From positions 1-57,647 of the IMG/VR virus record IMGVR_UViG_3300017752_000012: a stretch of DNA of 57,647 nt; one strand, written 5' to 3'. The notes beneath the pieces were generated by a model, which worked only from the letters and a program-made list of their open reading frames with translations, was not told the DNA's origin and did not search any database. Below, piece after piece: positions 1 to 57,647 of this stretch (position 1 is its first letter; each line of letters starts with the position of its first letter). This stretch comes from a virus. Made by a program: the position numbers and the translations under genes.

Positions 1-1
1 A

Positions 2-397
2 GGGGGCCAAGCATCTTTAACATTTGGTATCGCTGATACTAATGCGGTTAAAGTAGACCATGACGGTGTTGCAGACGATGACTATGCTAAGTTCACTGCT
101 AACGGTATAGAGGGTCGCAGTGCTTCAGAGGTTCTTACCGATATTGGAGCTCAGCCTGTTTTATCAGAAGGAGCATTTGCAAACGGAGATAAAACAAAGT
201 TAAATAATGTTGAGTTAAATGATCCGGAATTTGACAGTGTTATATTAGATAATCCAATTTCGACCACTAACTGGACAATTGAAGTTGATAACAGTGGTAG
301 TCTTGTTTTTAAATATGGCACTAACACGAGAATGAAATTAACTTTATCAGGTGAGTTAGTTGTAGATGACGACATTACGGCATTTGGAACTATATAA
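2..397 (+). CDS. tail fibre protein, C-terminal part (5' truncated)
   Basis: The frame is open from base 2 to a TAA at 395-397, about 131 residues, and its start lies before the window. The sequence is rich in Asp, Asn, Gly and Thr. It carries the stretch NGIEGRSASEVLTDIGA, a type of linker common in phage and prophage tail-fibre proteins, followed by beta-rich sequence with no cysteine. A role as a fibre shaft or tip contacting the host is inferred. It overlaps the next gene by one base (TAATG), so the two are probably translated together. The receptor and the missing N-terminal half cannot be judged. Confidence 0.6.
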   Translation, partial: GGQASLTFGIADTNAVKVDHDGVADDDYAKFTANGIEGRSASEVLTDIGAQPVLSEGAFANGDKTKLNNVELNDPEFDSVILDNPISTTNWTIEVDNSGSLVFKYGTNTRMKLTLSGELVVDDDITAFGTI

Positions 398-1020
398 TGG
401 CTACTCCCTTAACACAAAAATCAGGTAACGCATCTAGTAGTTTCGCTATATCTGCGAGTGATATAAACCATAGACTTGGTAATTCTGAAACTGCTGAAGT
501 AAGTATGAGCGATATTCCTACAAAATTACTGTTTTATCATGGCTTTACAACCGCACAGGAGATGGACTTTAAAGAGTTTTTAAACAAAACAAAAATAGTT
601 ACAGGAGTACTTTTTAACGTCAACATTGGATATCAAGCTGACTATTTCGGCTCCCAAATAGGAAGTATAACAGAGGATAGAATGGCAAGTGCTAACAATG
701 GAGGCTGGTATGCGGGCACTTCTGCTACACAATTAACAATAAGACAGATTATGTGGAATCAAAGCTCTAGTACGAGTAGAGTGGCTTTTCAGTTAGAAGA
801 ATCAGTAAGTGGTTCGGCGGTAGCATCAACAAATGGTTGGAGCAGTCTCTCAATACGTGCACTAATTGGATCACCCGCCTTTTCTACTAAAGAAGTTTTT
901 AAAAATAGTTACTCTAGTTTTAATGGTGCCACAGGTACTTACACTTGGACTAATGCTGTAGGATCAGTAAGCTCTCTAGGAAGCAGTTCAGGACTAGATA
1001 GATACATAGAGATAGGGTGA
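397..1020 (+). CDS. putative virion/tail-fibre-associated protein
   Basis: This 207-residue protein starts at the ATG overlapping the stop of the fibre gene. No clear ribosome site is seen, so coupling is likely. It is rich in Ser, Thr, Gly and Asn, has no cysteine, no signal peptide and no membrane segment. The alternating polar and aromatic residues (for example GATGTYTWTNAVGS) suggest a beta-sandwich, as in fibre-tip or decoration proteins. I do not recognise a family. Position beside the fibre supports a virion role, but this is inference. Confidence 0.5.
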   Translation: MATPLTQKSGNASSSFAISASDINHRLGNSETAEVSMSDIPTKLLFYHGFTTAQEMDFKEFLNKTKIVTGVLFNVNIGYQADYFGSQIGSITEDRMASANNGGWYAGTSATQLTIRQIMWNQSSSTSRVAFQLEESVSGSAVASTNGWSSLSIRALIGSPAFSTKEVFKNSYSSFNGATGTYTWTNAVGSVSSLGSSSGLDRYIEIG

Positions 1021-1029
1021 GGATATAAA

Positions 1030-1392
1030 ATGAATTATACATATACTTGGAGAATAACAAATTTAGAAGCAATAAGAGAGCAAGATTCTCTTACAAATGT
1101 TGTTGCAACTGCTTGGTGGATACTAGAAGGTCGAGACGAAAATGGTAAATATGCAAGACACTGGGGAGTCCAACAGCTAAACACAGATAATATTAATCCT
1201 GACACTTTTACCACATATGAAAATCTTACAGAAGCTCAAGTAATTACTTGGGTTGAAAATACTCTTATTAATCAAGAGTCTGATTTTGGACTCTCTGGGG
1301 AATATGAAAATGTTGTAGAAATGATGAAATCAAAATTGAGAGCTATTATAGAAGAAGAAGATGTATATCGTAATACAGGAATACCTTGGTAA
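1030..1392 (+). CDS. small conserved phage protein (DUF7936-like)
   Basis: A 120-residue protein with a good ribosome site (GAGGATAT) before the ATG. The pattern of a YTWRI start, two central Trp, a LTEAQVITWV segment in the middle and a short PW C-terminus matches, from memory, a family of small phage proteins found near tail fibres (DUF7936-type). Function is unknown. A tail-fibre assembly role would be a guess from position. It is the last gene before a strong promoter at 1412-1440. Confidence 0.5.
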   Translation: MNYTYTWRITNLEAIREQDSLTNVVATAWWILEGRDENGKYARHWGVQQLNTDNINPDTFTTYENLTEAQVITWVENTLINQESDFGLSGEYENVVEMMKSKLRAIIEEEDVYRNTGIPW

Positions 1393-1411
1393 GTACTCCA
1401 AAAAATACTTC

Positions 1412-1440
1412 TTGACAACTTTGCTTAAACATGGTATAGT
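1412..1440 (+). promoter_or_regulatory. sigma70 promoter ahead of the exported-protein set
   Basis: TTGACA at 1412-1417 and TATAGT at 1435-1440 are separated by 17 bases. An AAAAAATACTTC stretch precedes the -35 box, as in the other promoters of this phage. Transcription should start near 1447, about 30 bases before the ATG at 1479. Confidence 0.8.
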
Positions 1441-1478
1441 GAGCATATTAAAAATTAACCAAAACTTATAGGCTACAA

Positions 1479-2009
1479 ATGAAATTAAGGTACTTACTAC
1501 TTCTCTGCTTACCTTTAACGGTACTAGCTGCAGAAGATACAATAATTACAGAGTCGACTTCTACGAGTGACGTAAGCACTACTACTAAACTAGAGTCTCC
1601 TCCTCCTTCGGCAATCACGCCGACAATGAATATATCCAACTCTGACCTCTGTACAGTCGGAGTTGCGGGTGCAGTGCAAACCCAGATACTAGGTATCAGC
1701 ATGGGGACAACTGTACGAGACATGAACTGCGAAAAATTAAAGAATGCGAAGACTTTGTACGATATGGGTATGAAAGTCGCTGCTGTGTCTATTATGTGCC
1801 AAGACCAACGTGTATTTGATGCAATGATGAATGCAGGTACTCCATGTCCTTATGAAGGCCTTATCGGAGAAGCCGCAAAAGCAGCATGGGATGCAAACGT
1901 AGAAGAAACACCTGTAGAAATTGAAGCAGAGGAGATACTTGATGAAAAGACGAAACAAACTCTTTGGGGTCTTGGCAGCATCTTTGCTTTGCTCCTCATC
2001 TTACTCTGA
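1479..2009 (+). CDS. exported protein with C-terminal membrane anchor
   Basis: 176 residues, first gene after the promoter at 1412. Residues 1-18 form a signal peptide (LLLLCLPLTVLAA, likely cut after LAA). A Ser/Thr/Pro-rich linker follows to about residue 50. The core has four cysteines (in DLC, MNCEK, MCQDQ and TPCPYEG) that could form disulfides. The protein ends in a hydrophobic segment (WGLGSIFALLLILL) with nothing after it, so it is probably anchored in the inner membrane and faces the periplasm. I recall similar proteins in uncultured marine phages but no assigned function. Its last 68 bases also encode the start of the next gene in another frame. Confidence 0.7.
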   Translation: MKLRYLLLLCLPLTVLAAEDTIITESTSTSDVSTTTKLESPPPSAITPTMNISNSDLCTVGVAGAVQTQILGISMGTTVRDMNCEKLKNAKTLYDMGMKVAAVSIMCQDQRVFDAMMNAGTPCPYEGLIGEAAKAAWDANVEETPVEIEAEEILDEKTKQTLWGLGSIFALLLILL

Positions 2010-2790
2010 TAATATAGTTTATGGACAATCGAATGTAAATGCCCGTACTTGGGCAATGCAGAACGTATTACCACAACAAGCAGGACTTACAATTTCTCAC
2101 ATTGTATATGAATACAGTGTAGAGAAAGAAACACAAGATGCGATGTTGGTGCATGTTTCAAATGAAAATGCAATCAACGGAGGATACATCTTTCGATCTA
2201 CAGATGATTGGACAGGGCAACCTTCCAACACAGTGAAGAAGATTAAGCCAGCATCGCAACTTCCCATACAATTTTGGGGAAATGGATCGATAGAAACAGA
2301 AGGTTTCGGTACAGTTTTAAACCCTTCTGTAAAGTATAACTGGAGGTACGAACCTTGTTTCGATCCTCAGTCTGATCCAACATGTCCAGGGTACATGATA
2401 CCTTACGACTTGGAAGATATACTAGTAGAACCTGTAGATCCTCTTGAAGATCAATATATTCAAGAACAACTTGAAAGACAGGCATTGCTTGAAGAAGAAG
2501 AAGAGTTTGAGCGAAAAGAGCGTTTGAAGAAAAACAAGCGTGACATGGAAAAGCTCTTAGGCGGAATTAATACTAAACTTATGTCAGACCTTGCACTAGT
2601 TCAAGAAGCAGCATACTTTAGTATAAACTTATTTCCTACTTCATATTATAGTCCTTTAGAGGGCGGAACATATGAAGATGCCTTGCAACTGATTGATGCA
2701 GAGTTGCCGGACAACAAAGAGGGAAGACGAGTGAACTACACTCAACAAAAACTGCATGAAGAAATGATACAATCACAATATGATAATTGA
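1942..2790 (+). CDS. exported coiled-coil protein
   Basis: The start chosen is the ATG at 1942, preceded by AGAGGAG at 1928-1934. A TTG at 1921 in the same frame is less likely because the ribosome site lies inside it. The 282-residue product begins with Lys/Arg residues and a hydrophobic core (LFGVLAASLLCSSSYS), a signal peptide probably cut before DN. There is no good lipobox. A beta-type domain follows, then an acidic and basic helical stretch around residues 175-210 (LLEEEEEFERKERLKKNK) that should form a coiled coil. Two cysteines lie in a PCFDPQSDPTCPG motif. No family recognised. It overlaps the preceding gene by 68 bases and sits in the exported-protein set. Confidence 0.65.
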   Translation: MKRRNKLFGVLAASLLCSSSYSDNIVYGQSNVNARTWAMQNVLPQQAGLTISHIVYEYSVEKETQDAMLVHVSNENAINGGYIFRSTDDWTGQPSNTVKKIKPASQLPIQFWGNGSIETEGFGTVLNPSVKYNWRYEPCFDPQSDPTCPGYMIPYDLEDILVEPVDPLEDQYIQEQLERQALLEEEEEFERKERLKKNKRDMEKLLGGINTKLMSDLALVQEAAYFSINLFPTSYYSPLEGGTYEDALQLIDAELPDNKEGRRVNYTQQKLHEEMIQSQYDN

Positions 2791-2825
2791 TTATCAAGAG
2801 TGCTTCGGCACTTAAGAGATATACT

Positions 2826-3317
2826 ATGAAGAAATCTTTGTTAGCAGCCGGACTTTTACTTTCTAGCGCAGCTTTTGCAAATGTTCCTATTACAGGTTCA
2901 GTAGCATCAAAATGCGTAATTAATGTAGATACTCCTGGCGTTTATGGTAACCCTTCTGCAAATCTACTAAGCACTGACCCTTCAGACGGTGGAGTTGTAC
3001 CTGTAGTTCGTTACGATATTATTAGCGCAGAGCTTTACAAAGCCAAAATTAGTTATCCTGACGAGTTTACAAGCAGTCCTTCTTTGAATGACGTTGTAAA
3101 CTGGACAGGCAGTGTAACAGTAAGTCAAACTTCAGACGAGTCAATGGCATCATTTGAGACAAACAAAGTAGAGTATAATAACACTACTGAGTATGATTTA
3201 GATGTGCAAGGCAGCGTTTGGTTTGATATTACTTCAACTGCAGACTATGGTTATGATAAATCCTTCCCTGGTGGAGACTATCAAGCAACCGTAACTGCGG
3301 AGTGTATTGCACTGTAA
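2826..3317 (+). CDS. exported pilin-like or spore-coat-U-like small protein
   Basis: The ATG at 2826 is chosen because it gives a clean signal peptide (KKSLLAAGLLLSSAAFA, cut before NVP). The mature protein is about 145 residues, beta-rich, with one cysteine near each end (SKCVINV and TAECIAL) that could pair. The pattern of paired terminal cysteines and a final ATVTAEC strand recalls Ig-like fold subunits of chaperone-assembled pili and the spore coat U domain. This is a resemblance of pattern, not a proven homology. The next gene, starting at the TAATG overlap, looks like a chaperone-type domain, which fits a subunit-chaperone pair. No usher gene is seen. Confidence 0.5.
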   Translation: MKKSLLAAGLLLSSAAFANVPITGSVASKCVINVDTPGVYGNPSANLLSTDPSDGGVVPVVRYDIISAELYKAKISYPDEFTSSPSLNDVVNWTGSVTVSQTSDESMASFETNKVEYNNTTEYDLDVQGSVWFDITSTADYGYDKSFPGGDYQATVTAECIAL

Positions 3318-3691
3318 TGCGATTCTGGGTTGTATTACTTGGTGTGTTAACTCATGGCTTCGTTTGGAGTCATGAGTTAACTCCCACTTACCCTACATTA
3401 GAGACTTCTTATATGTCAGGAGTTCTCAAAGCAGAAATGCATCTATTCAATAGTCGAAAGGATATCAACTATTATTCAGTCTCAGTCTACGATAAAGACT
3501 GGAAGCCTGTCAAATTTGCTACGGAAAGCAAAATCATACAAATGGACTATCTAGATCATAAAGATATAGAGGTCTATGTTCGCACAAAAGATCAAGAAAA
3601 AGCACATTATATTTGCACTAAATCGAAAATCCTGAAAGGTAAGAGTGCACCGACACTACTCGCATCAAGGATTTGTTCAAAAATAAAATAA
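3317..3691 (+). CDS. exported protein resembling a pilus-chaperone N-terminal domain
   Basis: 124 residues from the ATG at 3317, which shares one base with the previous TAA (TAATG), so the two are likely coupled. Residues 1-18 are a signal peptide (cut after FVWS). The mature part alternates beta strands (MHLFNSRKDINYYSVSVYDK, IIQMDYLDHKDIEVYVR) and ends in YICTKSK and RICSKIK, giving two cysteines. The strand order, and the idea of a periplasmic Ig-like domain binding a partner subunit, recall PapD-type chaperone domain 1. Only one domain is present where PapD has two. The family assignment is inference. Confidence 0.5.
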   Translation: MRFWVVLLGVLTHGFVWSHELTPTYPTLETSYMSGVLKAEMHLFNSRKDINYYSVSVYDKDWKPVKFATESKIIQMDYLDHKDIEVYVRTKDQEKAHYICTKSKILKGKSAPTLLASRICSKIK

Positions 3692-3700
3692 GAGGCAAGC

Positions 3701-4123
3701 GTGAAAAAGATAGTTTTATTGGCACTACTGGTAAGTAGTTCGACATGGGGACAAGGATCACTGAATCTGAACATCCCTCAGTCGAATCAAACCCATGCCC
3801 AAGATAAAATTAGATCAGGCAACGTTGATTGTCAGAATGCTATAGGTTCCTCTACGAATTTCGAGTTTGGAGTAGTTGGTATTATTGAACAAGGTGATAC
3901 CCCCTTTACTACTCAAATTCAAGAAGTACAAGATCAAGAATATCGAGACGTAGGAGTATACGCGCGCATAAATATTCCTATCGGCGGACCAAAAGAACGT
4001 ATCAACTGTAACACTCTGTATCAGTTGGAGCTAACAAAGAAACGTCTAGAAGTAGAGAAGCTACAGCGTGAGGTTATGCAATTACGTAAGCTTCAATTTA
4101 CAGACGATGTTGAGGAAAATTAA
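3701..4123 (+). CDS. exported small protein with C-terminal coiled coil
   Basis: 140 residues. The start is a GTG at 3701, chosen because AGAGG lies about six bases upstream and a signal peptide follows at once (KKIVLLALLVSSSTWGQ). The mature protein has a conserved-looking core with two cysteines (NVDCQNAIGSS and INCNTL) and hydrophobic strands (FEFGVVGIIEQ, VGVYARINIPIGGP). It ends in a helical Leu/Lys/Glu-rich segment (ELTKKRLEVEKLQREVMQL) typical of a coiled coil. I recall similar proteins in marine metagenomic phages without a known role. It is the last exported member of the set starting at 1479. Confidence 0.6.
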   Translation: MKKIVLLALLVSSSTWGQGSLNLNIPQSNQTHAQDKIRSGNVDCQNAIGSSTNFEFGVVGIIEQGDTPFTTQIQEVQDQEYRDVGVYARINIPIGGPKERINCNTLYQLELTKKRLEVEKLQREVMQLRKLQFTDDVEEN

Positions 4124-4125
4124 AA

Positions 4126-4584
4126 ATGGCAGAATTTGAAATTGCAGGAATGACATTCAAAGGTGGGAAGATGGCGGTAATATTAACTGCTCTTTCTACG
4201 CTAGGTGGTGCTAGCTGGGCTGGCTTCGAGTTTTACAAAGATTATATGGACATGAAAGAAATTGTACAAAATATAGATGTAGACGCTATTGAGGCACGAA
4301 ATACTCAAATAGTGCAGAAACTAGACGATGCCATCGAATATACACGAGATATCAAATCTGGACTACGAGATGATATTCTGAGTATTGAAAAACAAGCAGA
4401 CCGTGTTGAAGACAAAGCCCGAAATATGGAAGAAAAAGTACGAGACATGATTGACAAAGCAAGTGAGCGATTTGAAACCAGACGAGATTCCTTAATTAAG
4501 GATAACAATAGAGAGCTGAAGGACTTAGAAAAACGACTTACAGATAAGATCCAAAAAGCACTTGATAATCCACTTGCAGACTAG
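4126..4584 (+). CDS. membrane-anchored long coiled-coil protein
   Basis: 152 residues, ATG preceded by GAGGAAAA. One hydrophobic segment lies at about residues 14-36 (MAVILTALSTLGGASWAGFE). The rest, residues 40-150, is almost entirely charged heptad-like helix (for example ADRVEDKARNMEEKVRDMID). This could be a membrane-tethered coiled coil spanning the periplasm or lying on the inner face of the membrane. A spanin-like role in lysis is conceivable because one half of a spanin pair has this shape, but no partner lipoprotein is seen. Function unknown. Confidence 0.6.
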   Translation: MAEFEIAGMTFKGGKMAVILTALSTLGGASWAGFEFYKDYMDMKEIVQNIDVDAIEARNTQIVQKLDDAIEYTRDIKSGLRDDILSIEKQADRVEDKARNMEEKVRDMIDKASERFETRRDSLIKDNNRELKDLEKRLTDKIQKALDNPLAD

Positions 4585-4602
4585 ACCTGAGAAAAATATC
4601 TC

Positions 4603-4631
4603 TTGACAATATAACCCTAAGTTAGTATAAT
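4603..4631 (+). promoter_or_regulatory. sigma70 promoter for a leaderless terminase mRNA
   Basis: TTGACA at 4603-4608, 17 bases, then TATAAT at 4626-4631. The usual start, seven bases past the -10 box, falls at 4638. The ATG of the next gene is at 4639-4641, so the transcript would have no 5' leader and no ribosome site. Confidence 0.8.
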
Positions 4632-4638
4632 ACGAGAC

Positions 4639-5103
4639 ATGGCAAAAGAACTCACTACAATCTCCCCAGAGGGACTGGAGATAGCAAATAGTTATTTACA
4701 GTTCGGCAATATTCGCGGTGTATGCGACTACCTCCAGGTACCTGAACAACAAGTAGTTGAAGTCCTTAATAAGCGTGAAGTAAAAAAGTATATCGATACT
4801 GTTTATCTAGATATGGGCTATCGCAATAAAAATAATATTGCTACTGTACTAGATGAAATGATTGCGTCAAAACTAGATGAAGCCCAGGAATCTGGAATGT
4901 ACTCTAGTAAAGATTTGGCAGACTTATTACAAATGGCTCATAAGATGCGTATGGATGAAATTAAAGCCCAAGCAGATTTAGAAAAAGCCCAGAGTAGCAA
5001 CATAAAGAACCAAACAAATGTGCAGATTAATGAAGCTGTCCCATTTGGTCAGGGAAATTATGGTAAGCTGATGGAGAAACTTCTCAAAGATGGAACAGAA
5101 TGA
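4639..5103 (+). CDS. terS: terminase small subunit
   Basis: 154 residues. The N-terminal third reads as a helix-turn-helix (NIRGVCDYLQVPEQQVVEVL) suited to binding the packaging site. A helical oligomerisation region follows and the tail is polar. The size, the HTH-first layout and its place at the head of the packaging region fit phage small terminases, which recognise viral DNA and hand it to the large subunit encoded at 7447. No ribosome site is visible because the promoter's -10 box ends seven bases before the ATG, so initiation may be leaderless. It overlaps the next gene by 14 bases. Confidence 0.65.
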   Translation: MAKELTTISPEGLEIANSYLQFGNIRGVCDYLQVPEQQVVEVLNKREVKKYIDTVYLDMGYRNKNNIATVLDEMIASKLDEAQESGMYSSKDLADLLQMAHKMRMDEIKAQADLEKAQSSNIKNQTNVQINEAVPFGQGNYGKLMEKLLKDGTE

Positions 5104-5299
5104 AAAAATCAATGATCTTGAAAAGGGTCTCTATGCTCACGAAGTAATGTGTGAAGAACGGTGGAAGACTTGCTTTCAACGTTTAGAAGATGTCGAGACT
5201 TCTCTAAATAGAATAGAGACTCGTATGGTTCGTATAGGCGGAACAGTAATTATGTTCCTGGCGGGTGTGATAGTAACACTACTCACCCAATTGGGGTAA
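5090..5299 (+). CDS. small membrane protein, XhlA/holin-like
   Basis: 69 residues starting inside the end of the terminase small gene. Residues 1-45 are a charged helix with heptad spacing (FQRLEDVETSLNRIETRM). A single membrane segment follows at about 47-66 (IGGTVIMFLAGVIVTLLTQL). This layout, coiled coil then one C-terminal membrane helix, is that of XhlA-type proteins, which work with holins in cell lysis. The match is by architecture only. A holin-like role would help explain lysis in a phage where no endolysin was recognised. Confidence 0.5.
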   Translation: MEQNEKINDLEKGLYAHEVMCEERWKTCFQRLEDVETSLNRIETRMVRIGGTVIMFLAGVIVTLLTQLG

Positions 5300-5302
5300 G
5301 TT

Positions 5303-5371
5303 ATGCACTGTGCAGGTAAATCAAAAAAACGAAAAAAGAAAAAGGGCGGTAAAAAACGTAGGGGATACTAA
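5303..5371 (+). CDS. 22-residue hyper-basic peptide gene
   Basis: An ATG at 5303 opens a 22-residue frame whose product is more than half Lys and Arg (KSKKRKKKKGGKKRRGY). Its TAA shares a base with the ATG of the next gene (TAATG), the same tight packing as its neighbours, which is the main argument that it is translated. No ribosome site stands out (GGGGTAAGTT). It is the first of a series of very basic small genes running to 6396. Function unknown; nucleic-acid binding is inferred from charge. Confidence 0.45.
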   Translation: MHCAGKSKKRKKKKGGKKRRGY

Positions 5372-5523
5372 TGAAGTATAAGACTAAAAGAGCTGCAAGA
5401 AAAGCAGCAAAGCGTCTAGGGCTCAAAGGTATTCACTCACATGGTAGAGGGAAGAACAAGATCTACATGGCAGGTAGTACTCATAAAGCATATGAGAACG
5501 CCAAAAAGCGGAGAAAAAGATGA
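5371..5523 (+). CDS. 50-residue basic protein
   Basis: Starts at the ATG at 5371 overlapping the previous stop and ends in TGA at 5521-5523, which overlaps the next ATG by four bases (ATGA). The product is Lys/Arg-rich at both ends (KYKTKRAARKAAKRLGLKG and NAKKRRKR) with a central HSHGRGKNKIYMAGSTHKAY that looks like a folded core. The overlaps on both sides and the structured middle support a real gene. Function unknown, possibly DNA or RNA binding. Confidence 0.55.
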   Translation: MKYKTKRAARKAAKRLGLKGIHSHGRGKNKIYMAGSTHKAYENAKKRRKR

Positions 5524-5741
5524 TTCAGATTTTTGAAAAACGTGGCAGATGGTGTTATCGAGATGATGCAGGAAGACTTCATAAGTTCGATACAGAAGCA
5601 GAAGCCAAGAGCTCTTTAGGGCTAGAGATCGTAGACGATGCCGAGAAAAAAATCGAAACGAAAAGTAACAAAGAAAAAGCCAATACCAACAAACAAAAAA
5701 CTGTACTCAACAGTAAAAGCAGCAACAAAAAGAAAATTTAA
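5520..5741 (+). CDS. 73-residue basic protein, overlaps the next gene by 104 bases
   Basis: Starts at the ATGA overlap at 5520. The first 37 residues (MIQIFEKRGRWCYRDDAGRL then HKFDTEAEAKSSLG) look like a small folded unit. The remainder (from about residue 40) is low-complexity Lys/Asn/Ser sequence read from the same DNA as the start of the gene at 5638. Either both frames are used, or the C-terminal half is merely tolerated. The N-terminal half appears selected because it has a coherent hydrophobic pattern. Confidence 0.5.
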   Translation: MIQIFEKRGRWCYRDDAGRLHKFDTEAEAKSSLGLEIVDDAEKKIETKSNKEKANTNKQKTVLNSKSSNKKKI

Positions 5742-5829
5742 AGTTTATCCCTCTGCTTATGCAAATGCCTACCTTGTAAAAGAGTATAAGAGAAGAGGTG
5801 GTAAGTACCGTATGGGAGTTAAGAAATGA
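5638..5829 (+). CDS. basic protein with a YPSAYANAYLVKEY motif
   Basis: 63 residues. The first 30 are Lys/Arg-rich (PRKKSKRKVTKKKP). The second half carries KFKVYPSAYANAYLVKEYKR followed by GGKYR, a motif I recall from small basic proteins of phages and large DNA viruses. That conserved-looking core makes this the more certain of the two overlapping frames here. It starts 104 bases before the previous gene ends and its TGA overlaps the next ATG (ATGA at 5826-5829). Function unknown; binding to nucleic acid is inferred. Confidence 0.6.
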   Translation: MPRKKSKRKVTKKKPIPTNKKLYSTVKAATKRKFKVYPSAYANAYLVKEYKRRGGKYRMGVKK

Positions 5830-6113
5830 AACCTCGTAAAAGCGGCCTTAGTAAATGGTTTAAAGAAAAGTGGGTAGATATATCCCGTCCAAAGAAAGGC
5901 GGGGGCTACAAATCTTGTGGTCGAAAGAAGGCAAAAGGAAAAGGATATCCTAAATGTGTACCGGCGGCAAAAGCTGCTCGTATGACAGCAGCCCAGAAAA
6001 GATCAGCTATTCGTAGAAAACGAAAAGCAGGAAATCCAGGGGGCAAGCCACGCAATGTTAGTACATTCGTGAAACGGAGAAAAAGCAGTGGCCGCAAAAA
6101 GAAAAAGAGGTAA
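5826..6113 (+). CDS. basic protein, DUF5872-like
   Basis: 95 residues. The N-terminal half reads LSKWFKEKWVDISRPKKGGG, then CGRKKAKGKGYPKCVPAAKA and ARMTAAQKRSAIRRKRKAGN. I recall this arrangement, a Trp-rich start, two cysteines about 15 residues apart and a basic helix, from a family shared by phages and giant viruses (DUF5872 by memory). The last 20 residues are almost pure Arg/Lys/Ser. The two cysteines might bind metal or pair. It overlaps its neighbours on both sides. Function unknown. Confidence 0.6.
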   Translation: MKPRKSGLSKWFKEKWVDISRPKKGGGYKSCGRKKAKGKGYPKCVPAAKAARMTAAQKRSAIRRKRKAGNPGGKPRNVSTFVKRRKSSGRKKKKR

Positions 6114-6396
6114 GAAGAAAGATTCTCGTCTTGCACGAGCAAGAGTAAAAGGCTACAATAAACCTCGTCGCACGCCTGGACATTCGAAGAAGTCACACAT
6201 CGTTGTGGCAAAAGTAGGTAGTAAAGTTAAAACTATTCGTTTCGGTCAGCAGGGAGCTAAAACGGCAGGGAAGCCGAAGGCCGGAGAGTCAGAAAGAATG
6301 AAAAAGAAACGTGCGTCATTTAAAGCAAGACACGCAAAGAATATAGCTAAAGGCAAAATGTCTGCGGCATATTGGGCGAATAAAGTAAAATGGTAG
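6088..6396 (+). CDS. basic protein, DUF6321-like
   Basis: 102 residues from a GTG at 6088, chosen because CGGAG lies nine or ten bases upstream and no ATG is available before the conserved part. The product contains SRLARARVKGYNKPRRTPGH, then SHIVVAKVGSKVKTIRFGQQ, and ends NIAKGKMSAAYWANKVKW. This is a strongly recognisable family of phages and large viruses (DUF6321 by memory). Net charge is very high. Together with the preceding four or five genes it forms a block of basic proteins placed between terminase subunits. Function unknown. Confidence 0.65.
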   Translation: MAAKRKRGKKKDSRLARARVKGYNKPRRTPGHSKKSHIVVAKVGSKVKTIRFGQQGAKTAGKPKAGESERMKKKRASFKARHAKNIAKGKMSAAYWANKVKW

Positions 6397-6719
6397 AAGA
6401 AACTAAAACTGTAGAAGGCTTAGAAGGCGCTGACCTAAACGGTGATGGTCATATTTCCCAAGAAGAGCTAGAACTTCATTTAGAGTTCAAGCGTAAAGAA
6501 ATGGAAGACGCTGACGCAATGCGAGATGCTCAACGGAATATGGCATGGTTTGCTTTAGGCGGAATGCTACTATACCCCTTCGCAGTAGTGGTTGCAGAGC
6601 TAATAGGTCTGGACAACGCATCAAAAGTACTTGGAGATATGGCTCCGACCTATTTTGTCTCTGTAGCAGCAATTGTAGCCGCGTTTTACGGCAAAGAAGC
6701 ATTAACAGGTAAAAAATAA
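6390..6719 (+). CDS. EF-hand, two-helix membrane protein (holin candidate)
   Basis: 109 residues. Residues 15-26 (DLNGDGHISQEE) form a canonical EF-hand loop, with D15, N17, D19, S23 and E26 in calcium-binding positions. A charged helix follows, then membrane segments at about 51-73 and 84-103 with the short loop LDNASKVLGDMAPT between them. I recall EF-hand plus two-helix proteins from marine phages, where they are sometimes called holins. A calcium-responsive membrane pore is an attractive idea but unproven. It overlaps the previous gene by seven bases and the next by one. Confidence 0.6.
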   Translation: MVEETKTVEGLEGADLNGDGHISQEELELHLEFKRKEMEDADAMRDAQRNMAWFALGGMLLYPFAVVVAELIGLDNASKVLGDMAPTYFVSVAAIVAAFYGKEALTGKK

Positions 6720-7303
6720 TGGAATTTATAATTGATTTAGCAGTAACCTTTTGGCAGTGGACAGTAGTAATTGCAGTAATTGCAGTAAGCTACTTAATTA
6801 ATAAACTAGATAAACCAGATCTAAAGCGCATTAATTTTGAGTATACTACAATGCCTAAAATGCAACCGCTACCGATTAAAACAGCAAGTAAAGGTTTCTG
6901 GGGCGCCATATTAATGTGGATCACTGGCACACGTCAGTGGGTAATCACAGAAGACTTCCACTACTGGATCGAAAACCAAGCGTATAAAATTCCTGCAGGC
7001 TTTCAGTTTGACGGCGCATCAGTCCCCAAGTTTCTTGCGACCTTCCTGTCGCCTGTGGGAGTTCTGTTGATGGGCGGCTTGGTACACGACTATGGTTATA
7101 AGTATGCTACTCTTATGAAAAAAGACGGCAGCAACATCGGCCCTCGTGACCAAAAATATATGGATGGTCTCTTCCGAGACATCTGTATCGAAGTGAACGG
7201 CTTCTATGCACTTAACTACTTAGCATATTGGGCACTACGCCTAGCAGGTTTTGTAGCCTGGAACGGACATAAAAAGAGAGGTACTCATGTCGTATCTAAG
7301 TAA
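6719..7303 (+). CDS. DUF1353-family protein with N-terminal membrane helix
   Basis: 194 residues, starting at a TAATG overlap. Residues 6-26 form a membrane helix (AVTFWQWTVVIAVIAVSYLI). From about residue 75 comes the DUF1353 pattern: a strand with VITEDFHYWI, then YKIPAGFQFDGASVPKF, then GLVHDYGYKY and a helical end. DUF1353 proteins are widespread in tailed phages. Their function is not settled, though the conserved His-Asp in VHDYGY suggests an active or metal site. The location beside two holin-like genes raises the possibility of a link to lysis, which is inference. Confidence 0.65.
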   Translation: MEFIIDLAVTFWQWTVVIAVIAVSYLINKLDKPDLKRINFEYTTMPKMQPLPIKTASKGFWGAILMWITGTRQWVITEDFHYWIENQAYKIPAGFQFDGASVPKFLATFLSPVGVLLMGGLVHDYGYKYATLMKKDGSNIGPRDQKYMDGLFRDICIEVNGFYALNYLAYWALRLAGFVAWNGHKKRGTHVVSK

Positions 7304-7445
7304 ATTAATAAAACAACGTACATCCTGGGACGGGATTGTACTTATTGGCATTTGTGGATCAGTCATATTATTAGGTGGTTTAGCAAAACTACTAGCATGG
7401 GTTGGTCTTGGTTACGGAATTTGGACACTACTAAAAGACGAATAA
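7287..7445 (+). CDS. 52-residue two-helix membrane protein
   Basis: An ATG at 7287 with AGAGAGG just upstream opens a 52-residue frame ending in TAA at 7443-7445, two bases before the terminase ATG. A short charged start (SYLSKLIKQRTSWDG) is followed by hydrophobic segments IVLIGICGSVILLGG and AWVGLGYGIWTLL. Holins of the smallest class have this shape. It overlaps the end of the previous gene by 17 bases. Function is inferred only from size, hydrophobicity and position next to other holin-like genes. Confidence 0.55.
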   Translation: MSYLSKLIKQRTSWDGIVLIGICGSVILLGGLAKLLAWVGLGYGIWTLLKDE

Positions 7446-7446
7446 T

Positions 7447-8751
7447 ATGGCAGTTGAAATAAGTCGGAGGGACATACCTTCTGATGAACTAGCAGAATAC
7501 AGATCTGAGACAAGGTTTCTAAAATTACCAGTCGATCCTTATTTGGATTTACTGAATATCACACCGTTGCCTTCGCAGATAGCAATTATCAATGCGATTA
7601 ACAACCCTAAATATCGTTTTGTCTCAGCAGCCGTTTCTCGACGACAAGGCAAAACGTACATCGCCAATATCATTGGACAGCTCGTGTCTTTGGTACCTGG
7701 CTCCAACATTTTAATCATGTCTCCCAACTACTCCTTGTCTCAGATCTCTTTTGATCTACAAAGAAATTTGATTAAACACTTTGATCTAGAAGTTACAAAA
7801 GACAATGCAAAAGACAAAGTTATTGAAATATCAAACGGCTCCACAGTAAGAATGGGGTCTGTAAATCAGGTGGATTCTTGTGTGGGCCGGTCTTATGACC
7901 TAATTATATTTGACGAAGCGGCACTAGCCGATGGAAAGGATGCTTTCAATGTTGCACTGCGCCCTACCCTTGATAAAGATAATTCTAAAGCCATTTTTAT
8001 ATCTACTCCCCGTGGCCGTAACAACTGGTTTTCTGAGTTTTTCTATAGAGGATTCTCCGATGAGTTCCCTGAGTGGTGTAGTATACGTGCAACTTACAAA
8101 GATAACCCACGAATGAGTGAAACAGATATCGCAGAAGCGCGTAAGTCGATGTCAGAAGCGGAGTTTAGACAAGAATATGAAGCAGACTTCAACACATACG
8201 AAGGACAGATCTGGAAGTTCAACTTTGAAACACAAGTCAAAGACTACTCACAGTTCGATACTAGTGGAATGGATGTATTCGCGGGGCTGGATGTCGGTTA
8301 CAAAGACCCAACAGCCATGTGTGTTATTGCGTACGATTGGGATAAAGAACAATACCATTTGGTGGACGAATACTTCAATGCTGAAAGAACTACTGAACAG
8401 CATGCTGCCGAGATACAGAAGCTCATTGATCGCTGGGATATTGATTACATTTATATTGACAGCGCAGCTCAACAAACAAGGTATGATTTCGCGCAGAACT
8501 ACGACATTTCCACCCTCAACGCAAAGAAGTCCGTACTTGACGGAATTGGACATGTGTCAGGGGTTGTTGACAACGACATCCTCTTTGTTGATCAAGAAGC
8601 AAAAGAGTCTTTGAGTTGTTTAGATGCGTATCAGTGGGATCCAAACCCTAATCTTATGAAGGAAAAACCGAAGCACAACATGGCATCGCACATGGCAGAT
8701 GCGTTGCGCTATGCATTATACTCATTTCAAACCTCAAATATATCCTTTTGA
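7447..8751 (+). CDS. terL: terminase large subunit
   Basis: 434 residues, normal length for the family. This is the packaging motor that drives DNA into the prohead and cuts it. The ATPase half has the Walker A-type RRQGKT at residues 65-70 and Walker B LIIFDE at 152-157. A coupling-motif region (FISTPRG) lies near 184. The nuclease half has the RNase H-like acidic residues D282 in GLDVGYKDPTA, D338 in YIDSAAQ and D418 in SHMADALRYALY. It acts with the small subunit (4639) and the portal (9188). The ten or so small genes between the two terminase subunits are unusual. Confidence 0.95.
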   Translation: MAVEISRRDIPSDELAEYRSETRFLKLPVDPYLDLLNITPLPSQIAIINAINNPKYRFVSAAVSRRQGKTYIANIIGQLVSLVPGSNILIMSPNYSLSQISFDLQRNLIKHFDLEVTKDNAKDKVIEISNGSTVRMGSVNQVDSCVGRSYDLIIFDEAALADGKDAFNVALRPTLDKDNSKAIFISTPRGRNNWFSEFFYRGFSDEFPEWCSIRATYKDNPRMSETDIAEARKSMSEAEFRQEYEADFNTYEGQIWKFNFETQVKDYSQFDTSGMDVFAGLDVGYKDPTAMCVIAYDWDKEQYHLVDEYFNAERTTEQHAAEIQKLIDRWDIDYIYIDSAAQQTRYDFAQNYDISTLNAKKSVLDGIGHVSGVVDNDILFVDQEAKESLSCLDAYQWDPNPNLMKEKPKHNMASHMADALRYALYSFQTSNISF

Positions 8752-8774
8752 TGATACCAACTCAAAAATAATGT

Positions 8775-8803
8775 TTGACAAGTTAGCTTAAAGTCGATAT
8801 AAT
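8775..8803 (+). promoter_or_regulatory. sigma70 promoter for the head genes
   Basis: TTGACA at 8775-8780, 17 bases, TATAAT at 8798-8803. It lies in the only gap between the terminase and head genes and gives a leader of about 26 bases carrying AAAGGAAA before the ATG at 8836. It probably drives HNH, portal and protease-capsid expression. Confidence 0.85.
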
Positions 8804-8835
8804 TCTTTAGATAAAAAATAAGGAATCAAAGGAAA

Positions 8836-9201
8836 ATGCCTAAGTTAAAACGTGATTATGTAAAGTATGTACGAGATAAGGCAAAGTCCAAGTACGAGAA
8901 GGGTTCCTCTTGCGAGATTTGCGGTGCAACAGAGCAGTTAGACTTTCACCACTTTTACAGTCTCACACCATTGTTAAACAAATGGATAAAAGATAACAAT
9001 CACAATCCCGAGTATATTCAAGCACTTCGGGATGATTTTATAGAAGAGCATCATGCTGAGCTCTATGATCACACGGCTACTTTGTGTCATACTCATCATT
9101 TGAAACTTCATTCAATTTACGGTAAAGATCCAGCACTGACTACAGCTACAAAGCAGATGCGTTGGGTAAAGATTCAAAGAGAAAAACATGGCTTGGTATA
9201 A
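8836..9201 (+). CDS. HNH-type endonuclease
   Basis: 121 residues. C26 and C29 (CEICG), the HH pair in LDFHHF at 38-39, and C84 with H85, H87 and H88 in LCHTHHLKLHSIYG form a zinc-stabilised HNH site. HNH proteins beside terminase and portal genes assist DNA cutting during packaging in several HK97-type phages. That role is likely here given the position between the large terminase and the portal. A free-standing homing endonuclease is the alternative, less likely because the gene has its own phage promoter and overlaps the portal gene by 14 bases. Confidence 0.75.
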   Translation: MPKLKRDYVKYVRDKAKSKYEKGSSCEICGATEQLDFHHFYSLTPLLNKWIKDNNHNPEYIQALRDDFIEEHHAELYDHTATLCHTHHLKLHSIYGKDPALTTATKQMRWVKIQREKHGLV

Positions 9202-10375
9202 TCCTTTTAGTAAAAAACCTGTTGATGTCGAAGAGAAGTTGAATCCTGCTCAGTACCTGGATGGAGGAAAAGTAGAGTCTAGCAGAGAACATACTATTAG
9301 CTACGAAAGAGCTTACGAAGATCTAGAAATTGTAAATCGTGGCGTGAATATGATCGTAGATGATGTTGCTGAGATTCCTACTCTTGTACTACCCAATGCT
9401 CAACAAGGTGTTGTAAAAGGTATAAAGAGAGCAAAAGTTGAGCTTCTTTTAAATAAAGAACCCAACCCTTTTCAGGACATAAATACTTTTCGTCGTAATT
9501 TAATTACGGATTTTGTATTAGATGGAAATATTTTTATCTACTTTGACGGTGCTCATATGTATCATTTACCGGCAGATAAAGTACAAATTCACGCTGATAA
9601 AGATACTTATGTAGAAAAATATACTCTTAACGAAACTACATTTACTCCTTCTGAGATTATACATATTAAAGATAACTCCTTTCATTCTATTTATAGAGGT
9701 GTGCCAAGGCTTAGACCCGCTATGCGTACAATGAACTTGATGGCTTCTATGAGAGCTTTTCAAGATAATTTCTTTAAGAATGGTGCAGTTCCGGGTTTAG
9801 TACTTAAGTCTCCGAACACATTGTCAGAGAAAATTAAAGAACGTATGATGGTATCTTGGCAGAATCGTTATAAGCCAGATACTGGAGGTAAACGTCCTCT
9901 CATACTAGATGGAGGACTAGAAGTCGATAGCCTCACAAAAGTAAACTTTAAAGAATTAGATTTTCAAAGTGCGATTACAGAAAATGAAAAGATCATTTTA
10001 AAAGCACTTGGAATCCCTCCAATTTTATTGGATTCAGGTAATAATGCAAATATTCGTCCCAATTTACGACTTTACTATTTGGAGACTATATTACCTATAG
10101 TTAGAAAAATTAATTTTGCAACTACTCGATACTTTGGTTTCGAGTGTAAAGAGGATATTACAAATATTCCTGCTTTGCAACCAGAGCTACGTGATAGTGC
10201 AGCATTCTACACATCACTAGTAAATGGTGGCATCATTTCTCCAAACGAAGCTCGTGAAGCGTTAGGCTACGAAGCTAGAGAAGAGGCAGAAGATATACGA
10301 GTACCTGCAAACATAGCAGGATCTGCAGCCAATCCGTCAGAAGGCGGTCGACCAGAGGAAACAGAAGAAGAATGA
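9188..10375 (+). CDS. portal protein (HK97 family)
   Basis: 395 residues. The twelve-subunit portal ring is the entry and exit gate for DNA and the docking site of terminase. The sequence begins MAWYNPFSKKP and continues with the family-typical ISYERAYEDLEIVNRGVNMI, a helical and beta body, ENEKIILKALGIPPILL near residue 280, and a C-terminal ISPNEAREALGY. These all fit HK97-type portals. The acidic tail (GGRPEETEEE) is dispensable in many homologues. It starts inside the HNH gene and ends in an ATGA overlap with the next gene. Confidence 0.9.
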   Translation: MAWYNPFSKKPVDVEEKLNPAQYLDGGKVESSREHTISYERAYEDLEIVNRGVNMIVDDVAEIPTLVLPNAQQGVVKGIKRAKVELLLNKEPNPFQDINTFRRNLITDFVLDGNIFIYFDGAHMYHLPADKVQIHADKDTYVEKYTLNETTFTPSEIIHIKDNSFHSIYRGVPRLRPAMRTMNLMASMRAFQDNFFKNGAVPGLVLKSPNTLSEKIKERMMVSWQNRYKPDTGGKRPLILDGGLEVDSLTKVNFKELDFQSAITENEKIILKALGIPPILLDSGNNANIRPNLRLYYLETILPIVRKINFATTRYFGFECKEDITNIPALQPELRDSAAFYTSLVNGGIISPNEAREALGYEAREEAEDIRVPANIAGSAANPSEGGRPEETEEE

Positions 10376-10686
10376 CACCTGGAAAAAATAGACAACAAGC
10401 AAAGTATCAAGCAATACTACGGATTTCAAAATACTTTGTAAAGAATAAGACATGGGTTACGGAAGAAGATTATAATAAACTTGGAAGATTAAGTACTCCT
10501 TGTTTACCTAAAAATTTGTATAGAATATTTGGAACATATAAAGATATGTTACAGTATTTGGAAGTAGGTCCAATGGCAGATGAAATTAAAATGCTAAAAC
10601 CTAAACCGGTAGTAAAAAAGCCTAAAGCATCCGCTAAGCCTAAAACGGTAAAGCCTGCTAAAGCAAAGGAGAGTAAAGATGAATAA
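10372..10686 (+). CDS. small basic protein between portal and protease
   Basis: 104 residues, starting at an ATGA overlap with the portal stop and overlapping the next start by eight bases. Residues 1-65 look folded (ILRISKYFVKNKTWVTEEDY, LPKNLYRIFGTYKDMLQYL), with a hint of a small helical DNA-binding fold. Residues 75-100 are a Lys/Pro/Ala repeat (PKASAKPKTVKPAKAKE) like histone tails. I do not recognise a family. Given the position it could act in head assembly or bind packaged DNA, but nothing in the sequence proves this. Confidence 0.6.
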   Translation: MTPGKNRQQAKYQAILRISKYFVKNKTWVTEEDYNKLGRLSTPCLPKNLYRIFGTYKDMLQYLEVGPMADEIKMLKPKPVVKKPKASAKPKTVKPAKAKESKDE

Positions 10687-12769
10687 GTTATTTAATCTTA
10701 CATCCACATTTAAGTCTCATGAAGCAGACGATGGATCTGTAATGATACGAGGAATGGCTAGTACAGCTGACTTTGATCGCGCGGGTGATTCCATTTCAGC
10801 AGAAGCCTGGACTAAAGGTGGATTATCAAATTTTGAAAAAAATCCAATTATCTTGTTTAATCACGATTATGACAAGCCAATTGGTAGAGCTACGGGGTTG
10901 AAAGCTGGTCCTAATGGCTTGGAACTGGAATGTAAAATTAGTAAGGCAGCGCCTGCTAATGTTGCACAATTAGTTAAAGACGGTGTTCTTGGAGCCTTTT
11001 CTGTTGGTTTTCGAGTCAAGGACGCTGATTACTTAAAGGAAACCGACGGACTAATGATTAAGGACGCTGAGTTGTTTGAGGTATCGGTAGTATCTGTACC
11101 ATGCAATCAGTCAGCTACTTTTTCGCTCGCGAAGTCTTTTGACTCAGATAAAGAGTACGAAGAATTCAAAAAAACTTTCACAAATCGTGTAGATCTAGCC
11201 GGTCAGTCTCTGGCTAAAGACGAAGTTAATACTTCTAGCGTAGCTAGTGACACACCGAAAAGCGCGGAGAAATCCGCAGATCAGGAGATCAAGATGGATA
11301 ATCAAAACATCGACTTGGAAGCTTTTGCAAAGAAAGTAGCAGAAGATACTGCCGCTAAGATTGCTATGAAGCAAGCCGAGCAAAAAGCAGCTGACGAAGC
11401 CACCGCTAAAGCAGCTCAAGAAGCAGAAGAAGCGAAAGCTTTAGAAGCACAATCAATTAAAACAGTTATCAACTCTGGTGTAGAATCAGGTGTTGAAAAA
11501 CTTATGGGCGACGTTGAAGCTAAACTAGCTGAAAAAGACGCAAACCTACAAGAAATCATGGGTACTTTCCAGAAAGAACTTGACGAGAAGAAAGCAGAAA
11601 TCGAAGCTATGCAAAATAGCAAGAAGTCTTTCTCTGATCGTGGTTCTGATCTAAGTGCGTTCGGTAAGGACTTCCTTGGTGCTCACATTCTTGGTAAAGT
11701 AACTGGCAAAGGTTATGACACTGACTATGCTAAGTCTATTATGGCTAAAGCAGGTGTTGCTTATACAGCTAACTCTTCAGACACAGGTAAGCTAGATACT
11801 CTTTCTCAAACAGCGTTTGAAGAAGAAATGGTTCTAGAGCAAAAAGTTGCGGGTCTATTCCGTGAGCTTGCTGTAAACTCTGGCGCAACTGTAATTCCTA
11901 CAGTTACTGATACTAATACTGCTACTTTCTCATCAGGCGGTCTTGAAACTGGTTATTTGACCAACCGTACTGTTGGTACTGCTAACAGCTATGATATGGG
12001 CAGCGTTACTGCATATGCTAATCGTCTAATCTCAGGAACTTATATTCCTGCGGATACCGATGAGCAAACTTTTGTAACTATTCTGCCAATGATTCAATCA
12101 GCTCTAGCCCGTGCTCACGCTCGTGCAGTTGATCAGGCAATCTTGTTTGGTACAGGCACGGGTACTGCAGCCTCTCAACTAGTTGGTCTAGTTGGTTCAG
12201 CAGGTATTGATGGCTCTAGTTCTGATGGCGCTGCTGATCATGACGGTCTTGCAGGCGATGCTGCTGCAAGTGCTACAGCTAAAAATTCTGTTACTGCACT
12301 TACTGCTATGGCTGCTCGTGCTGAAATGGGTAAGTATGGTATTAATCCTGCAGACGTTGCTTATATTATGGGTACTGATGCTTACTACAGCATGATCGAC
12401 GCTACTGCTGATGGCGCAGACTTTACAAGTATTGATGAAGTGGGCGTAGGTGCTACTAAGTTAAGTGGTCAATTAGGTTCTGTTTATGGCTCACCAGTAA
12501 TCGTTTCAGATTTGCTTGATACAGACCCTAACAATGCTTTCAACCATGATGGTGATGATGGCACAACAGCAGCTCTTAACCTAACAGGTACTGCGTGTAT
12601 TGCAGTTAATCGTAATGCGTTTGTTATTCCACGTCTTGGTGGTGTTAACATTGAAAGCGACTTTGAAGTTGCAAATCAACGCACTGCTGTAGTTGCTAGC
12701 CAATCTCTTGGCTTCACTCAATTGGAAGGCGGCGCTAAAGCAGCTATCCGAATTAAGAGCACTACTTAA
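10679..12769 (+). CDS. prohead protease - scaffold - major capsid fusion (HK97 type)
   Basis: 696 residues. Residues 1-150 are a U35/S78-type prohead protease: H62 in LFNHD, S108 in GAFSVGF and the acidic AELFEVSVVSVP segment at 130-141. Residues 206-320 are Ala/Glu/Lys-rich helix, like the HK97 delta scaffold. The rest is an HK97-fold major capsid protein, with a segment ending FRELAVNSGATVIPTV and a C-terminal SQSLGFTQLEGG. In most phages protease and capsid are separate genes. Here they share one frame, but an in-frame ATG at 11294 with AGGAG six bases upstream would make a 491-residue scaffold-capsid protein. The start at 10679 has AAAGGAG. A terminator follows directly. Confidence 0.9.
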   Translation: MNKLFNLTSTFKSHEADDGSVMIRGMASTADFDRAGDSISAEAWTKGGLSNFEKNPIILFNHDYDKPIGRATGLKAGPNGLELECKISKAAPANVAQLVKDGVLGAFSVGFRVKDADYLKETDGLMIKDAELFEVSVVSVPCNQSATFSLAKSFDSDKEYEEFKKTFTNRVDLAGQSLAKDEVNTSSVASDTPKSAEKSADQEIKMDNQNIDLEAFAKKVAEDTAAKIAMKQAEQKAADEATAKAAQEAEEAKALEAQSIKTVINSGVESGVEKLMGDVEAKLAEKDANLQEIMGTFQKELDEKKAEIEAMQNSKKSFSDRGSDLSAFGKDFLGAHILGKVTGKGYDTDYAKSIMAKAGVAYTANSSDTGKLDTLSQTAFEEEMVLEQKVAGLFRELAVNSGATVIPTVTDTNTATFSSGGLETGYLTNRTVGTANSYDMGSVTAYANRLISGTYIPADTDEQTFVTILPMIQSALARAHARAVDQAILFGTGTGTAASQLVGLVGSAGIDGSSSDGAADHDGLAGDAAASATAKNSVTALTAMAARAEMGKYGINPADVAYIMGTDAYYSMIDATADGADFTSIDEVGVGATKLSGQLGSVYGSPVIVSDLLDTDPNNAFNHDGDDGTTAALNLTGTACIAVNRNAFVIPRLGGVNIESDFEVANQRTAVVASQSLGFTQLEGGAKAAIRIKSTT
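11283..11296 (+). promoter_or_regulatory. internal ribosome site and ATG for stand-alone capsid protein
   Basis: AGGAG at 11283-11287 and ATG at 11294-11296 are spaced six bases apart, in frame with the fusion (residue 206). Initiation here would give scaffold plus capsid without the protease, allowing many capsid copies per protease. Confidence 0.6.
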
Positions 12770-12788
12770 TAGTAATATTTTTACTTTT

Positions 12789-12822
12789 AAACTTCGGGGA
12801 GGTTCGCCTCCCCCAAGTTTTT
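12789..12822 (+). terminator. rho-independent terminator after capsid gene
   Basis: AAACTTCGGGGAGG, loop TTCG, then CCTCCCCCAAGTTTTT. The long GC stem with a stable TTCG tetraloop and T tract lies 20 bases after the capsid stop. It likely reduces expression of the connector genes relative to capsid. Confidence 0.9.
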
Positions 12823-12841
12823 ACTAATGGACTTATAGAAT

Positions 12842-13432
12842 ATGGCAAATTTAATAACCTTGACAGAATATAAAGTAGCTGAAGGCCTTCAATCTACGAA
12901 AGAAGATGCCAAGTTAGAGCTAACTATTACTTCTGTAAGTCAATTAGTAAAAACTTATTGTGGAAATGGTATTATAGACTTTTTTAGTGTAAATAAAACT
13001 GAAACCCTTAGTATTAATTGGGCTTCGAATATTGTACAGCTTACAGAAAGCCCCGTAACAACAGTTAATAGTGTTCAAGAAAGAGACAGCTTAAGCTCTG
13101 CATATACTACTCTTGTAAACAATCAAGATTATTATGTAGACAATGCCACAGACAGTATTTATAGAGTAAGTTCTAGTGGTTCTGCAAGGAACTGGGCAAA
13201 TGGTCCAGGATCTGTAAAAGTAGTTTATAATGCAGGCTATGAGAAGTGTCCAGAAGATTTAAAACTAGCAGTTATTGATTTGATTACTTATTATCATAAA
13301 GATCATCATAGAACTGCTCGTCAAACTATAGCAGGAGCTAGTAGAGAAAATAAAACTTCTTCAGGCTCTAGGAATAATCCTGCATTTCCTGACCATATTA
13401 AAAGGGTGTTGGATTTATATAAAAACTTCTAA
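12842..13432 (+). CDS. head-tail connector protein (gp6-like)
   Basis: 196 residues. An N-terminal helical region (LTEYKVAEGLQSTKEDAKLE) leads to SVSQLVKTYCGNGIID. A middle beta region is followed by the family-like GPGSVKVVYNAGYEKCPEDL and the helix AVIDLITYYHKDHH. This pattern matches HK97 gp6/SPP1 gp15-type adaptor proteins that bind under the portal. Its place directly after the capsid gene agrees. The final TAATG overlaps the next start by one base. Confidence 0.75.
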   Translation: MANLITLTEYKVAEGLQSTKEDAKLELTITSVSQLVKTYCGNGIIDFFSVNKTETLSINWASNIVQLTESPVTTVNSVQERDSLSSAYTTLVNNQDYYVDNATDSIYRVSSSGSARNWANGPGSVKVVYNAGYEKCPEDLKLAVIDLITYYHKDHHRTARQTIAGASRENKTSSGSRNNPAFPDHIKRVLDLYKNF

Positions 13433-14772
13433 TGAGTAGACAGGGACAACAAAAGTTTCTTAACAATTTGCAAAAGAAACTTTTGCGAGAGTCAAAAGCA
13501 TACAGACAAAAAGTCGCAGATAAACAAACACATCATTTTAGTGTAAGCAAAAAATCTTTAGAAGAAGGTATAAGACAAACTATTAGTAGTAAATTTAAGT
13601 CTAAGTCAGATACTCGTGTACGAGAGATACTAAGTATTGTAGATAAGGATATTACCGTTGCCATTGATGCAATTAAAAAAGAACTACATAGATTGGAGGA
13701 TGGAGCAACTGTAGCAAAAGTATATATTACTTTTGAAAATGCGAATGGAGTTGGTGCAGTCTTTTATGCTACTAAGACGGACAGCGGCAGATTAAGAAAC
13801 ATATATAGACAAGCAGCTGTAGCGTCTAGAAAGCATCTAAACCCTTTGGCTGAAAAGGTAAATGCAGCCTCAATCAAAATAACAGGTAGAGGCACAGGTA
13901 CAAAGTCAGCAGATTATTTCCATGTTGAACACGGTAAAAATGAGGGTGTAGCAGAATCTTTAGTAAGGGACGCAATAGAAGAATCTATATTAGATATTCC
14001 CGATATTAGTTTTCAACAGGCAAGGCAGTGGCTAGAAGCTATGATCCCTGAAATTACAATTATCAGAGATACCAAGACCAGTAGAATGAATGTTCATATT
14101 GGTCCAAAACTAGGAAACTTGGCGGAAGGTAGAGTTTCAAGACAAGAGAAAAAAGAATTTTCTCAAATGGTAGACGATTTAGTAGATATAGTAAACTCAG
14201 ATGCTAGTTTTCTTGTCGATGCTCCGGGGTCTGATAGTTTTACAGACATACAAAAGAAAAAGATTTTAAAAGCTGCAACTGATCCTTTTAAAAAGGTTAA
14301 AAATACAAGAGTTAAAGCGAAAACCAAAATCAAACATGGCGCTAAAACACCTGTAAAAAGTAAAAGAAAAAAGGCAAAGATTTCAGATATTACGCCAAAG
14401 CCAAAACCTGTAAGAGGAACACCAAGACGAGCAAAACAAAGCTCTATGGACTTTAACCCTTTACAGATGATAGCTATGTTGAATAAGGACTTGCCAGAAA
14501 CAGTTAGAAAAAATATGCAACTTCCAGGGCTTGTAAACAGAACGGGACGTTTTGCAGAAAGTGTAAAAGTAACAGATATAACACAAACTGCAAAAGGTTT
14601 TCCAAGTGTGGGATACACTTACCAAAAAAATCCTTATGAAGTATTTGAAATGGGATCAGGAGATGCTAGATGGGCAACACCGGAAAGAGATCCTAAAACA
14701 TTAATTGATAGGTCTATTCGAGAAATAGCAACAAAGTTCGCAATAGGTAGATTTTACACCAGGAGACTATAA
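13432..14772 (+). CDS. neck/head-tail connector protein, enlarged
   Basis: 446 residues. The C-terminal 90 residues (LVNRTGRFAESVKVTDITQT, later NPYEVFEMGSGDARWATPER) resemble the small HK97 gp10-type tail-completion or minor tail proteins. The first 350 residues are highly charged and mostly helical, with a Lys-rich stretch near 285-335 (TRVKAKTKIKHGAKTPVKSK). Position between the connector at 12842 and the tail terminator at 14772 fits a neck protein. It is much longer than simple gp10 homologues, so an added N-terminal domain of unknown job is likely. It overlaps the next gene by one base. Confidence 0.55.
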   Translation: MSRQGQQKFLNNLQKKLLRESKAYRQKVADKQTHHFSVSKKSLEEGIRQTISSKFKSKSDTRVREILSIVDKDITVAIDAIKKELHRLEDGATVAKVYITFENANGVGAVFYATKTDSGRLRNIYRQAAVASRKHLNPLAEKVNAASIKITGRGTGTKSADYFHVEHGKNEGVAESLVRDAIEESILDIPDISFQQARQWLEAMIPEITIIRDTKTSRMNVHIGPKLGNLAEGRVSRQEKKEFSQMVDDLVDIVNSDASFLVDAPGSDSFTDIQKKKILKAATDPFKKVKNTRVKAKTKIKHGAKTPVKSKRKKAKISDITPKPKPVRGTPRRAKQSSMDFNPLQMIAMLNKDLPETVRKNMQLPGLVNRTGRFAESVKVTDITQTAKGFPSVGYTYQKNPYEVFEMGSGDARWATPERDPKTLIDRSIREIATKFAIGRFYTRRL

Positions 14773-15224
14773 TGGCTGCAAGAGACTATACAACTAGAAG
14801 ACTAGGTATTTTGAATGCTCTTGTCGAAAAGCTAAAAACTATAGATGGTGTAGGAAAGTTTAGAAGTGATTTAGGGGATAATGTTTCTCCTCGCTTAAAA
14901 TTTTGGGATGAAGTGGAGGAATTTCCTGCAGTTCACCTAAATTCAGGATCTGAAACTAGAGAATATCAGGGTGGAGGATATAAAGATAGGTTTCTTGCAA
15001 TAACTCTTCGATGTTATGTACAAGACGAAGATTCTATACTAGCTTTAGATGATTTGCTAGAGGATGTAGAAACAGTGTTGGAAGAAAATTCACGTTTAGA
15101 GTATAAAGATCGAGATGGCTCGACTCAATATACGCAACAAATCACTATTATCAGTATTGATACTGATGAGGGTGTACTTGAACCTTTGGGAGTCGGTGAA
15201 ATGACTATTGAGGTTCGATACTAG
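14772..15224 (+). CDS. tail terminator / tail completion protein
   Basis: 150 residues. The start RLGILNALVEKLKTIDGVGK, a middle EEFPAVHLNSGSETREYQGG, the strand LAITLRCYVQDED and the helix LALDDLLEDVETVLEEN followed by ITIISIDTDEG match the gpU/gp9-type fold. Such proteins cap the tail tube and set its join to the head. It sits just before the major tail protein, as expected. Confidence 0.75.
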   Translation: MAARDYTTRRLGILNALVEKLKTIDGVGKFRSDLGDNVSPRLKFWDEVEEFPAVHLNSGSETREYQGGGYKDRFLAITLRCYVQDEDSILALDDLLEDVETVLEENSRLEYKDRDGSTQYTQQITIISIDTDEGVLEPLGVGEMTIEVRY

Positions 15225-15287
15225 AAAATACAGGCACGAACAAAAGTTCACGTCCTTGTCTTTTCAAGATAACATAGGAGAAATACT

Positions 15288-16421
15288 ATGGCAGATACAA
15301 TGTTTTTTAGTAGAGATACGAAAGTCTATGTAGCCCCTTTGGCGGCTGACGGGACAACAGAGCAAGCTCTTTTTGAGATTCCTGTTCTTGATGGGTTTTC
15401 GTTTTCTCAAGCAACAAATAGTTCAGAGGTAACTTTGAACGAAATGTCGGCGGGTTCAAATGCAAGTCGACGTGGTCGCAAGATGTTTAACGACTCTCTT
15501 GCTCCAGCAGAGTGGAGTTTCTCTACTTATGCACGTCCTTTCGTATCGGCTGGCAGTGGTGGTACAGGCGACGCTGATGATGGAGCAAACACTCACGCAG
15601 TAGAAGAAGTATTGTGGGCAATGATGGTAGGAGATGCATCATACGCTTCTCACACATTTAATAATATTACTAATGGTAATGCAGGAGCTGGTGCTTCAAT
15701 TAGTTTTGCTAACTCAAACGTAACTACTCTTGGTATTGCAAACATTTATTTTGTACTTGGTAAAACTGCTGGAGACAACGGCGGCGAAGTAACGTACAAA
15801 CTTTCTAAATGCTGTGTAAATGAAGTAGGCGTAGATTTTGATATTGATGGAATTACTACTCTTAATTGGTCAGGTATGGGTGCTGAGCTTATCGAAGCAG
15901 CGAATCTTACAACTACAGCAGCTGTAGTTGAAGGTACTCTAGCTACACAAACCAGTAACTTTATTCGTAATCGTTTAACGGAGCTTGTAGCTTCAAATGC
16001 GTCGGGTCAAGCACAAACGTTAACTCTTACAGGCGGTAATGTTACAATCTCTAATAACATGACATTCCTTACCCCTGAAACTCTAGGTGTTGTAAACACT
16101 CCACTAGCTCATGTAACAGGCACTCGTTCAGTTTCAGGTAGTTTTACTTGCTATTTATCCAGTACTGCTAATAGTAGCATGGATTTATTTGAAGCGTTAG
16201 TGGAAGATAAGAGTACAGTTACACACAATTTTGATCTTGAGTTTAAGATTGGTGGTGCAGCTGCTCCGAATTTGATTTTTGATATGCCTTCTTGCCACTT
16301 AGAAGTTCCAAGTCATTCTATTGAAGATGTAATTTCATTAGAGGTTAATTTCCACGCACTTGGTACCGATATCGACTCTACTGACGAAGTAGCTGTTAAA
16401 TACTTAGGTAAGACTCTATAA
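15288..16421 (+). CDS. major tail (tube) protein
   Basis: 377 residues with a strong AGGAGAAATACT ribosome site before the ATG. The N-terminal MADTMFFSRDTKVYVAPLAA, then IPVLDGFSFSQATNSSEV and a later TGTRSVSGSFTCYL with an LEVPSHSIEDVISLEVNFHA end are typical of tail-tube subunits, where a strand-loop-strand hairpin inserts between neighbours in the ring. The length suggests an additional Ig-like part beyond the basic tube fold (about 150-200 residues). Many copies are needed, in agreement with the strong ribosome site and the promoter/terminator pair that follows. Confidence 0.8.
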   Translation: MADTMFFSRDTKVYVAPLAADGTTEQALFEIPVLDGFSFSQATNSSEVTLNEMSAGSNASRRGRKMFNDSLAPAEWSFSTYARPFVSAGSGGTGDADDGANTHAVEEVLWAMMVGDASYASHTFNNITNGNAGAGASISFANSNVTTLGIANIYFVLGKTAGDNGGEVTYKLSKCCVNEVGVDFDIDGITTLNWSGMGAELIEAANLTTTAAVVEGTLATQTSNFIRNRLTELVASNASGQAQTLTLTGGNVTISNNMTFLTPETLGVVNTPLAHVTGTRSVSGSFTCYLSSTANSSMDLFEALVEDKSTVTHNFDLEFKIGGAAAPNLIFDMPSCHLEVPSHSIEDVISLEVNFHALGTDIDSTDEVAVKYLGKTL

Positions 16422-16446
16422 GAGTATAGCTAGTAAAAAATATTTC

Positions 16447-16475
16447 TTGACATTTATGGTCTGTTAGACTATAAT
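16447..16475 (+). promoter_or_regulatory. sigma70 promoter directly upstream of a terminator
   Basis: TTGACA at 16447-16452, 17 bases, TATAAT at 16470-16475, preceded by AAAAAATATTTC. The predicted start is near 16482, only about 15 bases before the hairpin at 16497. Without antitermination the transcript would be about 40 bases long. Confidence 0.85.
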
Positions 16476-16496
16476 ATGGAAATAGAAAAAGTTAAG

Positions 16497-16522
16497 AAGG
16501 GGTCTTTTTTGGACCCCTTTTT
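16497..16522 (+). terminator. rho-independent terminator in the leader of the next gene
   Basis: AAGGGGTC, a TTTTTTG loop, then GACCCCTT and a run of T. It ends the major tail protein transcript, and also lies between the promoter at 16447 and the gene at 16538, so it may act as an attenuator. Confidence 0.85.
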
Positions 16523-16537
16523 ATTATCCGGAGATTT

Positions 16538-19174
16538 ATGGCTAACTACAATTTTTTACAGGAAGCAAAAGTTTGGTTTGAAAAAACTTCGAGTGAGGAG
16601 GGTATAGTAGCGTATACTGATCGCTTTACACAGGCGCCTTATCAATACGGTAATTTCGGTAGATATAAGGAAACTGTAGCAGGCATAGGATCTGAACCTT
16701 TATTTATACATCAAACAGCGAGGTTATTTCCTACTTCTGGGTCTAATAGTACAGGACATGATGCAACTTTAGGCGATAGAAAAGTTTTATTAGCCTTTGA
16801 CTGTAGTTCATACGCTACGGGTGAAGCAACTTCGGCAACTGTGGTAATGATAAATGTTGTTAACGGCGTAAAGTACCTTAGAGTTAAGATAGGTGATCAA
16901 ATTACTTTGAATAATACTTCGGACTGGGAAGAACTAAACAGAGCAAATACAGACGGAATTCATGTAGATATTCCTTTTTCGCAGCTAACTCCTTTTAATA
17001 CTCCTGTTAGAGAAAACGGGGTTGATGGGCTGGCAGAGTTAACGCATATACGGTACGAGATAGATCCTCCAAATAAAACATTTAGAATGTGGGTAAACAC
17101 AACACTTGTCGCAGAGGAGGTGTCGGCTAATTCTTTTAGATGGATAGGAGACGGCGACGTCAACACGATAACCAATAAATATAACAGTAGAAGAGCGGGA
17201 TTCGGAACAGCAACACAATTTACTAATAGTATTTTTACAATTCCACATATGCCCACCTCTCTGTACTCAGACATGACCAATAGAGATGAAGCAGTTGCAA
17301 GTATTCCTTATAATATTGGCGGTCTTGCATTTACTTGGTTTCCGTTTTCGTCGGTATCGCAAGTAGGAGGTAGTACGGATGTATACCATAATCAAACTGT
17401 TGTAAATTTTAACGCAGTATATCCACTACCTGTTAAAAAAGATTTAACTTTTAGTCAAACTTTTACAGATAATAATTATTCAGTAAAAACAATACAAAAT
17501 ACTGGAAATATGTTTAAAGCGTCTAGTATTAATAAAGCAAATCCTGCAGATGTATCTTTTAGTATACCTGTATTTGAAAGCCTTAACGGAATATCTGAGT
17601 TTTATGATATTATAAGAAAATTAAATACTGAAAATAGGCTAAGTTATTTTACTTTATATATACAGTTGCCCAATGATTTCTATACAATAGAAAAATGTGT
17701 CGTAGTAGGGACAACATTTAAAATGGAAAAAACTAATCCATTAGAAATAGAAGTAAAAGTACAAGGATCAAAGATAAGCAGAGGAACTAATACGACTTTT
17801 ATACAGCCCTTTATAGCTACATCGTTTCCAGAAACTTATCAATTAACAACCGATCATTTAGTAACAACTATTGATAGTACCCCAATAGATTGTTTAATAA
17901 GTCTATCGGCAGAATTACAAAATGAAGTCCAATGGGTAGAGAATAATACAGTAGATAAAGCAATAACGACAGGTAGTTTTAATAATGCTAATCATTCTTT
18001 TTGGAGTATAGTTGATACTACTCCTACTTATAGTCCTACTATACCTATAGATTATATTATAAATAATGCGCCTGTTACTGTTGGTTCCAATATTTCGTAT
18101 ACTTACATAGGAGAGGCTTCGATAAATGCGGCAAGAGATAGAATAACTTTAAAAGTATTTGAAGATCCTACATCAACTCTGCGAAGTAACCAAAATAATT
18201 TCTCTGCGGAAGACAATAGGGAAAACTTTAGATTAGACTGGGATTCTTCTTTGCTCAACCTTCATAGTCATAGTATTTTATTTGACAGGCCTTCGGCAGC
18301 AGATTTGACTAGTTTTTACATGGATGAAACGCTTGAAGTAAATGCTGCCTATTTTAAATATAGCGCAGAGGATGAGACTTGGGTTTCTGGGAGTCAGCCT
18401 AGAATTTGGCATGACCTTACTTTTAGCGGAATACAGTATACAAATACTTCTGTACCGGTTCAAAAGTATCAGTTTGAGTTTGATGTACTTAGTGCTAATA
18501 CAAACGATGTTAGTTTTGAATTAACAAATCAAGATGGAACTTCTCTTTCGGCGGTTAACAATACTCGTGCAGGAAAAGAAAATCCACTAAAGTTTCAGTT
18601 AAATTCGATACCGGCGGAAGACCCCCACGTGAGCATTGACCCTGCCACTGGTGAAGTTAGATTAAATTATCCTAGTAGTAGTTTTTCAAGTAGTGAGTGG
18701 GTAAACGGAGGTACGGCAAATTATACTTACACAGTCCAAAGTATTAACGATAATAGAGATATTGTAGCTTCCAAAGACTTTTCGTTAGACACTGATGCAA
18801 CACAGTATTCTAATCAACAACCTGTACACGGAAGTATTATAGATACGGTAAATATTAATGATTTTACCCCTGATAGCGATAAAAATACAACTTATCCACA
18901 AGAAGCAGTAATTATATCAAGAACTTTTTCGGGATCTGTAGAGCAATATGTTACAGATAGTACAGACCATAAATATGTACAAACACATAAAACTGGAGTG
19001 CCTATAGTCATAGAAGCAGGTAAAAATAGTACTTCTGGTTTTCAATTCAATCTTGGCAACTGCACCTTTACTAATAGAAACAATGTTGCAGACGCCTTTA
19101 CGCAGAACTTTGATTGGCTAATGAATGATAATCCCGCTGATTTAAGTGCTATTTTAAAAATTAACAATACGTAG
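16538..19174 (+). CDS. large tail protein with tail-tube-like and lectin-like regions
   Basis: 878 residues, ribosome site CCGGAG. Residues 60-225 contain strands such as HIRYEIDPPNKTFRMWVNTT and AEEVSANSFRW that read like a LamG or concanavalin-type jelly roll. Residues 300-410 have a tail-tube-like pattern (DLTFSQTFTDNNYSV, ISEFYDIIRKLNTENR, LEIEVKVQGSKI). The rest is beta-rich. It lies between the major tail protein and the chaperones, where some phages carry a second tube or decoration protein. Domain calls are made by eye. It is certainly a structural-type protein, but its exact role is uncertain. Confidence 0.6.
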   Translation: MANYNFLQEAKVWFEKTSSEEGIVAYTDRFTQAPYQYGNFGRYKETVAGIGSEPLFIHQTARLFPTSGSNSTGHDATLGDRKVLLAFDCSSYATGEATSATVVMINVVNGVKYLRVKIGDQITLNNTSDWEELNRANTDGIHVDIPFSQLTPFNTPVRENGVDGLAELTHIRYEIDPPNKTFRMWVNTTLVAEEVSANSFRWIGDGDVNTITNKYNSRRAGFGTATQFTNSIFTIPHMPTSLYSDMTNRDEAVASIPYNIGGLAFTWFPFSSVSQVGGSTDVYHNQTVVNFNAVYPLPVKKDLTFSQTFTDNNYSVKTIQNTGNMFKASSINKANPADVSFSIPVFESLNGISEFYDIIRKLNTENRLSYFTLYIQLPNDFYTIEKCVVVGTTFKMEKTNPLEIEVKVQGSKISRGTNTTFIQPFIATSFPETYQLTTDHLVTTIDSTPIDCLISLSAELQNEVQWVENNTVDKAITTGSFNNANHSFWSIVDTTPTYSPTIPIDYIINNAPVTVGSNISYTYIGEASINAARDRITLKVFEDPTSTLRSNQNNFSAEDNRENFRLDWDSSLLNLHSHSILFDRPSAADLTSFYMDETLEVNAAYFKYSAEDETWVSGSQPRIWHDLTFSGIQYTNTSVPVQKYQFEFDVLSANTNDVSFELTNQDGTSLSAVNNTRAGKENPLKFQLNSIPAEDPHVSIDPATGEVRLNYPSSSFSSSEWVNGGTANYTYTVQSINDNRDIVASKDFSLDTDATQYSNQQPVHGSIIDTVNINDFTPDSDKNTTYPQEAVIISRTFSGSVEQYVTDSTDHKYVQTHKTGVPIVIEAGKNSTSGFQFNLGNCTFTNRNNVADAFTQNFDWLMNDNPADLSAILKINNT

Positions 19175-19182
19175 GAGTTACA

Positions 19183-19635
19183 ATGGAATTAAAAAAATTA
19201 ATGATCGACACCAAAGCAGTTTGGGTTGATTTTGCAGGCTTGCCAGGTTTTAAGGTAGAAGTTGCAAACCTTTCAAAGAAAGAATTAACAAATCTTAGAA
19301 AAAAATGTACAACACAAAAATTTGATAGAAAAACGCGACAAGCGGTAGAAAGTTTGGATGAAGATAAATTTATTACTGAATTTACAAAAGCAGTAGTAAA
19401 AAACTGGAAAGGGTTAACACTAGGTCATTTGGAAACTTTATTATTAATAGATATGGACGGAAAAGATCCAGAAGATACTCTTGAATATAGTGAAGATAAT
19501 GCTGAAACTTTGGTTAGTCAATCAACGGAATTTGATACCTGGCTCAATGAGGTAGTCTTTGATTTAGATAACTTTCGTACAGAGCGAAAGGGAAGAAGTA
19601 GTAAACCGGCTAGAAAAGTATCTAAAGAACAGTGA
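19183..19635 (+). CDS. tail assembly chaperone (gpG-like)
   Basis: 150 residues, located just before the tape measure, where siphoviruses encode the chaperone that coats the tape measure during tail assembly. The protein begins LKKLMIDTKAVWVDFAGLPG and has an acidic helical end. The tail of the frame (RTERKGRSSKPARKVSKEQ) is basic and unstructured. In classical phages a ribosome slip near the end joins this product to the next frame. Here the second frame is open back to 19568, so a +1 or -2 shift could do this. Confidence 0.75.
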   Translation: MELKKLMIDTKAVWVDFAGLPGFKVEVANLSKKELTNLRKKCTTQKFDRKTRQAVESLDEDKFITEFTKAVVKNWKGLTLGHLETLLLIDMDGKDPEDTLEYSEDNAETLVSQSTEFDTWLNEVVFDLDNFRTERKGRSSKPARKVSKEQ

Positions 19636-19642
19636 TACTAAT

Positions 19643-19972
19643 ATGACGCGAGAGCGTTATTTCACAATGTGTGAGCAATTAGGTAAAGAACCTGTAGAAA
19701 GTGAAATACCCCCAGATTGGGAAGACTTTCCTCATATTGTTATACAAGCCTTTAATACTTTCAATATGTTAGGCGATAGAATTGTAAACGAAATAGGGTA
19801 TGTTGGAAAAGATTATACAAACCTACCGATATATATGGATATATATGGTATAGAAGATAAAGAACTGTTTTTAGATATATTATTCTTTCTAGAGACAAGA
19901 GCTATTTCTAAATCTCATGAAGCTATGAAACGAGAAAGAGAAAAGCTAAAGAGAAAAACTAGTGGCAGATAA
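19643..19972 (+). CDS. second tail assembly chaperone frame (gpT-like)
   Basis: 109 residues from the ATG at 19643, with only a weak ribosome site. The frame stays open upstream to 19568, and the translated upstream part (SEREEVVNRLEKYLKN) looks like a genuine helix continuing into TRERYFTMCEQLGK. This suggests the protein is normally made as an extension of the preceding chaperone by frameshifting. The body (IPPDWEDFPHIVIQAFNTFN) is characteristic of small acidic chaperone domains. It overlaps the tape measure start by 11 bases. Confidence 0.65.
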   Translation: MTRERYFTMCEQLGKEPVESEIPPDWEDFPHIVIQAFNTFNMLGDRIVNEIGYVGKDYTNLPIYMDIYGIEDKELFLDILFFLETRAISKSHEAMKREREKLKRKTSGR

Positions 19973-22900
19973 AAGTACAGTTCAGGTAACGTTTAAGGTA
20001 AACGCAGACGGTAGTCTACAACAAGTAGGTAAAGCGGCAGACAAAACCGCTAAATCTATGGACAAAGCTACAAGTAGTACGACTAACTATAATAGGGCGG
20101 CGCGTGGTGTTGCTAATCTTCAACAAAACCAAACAAAAGCATTCGCAGCAACGGCTAGAGGAACCTCTGGCCTTGTTGCGGCTTATGCAACTCTTATGGC
20201 TCACGTATTCGCTCTTACAGCTGCGTTTGGAGCCTTACAACGTGCTTCCGCATTAGTCCAGTTAGAGCAAGGTCTTGTTGCTGTAGGTAATGCAGCAGGT
20301 CAAAATCTTCCTTATGTTGCTAGAGAGATTCAAGCAATTACAGGTCATGCTGTAACCCTTCAAGAGGCTATGGAAGGCACAGCTCTTGCTATGTCTGCCG
20401 GTTTCGGTATTAACCAACTAAAAGAACTTACTAAAGTTGCTCGTGGAGCTTCTATCGCACTTGGTAGAAACATGGGTGACGCACTTACTCGTCTTGTAAA
20501 AGGTACTGCAAAACTAGAGCCAGAAATTCTTGATGAATTAGGTATTATGGTTCGCCTAGACAAAGCCTCTCAAGACTATGCAGCTAGTATGGGCAAGACA
20601 ATAACACAATTAACTCGCTTTGAAAAACAACAAGCGTTTCTAAATGCTACCATTGATCAAGGCGCGAAAAAATTCTCTGTGGTTCTTGATAGTATTGATC
20701 CAGATCCTTATTCACAACTAAGTTCTGCATTCCAGGATCTTGTTAAGGATATGACCACCCTACTTAACAAAGGTCTAATACCTGTAATCAAATTTTTATC
20801 TTCTAGTAAGTTTGCAATGACAGGTGCAATTATACTATTCGCTTCATCTATTACAAAAATGCTACTACCCGCTCTCGGAGAGATGTCAGCGGCCAACCGT
20901 ACGGCAGCTGCTGTTGCGACTCAGTCTGCAACTAATGCGGCTGGAAAAATGGAGAAGAAATATTTAGGTGCAGTTCGAAAAGTAAAAGGTGCATTTAAAA
21001 CTGTACCTGCAAGTGTTAAAGCCGTAGAAGCGCAATTTGTTTCGGGAGGTCTTTCTGTACAACAATATAAAGTTCATTTAAACAATCTTAAAAAATCAGA
21101 AAAATTACGATCAGTTGCCTTAAAACGTTACAGCGGTGAACAACATATACAAAAGAAAAAAGAATTAAATGATATTCGACAGCTAATCGCCGAAACTCAA
21201 AAACTTCTTTTAGTAGAATCTCAAAGAGGTGGTGCAGGGGCTGGAGTTAAATCTGCTCGACAAGTTGGTCGTATGGCTAAAAGACAGTCTATTTACCAAG
21301 ATAAAATTGGAGAATCTTCACTATTTGGAGGACTAGCAGTTGCGGGGCGTGGAGCAAAGGCACAATTTAAAGAAATAGGAAAAGGCGAAAAAGGTTTAAA
21401 AAAGCTAAAGGTAGCTTTTTCAGCCGCTTCAAAAAGTGCTGGACTATTTGGATCTGCTCTTTTAAGATTTGTACCTATTATTGGCTGGGCATTTACTGCC
21501 TTTTCATTGCTTAGTCCATTACTTGGAGGTATGTTCAAGAAGGGAGCCGTTGCAAAAGCAGCAGATGAAGTCGCTGATTCTTTCGATAGTTTTTATAGAA
21601 TATCTGCACAACTAAATACAGAACTTGAAAAGACAGAAAGTATTATGGATCGTGAGAATAAAATGCTTGCGGTTAGGGTTGGTTTACTACAGCAAGTTTC
21701 TGCAGGCATATCAAAAATATTCGAAGCAGATGAGACAGCAAGAGAGGAAGAGCTTGAAAAAGCTTTAAAAAGAACAAATGCAGCACGAGCCCGTGCAGAG
21801 AGCGTCACTGGCGGCCATGCGGGCAGGAATGTAAAGAAAGCGGCAATAGAAGCAGAAAAAGAATATCAAGCAGCTTTAAAAGCTAGTACAAAAGTAGGGA
21901 GCGATGCGGCAAAAGCAACTATAGATCAAGCAATCGCTATGATTAAAGCCAGTGGAAATGCTAAGGTATTTACAAAAGAATTAAAAGAACTACAAGACTT
22001 GAGAGATAGCCAAAAAGGCGATGTAGATAAAAAAGGCTTTTTGGATCAGGTAGATGCAATTACAGAGCCTGCTCGAAAGCTAAAAGCTGAGCAAGAAGCA
22101 GCAACAGAAGCTACTATTAAACTAGAGCAATCTGTGAAAAGTTTTTCTGAAAAATCAAAAGGCCAGTTCGGAGAGTTATATGTAAATGCTAATACTCTAC
22201 TTAACTCGTTGGTAAACATTGAAAAAGCAGTGACAGCAGGTACAGCTACAAAGGACTTTGTCCCCATAACTCCTGATCAAATTAAACAAGTAGAAAGACT
22301 AGGAAAAGCATTAAAAATAGCAGTTGATCCAAAAGATTATGTAGGTAGCTTGAAAAAAATAGGCGAGGCTATTGCTAAAAATAATGTTTTAGCTTCTACA
22401 AGTGAGAAAACGGCACAACGACTAACTCATCAAGCTAAGAGGCTAAATGGTTTTGCTAAAAATACGTCAGGAGTAATGGGACTGCAGCTAGTTATTGAGC
22501 AAGAGATTTTAAATACAAAAATAGAAGGGTTAAATGCAACCTTACAGAATATGCTTGCCGAAGAAGGTATAGATTCAGCTTCTGATAGAGTCTTAAAAAC
22601 AAAAGCGGACATAAAGAAACTTGAGGATCAGATTTTATCAAACAAACAAATAGAAGAAAAAATTGCAGTGGCTCAAATCAACCATACTTTAAATATGTTA
22701 AAAATGCAAGAAAAGCTATTACGTTTATCTAAAGAAAGAAGAAGTACTGAAAGAGATATAGAAATGACGCAGTACAGAATTGCCGCAGCTAAAGCAGGGA
22801 TAGAGGTTAGTGAATTTGCAAAAATAGGAATACTTCAAAAAAGATTGGCAGACGCCGAAGCGGCTCAATCTCAAACAGCAGCAAACAAGATTGCATCAGC

Positions 22901-24443
22901 CGAAGCCGAATCGAAATTAAAACTAGCAAAATTAAAAGAAGAAAGAAAAACGGCTTTAGATGCTTTAGATAAGACTCCAGCTCCAGCAGTTACACAAACT
23001 ATGACTGTACGCCGTGACATAGTTGATCCGAAGCATGGAACAATAGATGAAGTCATAGCCGAGTCTGATAATAGTGAACAAATATCTTTTTATAAAAAAC
23101 AAAGAACTTCAGCTGAGCGAATAAATCAGGAATTTAATCAAAAAGAAAAAGCAGAAAAAGCCTCTTTAGCAGAAGAAAAAATAAAAATAGAAACAGACTA
23201 TGCTTTAAGAGTTTTAAGTATAAAAGCCGAGATGTTTGAGGCAGAAAGAAGATTAGAGAGACAGATGCTTGAAGAGAGAAAAGTAGGCATGAATGCGTTA
23301 GCCCAGTCTCAAATGGATACTGCTCAAAAGAACAAAGAAAACGAAGCTAAAAAGACAATGGATTTAGATGCCATTAAGAAGATGACGTTCGAAAGTGAAG
23401 AAGCAAGAACTAAAATGGAGGATTCGGTAAAAGGACAGTACTACAGAAATATGGCTGCAAATGCTAAAACAGCCTTTGCCGACATTGGTGCAGAGATGTC
23501 TAAATTTGGGGGCGCTGATGGTGTTTACGCGGGCGCTGTAATGACCGGTATCGGACAAGTAACCGAAGGGTTAACTATGTCTTTCCAAGCATTTACAGAC
23601 TCTAGTTTAAGTGGTACTGAAAAACTAAATGCAGGATTAAGTGGTTTAAGTTCTATTACTAGTGCCTATTCTGCTATTACTCAGGCAGCTACTGATAAAG
23701 CAGTTGGCAACCTAGATAAGAAGATTCAAGCCGAGAAAAAATCAGATGGTAAATCAAAAGAAAGTCTTGCTAAGATTAAAGGTTTAGAGGCTGAAAAACT
23801 ACAAGAACAGAAAAAAGGTTTTGAAAAGCAGAAAAAAGCGCAAAGAGCTCAGGCAATTATTTCGGCAGCACAAGGTGCAATATCTGCATACACCTCTTTG
23901 GCGGTAATTCCTATAGTTGGTCCCGCATTAGGTGCTGTTGCTGCTGCTGCTGCTTTAAAAATGGGTAAAGACCAGGTAGACACTATTAACGCTACCTCAT
24001 TCGAAGGCGGAGGAGACCTGGGAAGTATAAGCAGTATTACAGTAGGGCAGAGGTCTAATAATGTAGATCTTGCACAGAATAGTAATCAAGCAGGAGAGCT
24101 TGAGTATCTAAGAGGCGGAAAAGGTGTTGGGGGTCCAACTAATTTCCAATCAGCCTTCTCAGGTTATAAACATAGAGCGGCTGGCGGCCCTACCGGATAC
24201 GTTGTAGGAGAGCAAGGTCCCGAGCTATTCATCCCTCAAACTTCTGGAGAGATAATGTCTGCTGGAGAAACAAAAAATACTACAGCTCCTACAAATGTAA
24301 CATTTAGTATAAACGCTATAGATGCTTCTGGAGTAGAAGAAATGCTAACAGAACAAAGAGGAAATATAATAAATATGATACGAGATGCCGCAAATGCTCG
24401 AGGAGAAACTTTCTTAGAAAGTGTTACGGAGAATTACTTATAA
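19962..24443 (+). CDS. tape measure protein
   Basis: 1493 residues from a GTG at 19962. The length sets tail length; at about 1.5 angstroms per residue it predicts a tail near 220 nm. The N-terminal region (VQVTFKVNADGSLQQVGKAA) is typical of tape measures. There are hydrophobic, membrane-like segments near residues 70-85, 280-300, 500-525 (IIGWAFTAFSLLSPLLGG) and 1310-1340 (AVIPIVGPALGAVAAAAALK), and long charged helices between them. The C-terminal FEGGGDLGSISSITVGQRS and AAGGPTGYVVGEQGPELFIP stretches are often seen at the ends of such proteins. No peptidoglycan hydrolase motif was recognised. Confidence 0.9.
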   Translation: MADKSTVQVTFKVNADGSLQQVGKAADKTAKSMDKATSSTTNYNRAARGVANLQQNQTKAFAATARGTSGLVAAYATLMAHVFALTAAFGALQRASALVQLEQGLVAVGNAAGQNLPYVAREIQAITGHAVTLQEAMEGTALAMSAGFGINQLKELTKVARGASIALGRNMGDALTRLVKGTAKLEPEILDELGIMVRLDKASQDYAASMGKTITQLTRFEKQQAFLNATIDQGAKKFSVVLDSIDPDPYSQLSSAFQDLVKDMTTLLNKGLIPVIKFLSSSKFAMTGAIILFASSITKMLLPALGEMSAANRTAAAVATQSATNAAGKMEKKYLGAVRKVKGAFKTVPASVKAVEAQFVSGGLSVQQYKVHLNNLKKSEKLRSVALKRYSGEQHIQKKKELNDIRQLIAETQKLLLVESQRGGAGAGVKSARQVGRMAKRQSIYQDKIGESSLFGGLAVAGRGAKAQFKEIGKGEKGLKKLKVAFSAASKSAGLFGSALLRFVPIIGWAFTAFSLLSPLLGGMFKKGAVAKAADEVADSFDSFYRISAQLNTELEKTESIMDRENKMLAVRVGLLQQVSAGISKIFEADETAREEELEKALKRTNAARARAESVTGGHAGRNVKKAAIEAEKEYQAALKASTKVGSDAAKATIDQAIAMIKASGNAKVFTKELKELQDLRDSQKGDVDKKGFLDQVDAITEPARKLKAEQEAATEATIKLEQSVKSFSEKSKGQFGELYVNANTLLNSLVNIEKAVTAGTATKDFVPITPDQIKQVERLGKALKIAVDPKDYVGSLKKIGEAIAKNNVLASTSEKTAQRLTHQAKRLNGFAKNTSGVMGLQLVIEQEILNTKIEGLNATLQNMLAEEGIDSASDRVLKTKADIKKLEDQILSNKQIEEKIAVAQINHTLNMLKMQEKLLRLSKERRSTERDIEMTQYRIAAAKAGIEVSEFAKIGILQKRLADAEAAQSQTAANKIASAEAESKLKLAKLKEERKTALDALDKTPAPAVTQTMTVRRDIVDPKHGTIDEVIAESDNSEQISFYKKQRTSAERINQEFNQKEKAEKASLAEEKIKIETDYALRVLSIKAEMFEAERRLERQMLEERKVGMNALAQSQMDTAQKNKENEAKKTMDLDAIKKMTFESEEARTKMEDSVKGQYYRNMAANAKTAFADIGAEMSKFGGADGVYAGAVMTGIGQVTEGLTMSFQAFTDSSLSGTEKLNAGLSGLSSITSAYSAITQAATDKAVGNLDKKIQAEKKSDGKSKESLAKIKGLEAEKLQEQKKGFEKQKKAQRAQAIISAAQGAISAYTSLAVIPIVGPALGAVAAAAALKMGKDQVDTINATSFEGGGDLGSISSITVGQRSNNVDLAQNSNQAGELEYLRGGKGVGGPTNFQSAFSGYKHRAAGGPTGYVVGEQGPELFIPQTSGEIMSAGETKNTTAPTNVTFSINAIDASGVEEMLTEQRGNIINMIRDAANARGETFLESVTENYL

Positions 24444-25408
24444 TGGCTACTGCTCCTTTTACAAATATATTACCAGATCCTTCTAACCATATTAATATTA
24501 CTGGACAGGCAGGAACTGGAACCGGTTTTAATTCTGGTCCGGGTTTTGCAAGCTTTAAACTTAATTCTCAGTTTAAAACTTCGTATAATACTACTAATTC
24601 TGGTAGAACTATTACATCTTCTTCAGGAGGGCACAAATGGTCTCTAGCAATAGAATACAATCCTTTAACTAGAGACGAGTTTGAACCTGTTTATAATTTT
24701 TTAGGCTCTAAACAAGGCAGGCTAGAACATTTTTTTGTACAAATGCCAGAAACCAATCTAAGATCTGTTCCTTTTAGAAACTTTATAGGAGCATCTAATG
24801 ATACTTTTTATGTGTATACAAGCCCTGTAACTGCGCAACTTTTAGAGCTACATAGAGAATATAAAATAAAAGACAGCTCATCTCAGTGGCAGACTGTAGG
24901 AGCAGCTACCGGATCAACTTCAGTGGGAGATACTTTTATAGCTACAGGTCAATCAGCAGTCGGGACACATCTTGCAGCTCCCACATATGAAAAAGCGGGG
25001 CAGGATAATCTTACTATTGCCAACGAGCTTACTGGTTATAGTCTTACTACACACCAAACTCCAAGACCTGGAGACTTATTCACTATTAGTGATCCTTCTG
25101 ATTCTAGCCATACAAAACTTTATAAAATTAATAAAGTAGAGACTAGTACAGATAATGCTAATGCTATTCAAAATCAGTATGATAAATCTGAACCGGCATC
25201 AACAACGGTCACTGGTACAGATACCGTATCGCCCTGTATAAGGATTCATTTCACCCCCGAACTTCAAAAAAATGTATACGCTGGAGCTGTAATAAAGTTC
25301 TCTAACCCTATGATAAGGGTTAGAATGACGCAAGACGTACAAGAGTACTCTTTAAACACAGAAAATCTATACTCTTTTTCTTTACAACTTGAGGAGGCTC
25401 AAAAATAA
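24443..25408 (+). CDS. distal/minor tail protein
   Basis: 321 residues, joined by TAATG overlaps to the tape measure before it and the giant tail protein after it. The segment WSLAIEYNPLTRDEFEPVYN with FLGSKQGRLEHFFVQMPE resembles the tube-like N-terminal domain of distal tail proteins, which form the ring between tube and tip. A central insert (residues 120-260) has repeated Thr/Ser-rich strands and may be an exposed OB or carbohydrate-binding insert. The family call is by position and pattern. Confidence 0.6.
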   Translation: MATAPFTNILPDPSNHINITGQAGTGTGFNSGPGFASFKLNSQFKTSYNTTNSGRTITSSSGGHKWSLAIEYNPLTRDEFEPVYNFLGSKQGRLEHFFVQMPETNLRSVPFRNFIGASNDTFYVYTSPVTAQLLELHREYKIKDSSSQWQTVGAATGSTSVGDTFIATGQSAVGTHLAAPTYEKAGQDNLTIANELTGYSLTTHQTPRPGDLFTISDPSDSSHTKLYKINKVETSTDNANAIQNQYDKSEPASTTVTGTDTVSPCIRIHFTPELQKNVYAGAVIKFSNPMIRVRMTQDVQEYSLNTENLYSFSLQLEEAQK

Positions 25409-28400
25409 TGTCAGAAAGAAATATATCATCAGATCTTAAAACTTTTTTAAAAGAAAATAAACCCTATACTATTGCTCATCTTATAAAATTTGAAAGACCA
25501 AACAATCTTTCAACGTTTTCCACTGAGAAACTTAGAAACGCCTCAGATTATGTCTATATGACCGATGCGGGAAGAGATATTACTTTTGACGATGGAAGCC
25601 TTTCCCATATTAATAATTTTACTTTTAAACAATTTGATAGTTATCCAGGTTCTTTGGCTTCAAATCCTTATACCTATACAGCCAACGGACCTCAAACCTA
25701 TGTAGCAAAGAGAATACAGTCTGTAGGAGCTGTAAATGAAGGTATAGAAGCAAAGGCTTCAAGCATGTCTATAAAACTTGATGCTAATGCTTTAAGCCCT
25801 CAAATTTATATCCCTAGTTTTTTCTACAATTCGTCAGGTTATTTTGAAACTGATATTGATTTATCTGATAGAGGCTTTACAATAGGCGATAAGATAAGCG
25901 TTTCACAAAGAGGACAAGATAATGGTACATTTATAATAACCAGATTTACTGCAGGAGGACATTCTGATCATCCTAATCGTGTATATGTAGAGGTTGTTGA
26001 TGTAGATAATACTCTGTCAAGTGGTACTACTCGATCCAATACCTTTATAACTTTAGTTTCGGAAGAACTAAATACTATTTTTAGAGGCAGTAAAGATGTA
26101 GTTACGTCTAATTATGTGAATAGAGAAGTAACCATTTATAGATTGTATATAGATCCGCAAACGAATGAAATTGTAGGCGGTATCCCCGGTTTTTATGATA
26201 ATGTATATGATAGTAAAGGTAGCTGTCTTCTTTTTAAAGGTATAATTACAAATGCTTCTTTTAATGAAGCTCCGGGGTCAAGTTCTTCAATTTCATGGAC
26301 TATTTCTAGTCATTGGGGTTTCTTTAATCAAGTAACTGGAAGGGTAACATCAGATTCGGAACACAGAGCCTTAACAGATACAGGAGTTTCGGATAGAGAT
26401 GTTATCCTAAGACAGGCTTATGCAGAAGATTTGGGTTTTGAACATTCTGAAAGATCAATTAATCTTATTGCAACCTATAATAAAGAAATTACTAAACATC
26501 GTATCAAAAAAGAAAAAAATGCTATAGGTATTACCACTGACTACTCTATGGAGGAGTATACCGACTATGTACCTACTGATATCGACTTAAGTCTGAATCT
26601 ATCGGCTAAGTCCTTACCTGTTATTTATGGAGTCAGAAAAGTAGATTCTATACCTGTATTTTTTGATAATCAAAAAAGTAAAACAGACCATCTTTATGCG
26701 GCTTTTGCGATTTGTGAAGGACCTATAGGTGGTTTGTATGATATAATACTAGACGGTAAAAGCACTATTTGTTCAGACGCTGCTGATTTTTCCGCAAGAT
26801 CAGAACAAAACGAAAATAATACTGTGGATGTATTGTGCCAAGGTAGAGCAGATAAAGGGGATGTTTTAGTAGGTACAAATACTGATCAAGGTGCAGCAAA
26901 ATATGTAGCCAATGTATATGATTACGATGGTCTTTCTAGTACTGATCTTGTCGGTTTGATAGGTTTTGAAAACACACCCTACTACGAGCAAATAACAGCC
27001 AGTTCCACCATCGGCTCTACAGGTTCCACAGGTATTCTACATGAAAAAGGATTTGCTTTTACCGATCCAATTAATTCTACATTTATTTTTCATTCGGGAA
27101 AACCTTTTCAAAGAGCTGACTATCTACTTATGTCTACTGCTGCTAAACAACTTTTTAAAATTCAAAATGACTTTTACAGTAAATTACCACATAAATACTA
27201 TACAAGTAACCACAGACTTTTAGATACAGCTTACTGCTCTGCAGAGTTTATTGTTGGGAATGGAGAGATAAAACTGCCCAAACTTAATTTTGTAGTAAAA
27301 GGAAAAGCAATAAACTGCCATAACTATGATGGTAGCTTTAGAATGACGGACAATGCTTCTAATTTTAGTCCTGCCAATACTTTAAAATTTTATGTAGGTG
27401 AAATGGTAAGTCATGGAAGCTCAACTGCAAGAATTGTTGATAAGTTCTTTGTACAAAACGAAGAAGGCCAATTAGAAACTAGAATTATAACGGATCCTCC
27501 TCTAAACCCCGCTATAGGAGGTAGCAATGGCCTAAATGACACAAAATTTCAAATTACTACGAGCAGTGGAGGAAGTTTAGAGTATTATAATACTTCAGGA
27601 AAATCTGTAGTATGGGGGACACTAAATAAAAATGCAGCATTCTCGAATGATGTAACTAGTTGGGTCCCTCTGTCTGGTAGTGGCTCTTCTTTTGAAATAC
27701 TGATTAATCCAGGTGATACAAACTGGAATAACACTCAATGGACTGCATCGGATATACTAACAATATTACAAAGAACAAACTCTAAGGGTGAATATATAGC
27801 TCGACTAGGTCTCGGACAACTACTTTATGGTTTACAGGACAGCAGCACCGCTTTGTTGCATCAATATAGTGATATAAATACTTATCATAATTTATACTAT
27901 ACAAATGTGGCGCAGGGAAGTAATTCTTCTTACCCAACAGGTATTAGTGTAACAGGTTTTGAAGGTGCTTCTCTTAATTCTGCAAATATAGATGCTTCTG
28001 TACTAAACACTACTTTCATTAAAAATGGTATTAGATTAAGTTTAACAAATGCTAATAGTACTGGCTTTAACCATACTAATATTAATGGCTCTATTTTTGT
28101 AGGGCAAAAAATAAAGCTATACGCATATTCTAACGCTGCTATGGATATAGTTGAGGCACCTTACGTACAGGAACGAACAATTATAGATGCAGTTAGGTTG
28201 AACGCCCAGACAAATGACTACTTTTTCTTTGTTGACCAAGCTTGGGATGTAGGTTATCTTCCTACACAGAATCCAACAGGTGATCCAGGTGCATTACAAT
28301 TTAAAATAGAGATATGTACTCCAGAAGACTTAAGGGTTAGTATAAACCCTAGTATGCAACTTTTAGACTACTTGCAATCAAGCAAATACGGTAAAGGTCT

Positions 28401-31400
28401 AGAAGAGTCTGAATTAGATATAAATAGCTTTAAAGAGTCTGCTTTAAAATGCGATACTCGCTCTGATGTAACAGTAATAATAGATCCAACTACTTTTTCT
28501 TATACTGTTGTTCCAACTGTAGGCACACGCTGGGAGCTTGATACAGGAACCCAGTATTGGAGAGGTACTATTAGTAAAAGCATAGGTACTGTAATTACTA
28601 AAGGTTCAAATACTTATAATGCTTTTGCAGTTACTTTTACGGATTGTGTAGGAAAACTAGCAGTAAAGCATACAGGTATTCAAGTGCCTAAAGCGGGGCA
28701 GATAATATGGGATAACTCCGCAGGAGTAACTACTATAAAAATAGGTGCAGATAGTCTTGTAGAAACAGATGCAGAATTTAATGCGTTATCTGCACCTACA
28801 ACAGCAAACTATACTTTGACAGGATTAGACCCTAATGGTACAGACCCTACTACTATGAGATTAGATATAGGGACAATGGGTGTAGCTTCTGATGGTAATC
28901 CTATTGTTAAGGATATTGTAAAAAAACAAGGCTATGCTTCCCAGAGTTCGCCAGGTTCCAACAATTCTTTTATCAGCAATACAGTTGTTGAAAAATCGGG
29001 CTATAGTTTATATGATTCAGATAATGTTAAATATTTTAAATATTGTGGGTGGGATGATAATAGTCAACGAAATGTTACTAGACACCAGTTAAACCAACTT
29101 GTGGACACCTCTGGTACTGTACTTTCTAATGTTAATAATATGCTTAGACAGTTTAATGGAATATTAAGCTATAGAAATGGAAAATATACTCTAGACGTAA
29201 AATCAAAAGCTGATACTACTATTGCATCAGGCTTAAAAGTATATAGTGAAGATATAGTTGGTAGTATAAAAATAACTGATAAAGGCTCGAAAAGAACTTT
29301 TAACAGTGTTGATGCAAGTATTATCGATCCTTCTCAAAACTTTGAAGCAAGAAGTGTTAATTTCTTTAACTCTGACTACTTAAAAGAAGATGCAGGCGTA
29401 CCTAAAAAAGGCAGCTTTAGTACCCCTGATATAACTAACTACTATAATGCTAGAGTTAATATTAAGCAATTTTTGGATGAATCTAGATTTGGATTAGAGA
29501 TCTCGTTTGATATGAGACCTTCTGGGTTTTTAATTACTGCTGGGGAAATTATTGAATTAACTAATGAAAAATTTGGGTGGTACTCTAAGCTTTGGAGAGT
29601 GCTTTCTATAACTATGAAACCTAATGGGTTGGTTTCTGTAAAAGCAAAAGAGCATAATGATAGCTCGTATTTTGTGTCTACAGAACAAGTTACTCCAGGA
29701 GCTTTGATTGAGCAATCTGTCGGCTCTGTAGTGGCAAATGTAGGCTCCCCTGCTTTTCCCTATAATCTATCAGCATCACAATTAGCAACAGGTGGTATAG
29801 AATTAAACTGGTTAAATACTCCCGATTTTAATCCAGCAACACATGACATCGAAGTTTATAGGGTACAAGGTATTGCTGCACAAAATGTTCGTAAAACCAC
29901 TCTTACTGTTGACACTGCAGGAGCTACTAGAACCACGACCATACCTATTACTGCAGGGAGTCCTACAAATGAAAGCATAGGCATGACTGTAAGCGGTGTA
30001 GGTAAAACTATTACTGTCCCTTTGGCCGATTTACAAGCCGAAGATAAAGTTAAAATTTCAGTTTTGGGAACTAATACTGACTGGAATGTTATTGAAGGAT
30101 ATAGCACAGGTACTAACGAATATAGAATAGGCGATACTATAACTGTGCATTCTACAGGGGTTTCGGCATTGACAGGAACTGGACAAGTACAACTCTTAGA
30201 TAGAGAAGTAAAAATTGTAGGTATAAGTGCTCCTGGTGCCACAAGAACCATAACTGTAGATTCAAAAGTTAGTGTACAGGCAGGATCAGAAATAACATGC
30301 CATGCCCCTTTAATTGCTACAGTTAATTCTGGTACTACGTATATAGACCCTATTGTAGGAAATAATCAGGGTCAGATAACAAGATACTATTGGATTAGGT
30401 ACAAAGTAATTAAACCTGTTCAAAATGTGGCAGGAGCAGTAAACAAGCTAGTCTTCTCTGATTTCTTCCCCGCTTCGATGTCTGGTATATCTGGTGTAGG
30501 ACAGCTTGTTGATATTGATCAAAGACGTTCAATGTCATTATCTTTTTCTAACCCAAGAGAGTTCACTTACAATGAGCAAGGAACTAATATTGCTACTGTT
30601 AATCAGGTTCAATATCCGACTACTTGTGTAGTTACAGTTACCCCTGAAAATGTTCAGGGGAGTGTCAGTGTCTCTTTTCAAATAATAGATAGTTCGGGTA
30701 ATAATGTAGGAAGTCCTACTATTGATTCAGCCTCTCCTTATTCATTCACATATACTGCTCCTACAGGGGCTACTGCGGCGGACGGGTTTGATAAATTACC
30801 TCAAAGTTTAAAGATTATTGTAAGTGATGTAGTTCCAAACGGGACAACTTATACTGCAGAACAAACTATAGATTTTACAGCAAATAGATTGGTTGTCGGA
30901 GGTATTCCGGGAGTTGATGCAATAGATATAGACATGACTAACCCTTTACATACTTTTCCTATTGCTTTAGATGGAACAGTGGATGTTAGCGGTAGCGGTA
31001 CTAATATTCAAGTACTTGAGGGAGGTACTGCTCTTACTCTTGTAAACGGGCCCACTGTTGGAAACGGACAATACACCTTAGCTGTTAGCTCCTCAGTAGT
31101 GGGTGTAGGTACTATAACCGGAACAAATAGTACAACAGCCCTATATAGTGGAAGCACGACACTTTCTGGAACGGTTCAGGACGGAAAGGTAGTATTTACT
31201 GCTTCAGGCAATAGACTAGACGGAACTCCTTTTTCAAGAGTTTTCAACCAAACAGTAAATAGGATAGATACAAATCAGACTGTAGAGGTTAGCGTAGATG
31301 ATCAAGTTATAGACTATGATTCAAACGGAGCAAATGCTAACCCCTCGACTGTTACTGTTAGTGTAAAAACATATGGTATTGCTGCAGCTTATATAGACGT

Positions 31401-34400
31401 AATAGTTCTAGACTCTAACGCTACCGGTGTTAATACTTATAATATTTTAACAAATAAACTAGTCACTACCAGCAGTTCTGGATTTACCACCAATGGAACT
31501 GGTGATGGTGGAACTATCGATATAAATTTAGCAAATATCAATAATACTAATAGTGTCGTTAATTTGTCTGATATGCCTTTAAAAATTGAAGTTCGAGCGT
31601 ATGCTGGCAGTAATGCAAACGGTACTGAACCTGTTGTTTCAGCTGATAGAACAACAGTATTTGGTATTAGAAATGGTGTAAGTAGTTCTTTAGTATTTGC
31701 ATATAAAAGAAGTGCTGCCACTCCAAACGATAATCCTGGACAAGTTACTGTAAATTTAGGCACTGGTCAAATAACAACAGGTAGCCTAGCTAACTCCTGG
31801 GAAAAAGAGCCTCCCACAGGAGAAGGAAACCCTATTTACTATTGTGCAGCAACGGCAGCAGGTGTGGGAGCTACCGATACTGTTGCAGCAAATGAGTGGT
31901 CTACTCCAGTATTATTAGCTGCTTCCTCTAAAACAAATGTTGTAACTTCAAACTCTCTAGTATTTGCTAGAGCTAAAGACAACAGTCTTAGCCCTTCAGC
32001 AGTTACCATAACTGCCCAGACTCAAAATACTACCCAAGACGGGTCTTGGTCTACTAGTGCAGGGACTCTTACAAATATAGTAAATACACATACAGGCCCG
32101 TCTTGTACTGTCGCAAAAGCTAATTTTGTAGATGGAATGGTGGTAACTTATACTTTACATTCGGATGACGGAAGTATAGCAGATAGTGTTACTTTAAAAG
32201 AGATAGAAGATGGTAGTGGAGCTCTCGTAGTTTCATTACCTAATAATAATCACAACCTTCCTTCTAACTCGGGAGTTGTTACTAACTATACAGGCTCAGG
32301 CACAAATCTCAGAGTTTATCAAGGATCAACAGAGCTAACATTTACATCAGGCACTCCGACAAATGGCCAATATAATGTATCTGTAGGGAATACTGCAAAT
32401 ATCACAGAAGGCACCGCACAGGCTGATCCGGGAGGTGGCATATTTGCTAATATAACCGATCACTCCGCAGCTTCAAATAACCAGGATAGTTTTATTATAA
32501 CTTATACGGTTACAGGTAAAGACTTTTTAGGTAATTCTTTTACTACTACTGCGGATCAAAGTTTAACAAAAACTGCTGGAGGTTCTCAAACAGCAACAGC
32601 TTTTATATATCAAAGAAGTAGTACTAATAGTGCACCATCGTTACCTACAGGAACTACTACATTTAATTTTTCTACAGGCGGCATGACTTTTAATGGTAAT
32701 AATAATGGGTGGGATGATGATATACCAAGCACATCAGGAAGGTATTTATGGATTGCAAGAGCAACTGCAAATGCTCCTGGTACTCAAGTATCTGTAAATA
32801 TACCTGCAAATGCCTGGGGAAATGTAGAGTTACTAGCTCATGATCCCGAAGATTTTATTAATATTGCTCTAGATAACTCCTTTGCAGAAATTAGTCTGGA
32901 TTCAGATAATAATAGAGTTTTTGATGATACTGGTACCATATTATCTGTTGTGGAAGGTTCTAACTCTTTAACTGCCGTATCAGGTACTCCGACAAATGGC
33001 CAGTATAACGTAACAGGTACTACTTTTAGCGGGGGAGCCACCGAAGCGAGTGGTGCTACAATTTCTGGAGGCAATTATGTTGCCGCTGTATTAAATGGTA
33101 TAACTGATGATGTTGGTACTAGAGTCTTTTCTATTTCTGGTAAAAGAAATAATGGTGATGCATTTACAGCAAGTGCTACCCAAAAATTTAGAGTCACAGG
33201 TCTTGTAGGACGTTTTACATTTACTCCTGGATCTTTAGGATTTTTCATAAAATTCCCTGCGGAGGGGGATAGAGCAGAGGCAACTTCCCAAACTCTTACT
33301 ACTAGGCTCAGTAACTTTAACTTAGGTGATAATGCTACTTATCAGATACGAAGATCTATTATTGGTGGGCCTTTGAATGGTGTTCTTGGCAACCATACAG
33401 TAACTTCGGGAACATCTTCTAATGGTCAGAGTTATATTTTTCCTACTGCGTACGACGTATACCCTTTAGTTATACAATCGAAGTTAGTTAGAACAGACGG
33501 CGTTACAAGTGCTGAAACCACAATTGGTGTGGACCAAATAGTATTTCATGCAACCAGAGACGGAGAAAAAGGATTATCTCCTCCGGTTATTGCTTTATCT
33601 AATGAGACACATACCATCAGAAGGGACGAAAACTTTGATGCAGATCTTACAAACTCAGGAACAGATATTCAAGTACAGGAGGGCGGCTTCGCATTAGATT
33701 ATGTAGCTTCTAATCCTACAGCGGGTCAGTTCACTGTAACAGCTGTAGGTACTGGAGGAATTGTTCCGGGTTCAATTCAAGCAGCAGCTAATAATGGGAT
33801 GCTAGGACTTGCTAGCGGTAATTTGTTGCCGAATAGGATGCCCGAAGCTTTTGACCTACAAGACTTTGATAATGATGGATCTATTGATTCTTGGAAGTAT
33901 AGCTCAGCCATAAGTAATAATAGTAATAGTGTTATTGCCAATTCTGTTACTGCTCCTTTCTTTGTGCAGGGTGGTTCTGGAGGTGATACATTGCAAGCTC
34001 CTTCAGGAACTTCTTATGGGCAATATGCAATATTTGCGGAAAATTATCATAGTTTTACACTTTCCGCCACAACCCAGCATATTTTCTCAGTATATGCCAA
34101 ACAAGGGAGTGCTAGACATGTATATCTAAAGATAACCGGTGGACAATTCCAAAGCGCTAAAACATTTAAGGCTGTATTTGATCTAAATGGTACTAATGGT
34201 GCCATTCTATCACAAACTGAAGATGGATCAAATGTTACCAACCAAGCAACTATTACAGGTCTTGATGTTCATAATAATAACGCCGCTCTTCCTAATGGCT
34301 GGAAAAGAGTGAGTATGGCATTTACTATGCCTTCCTCGGCTGTTAACGATACAGGTGCCGGGGCTATAAAAGTAATGGTAGGTCTTACTGATGCTAATGG

Positions 34401-36051
34401 TACAGAAGTATTTGCCGCCAACGGTGTTGCTACAAATAATATAAATGCTTATTTCTGGGGAGCTAGAGTAGAAAATAAAACAAGTAGTGCAGCTCCAGAC
34501 AACTATGCTTCTCCAGTTAACTCTATTGCCAGAGTTTCTGATCATACAGAGGATAATAATGGATTTACCTCTAATACGCCTTTAGTAACATATGATGTTC
34601 AGGCTGTAGGTGTGGGAGGCGGTTATCTAGGTAATAATATTAAAGAACAAACTTTTTCTATTGTTAATCCTGCAACAACAATATCTATTGCTCCAAGTAG
34701 ATCGGCTGTTGATTTTGCATTCGATGGAACATTTACCCCAGCCACTATTACAATAGTCCCTACAGTCAAAGGAGTTAATACTACTGATGTACACTATAGA
34801 TGGCAAGAAAACGGAGGTTCTGTATCATATACTGCGGCGGGATCGCCTAATAAGACTATTACGGGATACTCTGCCTCCACTGATTTCCCTAAAACTATTA
34901 CTTGTGCGGTTTACTCAGGCACCACAAATGGAGCAGGTACTTTTCTAGCATCAGATACAACTGTTATTATTGCAGCTACGGAAGGTAAAACTGCAACTAT
35001 TTCAGCTAGTATGGCTAATCATATTTTAGATGCGAACGATTTAGGAGTTGTTTCTAACAATGATTTTTTAAATACTTTTAAAGTAGTCGTGGATGGAACA
35101 GAACTAACCTATAATGTAAATGGAGGTTCGGGTAAGTTTAGTCTTGGTACGATTACAACGGTTAATACTAATTATGGTTCGTTGGTACCCAATGCGGCAG
35201 GACAACTATCCCTAAATGCAAACTCAACCCTTCTTAGTAATGTTAATCACTTGCAACAATTTTGGACTGTACCTATCTTAGACGGGTCAGGAGCTACTTT
35301 AGGTATATATGTTATTAGCATAACAAAAAGATTAGGTACTAGAGCTGCTCAAATGCTAGAAGTTAATCAGAGCGCAAGTCTTACAGCCGTAGAGTGTGCA
35401 GAGTGGAGAACAAGCAGCAGTCTTACTCAGGGAGTAGCATCAGAAATTGCTTTATTAGCTGTAAGTGCAGCCTCAGACAATAAAGTACGTCCAGGAGACC
35501 AGATTAAGGTTAACTCTACCTCAGCAGGTAGTGGAATAAGAATCTATCAAAATTCAACTATAATAGATAGTAATACGGTAGGTAGTACGATTGCCGCCAA
35601 CTCTTTTAGTAGTCCGGTCGTTGAAGAAATAGATGGTAGCCTTCTTGTAGATGGTACTGTGTCTGCAGATGTTCTTACAACAGATACTATCTTTTCAAAT
35701 AGTATAAACTTGAATGAAAAACTTCAGATAGGCCACCCGAATGGCTTAGGCTCCACTAACGCAATATGTCAAATAAATACGGTAGGAAAAACCAACTTTG
35801 CGCAGAATGCAAATGGATTTTTCTTAGGTAAAAAGTCGGGTGGAACAGGGTTTGCTTTTGATGTGGGAGATAATACTAATTATCTACGATTTGATGCTGA
35901 TAATGGTACTTTTGAAATTTCTCAAACTACAGGTGATTTTGTACTGAGGTCTGGACCAACAAGTGGAGCGTCTTTAGAGATTAATAATGATAAAATAGTT
36001 ATTAGAGACTCCAGTGGTACAATAAGAGTTCAGTTAGGTAACTTATCATAA
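25408..36051 (+). CDS. giant central tail fibre / tip attachment protein (gpJ-like)
   Basis: 3547 residues, one of the longest tail proteins expected for a siphovirus. The N-terminal 1500 residues form a tail hub: an early TIAHLIKFERPN region, then VIYGVRKVDSIPVFFDNQ and LYAAFAICEGPIGGLYDIIL, which are gpJ-like, and FGLEISFDMRPSGFLITAGE near residue 1360. Residues about 1490-3400 are a string of Ig-like or fibronectin-like domains with at least four recurring units containing a GT-IQVLEGG-type turn and NGQY. Residues about 2805-3030 (INNNSN-rich, HIFSVYAKQGSARHVYLKIT) look like a carbohydrate-binding jelly roll. The last 130 residues (DGSLLVDGTVSADVLTTDTI) are a typical central-fibre tip. A terminator follows. 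Confidence 0.85.
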   Translation: MSERNISSDLKTFLKENKPYTIAHLIKFERPNNLSTFSTEKLRNASDYVYMTDAGRDITFDDGSLSHINNFTFKQFDSYPGSLASNPYTYTANGPQTYVAKRIQSVGAVNEGIEAKASSMSIKLDANALSPQIYIPSFFYNSSGYFETDIDLSDRGFTIGDKISVSQRGQDNGTFIITRFTAGGHSDHPNRVYVEVVDVDNTLSSGTTRSNTFITLVSEELNTIFRGSKDVVTSNYVNREVTIYRLYIDPQTNEIVGGIPGFYDNVYDSKGSCLLFKGIITNASFNEAPGSSSSISWTISSHWGFFNQVTGRVTSDSEHRALTDTGVSDRDVILRQAYAEDLGFEHSERSINLIATYNKEITKHRIKKEKNAIGITTDYSMEEYTDYVPTDIDLSLNLSAKSLPVIYGVRKVDSIPVFFDNQKSKTDHLYAAFAICEGPIGGLYDIILDGKSTICSDAADFSARSEQNENNTVDVLCQGRADKGDVLVGTNTDQGAAKYVANVYDYDGLSSTDLVGLIGFENTPYYEQITASSTIGSTGSTGILHEKGFAFTDPINSTFIFHSGKPFQRADYLLMSTAAKQLFKIQNDFYSKLPHKYYTSNHRLLDTAYCSAEFIVGNGEIKLPKLNFVVKGKAINCHNYDGSFRMTDNASNFSPANTLKFYVGEMVSHGSSTARIVDKFFVQNEEGQLETRIITDPPLNPAIGGSNGLNDTKFQITTSSGGSLEYYNTSGKSVVWGTLNKNAAFSNDVTSWVPLSGSGSSFEILINPGDTNWNNTQWTASDILTILQRTNSKGEYIARLGLGQLLYGLQDSSTALLHQYSDINTYHNLYYTNVAQGSNSSYPTGISVTGFEGASLNSANIDASVLNTTFIKNGIRLSLTNANSTGFNHTNINGSIFVGQKIKLYAYSNAAMDIVEAPYVQERTIIDAVRLNAQTNDYFFFVDQAWDVGYLPTQNPTGDPGALQFKIEICTPEDLRVSINPSMQLLDYLQSSKYGKGLEESELDINSFKESALKCDTRSDVTVIIDPTTFSYTVVPTVGTRWELDTGTQYWRGTISKSIGTVITKGSNTYNAFAVTFTDCVGKLAVKHTGIQVPKAGQIIWDNSAGVTTIKIGADSLVETDAEFNALSAPTTANYTLTGLDPNGTDPTTMRLDIGTMGVASDGNPIVKDIVKKQGYASQSSPGSNNSFISNTVVEKSGYSLYDSDNVKYFKYCGWDDNSQRNVTRHQLNQLVDTSGTVLSNVNNMLRQFNGILSYRNGKYTLDVKSKADTTIASGLKVYSEDIVGSIKITDKGSKRTFNSVDASIIDPSQNFEARSVNFFNSDYLKEDAGVPKKGSFSTPDITNYYNARVNIKQFLDESRFGLEISFDMRPSGFLITAGEIIELTNEKFGWYSKLWRVLSITMKPNGLVSVKAKEHNDSSYFVSTEQVTPGALIEQSVGSVVANVGSPAFPYNLSASQLATGGIELNWLNTPDFNPATHDIEVYRVQGIAAQNVRKTTLTVDTAGATRTTTIPITAGSPTNESIGMTVSGVGKTITVPLADLQAEDKVKISVLGTNTDWNVIEGYSTGTNEYRIGDTITVHSTGVSALTGTGQVQLLDREVKIVGISAPGATRTITVDSKVSVQAGSEITCHAPLIATVNSGTTYIDPIVGNNQGQITRYYWIRYKVIKPVQNVAGAVNKLVFSDFFPASMSGISGVGQLVDIDQRRSMSLSFSNPREFTYNEQGTNIATVNQVQYPTTCVVTVTPENVQGSVSVSFQIIDSSGNNVGSPTIDSASPYSFTYTAPTGATAADGFDKLPQSLKIIVSDVVPNGTTYTAEQTIDFTANRLVVGGIPGVDAIDIDMTNPLHTFPIALDGTVDVSGSGTNIQVLEGGTALTLVNGPTVGNGQYTLAVSSSVVGVGTITGTNSTTALYSGSTTLSGTVQDGKVVFTASGNRLDGTPFSRVFNQTVNRIDTNQTVEVSVDDQVIDYDSNGANANPSTVTVSVKTYGIAAAYIDVIVLDSNATGVNTYNILTNKLVTTSSSGFTTNGTGDGGTIDINLANINNTNSVVNLSDMPLKIEVRAYAGSNANGTEPVVSADRTTVFGIRNGVSSSLVFAYKRSAATPNDNPGQVTVNLGTGQITTGSLANSWEKEPPTGEGNPIYYCAATAAGVGATDTVAANEWSTPVLLAASSKTNVVTSNSLVFARAKDNSLSPSAVTITAQTQNTTQDGSWSTSAGTLTNIVNTHTGPSCTVAKANFVDGMVVTYTLHSDDGSIADSVTLKEIEDGSGALVVSLPNNNHNLPSNSGVVTNYTGSGTNLRVYQGSTELTFTSGTPTNGQYNVSVGNTANITEGTAQADPGGGIFANITDHSAASNNQDSFIITYTVTGKDFLGNSFTTTADQSLTKTAGGSQTATAFIYQRSSTNSAPSLPTGTTTFNFSTGGMTFNGNNNGWDDDIPSTSGRYLWIARATANAPGTQVSVNIPANAWGNVELLAHDPEDFINIALDNSFAEISLDSDNNRVFDDTGTILSVVEGSNSLTAVSGTPTNGQYNVTGTTFSGGATEASGATISGGNYVAAVLNGITDDVGTRVFSISGKRNNGDAFTASATQKFRVTGLVGRFTFTPGSLGFFIKFPAEGDRAEATSQTLTTRLSNFNLGDNATYQIRRSIIGGPLNGVLGNHTVTSGTSSNGQSYIFPTAYDVYPLVIQSKLVRTDGVTSAETTIGVDQIVFHATRDGEKGLSPPVIALSNETHTIRRDENFDADLTNSGTDIQVQEGGFALDYVASNPTAGQFTVTAVGTGGIVPGSIQAAANNGMLGLASGNLLPNRMPEAFDLQDFDNDGSIDSWKYSSAISNNSNSVIANSVTAPFFVQGGSGGDTLQAPSGTSYGQYAIFAENYHSFTLSATTQHIFSVYAKQGSARHVYLKITGGQFQSAKTFKAVFDLNGTNGAILSQTEDGSNVTNQATITGLDVHNNNAALPNGWKRVSMAFTMPSSAVNDTGAGAIKVMVGLTDANGTEVFAANGVATNNINAYFWGARVENKTSSAAPDNYASPVNSIARVSDHTEDNNGFTSNTPLVTYDVQAVGVGGGYLGNNIKEQTFSIVNPATTISIAPSRSAVDFAFDGTFTPATITIVPTVKGVNTTDVHYRWQENGGSVSYTAAGSPNKTITGYSASTDFPKTITCAVYSGTTNGAGTFLASDTTVIIAATEGKTATISASMANHILDANDLGVVSNNDFLNTFKVVVDGTELTYNVNGGSGKFSLGTITTVNTNYGSLVPNAAGQLSLNANSTLLSNVNHLQQFWTVPILDGSGATLGIYVISITKRLGTRAAQMLEVNQSASLTAVECAEWRTSSSLTQGVASEIALLAVSAASDNKVRPGDQIKVNSTSAGSGIRIYQNSTIIDSNTVGSTIAANSFSSPVVEEIDGSLLVDGTVSADVLTTDTIFSNSINLNEKLQIGHPNGLGSTNAICQINTVGKTNFAQNANGFFLGKKSGGTGFAFDVGDNTNYLRFDADNGTFEISQTTGDFVLRSGPTSGASLEINNDKIVIRDSSGTIRVQLGNLS
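30990..35160 (+). repeat. degenerate intragenic repeats in the giant tail protein
   Basis: Related coding units begin near 30997, 32299, 32931 and 33659, with a weaker copy near 35060. Each has a turn of the type GTNIQVLEGG followed 15-20 residues later by NGQY-V. The copies at 32346 and 32980 are nearly identical over the GGCACTCCGACAAATGGCCA stretch, which suggests a recent duplication. Confidence 0.6.
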
Positions 36052-36076
36052 AAAAGGGGGCTTATGCCCCCTCCTC
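36049..36076. terminator. terminator between the two convergent arms
   Basis: AGGGGGC, loop TTAT, GCCCCCT at 36055-36072. Read on the minus strand it is followed by TTTTTT, and on the plus strand by CCTCTTTTTC, so it can stop transcription from both arms. The loop contains the TAA of the minus-strand gene at 36062. Confidence 0.9.
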
Positions 36077-36268
36077 TTTTTCTTCTTCTCCAAGTTCTAC
36101 TTCTAGAAGCTCGTTAAAGGCTTTATTAGATAACTCTAGCCTATCTATTTTGCATCTTTCTTTGTATAACTCATCTTGAATATAGTTAATTTGAGTTATA
36201 AAATATTTTGCTCTTTCAGAAACTGTTTCTGTATCATATGCCTTATCTTTGAATGTAAACTCTGTCAT
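36062..36268 (-). CDS. small coiled-coil protein (DUF6447-like)
   Basis: 68 residues, last gene of the minus arm, starting at an ATGA overlap with nrdB. After a short beta start (TEFTFKDKAYDTETVSERAK) the sequence is one long helix with heptad spacing (ITQINYIQDELYKERCKIDR, LELSNKAFNELLEVELGEEE). Small phage proteins of this form (DUF6447 by memory) are common and without known function. The acidic end falls in the terminator stem. Confidence 0.6.
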   Translation of the reverse strand: MTEFTFKDKAYDTETVSERAKYFITQINYIQDELYKERCKIDRLELSNKAFNELLEVELGEEEKEEGA

Positions 36269-37227
36269 TTAAATATGTCCTGCCAATTGCCTGTTGTGCT
36301 AGCTTTTGCATATTCTGTAGCACGATTTTCAAAAAAGTTAGTATGCTCAACTCCGTTGAGAATGTAGTCTAACCATGTTAAGGGGTTTTTATCACTACCA
36401 AAGATTTTCTTTAGCCCTAGACCAAGTAGTCTTCGATCAGCAATATAGCGAATGTACTCTTTTACTTCTTTTGGATCTAGTCCTGGTACATCCGCATCTT
36501 CAAAACAAAGATCAATAAATGCGTCCTCTAGCTCAACAGATCGCTCTGCCGCACAATAGATTTCATATTTAAGATCATCGTTCCATAACTCTGGATTTTC
36601 CTTGATAAATGTACGGAAAAGTTGAGACATTCCTTCTACGTGCAAGGTTTCATCTCGTATAGACCACGTAACAATCTGCCCCATACCTTTCATCAAGTTG
36701 TGTCGAGAGAAGTTCAACAAGATAGCAAAACTACTGAATAATTGTACTCCCTCTGTAAATCCAGAATAAATAGCCATTGTCTTAGCTATATCCATTTTAG
36801 TATCCATGCCAAAGTTGCTTAGATACTCATGTTTATCAAGCATTTCTTTATGTTCAAAAAACTTTTGGTACTCTGTATCGTCATACCCAAGTGTTTCTAG
36901 TAGCAAAGAATATGCTTCTTGATGCACTGCTTCCATTGCCGCAAAAGCAGATAGCATCATTCTTACTTCAGGCTGTTTAAATGTCGGCAAGTAGTGTTTT
37001 GCATAACCACAGCAAACATCAACATCAGCCTGGGTAAAGAAACGGAAGATTTGCGATAATAATTTTTTGTTTGGTTCGCTTAGATTCTCCCGAAAATCTT
37101 TCAAGTCATCAGCAAGATTGACTTCGTCCGGAAGCCAATGCATATGCTGCTGAGTTTTATAGTGTTCAAAAGCCCACGGATAGTTAAAGGGTTTATAATA
37201 CTCTCTTTCCTCTAGTAAATTACTCAT
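36265..37227 (-). CDS. nrdB: ribonucleotide reductase, class I, beta subunit
   Basis: 320 residues from the ATG at 37227, which overlaps the thioredoxin stop (ATGA); an in-frame GTG three codons earlier is less likely. It makes the tyrosyl radical used by NrdA to reduce ribonucleotides to deoxyribonucleotides for phage DNA. Counting from this start, D68, E99 and H102 match the first iron ligands, Y106 is in the place of the radical tyrosine, and the DETLHVEGM motif holds the later Glu and His ligands. All key residues are present, so this should be a normal di-iron tyrosyl-radical enzyme. It lies in a row with trx and nrdA. Confidence 0.92.
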   Translation of the reverse strand: MSNLLEEREYYKPFNYPWAFEHYKTQQHMHWLPDEVNLADDLKDFRENLSEPNKKLLSQIFRFFTQADVDVCCGYAKHYLPTFKQPEVRMMLSAFAAMEAVHQEAYSLLLETLGYDDTEYQKFFEHKEMLDKHEYLSNFGMDTKMDIAKTMAIYSGFTEGVQLFSSFAILLNFSRHNLMKGMGQIVTWSIRDETLHVEGMSQLFRTFIKENPELWNDDLKYEIYCAAERSVELEDAFIDLCFEDADVPGLDPKEVKEYIRYIADRRLLGLGLKKIFGSDKNPLTWLDYILNGVEHTNFFENRATEYAKASTTGNWQDIFK

Positions 37228-37466
37228 GATAACCACTCCATTATGTCAGCCTTACTTTTTCCGCCTACAAGGCGACCCTGCTCAACACCTTCACTAGTAA
37301 GTAATACTAGTGTAGGTACTCCGCGTATTCCAAATTCACCTGCTAAATCAGGTTGCTTGTCTATATCTATATTTTCTACTGGATATGGTAGTACCATCTC
37401 GTCAAGAGTTTTTTGTAACATCTTGCAAGGCGCACACCACTCAGCACTAAACTTTAATATTTTCAT
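37224..37466 (-). CDS. thioredoxin-like protein
   Basis: 80 residues from the ATG at 37466, chosen over a GTG at 37478 because GAGGGG lies four bases upstream of the ATG. The active site is WCAPC near the N-terminus, in KFSAEWCAPCKMLQKTL. A cis-proline loop (RGVPTLVLL) and a Gly-rich end follow, a short but complete thioredoxin fold. It sits between nrdA and nrdB, so its likely task is to reduce the ribonucleotide reductase after each turnover. ATGA overlap with nrdB. Confidence 0.9.
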   Translation of the reverse strand: MKILKFSAEWCAPCKMLQKTLDEMVLPYPVENIDIDKQPDLAGEFGIRGVPTLVLLTSEGVEQGRLVGGKSKADIMEWLS

Positions 37467-37467
37467 T

Positions 37468-39237
37468 TTACCCCTCACACGCTAAACACGCGCCTTCGTC
37501 AATACTGTCGAATATATACTTACGCAGAGCTTCATCAGAAACTGTTTCTGCACGTTTGATTGCCTCACTTCTCAAATAATACAGAGTTTTTACTCCCTGT
37601 TTCCAAGCCATCATGTGTATAGCATGAAGCTCTTGTTTTGATACGTTTGCAGGAAAGAATACGTTGAGAGACTGGCTCTGGCATATTTCTTTCTGTCTAT
37701 CTGCGGCGAATTCAATTACCCACTTTTGGTCTATCTCTACTGCGGTTTTGAATACGTCTTTTGTGTAGTCATCTAAAAATTCGAGATGTTGAACAGACCC
37801 GCTATTAGTGATAATACTTTTCCAAACGTCGTCCGTATCCATCCCAATGTCCCGCAAACAGTCTTCCAGATACTCGTTTTTAAGTAAACTAGAACCGCTT
37901 TTAGTTTTTTGAGTAAATGCATTAGCCCTGTAAGGCTCGATGCTAGGGCTAGTATTACCGCAAATAATAGAGCTACTAGCATTAGGAGCAACAGCCAAAA
38001 GATGGGCATTACGTACTCCGAAACCTTGTCCATCAGGACATTCGCCCCTTTCTGCTGCGAGTTGTTTTGTCGCACGAACTGCCTCCGATTTAATTCTGTT
38101 AAACATTCTGTTGTTTGCGCCTTTTGCAAGTACGCTCTCAAAAGGAATGTGTTGTCTTTGAAGGTAAGCGTGGAAACCCATTGCACCCAAGCCAATACTT
38201 CTTTCTCTTTGTGCGCTGAGTTTTGCTCTGTGCAACTCGTCAGGCGCGTTTTCAATAAAGAATGTAAGAACATTGTCTAACATTCTTACTAGATCAGGGA
38301 TAAACATATCATCATTTCTCCACTCATCAAACTCTTCCAGATTTACACTTGATAGACAGCACACCGCTGTGCGAGCCTCTGTAGTCGGAAGTGTAATTTC
38401 AGAGCAAAGATTTGAGTGATGTACTTTCAACCCTAATGCTCTCTGAAAATCTGGCATCGCCTCGTCTACTGTATCCCCAAACATAATGTAAGGCTCTCCA
38501 GTCTCTACACGATTCTGGATAAGTTTTACCCAAAGTGTTTTGGCTGATACTGTTTTTGTTACTTTACCACTATGCGGGTCAATTAAGTCCCAAGAGTCAT
38601 CAAACCCTTCTTCTCTTGTCGCACCCTCAATCAACTCCATAAATGCGTCAGAAACAACGACGCCATGATGAAGATTTGTAGACTTTCTGTTAATATCGCC
38701 GCCTGTAGGCTTACGAATGTCCAAAAACTCTTCAATCTCTGGGTGAGACATTTCCAAATATGCTGCATAACTACCTCGTCTTGTTACTCCTTGCGAGAAC
38801 GCCAACATTTCAGCGTCCACTACCTTTAGAAAGGGTATTACCCCAGTGCTCTCACTCCCTGCACTAGTCCTAGAACCCACGGAACGGACATCGTTCCAAC
38901 ACCCACCGACACCACCGCCAACAGAAGATAAGAAGGCATTTTCTGTGTAATGGTCAGTGATTCCTCCGCGTGAGTCCTCCACATAATTAAGAAAACAACT
39001 AATAGGCATACCACGTTTAGTACCACCATTAGAAAGTATGGGAGTAGAGAACATAAACCATAATTTACTGGCATAATCGTATAACCTCTGTGCATGTTCT
39101 TCGTCATCTGCAAAAGCTCTAGCAGCTCGTGCAAATGCGTCTTGAGGGGATGTTTCACCCTCTACTAAATATCTATCTTCTAGAGTTTTAATACTGAACT
39201 CTGAGAGATAATTGTCTCTTTTATAATTAAGCTGCAC
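37468..39237 (-). CDS. nrdA: ribonucleotide reductase, class I, alpha subunit
   Basis: 589 residues from a GTG at 39237 with GGGAG eight bases upstream. It is the catalytic subunit. The NLCSEITLPT motif holds the thiyl-radical cysteine with its Asn and Glu partners, the YY pair of the radical path is in KTLYYLRSEA, and the redox-tail cysteines are in the C-terminal CLAC. It is much shorter than E. coli NrdA (761 residues) and starts straight into the barrel-preceding region, so the N-terminal ATP-cone is missing. The enzyme should therefore escape dATP feedback inhibition, which suits a phage. It overlaps the exonuclease gene by 11 bases. Confidence 0.92.
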   Translation of the reverse strand: MQLNYKRDNYLSEFSIKTLEDRYLVEGETSPQDAFARAARAFADDEEHAQRLYDYASKLWFMFSTPILSNGGTKRGMPISCFLNYVEDSRGGITDHYTENAFLSSVGGGVGGCWNDVRSVGSRTSAGSESTGVIPFLKVVDAEMLAFSQGVTRRGSYAAYLEMSHPEIEEFLDIRKPTGGDINRKSTNLHHGVVVSDAFMELIEGATREEGFDDSWDLIDPHSGKVTKTVSAKTLWVKLIQNRVETGEPYIMFGDTVDEAMPDFQRALGLKVHHSNLCSEITLPTTEARTAVCCLSSVNLEEFDEWRNDDMFIPDLVRMLDNVLTFFIENAPDELHRAKLSAQRERSIGLGAMGFHAYLQRQHIPFESVLAKGANNRMFNRIKSEAVRATKQLAAERGECPDGQGFGVRNAHLLAVAPNASSSIICGNTSPSIEPYRANAFTQKTKSGSSLLKNEYLEDCLRDIGMDTDDVWKSIITNSGSVQHLEFLDDYTKDVFKTAVEIDQKWVIEFAADRQKEICQSQSLNVFFPANVSKQELHAIHMMAWKQGVKTLYYLRSEAIKRAETVSDEALRKYIFDSIDEGACLACEG

Positions 39238-40066
39238 TACTCATTCTCCCTTCAATCTCGGACACATTGTCCTCTCCTATTGCATCATCGCAATATGTTA
39301 CTAAATCCATCAACTCATAGTTTTGCAATAATGTTTCGCCATTCTGATTTAACTCTTGTATGTACTTGTATTTCCCATCAAGAGGTATATTATCATAGAT
39401 AGTCATCGCATCACCATACTCACTAATAAGTTGCTCAGCTCGTTTCGGCCCAATACCACTGATTCCAGGTACGTTATCCCCTTTATCGCCAGTCAGGCAC
39501 TTGAAAGAAATATATTCTTCTGGAGAGACGTTATAATGCTCGTTCCAGTTATCTATAGTTACTTCTTTCCTTGTTACATATGAGAAGCGATTTACACTTT
39601 CTTGTATTAGTAAATCCCAGTCTCGGTCACTTGATATCAGCCAAATTTCTTCTAGTCCATAATCTACTTTACGTTTTACAAGGTGGGCAGCAAGATCATC
39701 TGCCTCTACACCTTTGAAACGAAGAACTTGATAATCTTCAGCCAATAACTCTAGTGTTTCTTCATACTCTTCAAAGAAGTCAATAAATGCTTGCTTCTCT
39801 GCTTCAGTTTGTGTTGCATATTTATCTTTTCGATTCTGTTTGTACTCAGGTAAAATCTCTTTTCTATAACTAGAAGATCCCCAGTCTGCCGTAATAATTA
39901 TATTACCACAGTTGTAAGAGTTTGCTAATGATTTTACTACTGCTACATAATCGTGTCGAAAATCTGTTCTGCCTTGATGTTTCCAACGGAATGCTAGGTT
40001 GAGTGCATCTACTATGAGTGCTGTACCTTCATTTCCGCCCATTCTTTCTTCAAAATCAAAAGCCAC
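39227..40066 (-). CDS. 5'-3' exonuclease / flap endonuclease (T5 D15-like)
   Basis: 279 residues from a GTG at 40066; an ATG eight codons later is an alternative start. Metal-binding acidic residues are in ALIVDALNLAF, FKGVEADDLAAH, SSDRDWDLL and TGDKGDNVPG, followed by the helix-hairpin-helix GISGIGPKRAEQL. These are the FEN/PIN-type nuclease motifs in their usual order. The family A DNA polymerase at 47425 lacks such a domain, so this separate protein likely removes RNA primers and flaps at the fork. It is part of the compact recombination-replication operon and overlaps the resolvase gene by 11 bases. Confidence 0.88.
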   Translation of the reverse strand: MAFDFEERMGGNEGTALIVDALNLAFRWKHQGRTDFRHDYVAVVKSLANSYNCGNIIITADWGSSSYRKEILPEYKQNRKDKYATQTEAEKQAFIDFFEEYEETLELLAEDYQVLRFKGVEADDLAAHLVKRKVDYGLEEIWLISSDRDWDLLIQESVNRFSYVTRKEVTIDNWNEHYNVSPEEYISFKCLTGDKGDNVPGISGIGPKRAEQLISEYGDAMTIYDNIPLDGKYKYIQELNQNGETLLQNYELMDLVTYCDDAIGEDNVSEIEGRMSSAA

Positions 40067-40499
40067 CTATCCACTCCACTTCTTCTCGTAAAAAATCTTC
40101 GGCTAGTAGTATATAACAGTCTAGAAACGCTATCCACATATAATCTTCTGTGGTTTCTGGCATTTCTTGTGTAGCTACAAATACCTTAGATCTATCATAT
40201 TTAAAAAATAACAAAGGCTTCTGGTCTCCGCCTTCTGCTTGTATTACAATCTTTTTCCACCAACGTATAAGATTATTCGTCTTTTTAGCTGTAAATATCT
40301 TATCATTGAGTGGTGAATCTTTATAGTTTTTTACTTCTATGCAAAAATGGTTTCTCTGATTGGGGACATACAAGTCCCCTTTCAGATACTCCAATGCACC
40401 AGAAGCAGGTACTCTTTCAAACTTTAACCCTGTGGCTTCTCGAAGCATATCTCTTACAAGATACTCGCCACGTGCTCCTTTTGCTCTTGAATCTACCAC
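40056..40499 (-). CDS. Holliday junction resolvase (Hjc-like nuclease)
   Basis: 147 residues from a GTG at 40499 that overlaps the methyltransferase stop; AGGA lies about ten bases upstream. The core KGARGEYLVRDMLREATG, then ERVPASGALEYLKGDLYV, FCIEVKNYK and a later Lys is the PD-(D/E)XK order of archaeal-type Hjc resolvases: E12 region, D in KGDLYV, E-x-K in EVKNYK. It should cut four-way junctions made during recombination and trim branched DNA before packaging. Its neighbours gp46/gp47 and the helicase at 44814 support this. Confidence 0.75.
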   Translation of the reverse strand: MVDSRAKGARGEYLVRDMLREATGLKFERVPASGALEYLKGDLYVPNQRNHFCIEVKNYKDSPLNDKIFTAKKTNNLIRWWKKIVIQAEGGDQKPLLFFKYDRSKVFVATQEMPETTEDYMWIAFLDCYILLAEDFLREEVEWIGGF

Positions 40500-41029
40500 T
40501 ATACGTATCCTTTTATTTTATATATACCTACTACATCATATGTTCTACTGTCTATTATATTCTCAAATGACTCCGCAACTTCTTTGTGCGACCAATCGGG
40601 TTTTATATGTACTTCATAAGGGTTATCATTTATAGGCCCTTGTTCATATTGCACAATAGGTATACTTATAATAATAATGCTACAACACTTCTGTAGTTTT
40701 GAAACTAGGTCTTGAGCCTGCTGTTTTGTCATATGCTCTAGTACATCTCCGCAAAATGCTACATCGTATCTATTAGACCCTAGATCTATATATCTTGCGT
40801 CTTTTACCAATACAGTATCGTATCGTCTATGTAAATCATATGCTTTTACATAAGGCTCCCATATCTCAACCCCTGTCCACTCACAATTTTGTAAGTTTTC
40901 CAAGTCTCTCATATACCGCGAGTATGTACCCTTACCTACTCCAACATCCAAAATCTTATTGTGAGAGGGAAATAATTTCGATATCCACTCTACAATCTTT
41001 CTTTTACCCTGCCCACTACTTCCGGGCAT
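40499..41029 (-). CDS. class I SAM-dependent methyltransferase, substrate unknown
   Basis: 176 residues, TAATG overlap with the gp46-like gene. KILDVGVGKGTYSRYM is the SAM-binding motif I, GVEIWEPYVKAY holds the acidic residue of motif II, and YDVAFCGDVLEHMTKQQAQD is a post-motif with the GDVLEH pattern common in small-molecule and sugar methyltransferases. No DNA-methylase catalytic motif (such as DPPY) is seen. It may act on a nucleotide, a cell-surface sugar or a lipid. Its place inside a DNA-recombination operon is unexplained. Confidence 0.7.
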   Translation of the reverse strand: MPGSSGQGKRKIVEWISKLFPSHNKILDVGVGKGTYSRYMRDLENLQNCEWTGVEIWEPYVKAYDLHRRYDTVLVKDARYIDLGSNRYDVAFCGDVLEHMTKQQAQDLVSKLQKCCSIIIISIPIVQYEQGPINDNPYEVHIKPDWSHKEVAESFENIIDSRTYDVVGIYKIKGYV

Positions 41030-42819
41030 TATTCTAACCTACTTATATTTTCTGACTTTACTACTTCTATCTTTTCCAGCAAGGGATGAGACCATCCATG
41101 CGACACCAAATAGGTATTCAAGTCTTCACGAAGTAGAACTTCTACTAGTCTTTCTTTTCCTGCGTCATCTAGTACGCTGATTACTTCATCTAAGAACAAT
41201 ATATTGATTTTGGACTTCGATATACTACTCATTAGCTTACGAATTGCTAGTAGAGTTGCAGTGTTCACGCGGGCTAATTCACCCGATGAAAGAGCAAGAA
41301 TGTCAATAACATTGCCTGCATCAGTAATTTGCACGTTTAATTTGTCGTTCGATACGATAAACTCTAGTGTAAATCTACCATCAGAGAGTTCAGCCAAATA
41401 AACATCAGCCATTTCTTCGAGCTCTCCGACAAGGTTTTCTATCTTGTAAGCTAGTAATCCGTTTGTACTAAAAGACTTCTTCAGTATATCAAGATTTGAC
41501 TCTAGCTTACGATTTTTCTCTAATTTTTCCGAATATTCTTCAAGTTGTGCAAGAAACTCATCAGTCTGTTCTTGTATAACTTGTATTCGGGTATTTCGAC
41601 GAGTTATTCGCTCGTTTTCTGCTCCGATTCTTGAAAGCTCTTCTTTTGACTCTCGTAAGCGCCTCTGCACGTCTGACAGCCTACTTTCAAGCTCTTGCTG
41701 ATCCAGCAAATCCGTCTGTAGGCTTCGATCGATGCTTCGGTACAAATCTTCCCAATCTTTCTTGCTCTGCTGATTCCGTTCATAGTCAGCATTTTCAGAT
41801 TTGATGTCGATAATTTGTCGTTGAAGATCTTTAACTCTTCCTGTAGCTTTTTCATATTTAGCCTCTTCCGCTTCTTTCATAGCTTTTTCAGCAGAGCTGT
41901 CAAGCGGCCCACCGCAGGTTGGACAAGTGTCCCGAATATCCCCTAATTGCTTGATAATTCGTTGAGCACCCGTAGCGGCTGCTTTCTCAGATCCTAGTTC
42001 TGACTGTAAATCATCGTAAGATCTATACTGTGCTGTCGAGTTGTTCACATCATTGATATTGATGGACTCGAGTTGCTGTTTATAAAAATTATTAGTTTGA
42101 ATTTTTTTATTTTTTTCCGAAATATTTTCAATTTCTATCGTAAGTGAACGCAAAGTCTTTTCATCTTTAGATGTATCAATTTCTAAATCTAACAAAGGTA
42201 GTATGGATGTATCACTCAATTTATTATCTTCTAACCATTTTTCAACGGTTGCAAGTTTCCCTGCTATTGTATTTGAAGTAGAAGTTACCTCTTTTGAAGC
42301 ACTTTTAAATAGTTCAAATAATTCAACATACTTTTCTAGGTGTAGCAAGTCAATAAGAAACTTCTTACGGTTCGCATCTGTAGCAGTCAAAAACTGTAAG
42401 CTCGCATTTGTATTCTGATATACTAGCTGAGAGAAAGTTTTAAAATCTACACCTATAACTTCTTGTAGAGTCTTGTAGGTATTTGTAGCCGTATGACTAG
42501 AAATATCTTCATTATTACACTCTAGTTTTACTTTGATACTGTTTTTACGATTAATTGTTATCTCGTACCTATCTGTATCTTTTGTGAAGGACAAATAGAT
42601 ATTATAACCATTATTAACATAACGGTTGGGAATGTCTGCTTTTTTGATCCCTTTTGAGTTTTTGTTGAACAACGCCTCTTCTATAATTAAGGGTATAGAC
42701 GACTTGCCCATACCATTTGTTCCCAGAATTTGGGTTACTGTGTTGTCATCTAAATGTAACTCGTTACCAGAGCCATAACTAAAGCAGTTATCCCATCTCA
42801 ACGTTTGTAGTGTAATCAT
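41029..42819 (-). CDS. recombination nuclease ATPase subunit (SbcC/gp46-like)
   Basis: 596 residues, a Rad50/SbcC/T4 gp46/T5 D13-type ATPase. It has Walker A GTNGMGKSSI near residue 35, long coiled-coil arms on both sides of the zinc hook CPTCGG near 300, the ABC signature LSSGELARV near 505 and Walker B ILFLDEVISVLD near 545. It pairs with the SbcD-like nuclease encoded just upstream, whose gene it overlaps by 32 bases. The complex resects DNA ends to start recombination-dependent replication or repair. Confidence 0.9.
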   Translation of the reverse strand: MITLQTLRWDNCFSYGSGNELHLDDNTVTQILGTNGMGKSSIPLIIEEALFNKNSKGIKKADIPNRYVNNGYNIYLSFTKDTDRYEITINRKNSIKVKLECNNEDISSHTATNTYKTLQEVIGVDFKTFSQLVYQNTNASLQFLTATDANRKKFLIDLLHLEKYVELFELFKSASKEVTSTSNTIAGKLATVEKWLEDNKLSDTSILPLLDLEIDTSKDEKTLRSLTIEIENISEKNKKIQTNNFYKQQLESININDVNNSTAQYRSYDDLQSELGSEKAAATGAQRIIKQLGDIRDTCPTCGGPLDSSAEKAMKEAEEAKYEKATGRVKDLQRQIIDIKSENADYERNQQSKKDWEDLYRSIDRSLQTDLLDQQELESRLSDVQRRLRESKEELSRIGAENERITRRNTRIQVIQEQTDEFLAQLEEYSEKLEKNRKLESNLDILKKSFSTNGLLAYKIENLVGELEEMADVYLAELSDGRFTLEFIVSNDKLNVQITDAGNVIDILALSSGELARVNTATLLAIRKLMSSISKSKINILFLDEVISVLDDAGKERLVEVLLREDLNTYLVSHGWSHPLLEKIEVVKSENISRLE

Positions 42820-43747
42820 TGTATGTGCCTATTATGTCTGGTATTTTTTCAGGATTGATTTCAAGTATATAAGCCAGATACTCTGATAACTCTTCCTGTA
42901 TAGACATTTCTTTGTCCATAATGAGTGTAGCTTCTGACTTTCTTTTTACTACTTTTTTATCCAACAGCTCTGAGTTCTTTACTGTTGCAAGGTCTTGTAT
43001 ATCCCCTTCTATCTCATAGATAGTATGGTCGTAGTCTGTAGGTATCATATCATCTTCTGTTGCTACTGTTTTACGCAATAGCTGAGGAAGGCGAAACTCT
43101 TCCCACATCCAATCCCAGTTATTTTCATTAATCAATAGATACCCGGTTTTTACCTTTGTTCTATGAAATGAAGTAGTCATGGGACTACCTGGATATACAA
43201 TATTTCTTTGTGTATTGCTATGACTGTGTAAGTCTCCTGCAAATACTACAGGGAAATCTTCTAGTAAGTCTAAGTCGATTTCTGGTTTAACGTGAGGTGG
43301 TATCTCTCCTCTGACATGAGTGAACAAGGGCATACTCTTATCAAAATGATCTATAGCACCTTTTCTGTGTAAGTCAGCGTAAGGCAATATGCCATAACCT
43401 AAATCTTGGTCTATGTATGATATATCTACTACATTTATTAGAGGGTTGATGTCCCGCGAGACTTGCTTTAGTTGGCTAAAGAAAGTCTTGTTCTTTTTAG
43501 TAGCTTCGTGATTTCCATCATAGATAATTGTTGGAATCTTTACTCCACGAATAAACTTGAAGTAAAGTTCCAACTCTTCCATATTCGGGAGACGATCAAA
43601 GAGATCGCCCCCGATTATGTGCATATTACACTCTTTCTCTAACTCATAGATCTGGTCAAAGAACATTTGATAACGGTTTGTAGCCCACTTGACTGGGACA
43701 TTTTTCTGACCCAGTTTTATGTGCCAGTCTGCCGTAAAGAGAATCAT
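42788..43747 (-). CDS. recombination nuclease (SbcD/Mre11/gp47-like)
   Basis: 319 residues. Metallophosphoesterase motifs in order: FTADWHI near the start, IIGGDLFDR near residue 46, IYDGNHEA near 80, and FAGDLHSHS near 170, which together bind two metal ions. It is the nuclease partner of the SbcC-like ATPase at 41029. It starts in an ATGA overlap with the preceding ssDNA-binding protein gene, so supply of the two is coupled. T4 gp47 and T5 D12 are the best known relatives. Confidence 0.9.
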   Translation of the reverse strand: MILFTADWHIKLGQKNVPVKWATNRYQMFFDQIYELEKECNMHIIGGDLFDRLPNMEELELYFKFIRGVKIPTIIYDGNHEATKKNKTFFSQLKQVSRDINPLINVVDISYIDQDLGYGILPYADLHRKGAIDHFDKSMPLFTHVRGEIPPHVKPEIDLDLLEDFPVVFAGDLHSHSNTQRNIVYPGSPMTTSFHRTKVKTGYLLINENNWDWMWEEFRLPQLLRKTVATEDDMIPTDYDHTIYEIEGDIQDLATVKNSELLDKKVVKRKSEATLIMDKEMSIQEELSEYLAYILEINPEKIPDIIGTYNDYTTNVEMG

Positions 43748-44370
43748 CCTACATTAAACTCTTCTTCAAGTAACTCGTCATCTGCTTCGTTAGCTGCACC
43801 ACGAACACGATCAAGAAGCTCTTTCTGCGCGTCAGGCGTAGGACGAGGCATTACATCATCCATAGACTTTAGTTCACCTACTAGTGCTAACTCGTCGTCA
43901 GTAAGAGCGCGAGGCTTGCACTTCAGTGCTTGTAATTGATACTCAACATTGTAAGGAAGTGGGCCAGTTTTGACGCGCTTGAAACAGATGTCCCAACCAG
44001 TCTCAGGGTTAGTTGGATCACCCAAATCTTCAGCAGCAGTAATGATTTGCTCCCATAGTTTTTTCTTTAGGTTTACAACTTTAACTTGACCATTATCGAT
44101 GCACTGAGTAGCGTAGCTCCAGCCACACTTCAGATCAGGATAATACTCTCGTACCCAGTCTTTCTCTACGTTGTTGAATCTTTCAGAGTTTCTATCGAAA
44201 GATAGACACTCCATTGGAATGTTTTTATCATTCTCACCTTTAATCCAGTAAACATAGCGAGCAAGAATGTCGCCAACGATACGCATTTTGTTATCGCCGT
44301 CTTGATACTGAAAGGTGTCGATTGATGATTTTTGGGCAGAGCCCTTTTGTTGGTTAAATGCAATAGCCAT
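43744..44370 (-). CDS. probable ssDNA-binding protein (gp32-like)
   Basis: 208 residues. I recall this form from marine phages, where it is named a single-strand DNA-binding protein: a core with MRIVGDILARYVYWIKGEND, a middle LNLKKKLWEQIITAAEDLGD-type segment (here VVNLKKKLWEQIITAAEDLG) and GWDICFKRVKTGPLPYNVEY. The end, NEADDELLEEEFNVG, is the acidic tail typical of SSBs that recruits other replication proteins. Clear zinc-binding residues of T4 gp32 are not obvious. It sits directly before gp47/gp46, with which gp32-type proteins work. Confidence 0.65.
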   Translation of the reverse strand: MAIAFNQQKGSAQKSSIDTFQYQDGDNKMRIVGDILARYVYWIKGENDKNIPMECLSFDRNSERFNNVEKDWVREYYPDLKCGWSYATQCIDNGQVKVVNLKKKLWEQIITAAEDLGDPTNPETGWDICFKRVKTGPLPYNVEYQLQALKCKPRALTDDELALVGELKSMDDVMPRPTPDAQKELLDRVRGAANEADDELLEEEFNVG

Positions 44371-44771
44371 TAGTGTATAGTCTCCAAAGTGACTTCTTCG
44401 TATATAAAAGTGATAGTATCATCTTCTATAACGAGTAGCCTGTTATCGTTAATATCTTCTAAAGGCACTGGACAATGCAGTGCGTCTAGTGTAGTTTTTT
44501 GATTTGCATAGTATTCCGACAAACTCCTAAGAGAAGCAAGTGCGTAATACATACATATTTCTTTTTGTTCATACTTATAAGAATTGTACAGCAAAAACTC
44601 TGGGTGTACCAGAAAAGAGTTACCAGAAAAGTTTTTACTAGAAAATTTATAGATAGGGTCGTACTTGTTTTTAGGGATTTTACCCTTGATAAGCATTTCC
44701 ATAATCAGATTACAATTATAGATGCTACCAGCCGCCGTATCGAAAACCTTCTTCCAATCAAATAAGAGCAT
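44370..44771 (-). CDS. conserved phage protein, start inside a promoter
   Basis: 133 residues, no recognised family. The first half is mildly hydrophobic and aromatic (LLFDWKKVFDTAAGSIYNCN, FLVHPEFLLYNSYKYEQKEI), the second half contains CMYYALASLRSLSEYYANQK and ends acidic. The ATG at 44771 is only three bases past the -10 box of the promoter at 44774-44802, so a transcript starting at the usual place would not contain it. Either transcription starts at the ATG, the gene is read from the upstream helicase operon, or translation begins at the ATG 23 or 25 codons later. TAATG overlap with the SSB gene follows. Confidence 0.55.
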   Translation of the reverse strand: MLLFDWKKVFDTAAGSIYNCNLIMEMLIKGKIPKNKYDPIYKFSSKNFSGNSFLVHPEFLLYNSYKYEQKEICMYYALASLRSLSEYYANQKTTLDALHCPVPLEDINDNRLLVIEDDTITFIYEEVTLETIH

Positions 44772-44773
44772 AT

Positions 44774-44802
44774 ATTATACCGAAGTTTAAGTAAGTTGTC
44801 AA
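44774..44802 (-). promoter_or_regulatory. sigma70 promoter for the recombination and nucleotide operon
   Basis: On the minus strand, TTGACA at 44802-44797, 17 bases, TATAAT at 44779-44774, preceded by AAAAATATTTC. It probably drives the genes from 44771 down to 36062. Confidence 0.85.
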
Positions 44803-44813
44803 GAAATATTTTT

Positions 44814-46097
44814 TTAAAGGTATTTCATGTTCCAGCCTTGTTTCATATAAAATCCTACCCTATTGGAAGCCTGCTTGCGAGCAGTATTGCCTTTGAGGTG
44901 AATATCAATGATGACTGGATCAATTTTACCTTCTTTTTTACGAATAACCCTACCCACAAGCTGTGTTAGCAAAGGCTCGTTATTCACTGGTGTGCCTAGA
45001 ATGAGGCAACTAAGGTTATCTACTGATATACCTTCTGAGAAAATTGCTTGCGTTCCATACAAAACCTGTGCATCCCCGTACAGAATCTCATCTACAAGTT
45101 TTTCTCGATCTTCATGCCCCACTTCACCAGTTACACAAATTGCTTTGTCTCCAGTGAGTTCGGCACATCTTTTCAAAAAGCTAACACGATCACTTACTAC
45201 TAGCACTTTATGCCCTCTTGCGGCGTAGGCCGCGGCAAGCATACTGATTGTATGTTGATACTCTTCATCAGTTGCTAGTTTAGTTACTCTGTTAGCCCAG
45301 GGTATTCTTGCTCCATCCATGAAACGAATCTCTGATGGAACAATATGTACTGTAGGGGTCATATAGTTTTCTTTGGGTGGCTTAAAAAGAGTATTACCAA
45401 AGTAATCTCTGAACACAACGTGCTTTCCATCCTTCCTTTCTATAGTCCCCGATAGACCTATCTTATATCTACAGTAATTTGTATCTAAGATTTTGCTAAA
45501 GGTCGGACTACTAACGTGATGCATTTCATCAAGTATGATAGTGCCGAACTCTTTACGAATCTTGTCTACGTTTCGGTACAAAGTCTGAGTATTCCCAATG
45601 ACGATAGGGGCGTCAAGTTCAAATCTTCCACTACCTATGATGCCAGGTTCAAAACCATAGACTTTCTTTACCTCTTTTGCCCACTGATTACGCAGAGGGA
45701 CTGTATGAGTAACAACAAGAGTTTTCTGACCTAACTTTCCTGCGATTGCAAGACCTGTAAAAGTCTTACCCCAGCTGACCCATGCGTTGATTATACTATT
45801 GTCTTTGATCTCATCGTAAACCGCTTTTTGACTTGGTCGAAGATCAAACTTAAACTCAGGAAATTCTACTGGCTTCTCAATACGCTTATCGACTATTTCG
45901 TAGTGATCTGGTATCAAATCCGTACGTCCGATAGGTAATGACACTAACCCATTACGAATAATGCCCATGTTTTTGATGACTTGGGGCGGATCATGTGGGT
46001 TGTGCGAAGGAATCGTATATGTAAGCTCTTTATCGATGTGCTCTTGCAATCGATCATCGCATTCCATATAGATTCTGTGGCTTATGACTGCCTTCAT
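44814..46097 (-). CDS. DEAD/DEAH superfamily 2 helicase (UvsW/T5 D10-like)
   Basis: 427 residues. Motif I reads NAWVSWGKTFTGLAIA, with Trp where most helicases have Gly or Ser. Motif Ia LVVTHTVPLRNQW, motif II IILDEMHHV, motif III GLSGTIER and motif VI QLVGRVIRKKEG are in place. This matches phage branch-migrating helicases such as T4 UvsW and T5 D10, which process R-loops and recombination junctions. It fits next to the gp46/gp47-like pair. ATGA overlap with phoH. Confidence 0.85.
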   Translation of the reverse strand: MKAVISHRIYMECDDRLQEHIDKELTYTIPSHNPHDPPQVIKNMGIIRNGLVSLPIGRTDLIPDHYEIVDKRIEKPVEFPEFKFDLRPSQKAVYDEIKDNSIINAWVSWGKTFTGLAIAGKLGQKTLVVTHTVPLRNQWAKEVKKVYGFEPGIIGSGRFELDAPIVIGNTQTLYRNVDKIRKEFGTIILDEMHHVSSPTFSKILDTNYCRYKIGLSGTIERKDGKHVVFRDYFGNTLFKPPKENYMTPTVHIVPSEIRFMDGARIPWANRVTKLATDEEYQHTISMLAAAYAARGHKVLVVSDRVSFLKRCAELTGDKAICVTGEVGHEDREKLVDEILYGDAQVLYGTQAIFSEGISVDNLSCLILGTPVNNEPLLTQLVGRVIRKKEGKIDPVIIDIHLKGNTARKQASNRVGFYMKQGWNMKYL

Positions 46098-46753
46098 AGT
46101 TCAAGTTCGTTCTTAGCAATAATATAAGTTTTGACAAACTCGGATCGCACAATGTCTTCGACCTCATATTCAATAAAATCGAAAAGACCCATACGCTTCA
46201 ATACCTGAAAGAAATCTCTTATTCCGTTGCCTTTCAAGTCTGCTTGTCGGAAGTCTCCACAGAAAATAACTCTAGTGTTCTCACCCATACGAGTGATAAT
46301 AGAGTCAAGCTCATGAAAAGACATATTTTGACACTCATCAATTAAGATTACAGCGTCTCGTAGAGTGATACCTCGAATGAATGAAGTAGTCATAAACTCT
46401 ACTAGATTTTTCTGTTTAAGAATTTCGTAAGCATCACCACGACCAAATAAATCGTTGGCAATATCTTTGTAAGGCTCTTCATAAACAGAGGCTTTTTCTT
46501 TCTCAGTTCCTGGCAGAAATCCAATGTCTCGCGTAGGAACTGCACTTCGTATAATTACTAGCTTTTGATACTCTCCCTTTGTCATATCATCAAACGCTAG
46601 GTATGAGGATATAAAAGTCTTGCCTGTACCTGCGAGTCCGTGCAGCACGAGGTTTTTAGTTGATTCAAATGCTTTGAGTTGGTTGCGTGTTAAAGGTTCG
46701 ATCTCTCTCAGGTCAAAATTTACACCTGCAAGAGTCTTTCTGCGTTTAGCCAT
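46094..46753 (-). CDS. phoH: PhoH-like ATPase
   Basis: 219 residues from the ATG at 46753, two bases downstream of the previous stop. Earlier in-frame ATGs would lie inside the previous gene and give a non-conserved extension. Walker A is HGLAGTGKTF and Walker B VILIDECQNM, followed by RVIFCGDFRQADL, the PhoH signature of a superfamily 1-like ATPase. In bacteria PhoH is linked to phosphate starvation and RNA processing. In marine phages it is frequent but its purpose is not agreed. Confidence 0.88.
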   Translation of the reverse strand: MAKRRKTLAGVNFDLREIEPLTRNQLKAFESTKNLVLHGLAGTGKTFISSYLAFDDMTKGEYQKLVIIRSAVPTRDIGFLPGTEKEKASVYEEPYKDIANDLFGRGDAYEILKQKNLVEFMTTSFIRGITLRDAVILIDECQNMSFHELDSIITRMGENTRVIFCGDFRQADLKGNGIRDFFQVLKRMGLFDFIEYEVEDIVRSEFVKTYIIAKNELEL

Positions 46754-46754
46754 A

Positions 46755-47249
46755 TTATACTTTTCGCCTTGTGTCTTTGAGTTGCTCATCTGCATACTCA
46801 TAAAGCATCCACGGAAGCCCATGTAGATGCAAGATTCCTGCCCAAGATTTACCCTCTTCGGGAGGTCGTGGTACAGTGAAAGGTGCATTGTGCCCTTTCA
46901 CCCATATAAGTGTAGCGATTTGTTTACGCTCCACCCTTTTAATTTTCATATATTTAAGAGGTACTAGCTTCGTCTTTTCATAGATGAAAGGTTTGCCGGT
47001 AAAGTCAACAAAATAAGGCGTAGACTGCTTCATCAAACCATTGGGTGCTGCTACTGACTTTTTGAGTTCATACTTGTTTTTGAGAGGGCTTTGCATACGC
47101 CTAGCCCCTATATTTACACCCATCTGGTTTCTATCGTCTACAACCTGTCCATCACAGAAGAATATGCCGTCTACTACTTCCCAGTTTCCTGAGTCCATCA
47201 AGAAAGCTGGGAAAGTAATTTTTGTAAAGTCTCTAAACGTAAGTAACAT
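46755..47249 (-). CDS. conserved hypothetical phage protein
   Basis: 164 residues with no motif I can name. It has several beta strands (FFCDGQVVDDRNQMGVNIGA, KLVPLKYMKIKRVERKQIAT) and ends in a Trp-, His- and Pro-rich segment (FTVPRPPEEGKSWAGILHLH). There are no membrane segments or signal peptide. It lies between the polymerase operon and PhoH, on the same transcript, two bases from each neighbour. A role in replication control is possible only by position. Confidence 0.55.
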   Translation of the reverse strand: MLLTFRDFTKITFPAFLMDSGNWEVVDGIFFCDGQVVDDRNQMGVNIGARRMQSPLKNKYELKKSVAAPNGLMKQSTPYFVDFTGKPFIYEKTKLVPLKYMKIKRVERKQIATLIWVKGHNAPFTVPRPPEEGKSWAGILHLHGLPWMLYEYADEQLKDTRRKV

Positions 47250-47251
47250 AA

Positions 47252-47428
47252 TTACTCTGCTAAACCTAGCTTCTCTTCTGTATCTAGTATCTGCTGAGAC
47301 GCTTTTACCCAGTTCTCAACTGTTGGGTTGTAATCTGTTCTATCTTGAAAGTTATCTACAACCCACTGAGCCATGTTCTTGCCCTTTCCGTGAGGTGATA
47401 GTAACCATATTAAACTTGTGTCTGTCAT
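47252..47428 (-). CDS. 58-residue protein coupled to DNA polymerase
   Basis: A short frame from ATG at 47428 to TAA at 47252. The start overlaps the polymerase stop as ATGA, and the stop lies two bases before the next gene, so it fills the gap exactly. The product (TDTSLIWLLSPHGKGKNMAQ, then WVVDNFQDRTDYNPTVENWV) is a compact, polar helical sequence without known family. Tight packing and coupling are the reasons to accept it. It may be a small partner of the polymerase, which is inference. Confidence 0.6.
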   Translation of the reverse strand: MTDTSLIWLLSPHGKGKNMAQWVVDNFQDRTDYNPTVENWVKASQQILDTEEKLGLAE

Positions 47429-49701
47429 ATTATATCTCCGTACATCTTCTCGAACTTACCACCTGAATAATCTTCGTGAACAATCTCAAAGTCACAACCT
47501 ACAGGAGCGCCTGGTATAGCTATACCTCTGTTCATCTGTATAAACTCTGCTAGTTTCTCCATATACTCTTCTACTTCACCTTCCGGTACTTCTGCTAGAA
47601 TGGAATCATGTACAAGTGCAAAGATACGAGCCTTTTTATTGTTGGCTTTGATCCATGTGTTCATATCAATAGCACCTAAGAGGTTAATATCAGAAGCAGC
47701 AGACTGCACCAGAAAATTAAGACCAGACCGAATGCTATGACTCTGGATGCCTTTGTCTGTCGATGCGACATTTGGTAATCTCCTTTTTCTTCCGAAGAAG
47801 CTGTAAATAAAGCCGTTCTGCTTTATGAATGTTTGGTTGTCAGTAATCCACTGTTTTAGTTTGTGGAAAGCATTAAAGTACTCATCAATTACGTCTTGAG
47901 CCTCTGCTTTGCCAAAAGGTTTACCACTATCTTTGGTAACTTGCTCACTGATCTTAGCCGCGCCTGCCCCATACATAATACCGAAAGTAACAGCCTTTGC
48001 CGCCTGTCGTTGTGTGCCAAACTTCTCAGCTACTTCTTCAACGGGGCAGGGCAACCTAAATACTTTCTTCGCAATAGAACTATGAAAGTTACCACCAGAC
48101 TTGAATACATCCATCAAGGCATTATCTTTTGCAAGTACAGCGGCAACATATACCTCTGCTGTTGTCAAATCCATTGCAACAATTTTATTGCCTGGTGCTG
48201 CTTTGATACAACCTTTTACAATGGGATTATCTCTAGGCAGTTGTTGCATGTTAAGTTTGCCACTAGAGCTAAGCCTGCCACTAGTAGTACCATGCAGGTT
48301 GAAACCTGTACGGAGTCTGCTATCGCGATCCAACTGCGGTAAGATCTTGTCCAGATAAGTATTTTTAATCTTGGACTTTTGTCGAATATTGAGTATAAGT
48401 CCGGGGATGTGGGATTGAGCACCGAGTGCTTCAAGAACCTCTGCGTCTGTAGAATGTGCTCCAGTGCCAGTCTTTTTGCCAGTAGGATTGAGACCAACAA
48501 AGTCGAACAACAAACTACGAAGCTGCACAGTAGAGTTAGGATTAAAATCTTTTCCATTAATTTTCTCGAATTTACTAATGGCAGGGTCTTTGTATAGTTC
48601 TGCTACTGCATCATCAATTTCTTGTTGCATCAGGGATTGAGACTTTACTAGTCTTAACTTATCAAAAGGTACGCCATTGTCTTGGATGTCCGTTAAGAAA
48701 CGGCAACCAGGGATTAATATATTGTCATATACTTTTGCTAAACGCTTGTTCTGTTTAATCTTGATAAACTTCTCGTAAAGCAAGTATGTAACAGCGGCGT
48801 CCATACCAGCATATAGTTTCATAATGTCAAAGGGAATATCTCCCCAGCTAAAATCATTTTTGAGTATACCATGTTGCTTACGATAGTTATCTATCCAATC
48901 ATACATTGGCTTCTCATAGTCCCCGTACTTTGTATACTTGATAGCTAACTGCTTCAAGCCATGTGTACCAGGATTTTCATCAATTAGGTAGTGTAGTAGC
49001 ATTGTGTCCTCAAAGTGAGGAAACTTAAAATTGAAATGGTACTCGAAGAAAGCCAAGTCAAACTTTGCGTTATGGAATACTACTGCTTTTTTGTTAAAGA
49101 GTTCTTGCAATAGACGCTCAGACTCTTCATCTAAACACTCTGTGTCTATGTATGCGCCACGATCTTGCTCATAAGATAGCGATAAACCCAACATATGCCC
49201 ATCACGTGGGTATAGTCCTGTAGTCTCCGAATCGAGTGCAATATAAGGGCTAGGAGCGTCGATAGCTGCTTGAAAGAAAGCGTTGGCTTCTGTTGTATCT
49301 TGAATACCCCAAGCGTTGTACTCGGTAATAACCGTATCTTCTATTTCGCCTTTGATATATCCAATGATACTTGCTTTGGAATCTTCCCATGTTCTTTTCG
49401 CCTCTGGTTTAAATGCGAGCATGGCAGGGTTAATGACAGGTAAGAACTTCTCTTCTACTTTCTTACCAGAATATTCTGTAACTGAGTTGATGGGGGTGAA
49501 GTATTTAAGAGCATCACTTCCCACTAGAATTACCCAGTCATAGTCGTCTGTATTGATCTCGATATCACAATCTCGTTTCAATACTTTTTTGAGAGTAGGG
49601 TCGGAGCAAAGCTGATACTGATCAAACTCAAATGCGTCATCGAACTCTCTTTTAAAATTTGTTTTACTTGGTTTAGTTTCTACTAATGCAACTTTAGGCA
49701 T
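47425..49701 (-). CDS. polA: DNA polymerase I (family A) with 3'-5' exonuclease
   Basis: 758 residues. Proofreading motifs are ALDSETTGL (D157, E159), FHNAKFDLAFFE (D215), and YAGMDAAVTY (Y297, D301). The polymerase has motif A MDLTTAEVYVAAV (D511, E516), motif B with R565, K569, F573 and Y577, and motif C ALVHDSILAE (D699). F573 is at the position of E. coli F762. Motif A differs from the usual DYSQIELR, and motif C has Ser after the Asp instead of Glu. There is no 5'-3' exonuclease domain; that activity is encoded at 39227. Overlaps the primase gene by eight bases. Confidence 0.95.
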   Translation of the reverse strand: MPKVALVETKPSKTNFKREFDDAFEFDQYQLCSDPTLKKVLKRDCDIEINTDDYDWVILVGSDALKYFTPINSVTEYSGKKVEEKFLPVINPAMLAFKPEAKRTWEDSKASIIGYIKGEIEDTVITEYNAWGIQDTTEANAFFQAAIDAPSPYIALDSETTGLYPRDGHMLGLSLSYEQDRGAYIDTECLDEESERLLQELFNKKAVVFHNAKFDLAFFEYHFNFKFPHFEDTMLLHYLIDENPGTHGLKQLAIKYTKYGDYEKPMYDWIDNYRKQHGILKNDFSWGDIPFDIMKLYAGMDAAVTYLLYEKFIKIKQNKRLAKVYDNILIPGCRFLTDIQDNGVPFDKLRLVKSQSLMQQEIDDAVAELYKDPAISKFEKINGKDFNPNSTVQLRSLLFDFVGLNPTGKKTGTGAHSTDAEVLEALGAQSHIPGLILNIRQKSKIKNTYLDKILPQLDRDSRLRTGFNLHGTTSGRLSSSGKLNMQQLPRDNPIVKGCIKAAPGNKIVAMDLTTAEVYVAAVLAKDNALMDVFKSGGNFHSSIAKKVFRLPCPVEEVAEKFGTQRQAAKAVTFGIMYGAGAAKISEQVTKDSGKPFGKAEAQDVIDEYFNAFHKLKQWITDNQTFIKQNGFIYSFFGRKRRLPNVASTDKGIQSHSIRSGLNFLVQSAASDINLLGAIDMNTWIKANNKKARIFALVHDSILAEVPEGEVEEYMEKLAEFIQMNRGIAIPGAPVGCDFEIVHEDYSGGKFEKMYGDII

Positions 49702-50521
49702 ATAATTTACTCTTTAGTTTCTGTACTGTTTGTAAGGGTAAGGCTCCTGGATCACGATCCTTGAGGCTCACATTTCTACTAGCCAAGCCTACTCGCTCAG
49801 CCATCTCTTGAACTTCTTTGGAGGCGTTCTGTCCTGCCTCATCTCCATCAAAGAATACAATTACTTCATCTACACCTTGTATAGAAAGCATACGTAATTT
49901 ATCCTCATTAATGTTCTTTGTGCCGAAGCAACAAATTGCATTATCTAATCCTTTATCATGCAAGTTTACCATATCATATATACCTTCTACTAGTACAACA
50001 GAACCTTGTATCGGCTCTACTACAGGGAATAGAGGCATCTTCGCACCCGCAGGCGAGATCATATACTTAGGCGTTCCGCCTGTAGTATGACGACCATTGA
50101 ATGCTACTATACGACCAGATATATCTCTTACAGGGAACACAATCCTGCCGATATGATCGGGATCATGGTGCTGAAACGCTTCAAACTTCTTGTATGTTTC
50201 AGGCTTAATATCTCTCCAATTGCCCGCATAAGGAACAATATTCCGAGGAAAAGACAAACCAACCGACTCAGACCTCTTAGCTTTAATAGTCTTTTTTAAT
50301 AGTTCTCGTCTTAGTTGTAGTTGGTTTGCCTTTTCGCCGAAATGAGTAAAAATGTTGCCCTTGAAACCGCACGAGAAACACTGAAATATGCCTGTGATTT
50401 TATCAATGCGCATACTAGGATTTCTATCGTCATGATCTGGTGACAAGCAGCGTACCAAAAAGTCTCCGCCTTTTGGTATAAAATAAATTCCTTTCGCTAC
50501 GAGTAGTTCTTCTACTGTCAA
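49694..50521 (-). CDS. DNA primase (zinc finger plus Toprim)
   Basis: 275 residues. The CHC2-type zinc finger is near the start: CLSPDHDDRNPSMRI, then FQCFSCGFKGN (C25, H29 region and the CxxC at about 49-52). The Toprim domain holds SVVLVEGIYDMVNL (Glu) and VIVFFDGDEAGQN (Asp pair). It makes RNA primers for the polymerase and helicase encoded next to it. It is shorter than DnaG (about 580), lacking the helicase-binding C-terminal domain. ATGA overlap with the previous gene. Confidence 0.9.
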   Translation of the reverse strand: MTVEELLVAKGIYFIPKGGDFLVRCLSPDHDDRNPSMRIDKITGIFQCFSCGFKGNIFTHFGEKANQLQLRRELLKKTIKAKRSESVGLSFPRNIVPYAGNWRDIKPETYKKFEAFQHHDPDHIGRIVFPVRDISGRIVAFNGRHTTGGTPKYMISPAGAKMPLFPVVEPIQGSVVLVEGIYDMVNLHDKGLDNAICCFGTKNINEDKLRMLSIQGVDEVIVFFDGDEAGQNASKEVQEMAERVGLASRNVSLKDRDPGALPLQTVQKLKSKLYA

Positions 50522-50799
50522 CGTCCTATATCCTTTACATTTTCACTACTGATTACTTGGTATGCACCTTTGTTATATGCAGGTGCTACTGTGAAGGAAG
50601 CATTGTCCGCATAACTGCGGTCAGGGGCTTCGCAAGTACCTACACCATCGTCCGCAGATCTATAGTGAACTGTGTCTCTGCGATAGGTATTGGCAACCTC
50701 TAAGGGTTCAAACTTAGGAGTATAGGTCTTAGACTTAGGTAAAGGCTTGCGCTTTCTACCTGAAGCTGTATGTCGTAAACTGCCGAATGTAAGTGCCAT
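50518..50799 (-). CDS. small conserved phage protein ahead of primase
   Basis: 93 residues from the ATG at 50799, chosen because AAGGAGAA lies just upstream and because the promoter's predicted start near 50823 excludes the longer reading from 50841. It is rich in basic residues at the start (GSLRHTASGRKRKPLPKSKT) and contains ANTYRRDTVHYRSADDGVGT. No family recognised, although I recall similar sequences in marine phages. First gene of the primase-polymerase transcript. Confidence 0.6.
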   Translation of the reverse strand: MALTFGSLRHTASGRKRKPLPKSKTYTPKFEPLEVANTYRRDTVHYRSADDGVGTCEAPDRSYADNASFTVAPAYNKGAYQVISSENVKDIGR

Positions 50800-50829
50800 A
50801 TTGCTTCTCCTTCTTGTAAATGTCCGTAT

Positions 50830-50858
50830 ATTATACGCCATTGAAGGTAAGAAGTCAA
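50830..50858 (-). promoter_or_regulatory. sigma70 promoter for primase and polymerase genes
   Basis: On the minus strand, TTGACT at 50858-50853, 17 bases, TATAAT at 50835-50830, after AAAAATAGTTC. One mismatch in the -35 box. The leader of about 25 bases has AAGGAGAA. Confidence 0.8.
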
Positions 50859-50867
50859 GAACTATTT

Positions 50868-52220
50868 TTAAATATCATCAATTTCTTCACCAGTTTTATG
50901 GGAAGAATCTTCACGTTCTTTAGGAGTGAGTGCAGACTCGGGGCCGATCTTTAGGCTGTCCCAATCTACTTCTGAGGTAAATGACTTCATAGAGGCTGAA
51001 CGCATCTTCACACAATTCAATGTGATACAGGCATCTTCATGATCCCACGTTTCCAACGTGTAAGCGGCATCTGCCGCATCAAGAATACCTTTAGCGAATC
51101 TAGCTTCTCCACTAGCGTCTGTTTGGTAGGGTGAGAATACGGTACAATCGTACTCCTGTGCCATAGACTTCAATGCTTTACTAACTTCAATCTGCTCTGT
51201 CCAGTCATACTGTCCACCAGTACGAGAGGGTAGACTCGACCGCTTTACCTGATTAATATAGTCAACGATAATGACACCAACATTCAGAGGTTTGACTTTT
51301 TTGTCAAGCTCGGCACGAATTTTGGATAGTGTTAAAGCTGGCTCATATACTACATCTAACTGCTGAGTCGGGAGGAGCTCGTGGTTAGCTTTCAGTACAT
51401 TATGCAACTTCTCAAAGTCACGATGTTCTCTATATTCCTTCAAGCGGTCTTGTCCATCAACATAACGAGCTGTCCACCAATTAGCCACCTGTTCCCACTC
51501 AGTAACATTTAAGTTCTGAGTACGCAGACGCGCAAAAGGAATTTTAGTGGCAATTGAGCAACATCTCTGAAGGATAGATCGACTATCCATCTCAATAGTG
51601 AAATAGATAGCCGACTTACCTGAAGCGTAAACATTGTTGGCAATGTTTGCACAAATAACAGATTTACCTGCACCACGTCGTCCACCGACCATAACCAAAT
51701 CTCTAGGAGAGAACTGGATTTCATGATCGTACTCATCATTGAGTCCGAACTTCATGTAACGGGCTAAATCTTCTTCTGGCTCAAACAGTTCAATACGTTG
51801 CATACTTTCCTGTGGGGCTTCAAGATCAACCTTATCTTCAATGTCTAAGACAATCTGATGAAGGTGGTCTACTGACTCTTGAGCATCCTCGAATGCTACA
51901 GAGTGTTCAACATAATCTTCTAGTGAGTCCAGAATTTCTTTCTGAGTATATTCGTTCTTTAGATACTGAAGAAGCATCTCAGGGTCGGCATCGACCTCGA
52001 CAGCTTCAATCGCAAAAAGTTTTTCACGAGTAGCAGAATCACGAATCTCATACTTGAGATCTTCAACTGTGGGCATTTTATGAAAGGTCTCGCAGTGCTT
52101 ATCAATAATCTTATAAAGACTATGATACTCACTTGGCAGATAATGCCTGTGCGTTACACTCCAGGTCTGAAAGTCCTGTAGCTCAAGCACTTGCTTTATT
52201 AGCGCAGATGCGATATTCAA
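50868..52220 (-). CDS. replicative DNA helicase (DnaB-like)
   Basis: 450 residues. It starts at a TTG at 52220 with GGGAGGG seven or eight bases upstream. The C-terminal RecA-like domain has Walker A MVGGRRGAGKSVICANI, AIYFTIEMDSRSI, Walker B VGVIIVDYINQVKRS and a later motif ARFAKGILDAADAA. The N-terminal 130 residues are helical, as in DnaB, but shorter and different in sequence. It unwinds DNA at the fork together with the short primase. The acidic tail TPKEREDSSHKTGEEIDDI may bind partners. The promoter for the next operon overlaps its end. Confidence 0.88.
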   Translation of the reverse strand: MNIASALIKQVLELQDFQTWSVTHRHYLPSEYHSLYKIIDKHCETFHKMPTVEDLKYEIRDSATREKLFAIEAVEVDADPEMLLQYLKNEYTQKEILDSLEDYVEHSVAFEDAQESVDHLHQIVLDIEDKVDLEAPQESMQRIELFEPEEDLARYMKFGLNDEYDHEIQFSPRDLVMVGGRRGAGKSVICANIANNVYASGKSAIYFTIEMDSRSILQRCCSIATKIPFARLRTQNLNVTEWEQVANWWTARYVDGQDRLKEYREHRDFEKLHNVLKANHELLPTQQLDVVYEPALTLSKIRAELDKKVKPLNVGVIIVDYINQVKRSSLPSRTGGQYDWTEQIEVSKALKSMAQEYDCTVFSPYQTDASGEARFAKGILDAADAAYTLETWDHEDACITLNCVKMRSASMKSFTSEVDWDSLKIGPESALTPKEREDSSHKTGEEIDDI

Positions 52221-52290
52221 TTATAAACCCTCCCAAGTTTAAAGATGTGGGTAGACCCCGTAGAGCCTACCCGAAAGATACTAAGCTAGA

Positions 52291-53013
52291 TTAAGCAGAT
52301 GCTTTTTCTTTCTTAGCTGCGCCATCATAGTCAGAGGCAGTTAAGCCACGACGAGTTAGCATAGTCTTAACGCCACGAGCAGTTTTGCCAATCGCTTCAG
52401 CGATAGCTTCAACAGTCATGTCGCCGACTGAAAGGTCAGCCAAAGGATCTTCTTTTGAAGCGCCTTTAGTTACTTCTTGCTTAGGAATGGCGTTGATGTC
52501 GCCAGAACGAAGTAGGCTAAGAGCTTTACCACGTACTGAGTTCACAGAGCGACCTAGAGCTTCAGCGATAGCTTCTACGAAAGCACCGTCGTTTACCAAC
52601 TGTACAAAAGTAGCTTCTTCGTCTGGGCTGTAAGTACGAACTGCTTCAACTTTAGGAGCAGGTTTAACGTGATCCGTTAGTTCCATAGACAAGATTTTAC
52701 CTTGAATAGACTTAGGAGAGAATGCGCCATCTTCGAAAAGACCTGCGATATCTGCATAAGTATATTGACCGCTGTTATCAGCAACAAAAGAGGCTAGAGT
52801 AGCTTCTTGAGCGTCTGTAAACGCACGGCTTGCTGATGCTGAAGCTAGTTCAACATCAAAACCCATTTTACGTAGTTTGCTAGAAACTGAACGGGTTGAG
52901 GTTTCAAGTTGTTCTGCTGCTTCTGCAACAGTTGCTTGGCTCACAGGTGATTCATCACCTACGAAATTTGTAAGAGAGCTAGTACGCTCGTCTGTCCACT
53001 TAGGAAGTGCCAT
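52291..53013 (-). CDS. repeated HTH / SANT-like DNA-binding protein
   Basis: 240 residues. Three similar units begin with an aromatic-acidic start and end in a recognition-helix-like segment: KWTDERTSSL...TRSVSSKLRKMG (residues 5-51), FTDAQEATLA...KSIQGKILSM (65-110) and YSPDEEATFV...NSVRGKALSLL (128-168). A fourth HTH without the start (VEAIAEAIGKTARGVKTML) lies at 201-219. This is the layout of Myb/SANT-type tandem DNA binders. It may be a phage transcription regulator or a replication-origin binder; it lies between ligase and helicase genes. The function is inferred from fold-like pattern only. Confidence 0.65.
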   Translation of the reverse strand: MALPKWTDERTSSLTNFVGDESPVSQATVAEAAEQLETSTRSVSSKLRKMGFDVELASASASRAFTDAQEATLASFVADNSGQYTYADIAGLFEDGAFSPKSIQGKILSMELTDHVKPAPKVEAVRTYSPDEEATFVQLVNDGAFVEAIAEALGRSVNSVRGKALSLLRSGDINAIPKQEVTKGASKEDPLADLSVGDMTVEAIAEAIGKTARGVKTMLTRRGLTASDYDGAAKKEKASA

Positions 53014-53016
53014 ATT

Positions 53017-53766
53017 TTATTCTCCAATAAAATCTAATAAATTAGTTATGATTTCTACGCCAGAGTCTCTGGCTTTCTTAGTTTTAGCGGACTCAACTCC
53101 GCTTTCGTTAACCAGTATTGTAACATCCTTTGTCAAACTTGTTTTGGTTACATATCCAAGTTCTTGTAGTTTAGCATTTGCCTCTGCTTTAGTTTTGAAA
53201 CTACTCAGTTTACCACTAATACATACAGTGCCTTTCGCTACCTCGACAACTCTAGGGCTGTCGAACTGAAAGTCAAAAGGTAAAAGACTAACATAATAGA
53301 ACTCGTCCTCGATCCATGAGGTAAGATTACTACTCGCTTTATCGCCAAGACCAGCCTTACGGCACAAATCATAGTCTATTTCTTCAATGTCTTTGCAGAC
53401 TCTCGATAGCTTTTCCGCGGCACTTTTGCCGATAAGCGGGATGCTGAATGCAGGTAATAACACATTCAGGGGTGCAGAGCGAGATCTCTGTAGTTCATCT
53501 AATAACTTGACTGCCAATCTATCAGAAGATAGAGCCTCGGATACATCATCAAGCGATAAGTCATAGAGTTCCTCGAGGGAGGTTATTCCTAACTTCTTAA
53601 TGGTTGCAGGGCCGAGACCTTTGATCTTCAGAGTCTTAGCAAAGTGTTCAATGAGCTTCAGAGATTTCTCTCCGCATTTGGGGTTTCTACAATACAGAAG
53701 ATGATTGACTTCTTCGAGAACCGAGCTGCAACTGGGGCAAACTGTGGGTGCTTCGATGAATGTCAT
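53017..53766 (-). CDS. NAD+-dependent DNA ligase, C-terminal subunit (zinc finger, HhH, BRCT)
   Basis: 249 residues, own promoter and a strong AGAGGAGAG site before the ATG. The start holds a four-cysteine zinc finger (VCPSCSSVL, later YCRNPKCGEKSL), then helix-hairpin-helix motifs (KIKGLGPATIKKLG and IPLIGKSAAEKL), and a BRCT domain at about 180-249 (GTVCISGKLSSFKTKAEANA, VTILVNESG). It is exactly the C-terminal half of bacterial LigA. The other half is encoded at 53840. T5 also has a split NAD+-dependent ligase. The two must assemble to seal nicks efficiently. Confidence 0.88.
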   Translation of the reverse strand: MTFIEAPTVCPSCSSVLEEVNHLLYCRNPKCGEKSLKLIEHFAKTLKIKGLGPATIKKLGITSLEELYDLSLDDVSEALSSDRLAVKLLDELQRSRSAPLNVLLPAFSIPLIGKSAAEKLSRVCKDIEEIDYDLCRKAGLGDKASSNLTSWIEDEFYYVSLLPFDFQFDSPRVVEVAKGTVCISGKLSSFKTKAEANAKLQELGYVTKTSLTKDVTILVNESGVESAKTKKARDSGVEIITNLLDFIGE

Positions 53767-53792
53767 GGTCTCTCCTCTGAAATTGAAATAGT

Positions 53793-53821
53793 ATTATACG
53801 GAAATTTAAGGTTTCTGTCAA
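53793..53821 (-). promoter_or_regulatory. early-type promoter cassette for the ligase C-terminal gene
   Basis: On the minus strand, TTGACA at 53821-53816, 17 bases, TATAAT at 53798-53793. The sequence after the -10 box (TTTCAATTTCAGAGGAGA) is shared with the cassettes at 54800 and 55985, and includes the ribosome site. Confidence 0.85.
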
Positions 53822-53839
53822 GAATTATTTTTCTACAGG

Positions 53840-54772
53840 TCACGAAGGATTAATCCGTCTGACAATGCGAGGTATAATCTCACCAGAACGTATAACTTCT
53901 ACTCGACATCCGATCTCCAGATCTAGGTCGCGTATGTACTCAATATTGTGCAATGTGGCTCTAGACACTGTCGCTCCGCCTATCTCAACGGGATCAAGAA
54001 CCCCGACTGGACTGACTACACCACTTTTGCCTAGCTGCCACACCACATCTAAGAGAGTTGTTTCTACACCCTGCTTCTGCTCTTTAAGAGCAAACGCACC
54101 TCGTGGGTGGTTAGAGGTATGACCCAATTCTTCAAACTTGAAGTTGTCTCGTAGACGATACACTATACCATCGGTAGGATAGCCAGTGCAATCAAAAGAA
54201 AGTGCTGTATTGAAACCCATACGTTCCAACCCTTCAAGAGTTGCGTCAAAGTTTCGATTTACAACTCTCTCTTGACCATACGCTACGAACCACAACTCTT
54301 TGGAACGCTCAAAGAACTCGTCGTGGTCTTTCAAGTTGAGAGACCCCGCAGCGTAGTTACGAGCATTAGGAATAGAGTCTGGAGCAACTACTTCACCAGT
54401 GATCTGTACCATAGCTTTTATAGATATGATATTAGGTACTAGCAAACGCATCTTATCAGTGATGTCCCTGCCTTGTATGCCATCGCCCCTCGTAAGAGCC
54501 AACTGGAGTAAACCCTCAACATACAACAGCGAAACAGCCGCCCCGTCAAGTTTAGGAGTTTCGATACACTCATCTACCGCCAAAGGAGCTTCTGCAAGAT
54601 CAAAACATTTCTTGAGAGAATACATACGATAGACATGAGGTATAGCATCAGTTACTTGGTAACCGACTCGATTGTATTGATGCTTATCTGCCAAGAGATC
54701 AAACTCCTCATCTGAGATGATGGGCGACCCCTCATAGTATGCTTCACACGCTCTGTCTAAAAACTCTTTCAC
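53840..54772 (-). CDS. NAD+-dependent DNA ligase, N-terminal subunit (adenylation and OB domains)
   Basis: 310 residues from a GTG at 54772 with AGGAGA upstream. The NAD-binding Ia region (CEAYYEGSPIISDEEFDLL) comes first. The adenylation lysine is K74 in ETPKLDGAAV, followed by TRGDGIQGRDIT, TGEVVAPD, DGIVYRLRD (Arg where E. coli has Lys) and RGAFALKEQ. The OB fold has the highly typical VWQLGKSGVVSPVGVLDPVE, then VSRATLHN. It ends where the zinc finger would begin, and that part is a separate gene at 53017. Length is about half of LigA (671). Confidence 0.9.
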   Translation of the reverse strand: MKEFLDRACEAYYEGSPIISDEEFDLLADKHQYNRVGYQVTDAIPHVYRMYSLKKCFDLAEAPLAVDECIETPKLDGAAVSLLYVEGLLQLALTRGDGIQGRDITDKMRLLVPNIISIKAMVQITGEVVAPDSIPNARNYAAGSLNLKDHDEFFERSKELWFVAYGQERVVNRNFDATLEGLERMGFNTALSFDCTGYPTDGIVYRLRDNFKFEELGHTSNHPRGAFALKEQKQGVETTLLDVVWQLGKSGVVSPVGVLDPVEIGGATVSRATLHNIEYIRDLDLEIGCRVEVIRSGEIIPRIVRRINPS

Positions 54773-54799
54773 TTATGGTTCTCCTAAAATTGAAATACT

Positions 54800-54828
54800 A
54801 TTATACGGAATTTTAGGAAACCTGTCAA
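54800..54828 (-). promoter_or_regulatory. early-type promoter cassette for the ligase N-terminal gene
   Basis: On the minus strand, TTGACA at 54828-54823, 17 bases, TATAAT at 54805-54800, after ATAGTTC. Followed by TTTCAATTTTAGGAGAA, which contains the ribosome site. Confidence 0.85.
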
Positions 54829-54831
54829 GAA

Positions 54832-55131
54832 CTATTTATAAAGATCCTTAATTAAGTCTCCAAAAACTTCTTCTACCAACTGCTTCGACTCAGCTAGCGA
54901 TAATATCTCTACTAGCCCTGCAAATAATTCTCTTGAGTTGGTAAGATCAAGTGGCATTGCTACACCTTCGGGAGTAGGTTTCCACTCCTCATTGAAGTCT
55001 AAATAATACTTACGCAAGTGTATGTACTCAACATCTCGAAAAGTATTGATGGTGAGTCGTACTTGCTGCTCCTTTACTTGGTCATAGTGTATAACACGAG
55101 AGTAGGCTTCAGGCGCTTGGTGTAGTTCCAT
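54832..55131 (-). CDS. PC4-like ssDNA-binding transcription coactivator
   Basis: 99 residues. The segment RLTINTFRDVEYIHLRKYYL, then EEWKPTPEGVAMPLDL and a C-terminal helix matches the PC4/p15 fold: four strands with conserved aromatic and basic residues, then the GVAMPLDLTNSRELF region before a helix that forms the dimer. PC4 proteins bind ssDNA and, in eukaryotes, aid transcription. Phages such as T5 carry relatives that assist replication and late transcription. It starts at the stop of the previous gene and is followed by a promoter. Its N-terminal 25 residues are extra to the core. Confidence 0.75.
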   Translation of the reverse strand: MELHQAPEAYSRVIHYDQVKEQQVRLTINTFRDVEYIHLRKYYLDFNEEWKPTPEGVAMPLDLTNSRELFAGLVEILSLAESKQLVEEVFGDLIKDLYK

Positions 55132-55403
55132 TACTTTCTACCCTCGTTCTTTAGGATTGACGATAGAGGTACTACGCTCGACACATTGGAAGGGCGTAAC
55201 AAGCGATAAGAATCGGTATCCCAACAGAAAAACAATAAGGTATCTTTTGTTTCTTTTGCTCTATTCTTTTTCTTTTGTATGTAAGGCGTGGAAAAATCTA
55301 GAGTACAAACATTGTACTTTAGCTTTCTCGATTGCTCACTACGATATGTAATGATTGCGTCCCCGTATTCTGTGACGAGGTCTGCTAGTTCTTGCTTTTT
55401 CAC
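55131..55403 (-). CDS. hypothetical protein before the PC4-like gene
   Basis: 90 residues. The GTG at 55403 is chosen because AAGGAG lies six bases upstream; a TTG nine codons earlier would place that site inside the gene. The product is basic and beta-rich (DAIITYRSEQSRKLKYNVCT, TLLFFCWDTDSYRLLRPS) with two cysteines. No family recognised. It shares one base with the PC4-like start, so they are coupled. It follows a terminator at 55475, so expression may depend on read-through. Confidence 0.55.
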   Translation of the reverse strand: MKKQELADLVTEYGDAIITYRSEQSRKLKYNVCTLDFSTPYIQKKKNRAKETKDTLLFFCWDTDSYRLLRPSNVSSVVPLSSILKNEGRK

Positions 55404-55474
55404 TTTAGCTCCTTTGTAGTAATTCAGCAATAATTATTGTGTTATTACATACTGTTAGGTGCTTTTGCTAGATA

Positions 55475-55507
55475 CAAGAAAGCCCCGCTAGTCTAAACTA
55501 GCAGGGC
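55475..55507 (-). terminator. rho-independent terminator after an HTH gene
   Basis: On the minus strand, GCCCTGCTAGT, loop TTAG, ACTAGCGGGGC (one G-T pair), then TTTCTTG. It follows the stop at 55514 by seven bases, and likely limits transcription into 55403. Confidence 0.8.
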
Positions 55508-55513
55508 AGGTAC

Positions 55514-55957
55514 TTAGCCTTCGTTGATCGCTGTGATAACTTTGGTAAAATACTGTGATGCTTTACCAGTCAGCTTGCCAATGATTTCCTCATCGACTTC
55601 TTGACCTGCATCACCAAGTGCGGCGATAAGTGCTTCTGCAGCTGCTGCTTTAGATACTCTTGTGCCTCCACCTGTAGAACCGCCACTAGATTTAGTAGCA
55701 GGTGTTTTCTTAACATAAACGCCAGCTTTGGTTAAGATCATGCGAACACCATTTGGTGATTCGTCTAATTCTTCTGCAATATCTTTTACAATCTCCATAC
55801 TGGTCTCTGGAGTTGGTTCTGCTTCTTCATACATTGATACTGCTTGTGCTTTCTTATCGTCGTCCCACGCCATTTTGCGCTTCCTCTTGTTAGGTTGTTT
55901 AGATCCTGGGCAAGTACCCAGAGCTTTAAGTTGTGAAAGGTAGAATCGTTCCGACAT
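55514..55957 (-). CDS. HTH DNA-binding protein with two possible starts
   Basis: 147 residues from the ATG at 55957, which has AGGGGAA upstream in the same cassette as the ligase genes. An in-frame ATG at 55873, with AGAGGAA upstream, would give 119 residues and fits my recollection of the family's usual start (MAWDDDKKAQAVSMY). The middle MEIVKDIAEELDESPNGVRM is an HTH. A Gly/Ser/Thr linker leads to a C-terminal domain (RVSKAAAAEALIAALGDAGQ, then GKLTGKASQYFTKVI). Such proteins are likely phage regulators or DNA organisers. The two starts may yield two products. Confidence 0.65.
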   Translation of the reverse strand: MSERFYLSQLKALGTCPGSKQPNKRKRKMAWDDDKKAQAVSMYEEAEPTPETSMEIVKDIAEELDESPNGVRMILTKAGVYVKKTPATKSSGGSTGGGTRVSKAAAAEALIAALGDAGQEVDEEIIGKLTGKASQYFTKVITAINEG

Positions 55958-55984
55958 TGGTTATTCCCCTAAATTTGAAATGAT

Positions 55985-56014
55985 ATTATACGGCAATTTA
56001 AGGACTTCTGTCAA
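55985..56014 (-). promoter_or_regulatory. early-type promoter cassette for the HTH gene
   Basis: On the minus strand, TTGACA at 56014-56009, an 18-base spacer, TATAAT at 55990-55985. It follows AAAAATACTTC and leads into TTTCAAATTTAGGGGAA. Confidence 0.85.
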
Positions 56015-56024
56015 GAAGTATTTT

Positions 56025-56744
56025 TTATAACCTGTCAATTCTTACCCCGTACTGTTTCAAATGTTCTAGCTTACATAATTCATATGCAGGAACATATGCA
56101 GAGAAACCCCCTGCTGTTACATTTGAAAAGAAAGTATCGTCGCTGTCAACCTTCTGTTTAATATATACTGCATATACGGGACAGCCATACTTACTATCAT
56201 AGTTGGTATTTCCTAGACCTTTCTTGCTTGCAATGTATTCGGGGGTGAGTCGTGCGTGTACTTCTACCGCGGCATGATATGTCGCCGACCACGCAACCTC
56301 CCCTTCCGCATAGTCATCTGACAAGAGAGCATCCGGATAATAGTGCGACCCAAGTTTTTCTTCTTTATTCGCAGGACGCTGGGGTACACCGACCGTCTCG
56401 AGTAATGTACGAACAAAGGAAGGACTTCTGAAAAGGGACTTAGAAATCTCTGAAATCGTCCCGCCTTGCAGGTAGCTTTCGCAAGCCTCCGCAATTTCAG
56501 CTTGAGACGCGGGTCGACCCCGTAGCTTTTTCTTGCGTTGTGCAGTGTATGCTTTCTTTTCATGGTACTCCTCAATAATCTTATTTAGCCTAGTAGTATT
56601 ATAGGCTATGTTCAGAATATCACACGCTTCCTTTTTTGTTATAGGTTTCTGAGAAGAACTGGGGTTTAGAAGCCCTATTACCTTCTCTATGTTTTGAGTC
56701 GATAAGTTCTCGTAATCCTTCTTTTTTACTACTTTCCGCGCCAT
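56025..56744 (-). CDS. HTH DNA-binding protein with C-terminal domain
   Basis: 239 residues from the ATG at 56744 with GGAG eight bases upstream. There are two HTH-like regions: PITKKEACDILNIAYNTTRL near residue 33-52, and GGTISEISKSLFRSPSFVRT near 92-112, with an Arg/Lys linker between (RKKKLRGRPA). The C-terminal half is mixed, with a Tyr-rich segment (SKYGCPVYAVYIKQKV). This suggests a resolvase-like HTH repressor or regulator. It overlaps the DUF3310 gene by 125 bases in another frame. Confidence 0.6.
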   Translation of the reverse strand: MARKVVKKKDYENLSTQNIEKVIGLLNPSSSQKPITKKEACDILNIAYNTTRLNKIIEEYHEKKAYTAQRKKKLRGRPASQAEIAEACESYLQGGTISEISKSLFRSPSFVRTLLETVGVPQRPANKEEKLGSHYYPDALLSDDYAEGEVAWSATYHAAVEVHARLTPEYIASKKGLGNTNYDSKYGCPVYAVYIKQKVDSDDTFFSNVTAGGFSAYVPAYELCKLEHLKQYGVRIDRL

Positions 56745-57006
56745 ACTCTAACTCCAATAATAATTCGCAATAATGTATAATTTTCTTTATGTCCTCTGCA
56801 CCGTTCTTAGCTCGATGTCGAGTCGCATACTTTATTATGTTTCCTTCGATGTATCCTAAACCATTTGCGTGTATATACTCTAATGGTTGTATAGGCAGAT
56901 CGTAGTGCGATCCACCTTCTTGCCGCTCTAACGGTCTTTGTTCTTCGTGATCTTCTGCTACCCACACTGGTAATTCTCCTGAACTTGCAATGTTCTTCAT
57001 TTTCAT
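56620..57006 (-). CDS. DUF3310 protein (nucleotide kinase-like in phages)
   Basis: 128 residues. The core EGGSHYDLPIQPLEYIHANG, then GYIEGNIIKYATRHRAKNG and AEDIKKIIHYCELLLELEYG matches DUF3310 over residues 30-90; phage annotators call it a nucleotide kinase, without a kinase motif visible. The last 38 residues are read from the same DNA as the start of the next gene. The DUF3310 core ends before that overlap, so the tail may be of little importance. Starts with TAATG overlap. Confidence 0.75.
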   Translation of the reverse strand: MKMKNIASSGELPVWVAEDHEEQRPLERQEGGSHYDLPIQPLEYIHANGLGYIEGNIIKYATRHRAKNGAEDIKKIIHYCELLLELEYGAESSKKEGLRELIDSKHREGNRASKPQFFSETYNKKGSV

Positions 57007-57605
57007 TATTTGGCTGTGATCCGTTTCTCGTAGTCTGCATAGTCATCACTCCACCAGGGTGGTCTTTCTCGATGCTTCCACTCTGCAAACGTACCCTTGT
57101 CGAGGTGATAGTAATCACGATACGACTGGATTGGATTGTCATAGTCTTTTAACTCGTCTGGCATAGCTAGACCGAAAGTAGTAAACCCCTTGCGAGGCAT
57201 ATTCTCAGGCTCAGGTAGTTTGTTTACTACTTGTGCAATTGACTTGTGGTCTTTACCATAGCGATAACGATACTCTTCATTCAAAGCATTACCATAGCAG
57301 TGAGTCCACTCAAAATTATCTAGTGATGAACGTACCCAGATTGTGCAAGGGTGATTGTACATCATTGGCAGATAAGGTGTGAGTGGTCGCTCTTCTGGTG
57401 GAAGATGCTTGATTTCTTTCTTCAAAGCGTTTAGATGATCTCTCTCGTCTTTCTCAAGAGCGCGGGGTATAAAGCCTAGATGCTTGTCAACCCATATGGC
57501 TGTACATAGCAACTGTGCTACCTCAAGAGGCATCTTCACGATATGCTTGTCTACATGATACTCGGCACACTTGTCGAGATCTTTGTCAAGGTAAAATAAA
57601 TTCAA
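57006..57605 (-). CDS. conserved phage protein of unknown function
   Basis: 199 residues, first gene of the minus arm in the window. A TTG at 57605 is the likely start: GGAGA lies about eight bases upstream and the conserved beginning NLFYLDKDLDKCAEYHVDKH comes at once. The pattern of LDKDLDKCAEYHVDKHIVKM, then LPPEERPLTPYLPMMYNHPC, TIWVRSSLDNFEW and LNEEYRYRYGKDHK is known to me from many phages, with His, Asp and Trp conserved. It may be an enzyme. No function can be assigned. Confidence 0.65.
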   Translation of the reverse strand: MNLFYLDKDLDKCAEYHVDKHIVKMPLEVAQLLCTAIWVDKHLGFIPRALEKDERDHLNALKKEIKHLPPEERPLTPYLPMMYNHPCTIWVRSSLDNFEWTHCYGNALNEEYRYRYGKDHKSIAQVVNKLPEPENMPRKGFTTFGLAMPDELKDYDNPIQSYRDYYHLDKGTFAEWKHRERPPWWSDDYADYEKRITAK

Positions 57606-57632
57606 TGCTTTTCTCCGTAAATTTAGACAACT

Positions 57633-57647
57633 ATTATACTAAACTTC
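57633..57647 (-). promoter_or_regulatory. promoter cut by the window end
   Basis: TATAAT on the minus strand at 57638-57633, in the same context as the other cassettes. The -35 box would lie beyond 57647, outside the window. Confidence 0.65.

Follow-up and report, generated by a model that had tools for sequence, protein, structure and literature searches.

A proposed phage envelope cassette encoding a putative pilin-like subunit and a predicted PapD-like chaperone domain with no neighbouring usher

Introduction

Known pili of the chaperone-usher type need an outer-membrane usher, which is thought to be indispensable. In these pili (Fim/Pap, archaic Csu, alpha CFA/I), an Ig-like subunit with an N-terminal cysteine strand motif (V-x-I-x-G-x-V....C) is accompanied by a PapD-like chaperone. 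Both features appear to recur in the phage gene cassette that we describe here, genes A to F, and bacterial relatives of the cassette encode a two-domain subunit with a C-terminal pilin domain, comparable to tip adhesins. The cassette differs from chaperone-usher pili in that it has no usher, that its predicted chaperone consists of one Ig domain, bearing a cysteine pair, rather than two domains, that a small protein (E, sometimes fused to OmpA) is found instead of the usher, and that the donor-strand extension of the phage subunit, C, appears to be short or absent. We searched open-licence papers for phage-encoded chaperone-pilin sets and for usher-less systems and found nothing relevant.

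Pelagiphages carry curli secretion genes, for which a defence against superinfection has been proposed (PMC9599517). Like the curli (T8SS) genes of pelagiphages and of the OM43 phage Melnitz (PMC9599517, PMC9004378), the cassette would be a multi-gene, exported surface-appendage system of marine phages that has moved between phage families. However, its subunits are predicted to be Ig-like rather than amyloid repeats, and a curli identity was not supported: A-F had no CsgG/CsgF/CsgA-type match in Pfam or PHROGs and A-E had none in PDB profile searches. T5-type phages encode an exported receptor-blocking lipoprotein (llp) beside their receptor-binding gene (PMC4728585). The cassette resembles T5/BF23 Llp in comprising exported phage proteins encoded beside host-recognition genes, which would act on the outer membrane of the infected cell. 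Llp is a single lipoprotein, whereas the cassette is a set of three to six genes with a predicted chaperone.

Results

The window, that is, the whole stretch of DNA analysed, is an entire virus contig of 57,647 bases, classed as linear, with terminase, portal, T5-type tail and replication genes. The cassette lies near its left end, between tail-fibre-like genes upstream and a small-terminase-like gene downstream (Table 1). A first-pass annotation had described five genes at 1479-4123, each beginning with a signal peptide. The coordinates and reading frames of these genes, A-E, were correct, and all five passed a crude Sec test, compared to 2 of the 51 other window genes. Export was retained in distant homologues of all five. 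The membrane anchor that had been noted at the end of one protein is the hydrophobic C-terminal stretch of A, which is conserved across 24 aligned homologues. Genes B, E and F encode E/K-rich, heptad-like sequence of coiled-coil type, read by eye. A sixth gene, F, had been missed and belongs to the cassette: among the loci scanned, 55 have all six genes in the order A-B-C-D-E-F, and contig ends cut most of the remaining loci.

Table 1. Genes of the cassette and flanking promoter-like sites in the window
Feature	Position	Strand	Description	Remark
Sigma-70-like promoter	1412..1440	+	TTGACA-N17-TATAGT, TG before -10	11/12 matches; consensus match only
Gene A	1479..2009	+	Signal peptide; phrog_20531-like conserved domain with Cys; hydrophobic anchor at the C-terminus	
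Gene B	1942..2790	+	Exported; N-terminal part looks beta-rich and has two invariant Cys; middle rich in E/K; C-terminus conserved (AQQ-LLHEEMV-QY)	ATG at 1942
Gene C	2826..3317	+	Exported; putative Ig subunit of pilin type; N- and C-terminal Cys both invariant; phrog_25895	ATG at 2826
Gene D	3317..3691	+	Exported; single predicted PapD-like domain (chaperone N-domain); invariant Cys pair; phrog_25455	
Gene E	3701..4123	+	Exported; probably an anchor at the outer membrane; Cys pair invariant; two strand-like stretches of amphipathic pattern; C-terminus looks helical; phrog_37374	GTG at 3701
Gene F	4126..4584	+	Membrane helix at the N-terminus; long tail resembling a coiled coil; NPL motif conserved at the C-terminus	
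Second sigma-70-like promoter	4603..4631	+	TTGACA-N17-TATAAT, before small-terminase-like gene	12/12 matches

The cassette is bracketed by two promoter-like sites, one upstream with 11 of 12 matches and one downstream with 12 of 12. A strong promoter had been proposed for the set. The near-consensus site is indeed present at 1412-1440, but sites of this kind are about as frequent in the region as chance would give, and we therefore give them little weight. Two neighbours recur in related contigs. In 28 loci, a conserved DUF1353 protein accompanies the cassette. In the window it is encoded at 6719-7303, has an N-terminal membrane helix and also matches phrog_1158 ("tail assembly chaperone"), and it contains an HDYGY motif that may recall prokaryotic phospholipase A2. 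An EF-hand-like protein with a membrane helix (6390-6719) neighbours the cassette in 38 loci and looks holin-like. In the tail region, a single protein of 3547 residues (25408-36051) occupies nearly one-fifth of the contig.

Comparison with close homologues gave dN/dS values of 0.04-0.26 for all six genes, indicating purifying selection. The contigs that bear the cassette represent different phage types, as many have the terminase genes of the window while two others have a T4-type gp23 capsid gene. Sequence and profile searches of Pfam, NCBIfam and PDB returned no named family for the cassette proteins; weak matches to Cadherin-like, OMP_b-brl_3, SAC3 and OEP fell below our cut-offs and were discarded. 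Genes A, C, D and E matched PHROGs, all labelled "unknown function," with the window copies of C, D and E matching phrog_25895, phrog_25455 and phrog_37374 at 6.8e-5, 3.8e-5 and 2.5e-4, respectively. Gene B had no match in Pfam or PHROG.

We built AlphaFold models of C and D from viral-contig alignments (pLDDT 90 and 89.5, respectively) and compared them with the PDB using Foldseek. Neither predicted fold looked unrelated to Ig-like subunits or chaperones. For D, which the first-pass annotation had taken for a single PapD-type chaperone domain, the best match was SafB (E 5.8e-5, probability 1.00), and the best matches were the PapD-like domains of SafB, DraB, FaeE, PapD and FimC. In all, D had 16 PDB matches with E below 1e-3, and these included some MSP domains, which share this fold. 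The protein is 124 aa long and consists of one domain, with no second chaperone domain in 26 aligned homologues. The predicted fold firmly supports D as a PapD-like chaperone domain.

For C, the earlier guess of an Ig-type pilus subunit had weaker support. Its top matches were mostly chaperone-usher pilins (CfaB, the pilin domain of PapG, FimF, CsuA/B), the best with probabilities of 0.97-1.00, but the E value was only 3.5e-3, with none below 1e-3, and the TM score was about 0.4. Compared with predicted viral structures, the C model also had no match below E 1e-3. We tentatively regard the model as suggestive of a pilin-like Ig subunit. Both C and D have invariant cysteine pairs that are kept across very distant homologues. 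With cleavage sites roughly predicted, mature C of the marine cassettes has 11-16 residues before its first cysteine, and bacterial C has a median of 17. Since no donor-strand extension is obvious before this cysteine, C of marine phages may not polymerise in the manner of a chaperone-usher pilin.

The picture of a single set overlooked that the cassette is made up of two modules, A-B-F and, inserted into it, C-D-E. Genes A and F occur without C-D-E in pelagiphages, roseophages and environmental phages, in the order A, a different exported protein, F; homologues of A are also present in Achromobacter phage JWAlpha. The trio C-D-E occurs without A-B-F in phages unrelated to that of the window, among them Vibrio phages Thalassa, 1.205, K478b, D81, vB_VhaS-tm, 2.275, D479 and 1.081, as well as Erwinia pEp_SNUABM_01 and Klebsiella jumbo phages, and the Vibrio phages that carry it include T4-like ones. 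Thalassa gp150-152 are full-length matches to phrog_25895/25455/37374, and a homologue of E is found in 205 phage records. Because the trio and A-x-F each occur separately, we read the window as carrying C-D-E inserted between B and F. On gene order, marine phages have A-x-F as a module in its own right, within which C-D-E is nested.

In Thalassa, 1.205, K478b, D81 and VhaS-tm, the trio follows large genes, and in most of these phages a short lipoprotein gene comes next. The large genes look tail-related to us; the PHROG that they match is of unknown function. In Vibrio phage D479 (L095 1-2784), C-D-E lies just after genes annotated rIIA and rIIB. Six loci (L070-L073, L090, L102) contain a putative class-3 lipase gene without a signal peptide, either between E and F or right after F. 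Two genes labelled "lysozyme," CRP-207 gp73 (L010 3292-3873) and CRP-810 gp51 (L011 6219-6641), encode F-type proteins with a membrane helix and coil, and from these sequences the label looks wrong.

A profile of E also detected chromosomal loci in bacteria. In our survey, E was present in 42/297 Vibrionaceae and 6/297 Hyphomicrobiales genomes. In the loci that we read, it adjoined homologues of C and D, in the orders D-E-C, C-D-E or C-X-D-E, with ordinary chromosomal genes around them. The X subunit (287-321 aa) has a C-type pilin domain at its C-terminus (E 2.9e-5, un-iterated model), a two-domain layout that, judged from sequence, is like that of a chaperone-usher tip adhesin. The unannotated C-D-E operons of bacterial chromosomes (L109, L110, L111, L150-L155) include some with an adhesin-like two-domain protein or an E-OmpA fusion. 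Nitratireductor soli carries three tandem C-D-E sets, and in Photobacterium an EAL-domain-like gene lies next to the operon.

In some Vibrionaceae, E is joined in one protein to the peptidoglycan-binding domain of OmpA (OmpA_C), a fusion that would locate E to the outer membrane or the cell wall. The fusions, together with the amphipathic-strand pattern of E, point to a probable outer-membrane anchor and possibly to an oligomeric pore. In the E tree, the marine cassette forms one clade (99/89), and the other phage groups and the bacterial groups are set apart by long branches. The capture of C-D-E was therefore probably not recent.

Neither an usher nor a lysis enzyme had been seen with the set, and our searches agree. 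In the window, we saw no gene resembling an usher next to the cassette, and Pfam identified no lysis enzyme among the 35 window proteins scanned. There was also no usher-like gene within 8 kb of six bacterial C-D-E loci. The usher family PF00577 was absent genome-wide from 11 of 17 bacterial genomes containing the trio.

Discussion

Our computations cover the export signals and conservation of the proteins, the predicted folds of C (pilin-like) and D (chaperone-like), the nesting of the modules, the relatives in bacteria and the absence of an usher nearby. The reading that we favour, to which we give somewhat less than even odds, is that of a late-region envelope cassette in which C-D-E forms a pilus-like assembly without an usher, A-B-F forms an envelope module, and the assembly remodels the host surface during infection, most likely for superinfection exclusion. 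In this model, C would be exported as an Ig-type subunit and bound in the periplasm by D, its single-domain PapD-like chaperone. E would take the place of the usher as an anchor at the outer membrane or peptidoglycan, possibly as an oligomeric pore. A-B-F would be a phage-specific envelope module, with F in the inner membrane extending a coiled coil into the periplasm and A and B as its exported partners. Since a pilin-like subunit is exported with a chaperone and anchor of its own, the assembly is expected within the infected cell's envelope or at its surface, which it could cover or remodel. The outcome would be a block on the adsorption of competing phages and on that of progeny to debris.

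We judge superinfection exclusion or receptor masking to be the most likely function because T5-type phages place exported genes beside host-recognition genes, because large neighbours of the trio in several phages look tail-related to us, and because exclusion has already been proposed for phage curli. Several observations count against this reading: the Foldseek matches of C are modest, mature C of the marine cassette has no obvious donor-strand extension, the phage sets do not have the adhesin-like subunit of the bacterial operons, and the cassette often lies near lysis genes, a position equally compatible with a role in lysis.

Such a role, in lysis or its timing, is the main rival, although we consider it unlikely. 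In this case F, A and B would bridge the envelope together with an outer-membrane E, as a spanin does, and would either disrupt the outer membrane or delay its disruption. F has the topology of an i-spanin and shares with two-component spanins (lambda Rz/Rz1; PMC6139136) an N-terminal membrane helix, a periplasmic coiled coil and a late gene position. Lysis genes are also close in several phages, as an M15 peptidase gene is next to F in HTVC023P, a lysozyme gene is nearby in ctXG6705, holin and endolysin genes lie 0.6 kb downstream in Thalassa, and a T4-type lysozyme gene is directly upstream of A in locus L085. Moreover, the pores of phage curli have been suggested to time lysis (PMC9004378). 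However, F fits the inner-membrane half of a spanin, while A-E include no lipoprotein partner: none has an obvious lipobox, and no ORF in the window has a convincing one. We downgraded the idea of A-F as spanins on finding that, in four related contigs (L017, L018, L077, L088), the cassette is followed within a few kb by a separate, conventional pair of overlapping genes, one Rz-like and the other an Rz1-like lipoprotein gene. The trio is also far from annotated lysis enzymes in jumbo and T4-like phages. Among the functions suggested by the first-pass annotation, a surface structure or superinfection-exclusion device fits best, and a novel lysis system is less likely given the spanin-like pairs.

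A pilus-like C with a chaperone-like D would also fit an adhesive fibre, which could make infected cells clump with healthy ones or keep progeny tethered ("sibling capture"). Sibling capture has been proposed for phage curli (PMC9599517), and the bacterial relatives have adhesin-like subunits and, in Photobacterium, the EAL-domain-like neighbour gene. We consider this improbable, as the two-domain adhesin is absent from the phage sets and the curli phage Melnitz gave no clumping (PMC9004378). It is very improbable that a host chaperone-usher system exports C, with the phage adding a subunit and a chaperone to a host pilus. The resemblance of C and D to chaperone-usher pilins and chaperones would be explained, but 11 of 17 bacteria that carry the trio have no usher gene, D has no second chaperone domain, and E regularly accompanies C and D. 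We give hardly any credence to A-F as virion components (tail tip or decoration), despite the position of the cassette after tail-fibre-like genes in the window and in locus L036, as virions assemble in the cytoplasm, whereas five consecutive conserved Sec signal peptides direct these proteins out of it, and homologues sit in bacterial operons amid ordinary chromosomal genes.

We put forward a broader reading as a doubtful but serious possibility. C-D-E may be an undescribed, usher-independent chaperone-pilin secretion system common to Vibrionaceae, Hyphomicrobiales and many phages. E subunits would oligomerise through an amphipathic hairpin and helical tail into an outer-membrane pore or anchor, and the system would have been captured by phages and nested within a trans-envelope A-B-F module.

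The C-D-E set is found in hundreds of phage records and dozens of Vibrionaceae species and is without a family name in Pfam or NCBIfam. Cultured models for testing superinfection exclusion exist, such as Vibrio phage Thalassa. If our reading is right, chaperone-assembled Ig-type pili are possible without an usher, and the cassette would help to explain, alongside phage curli and in a way open to testing, what lytic phages gain from making structured surface proteins for export.
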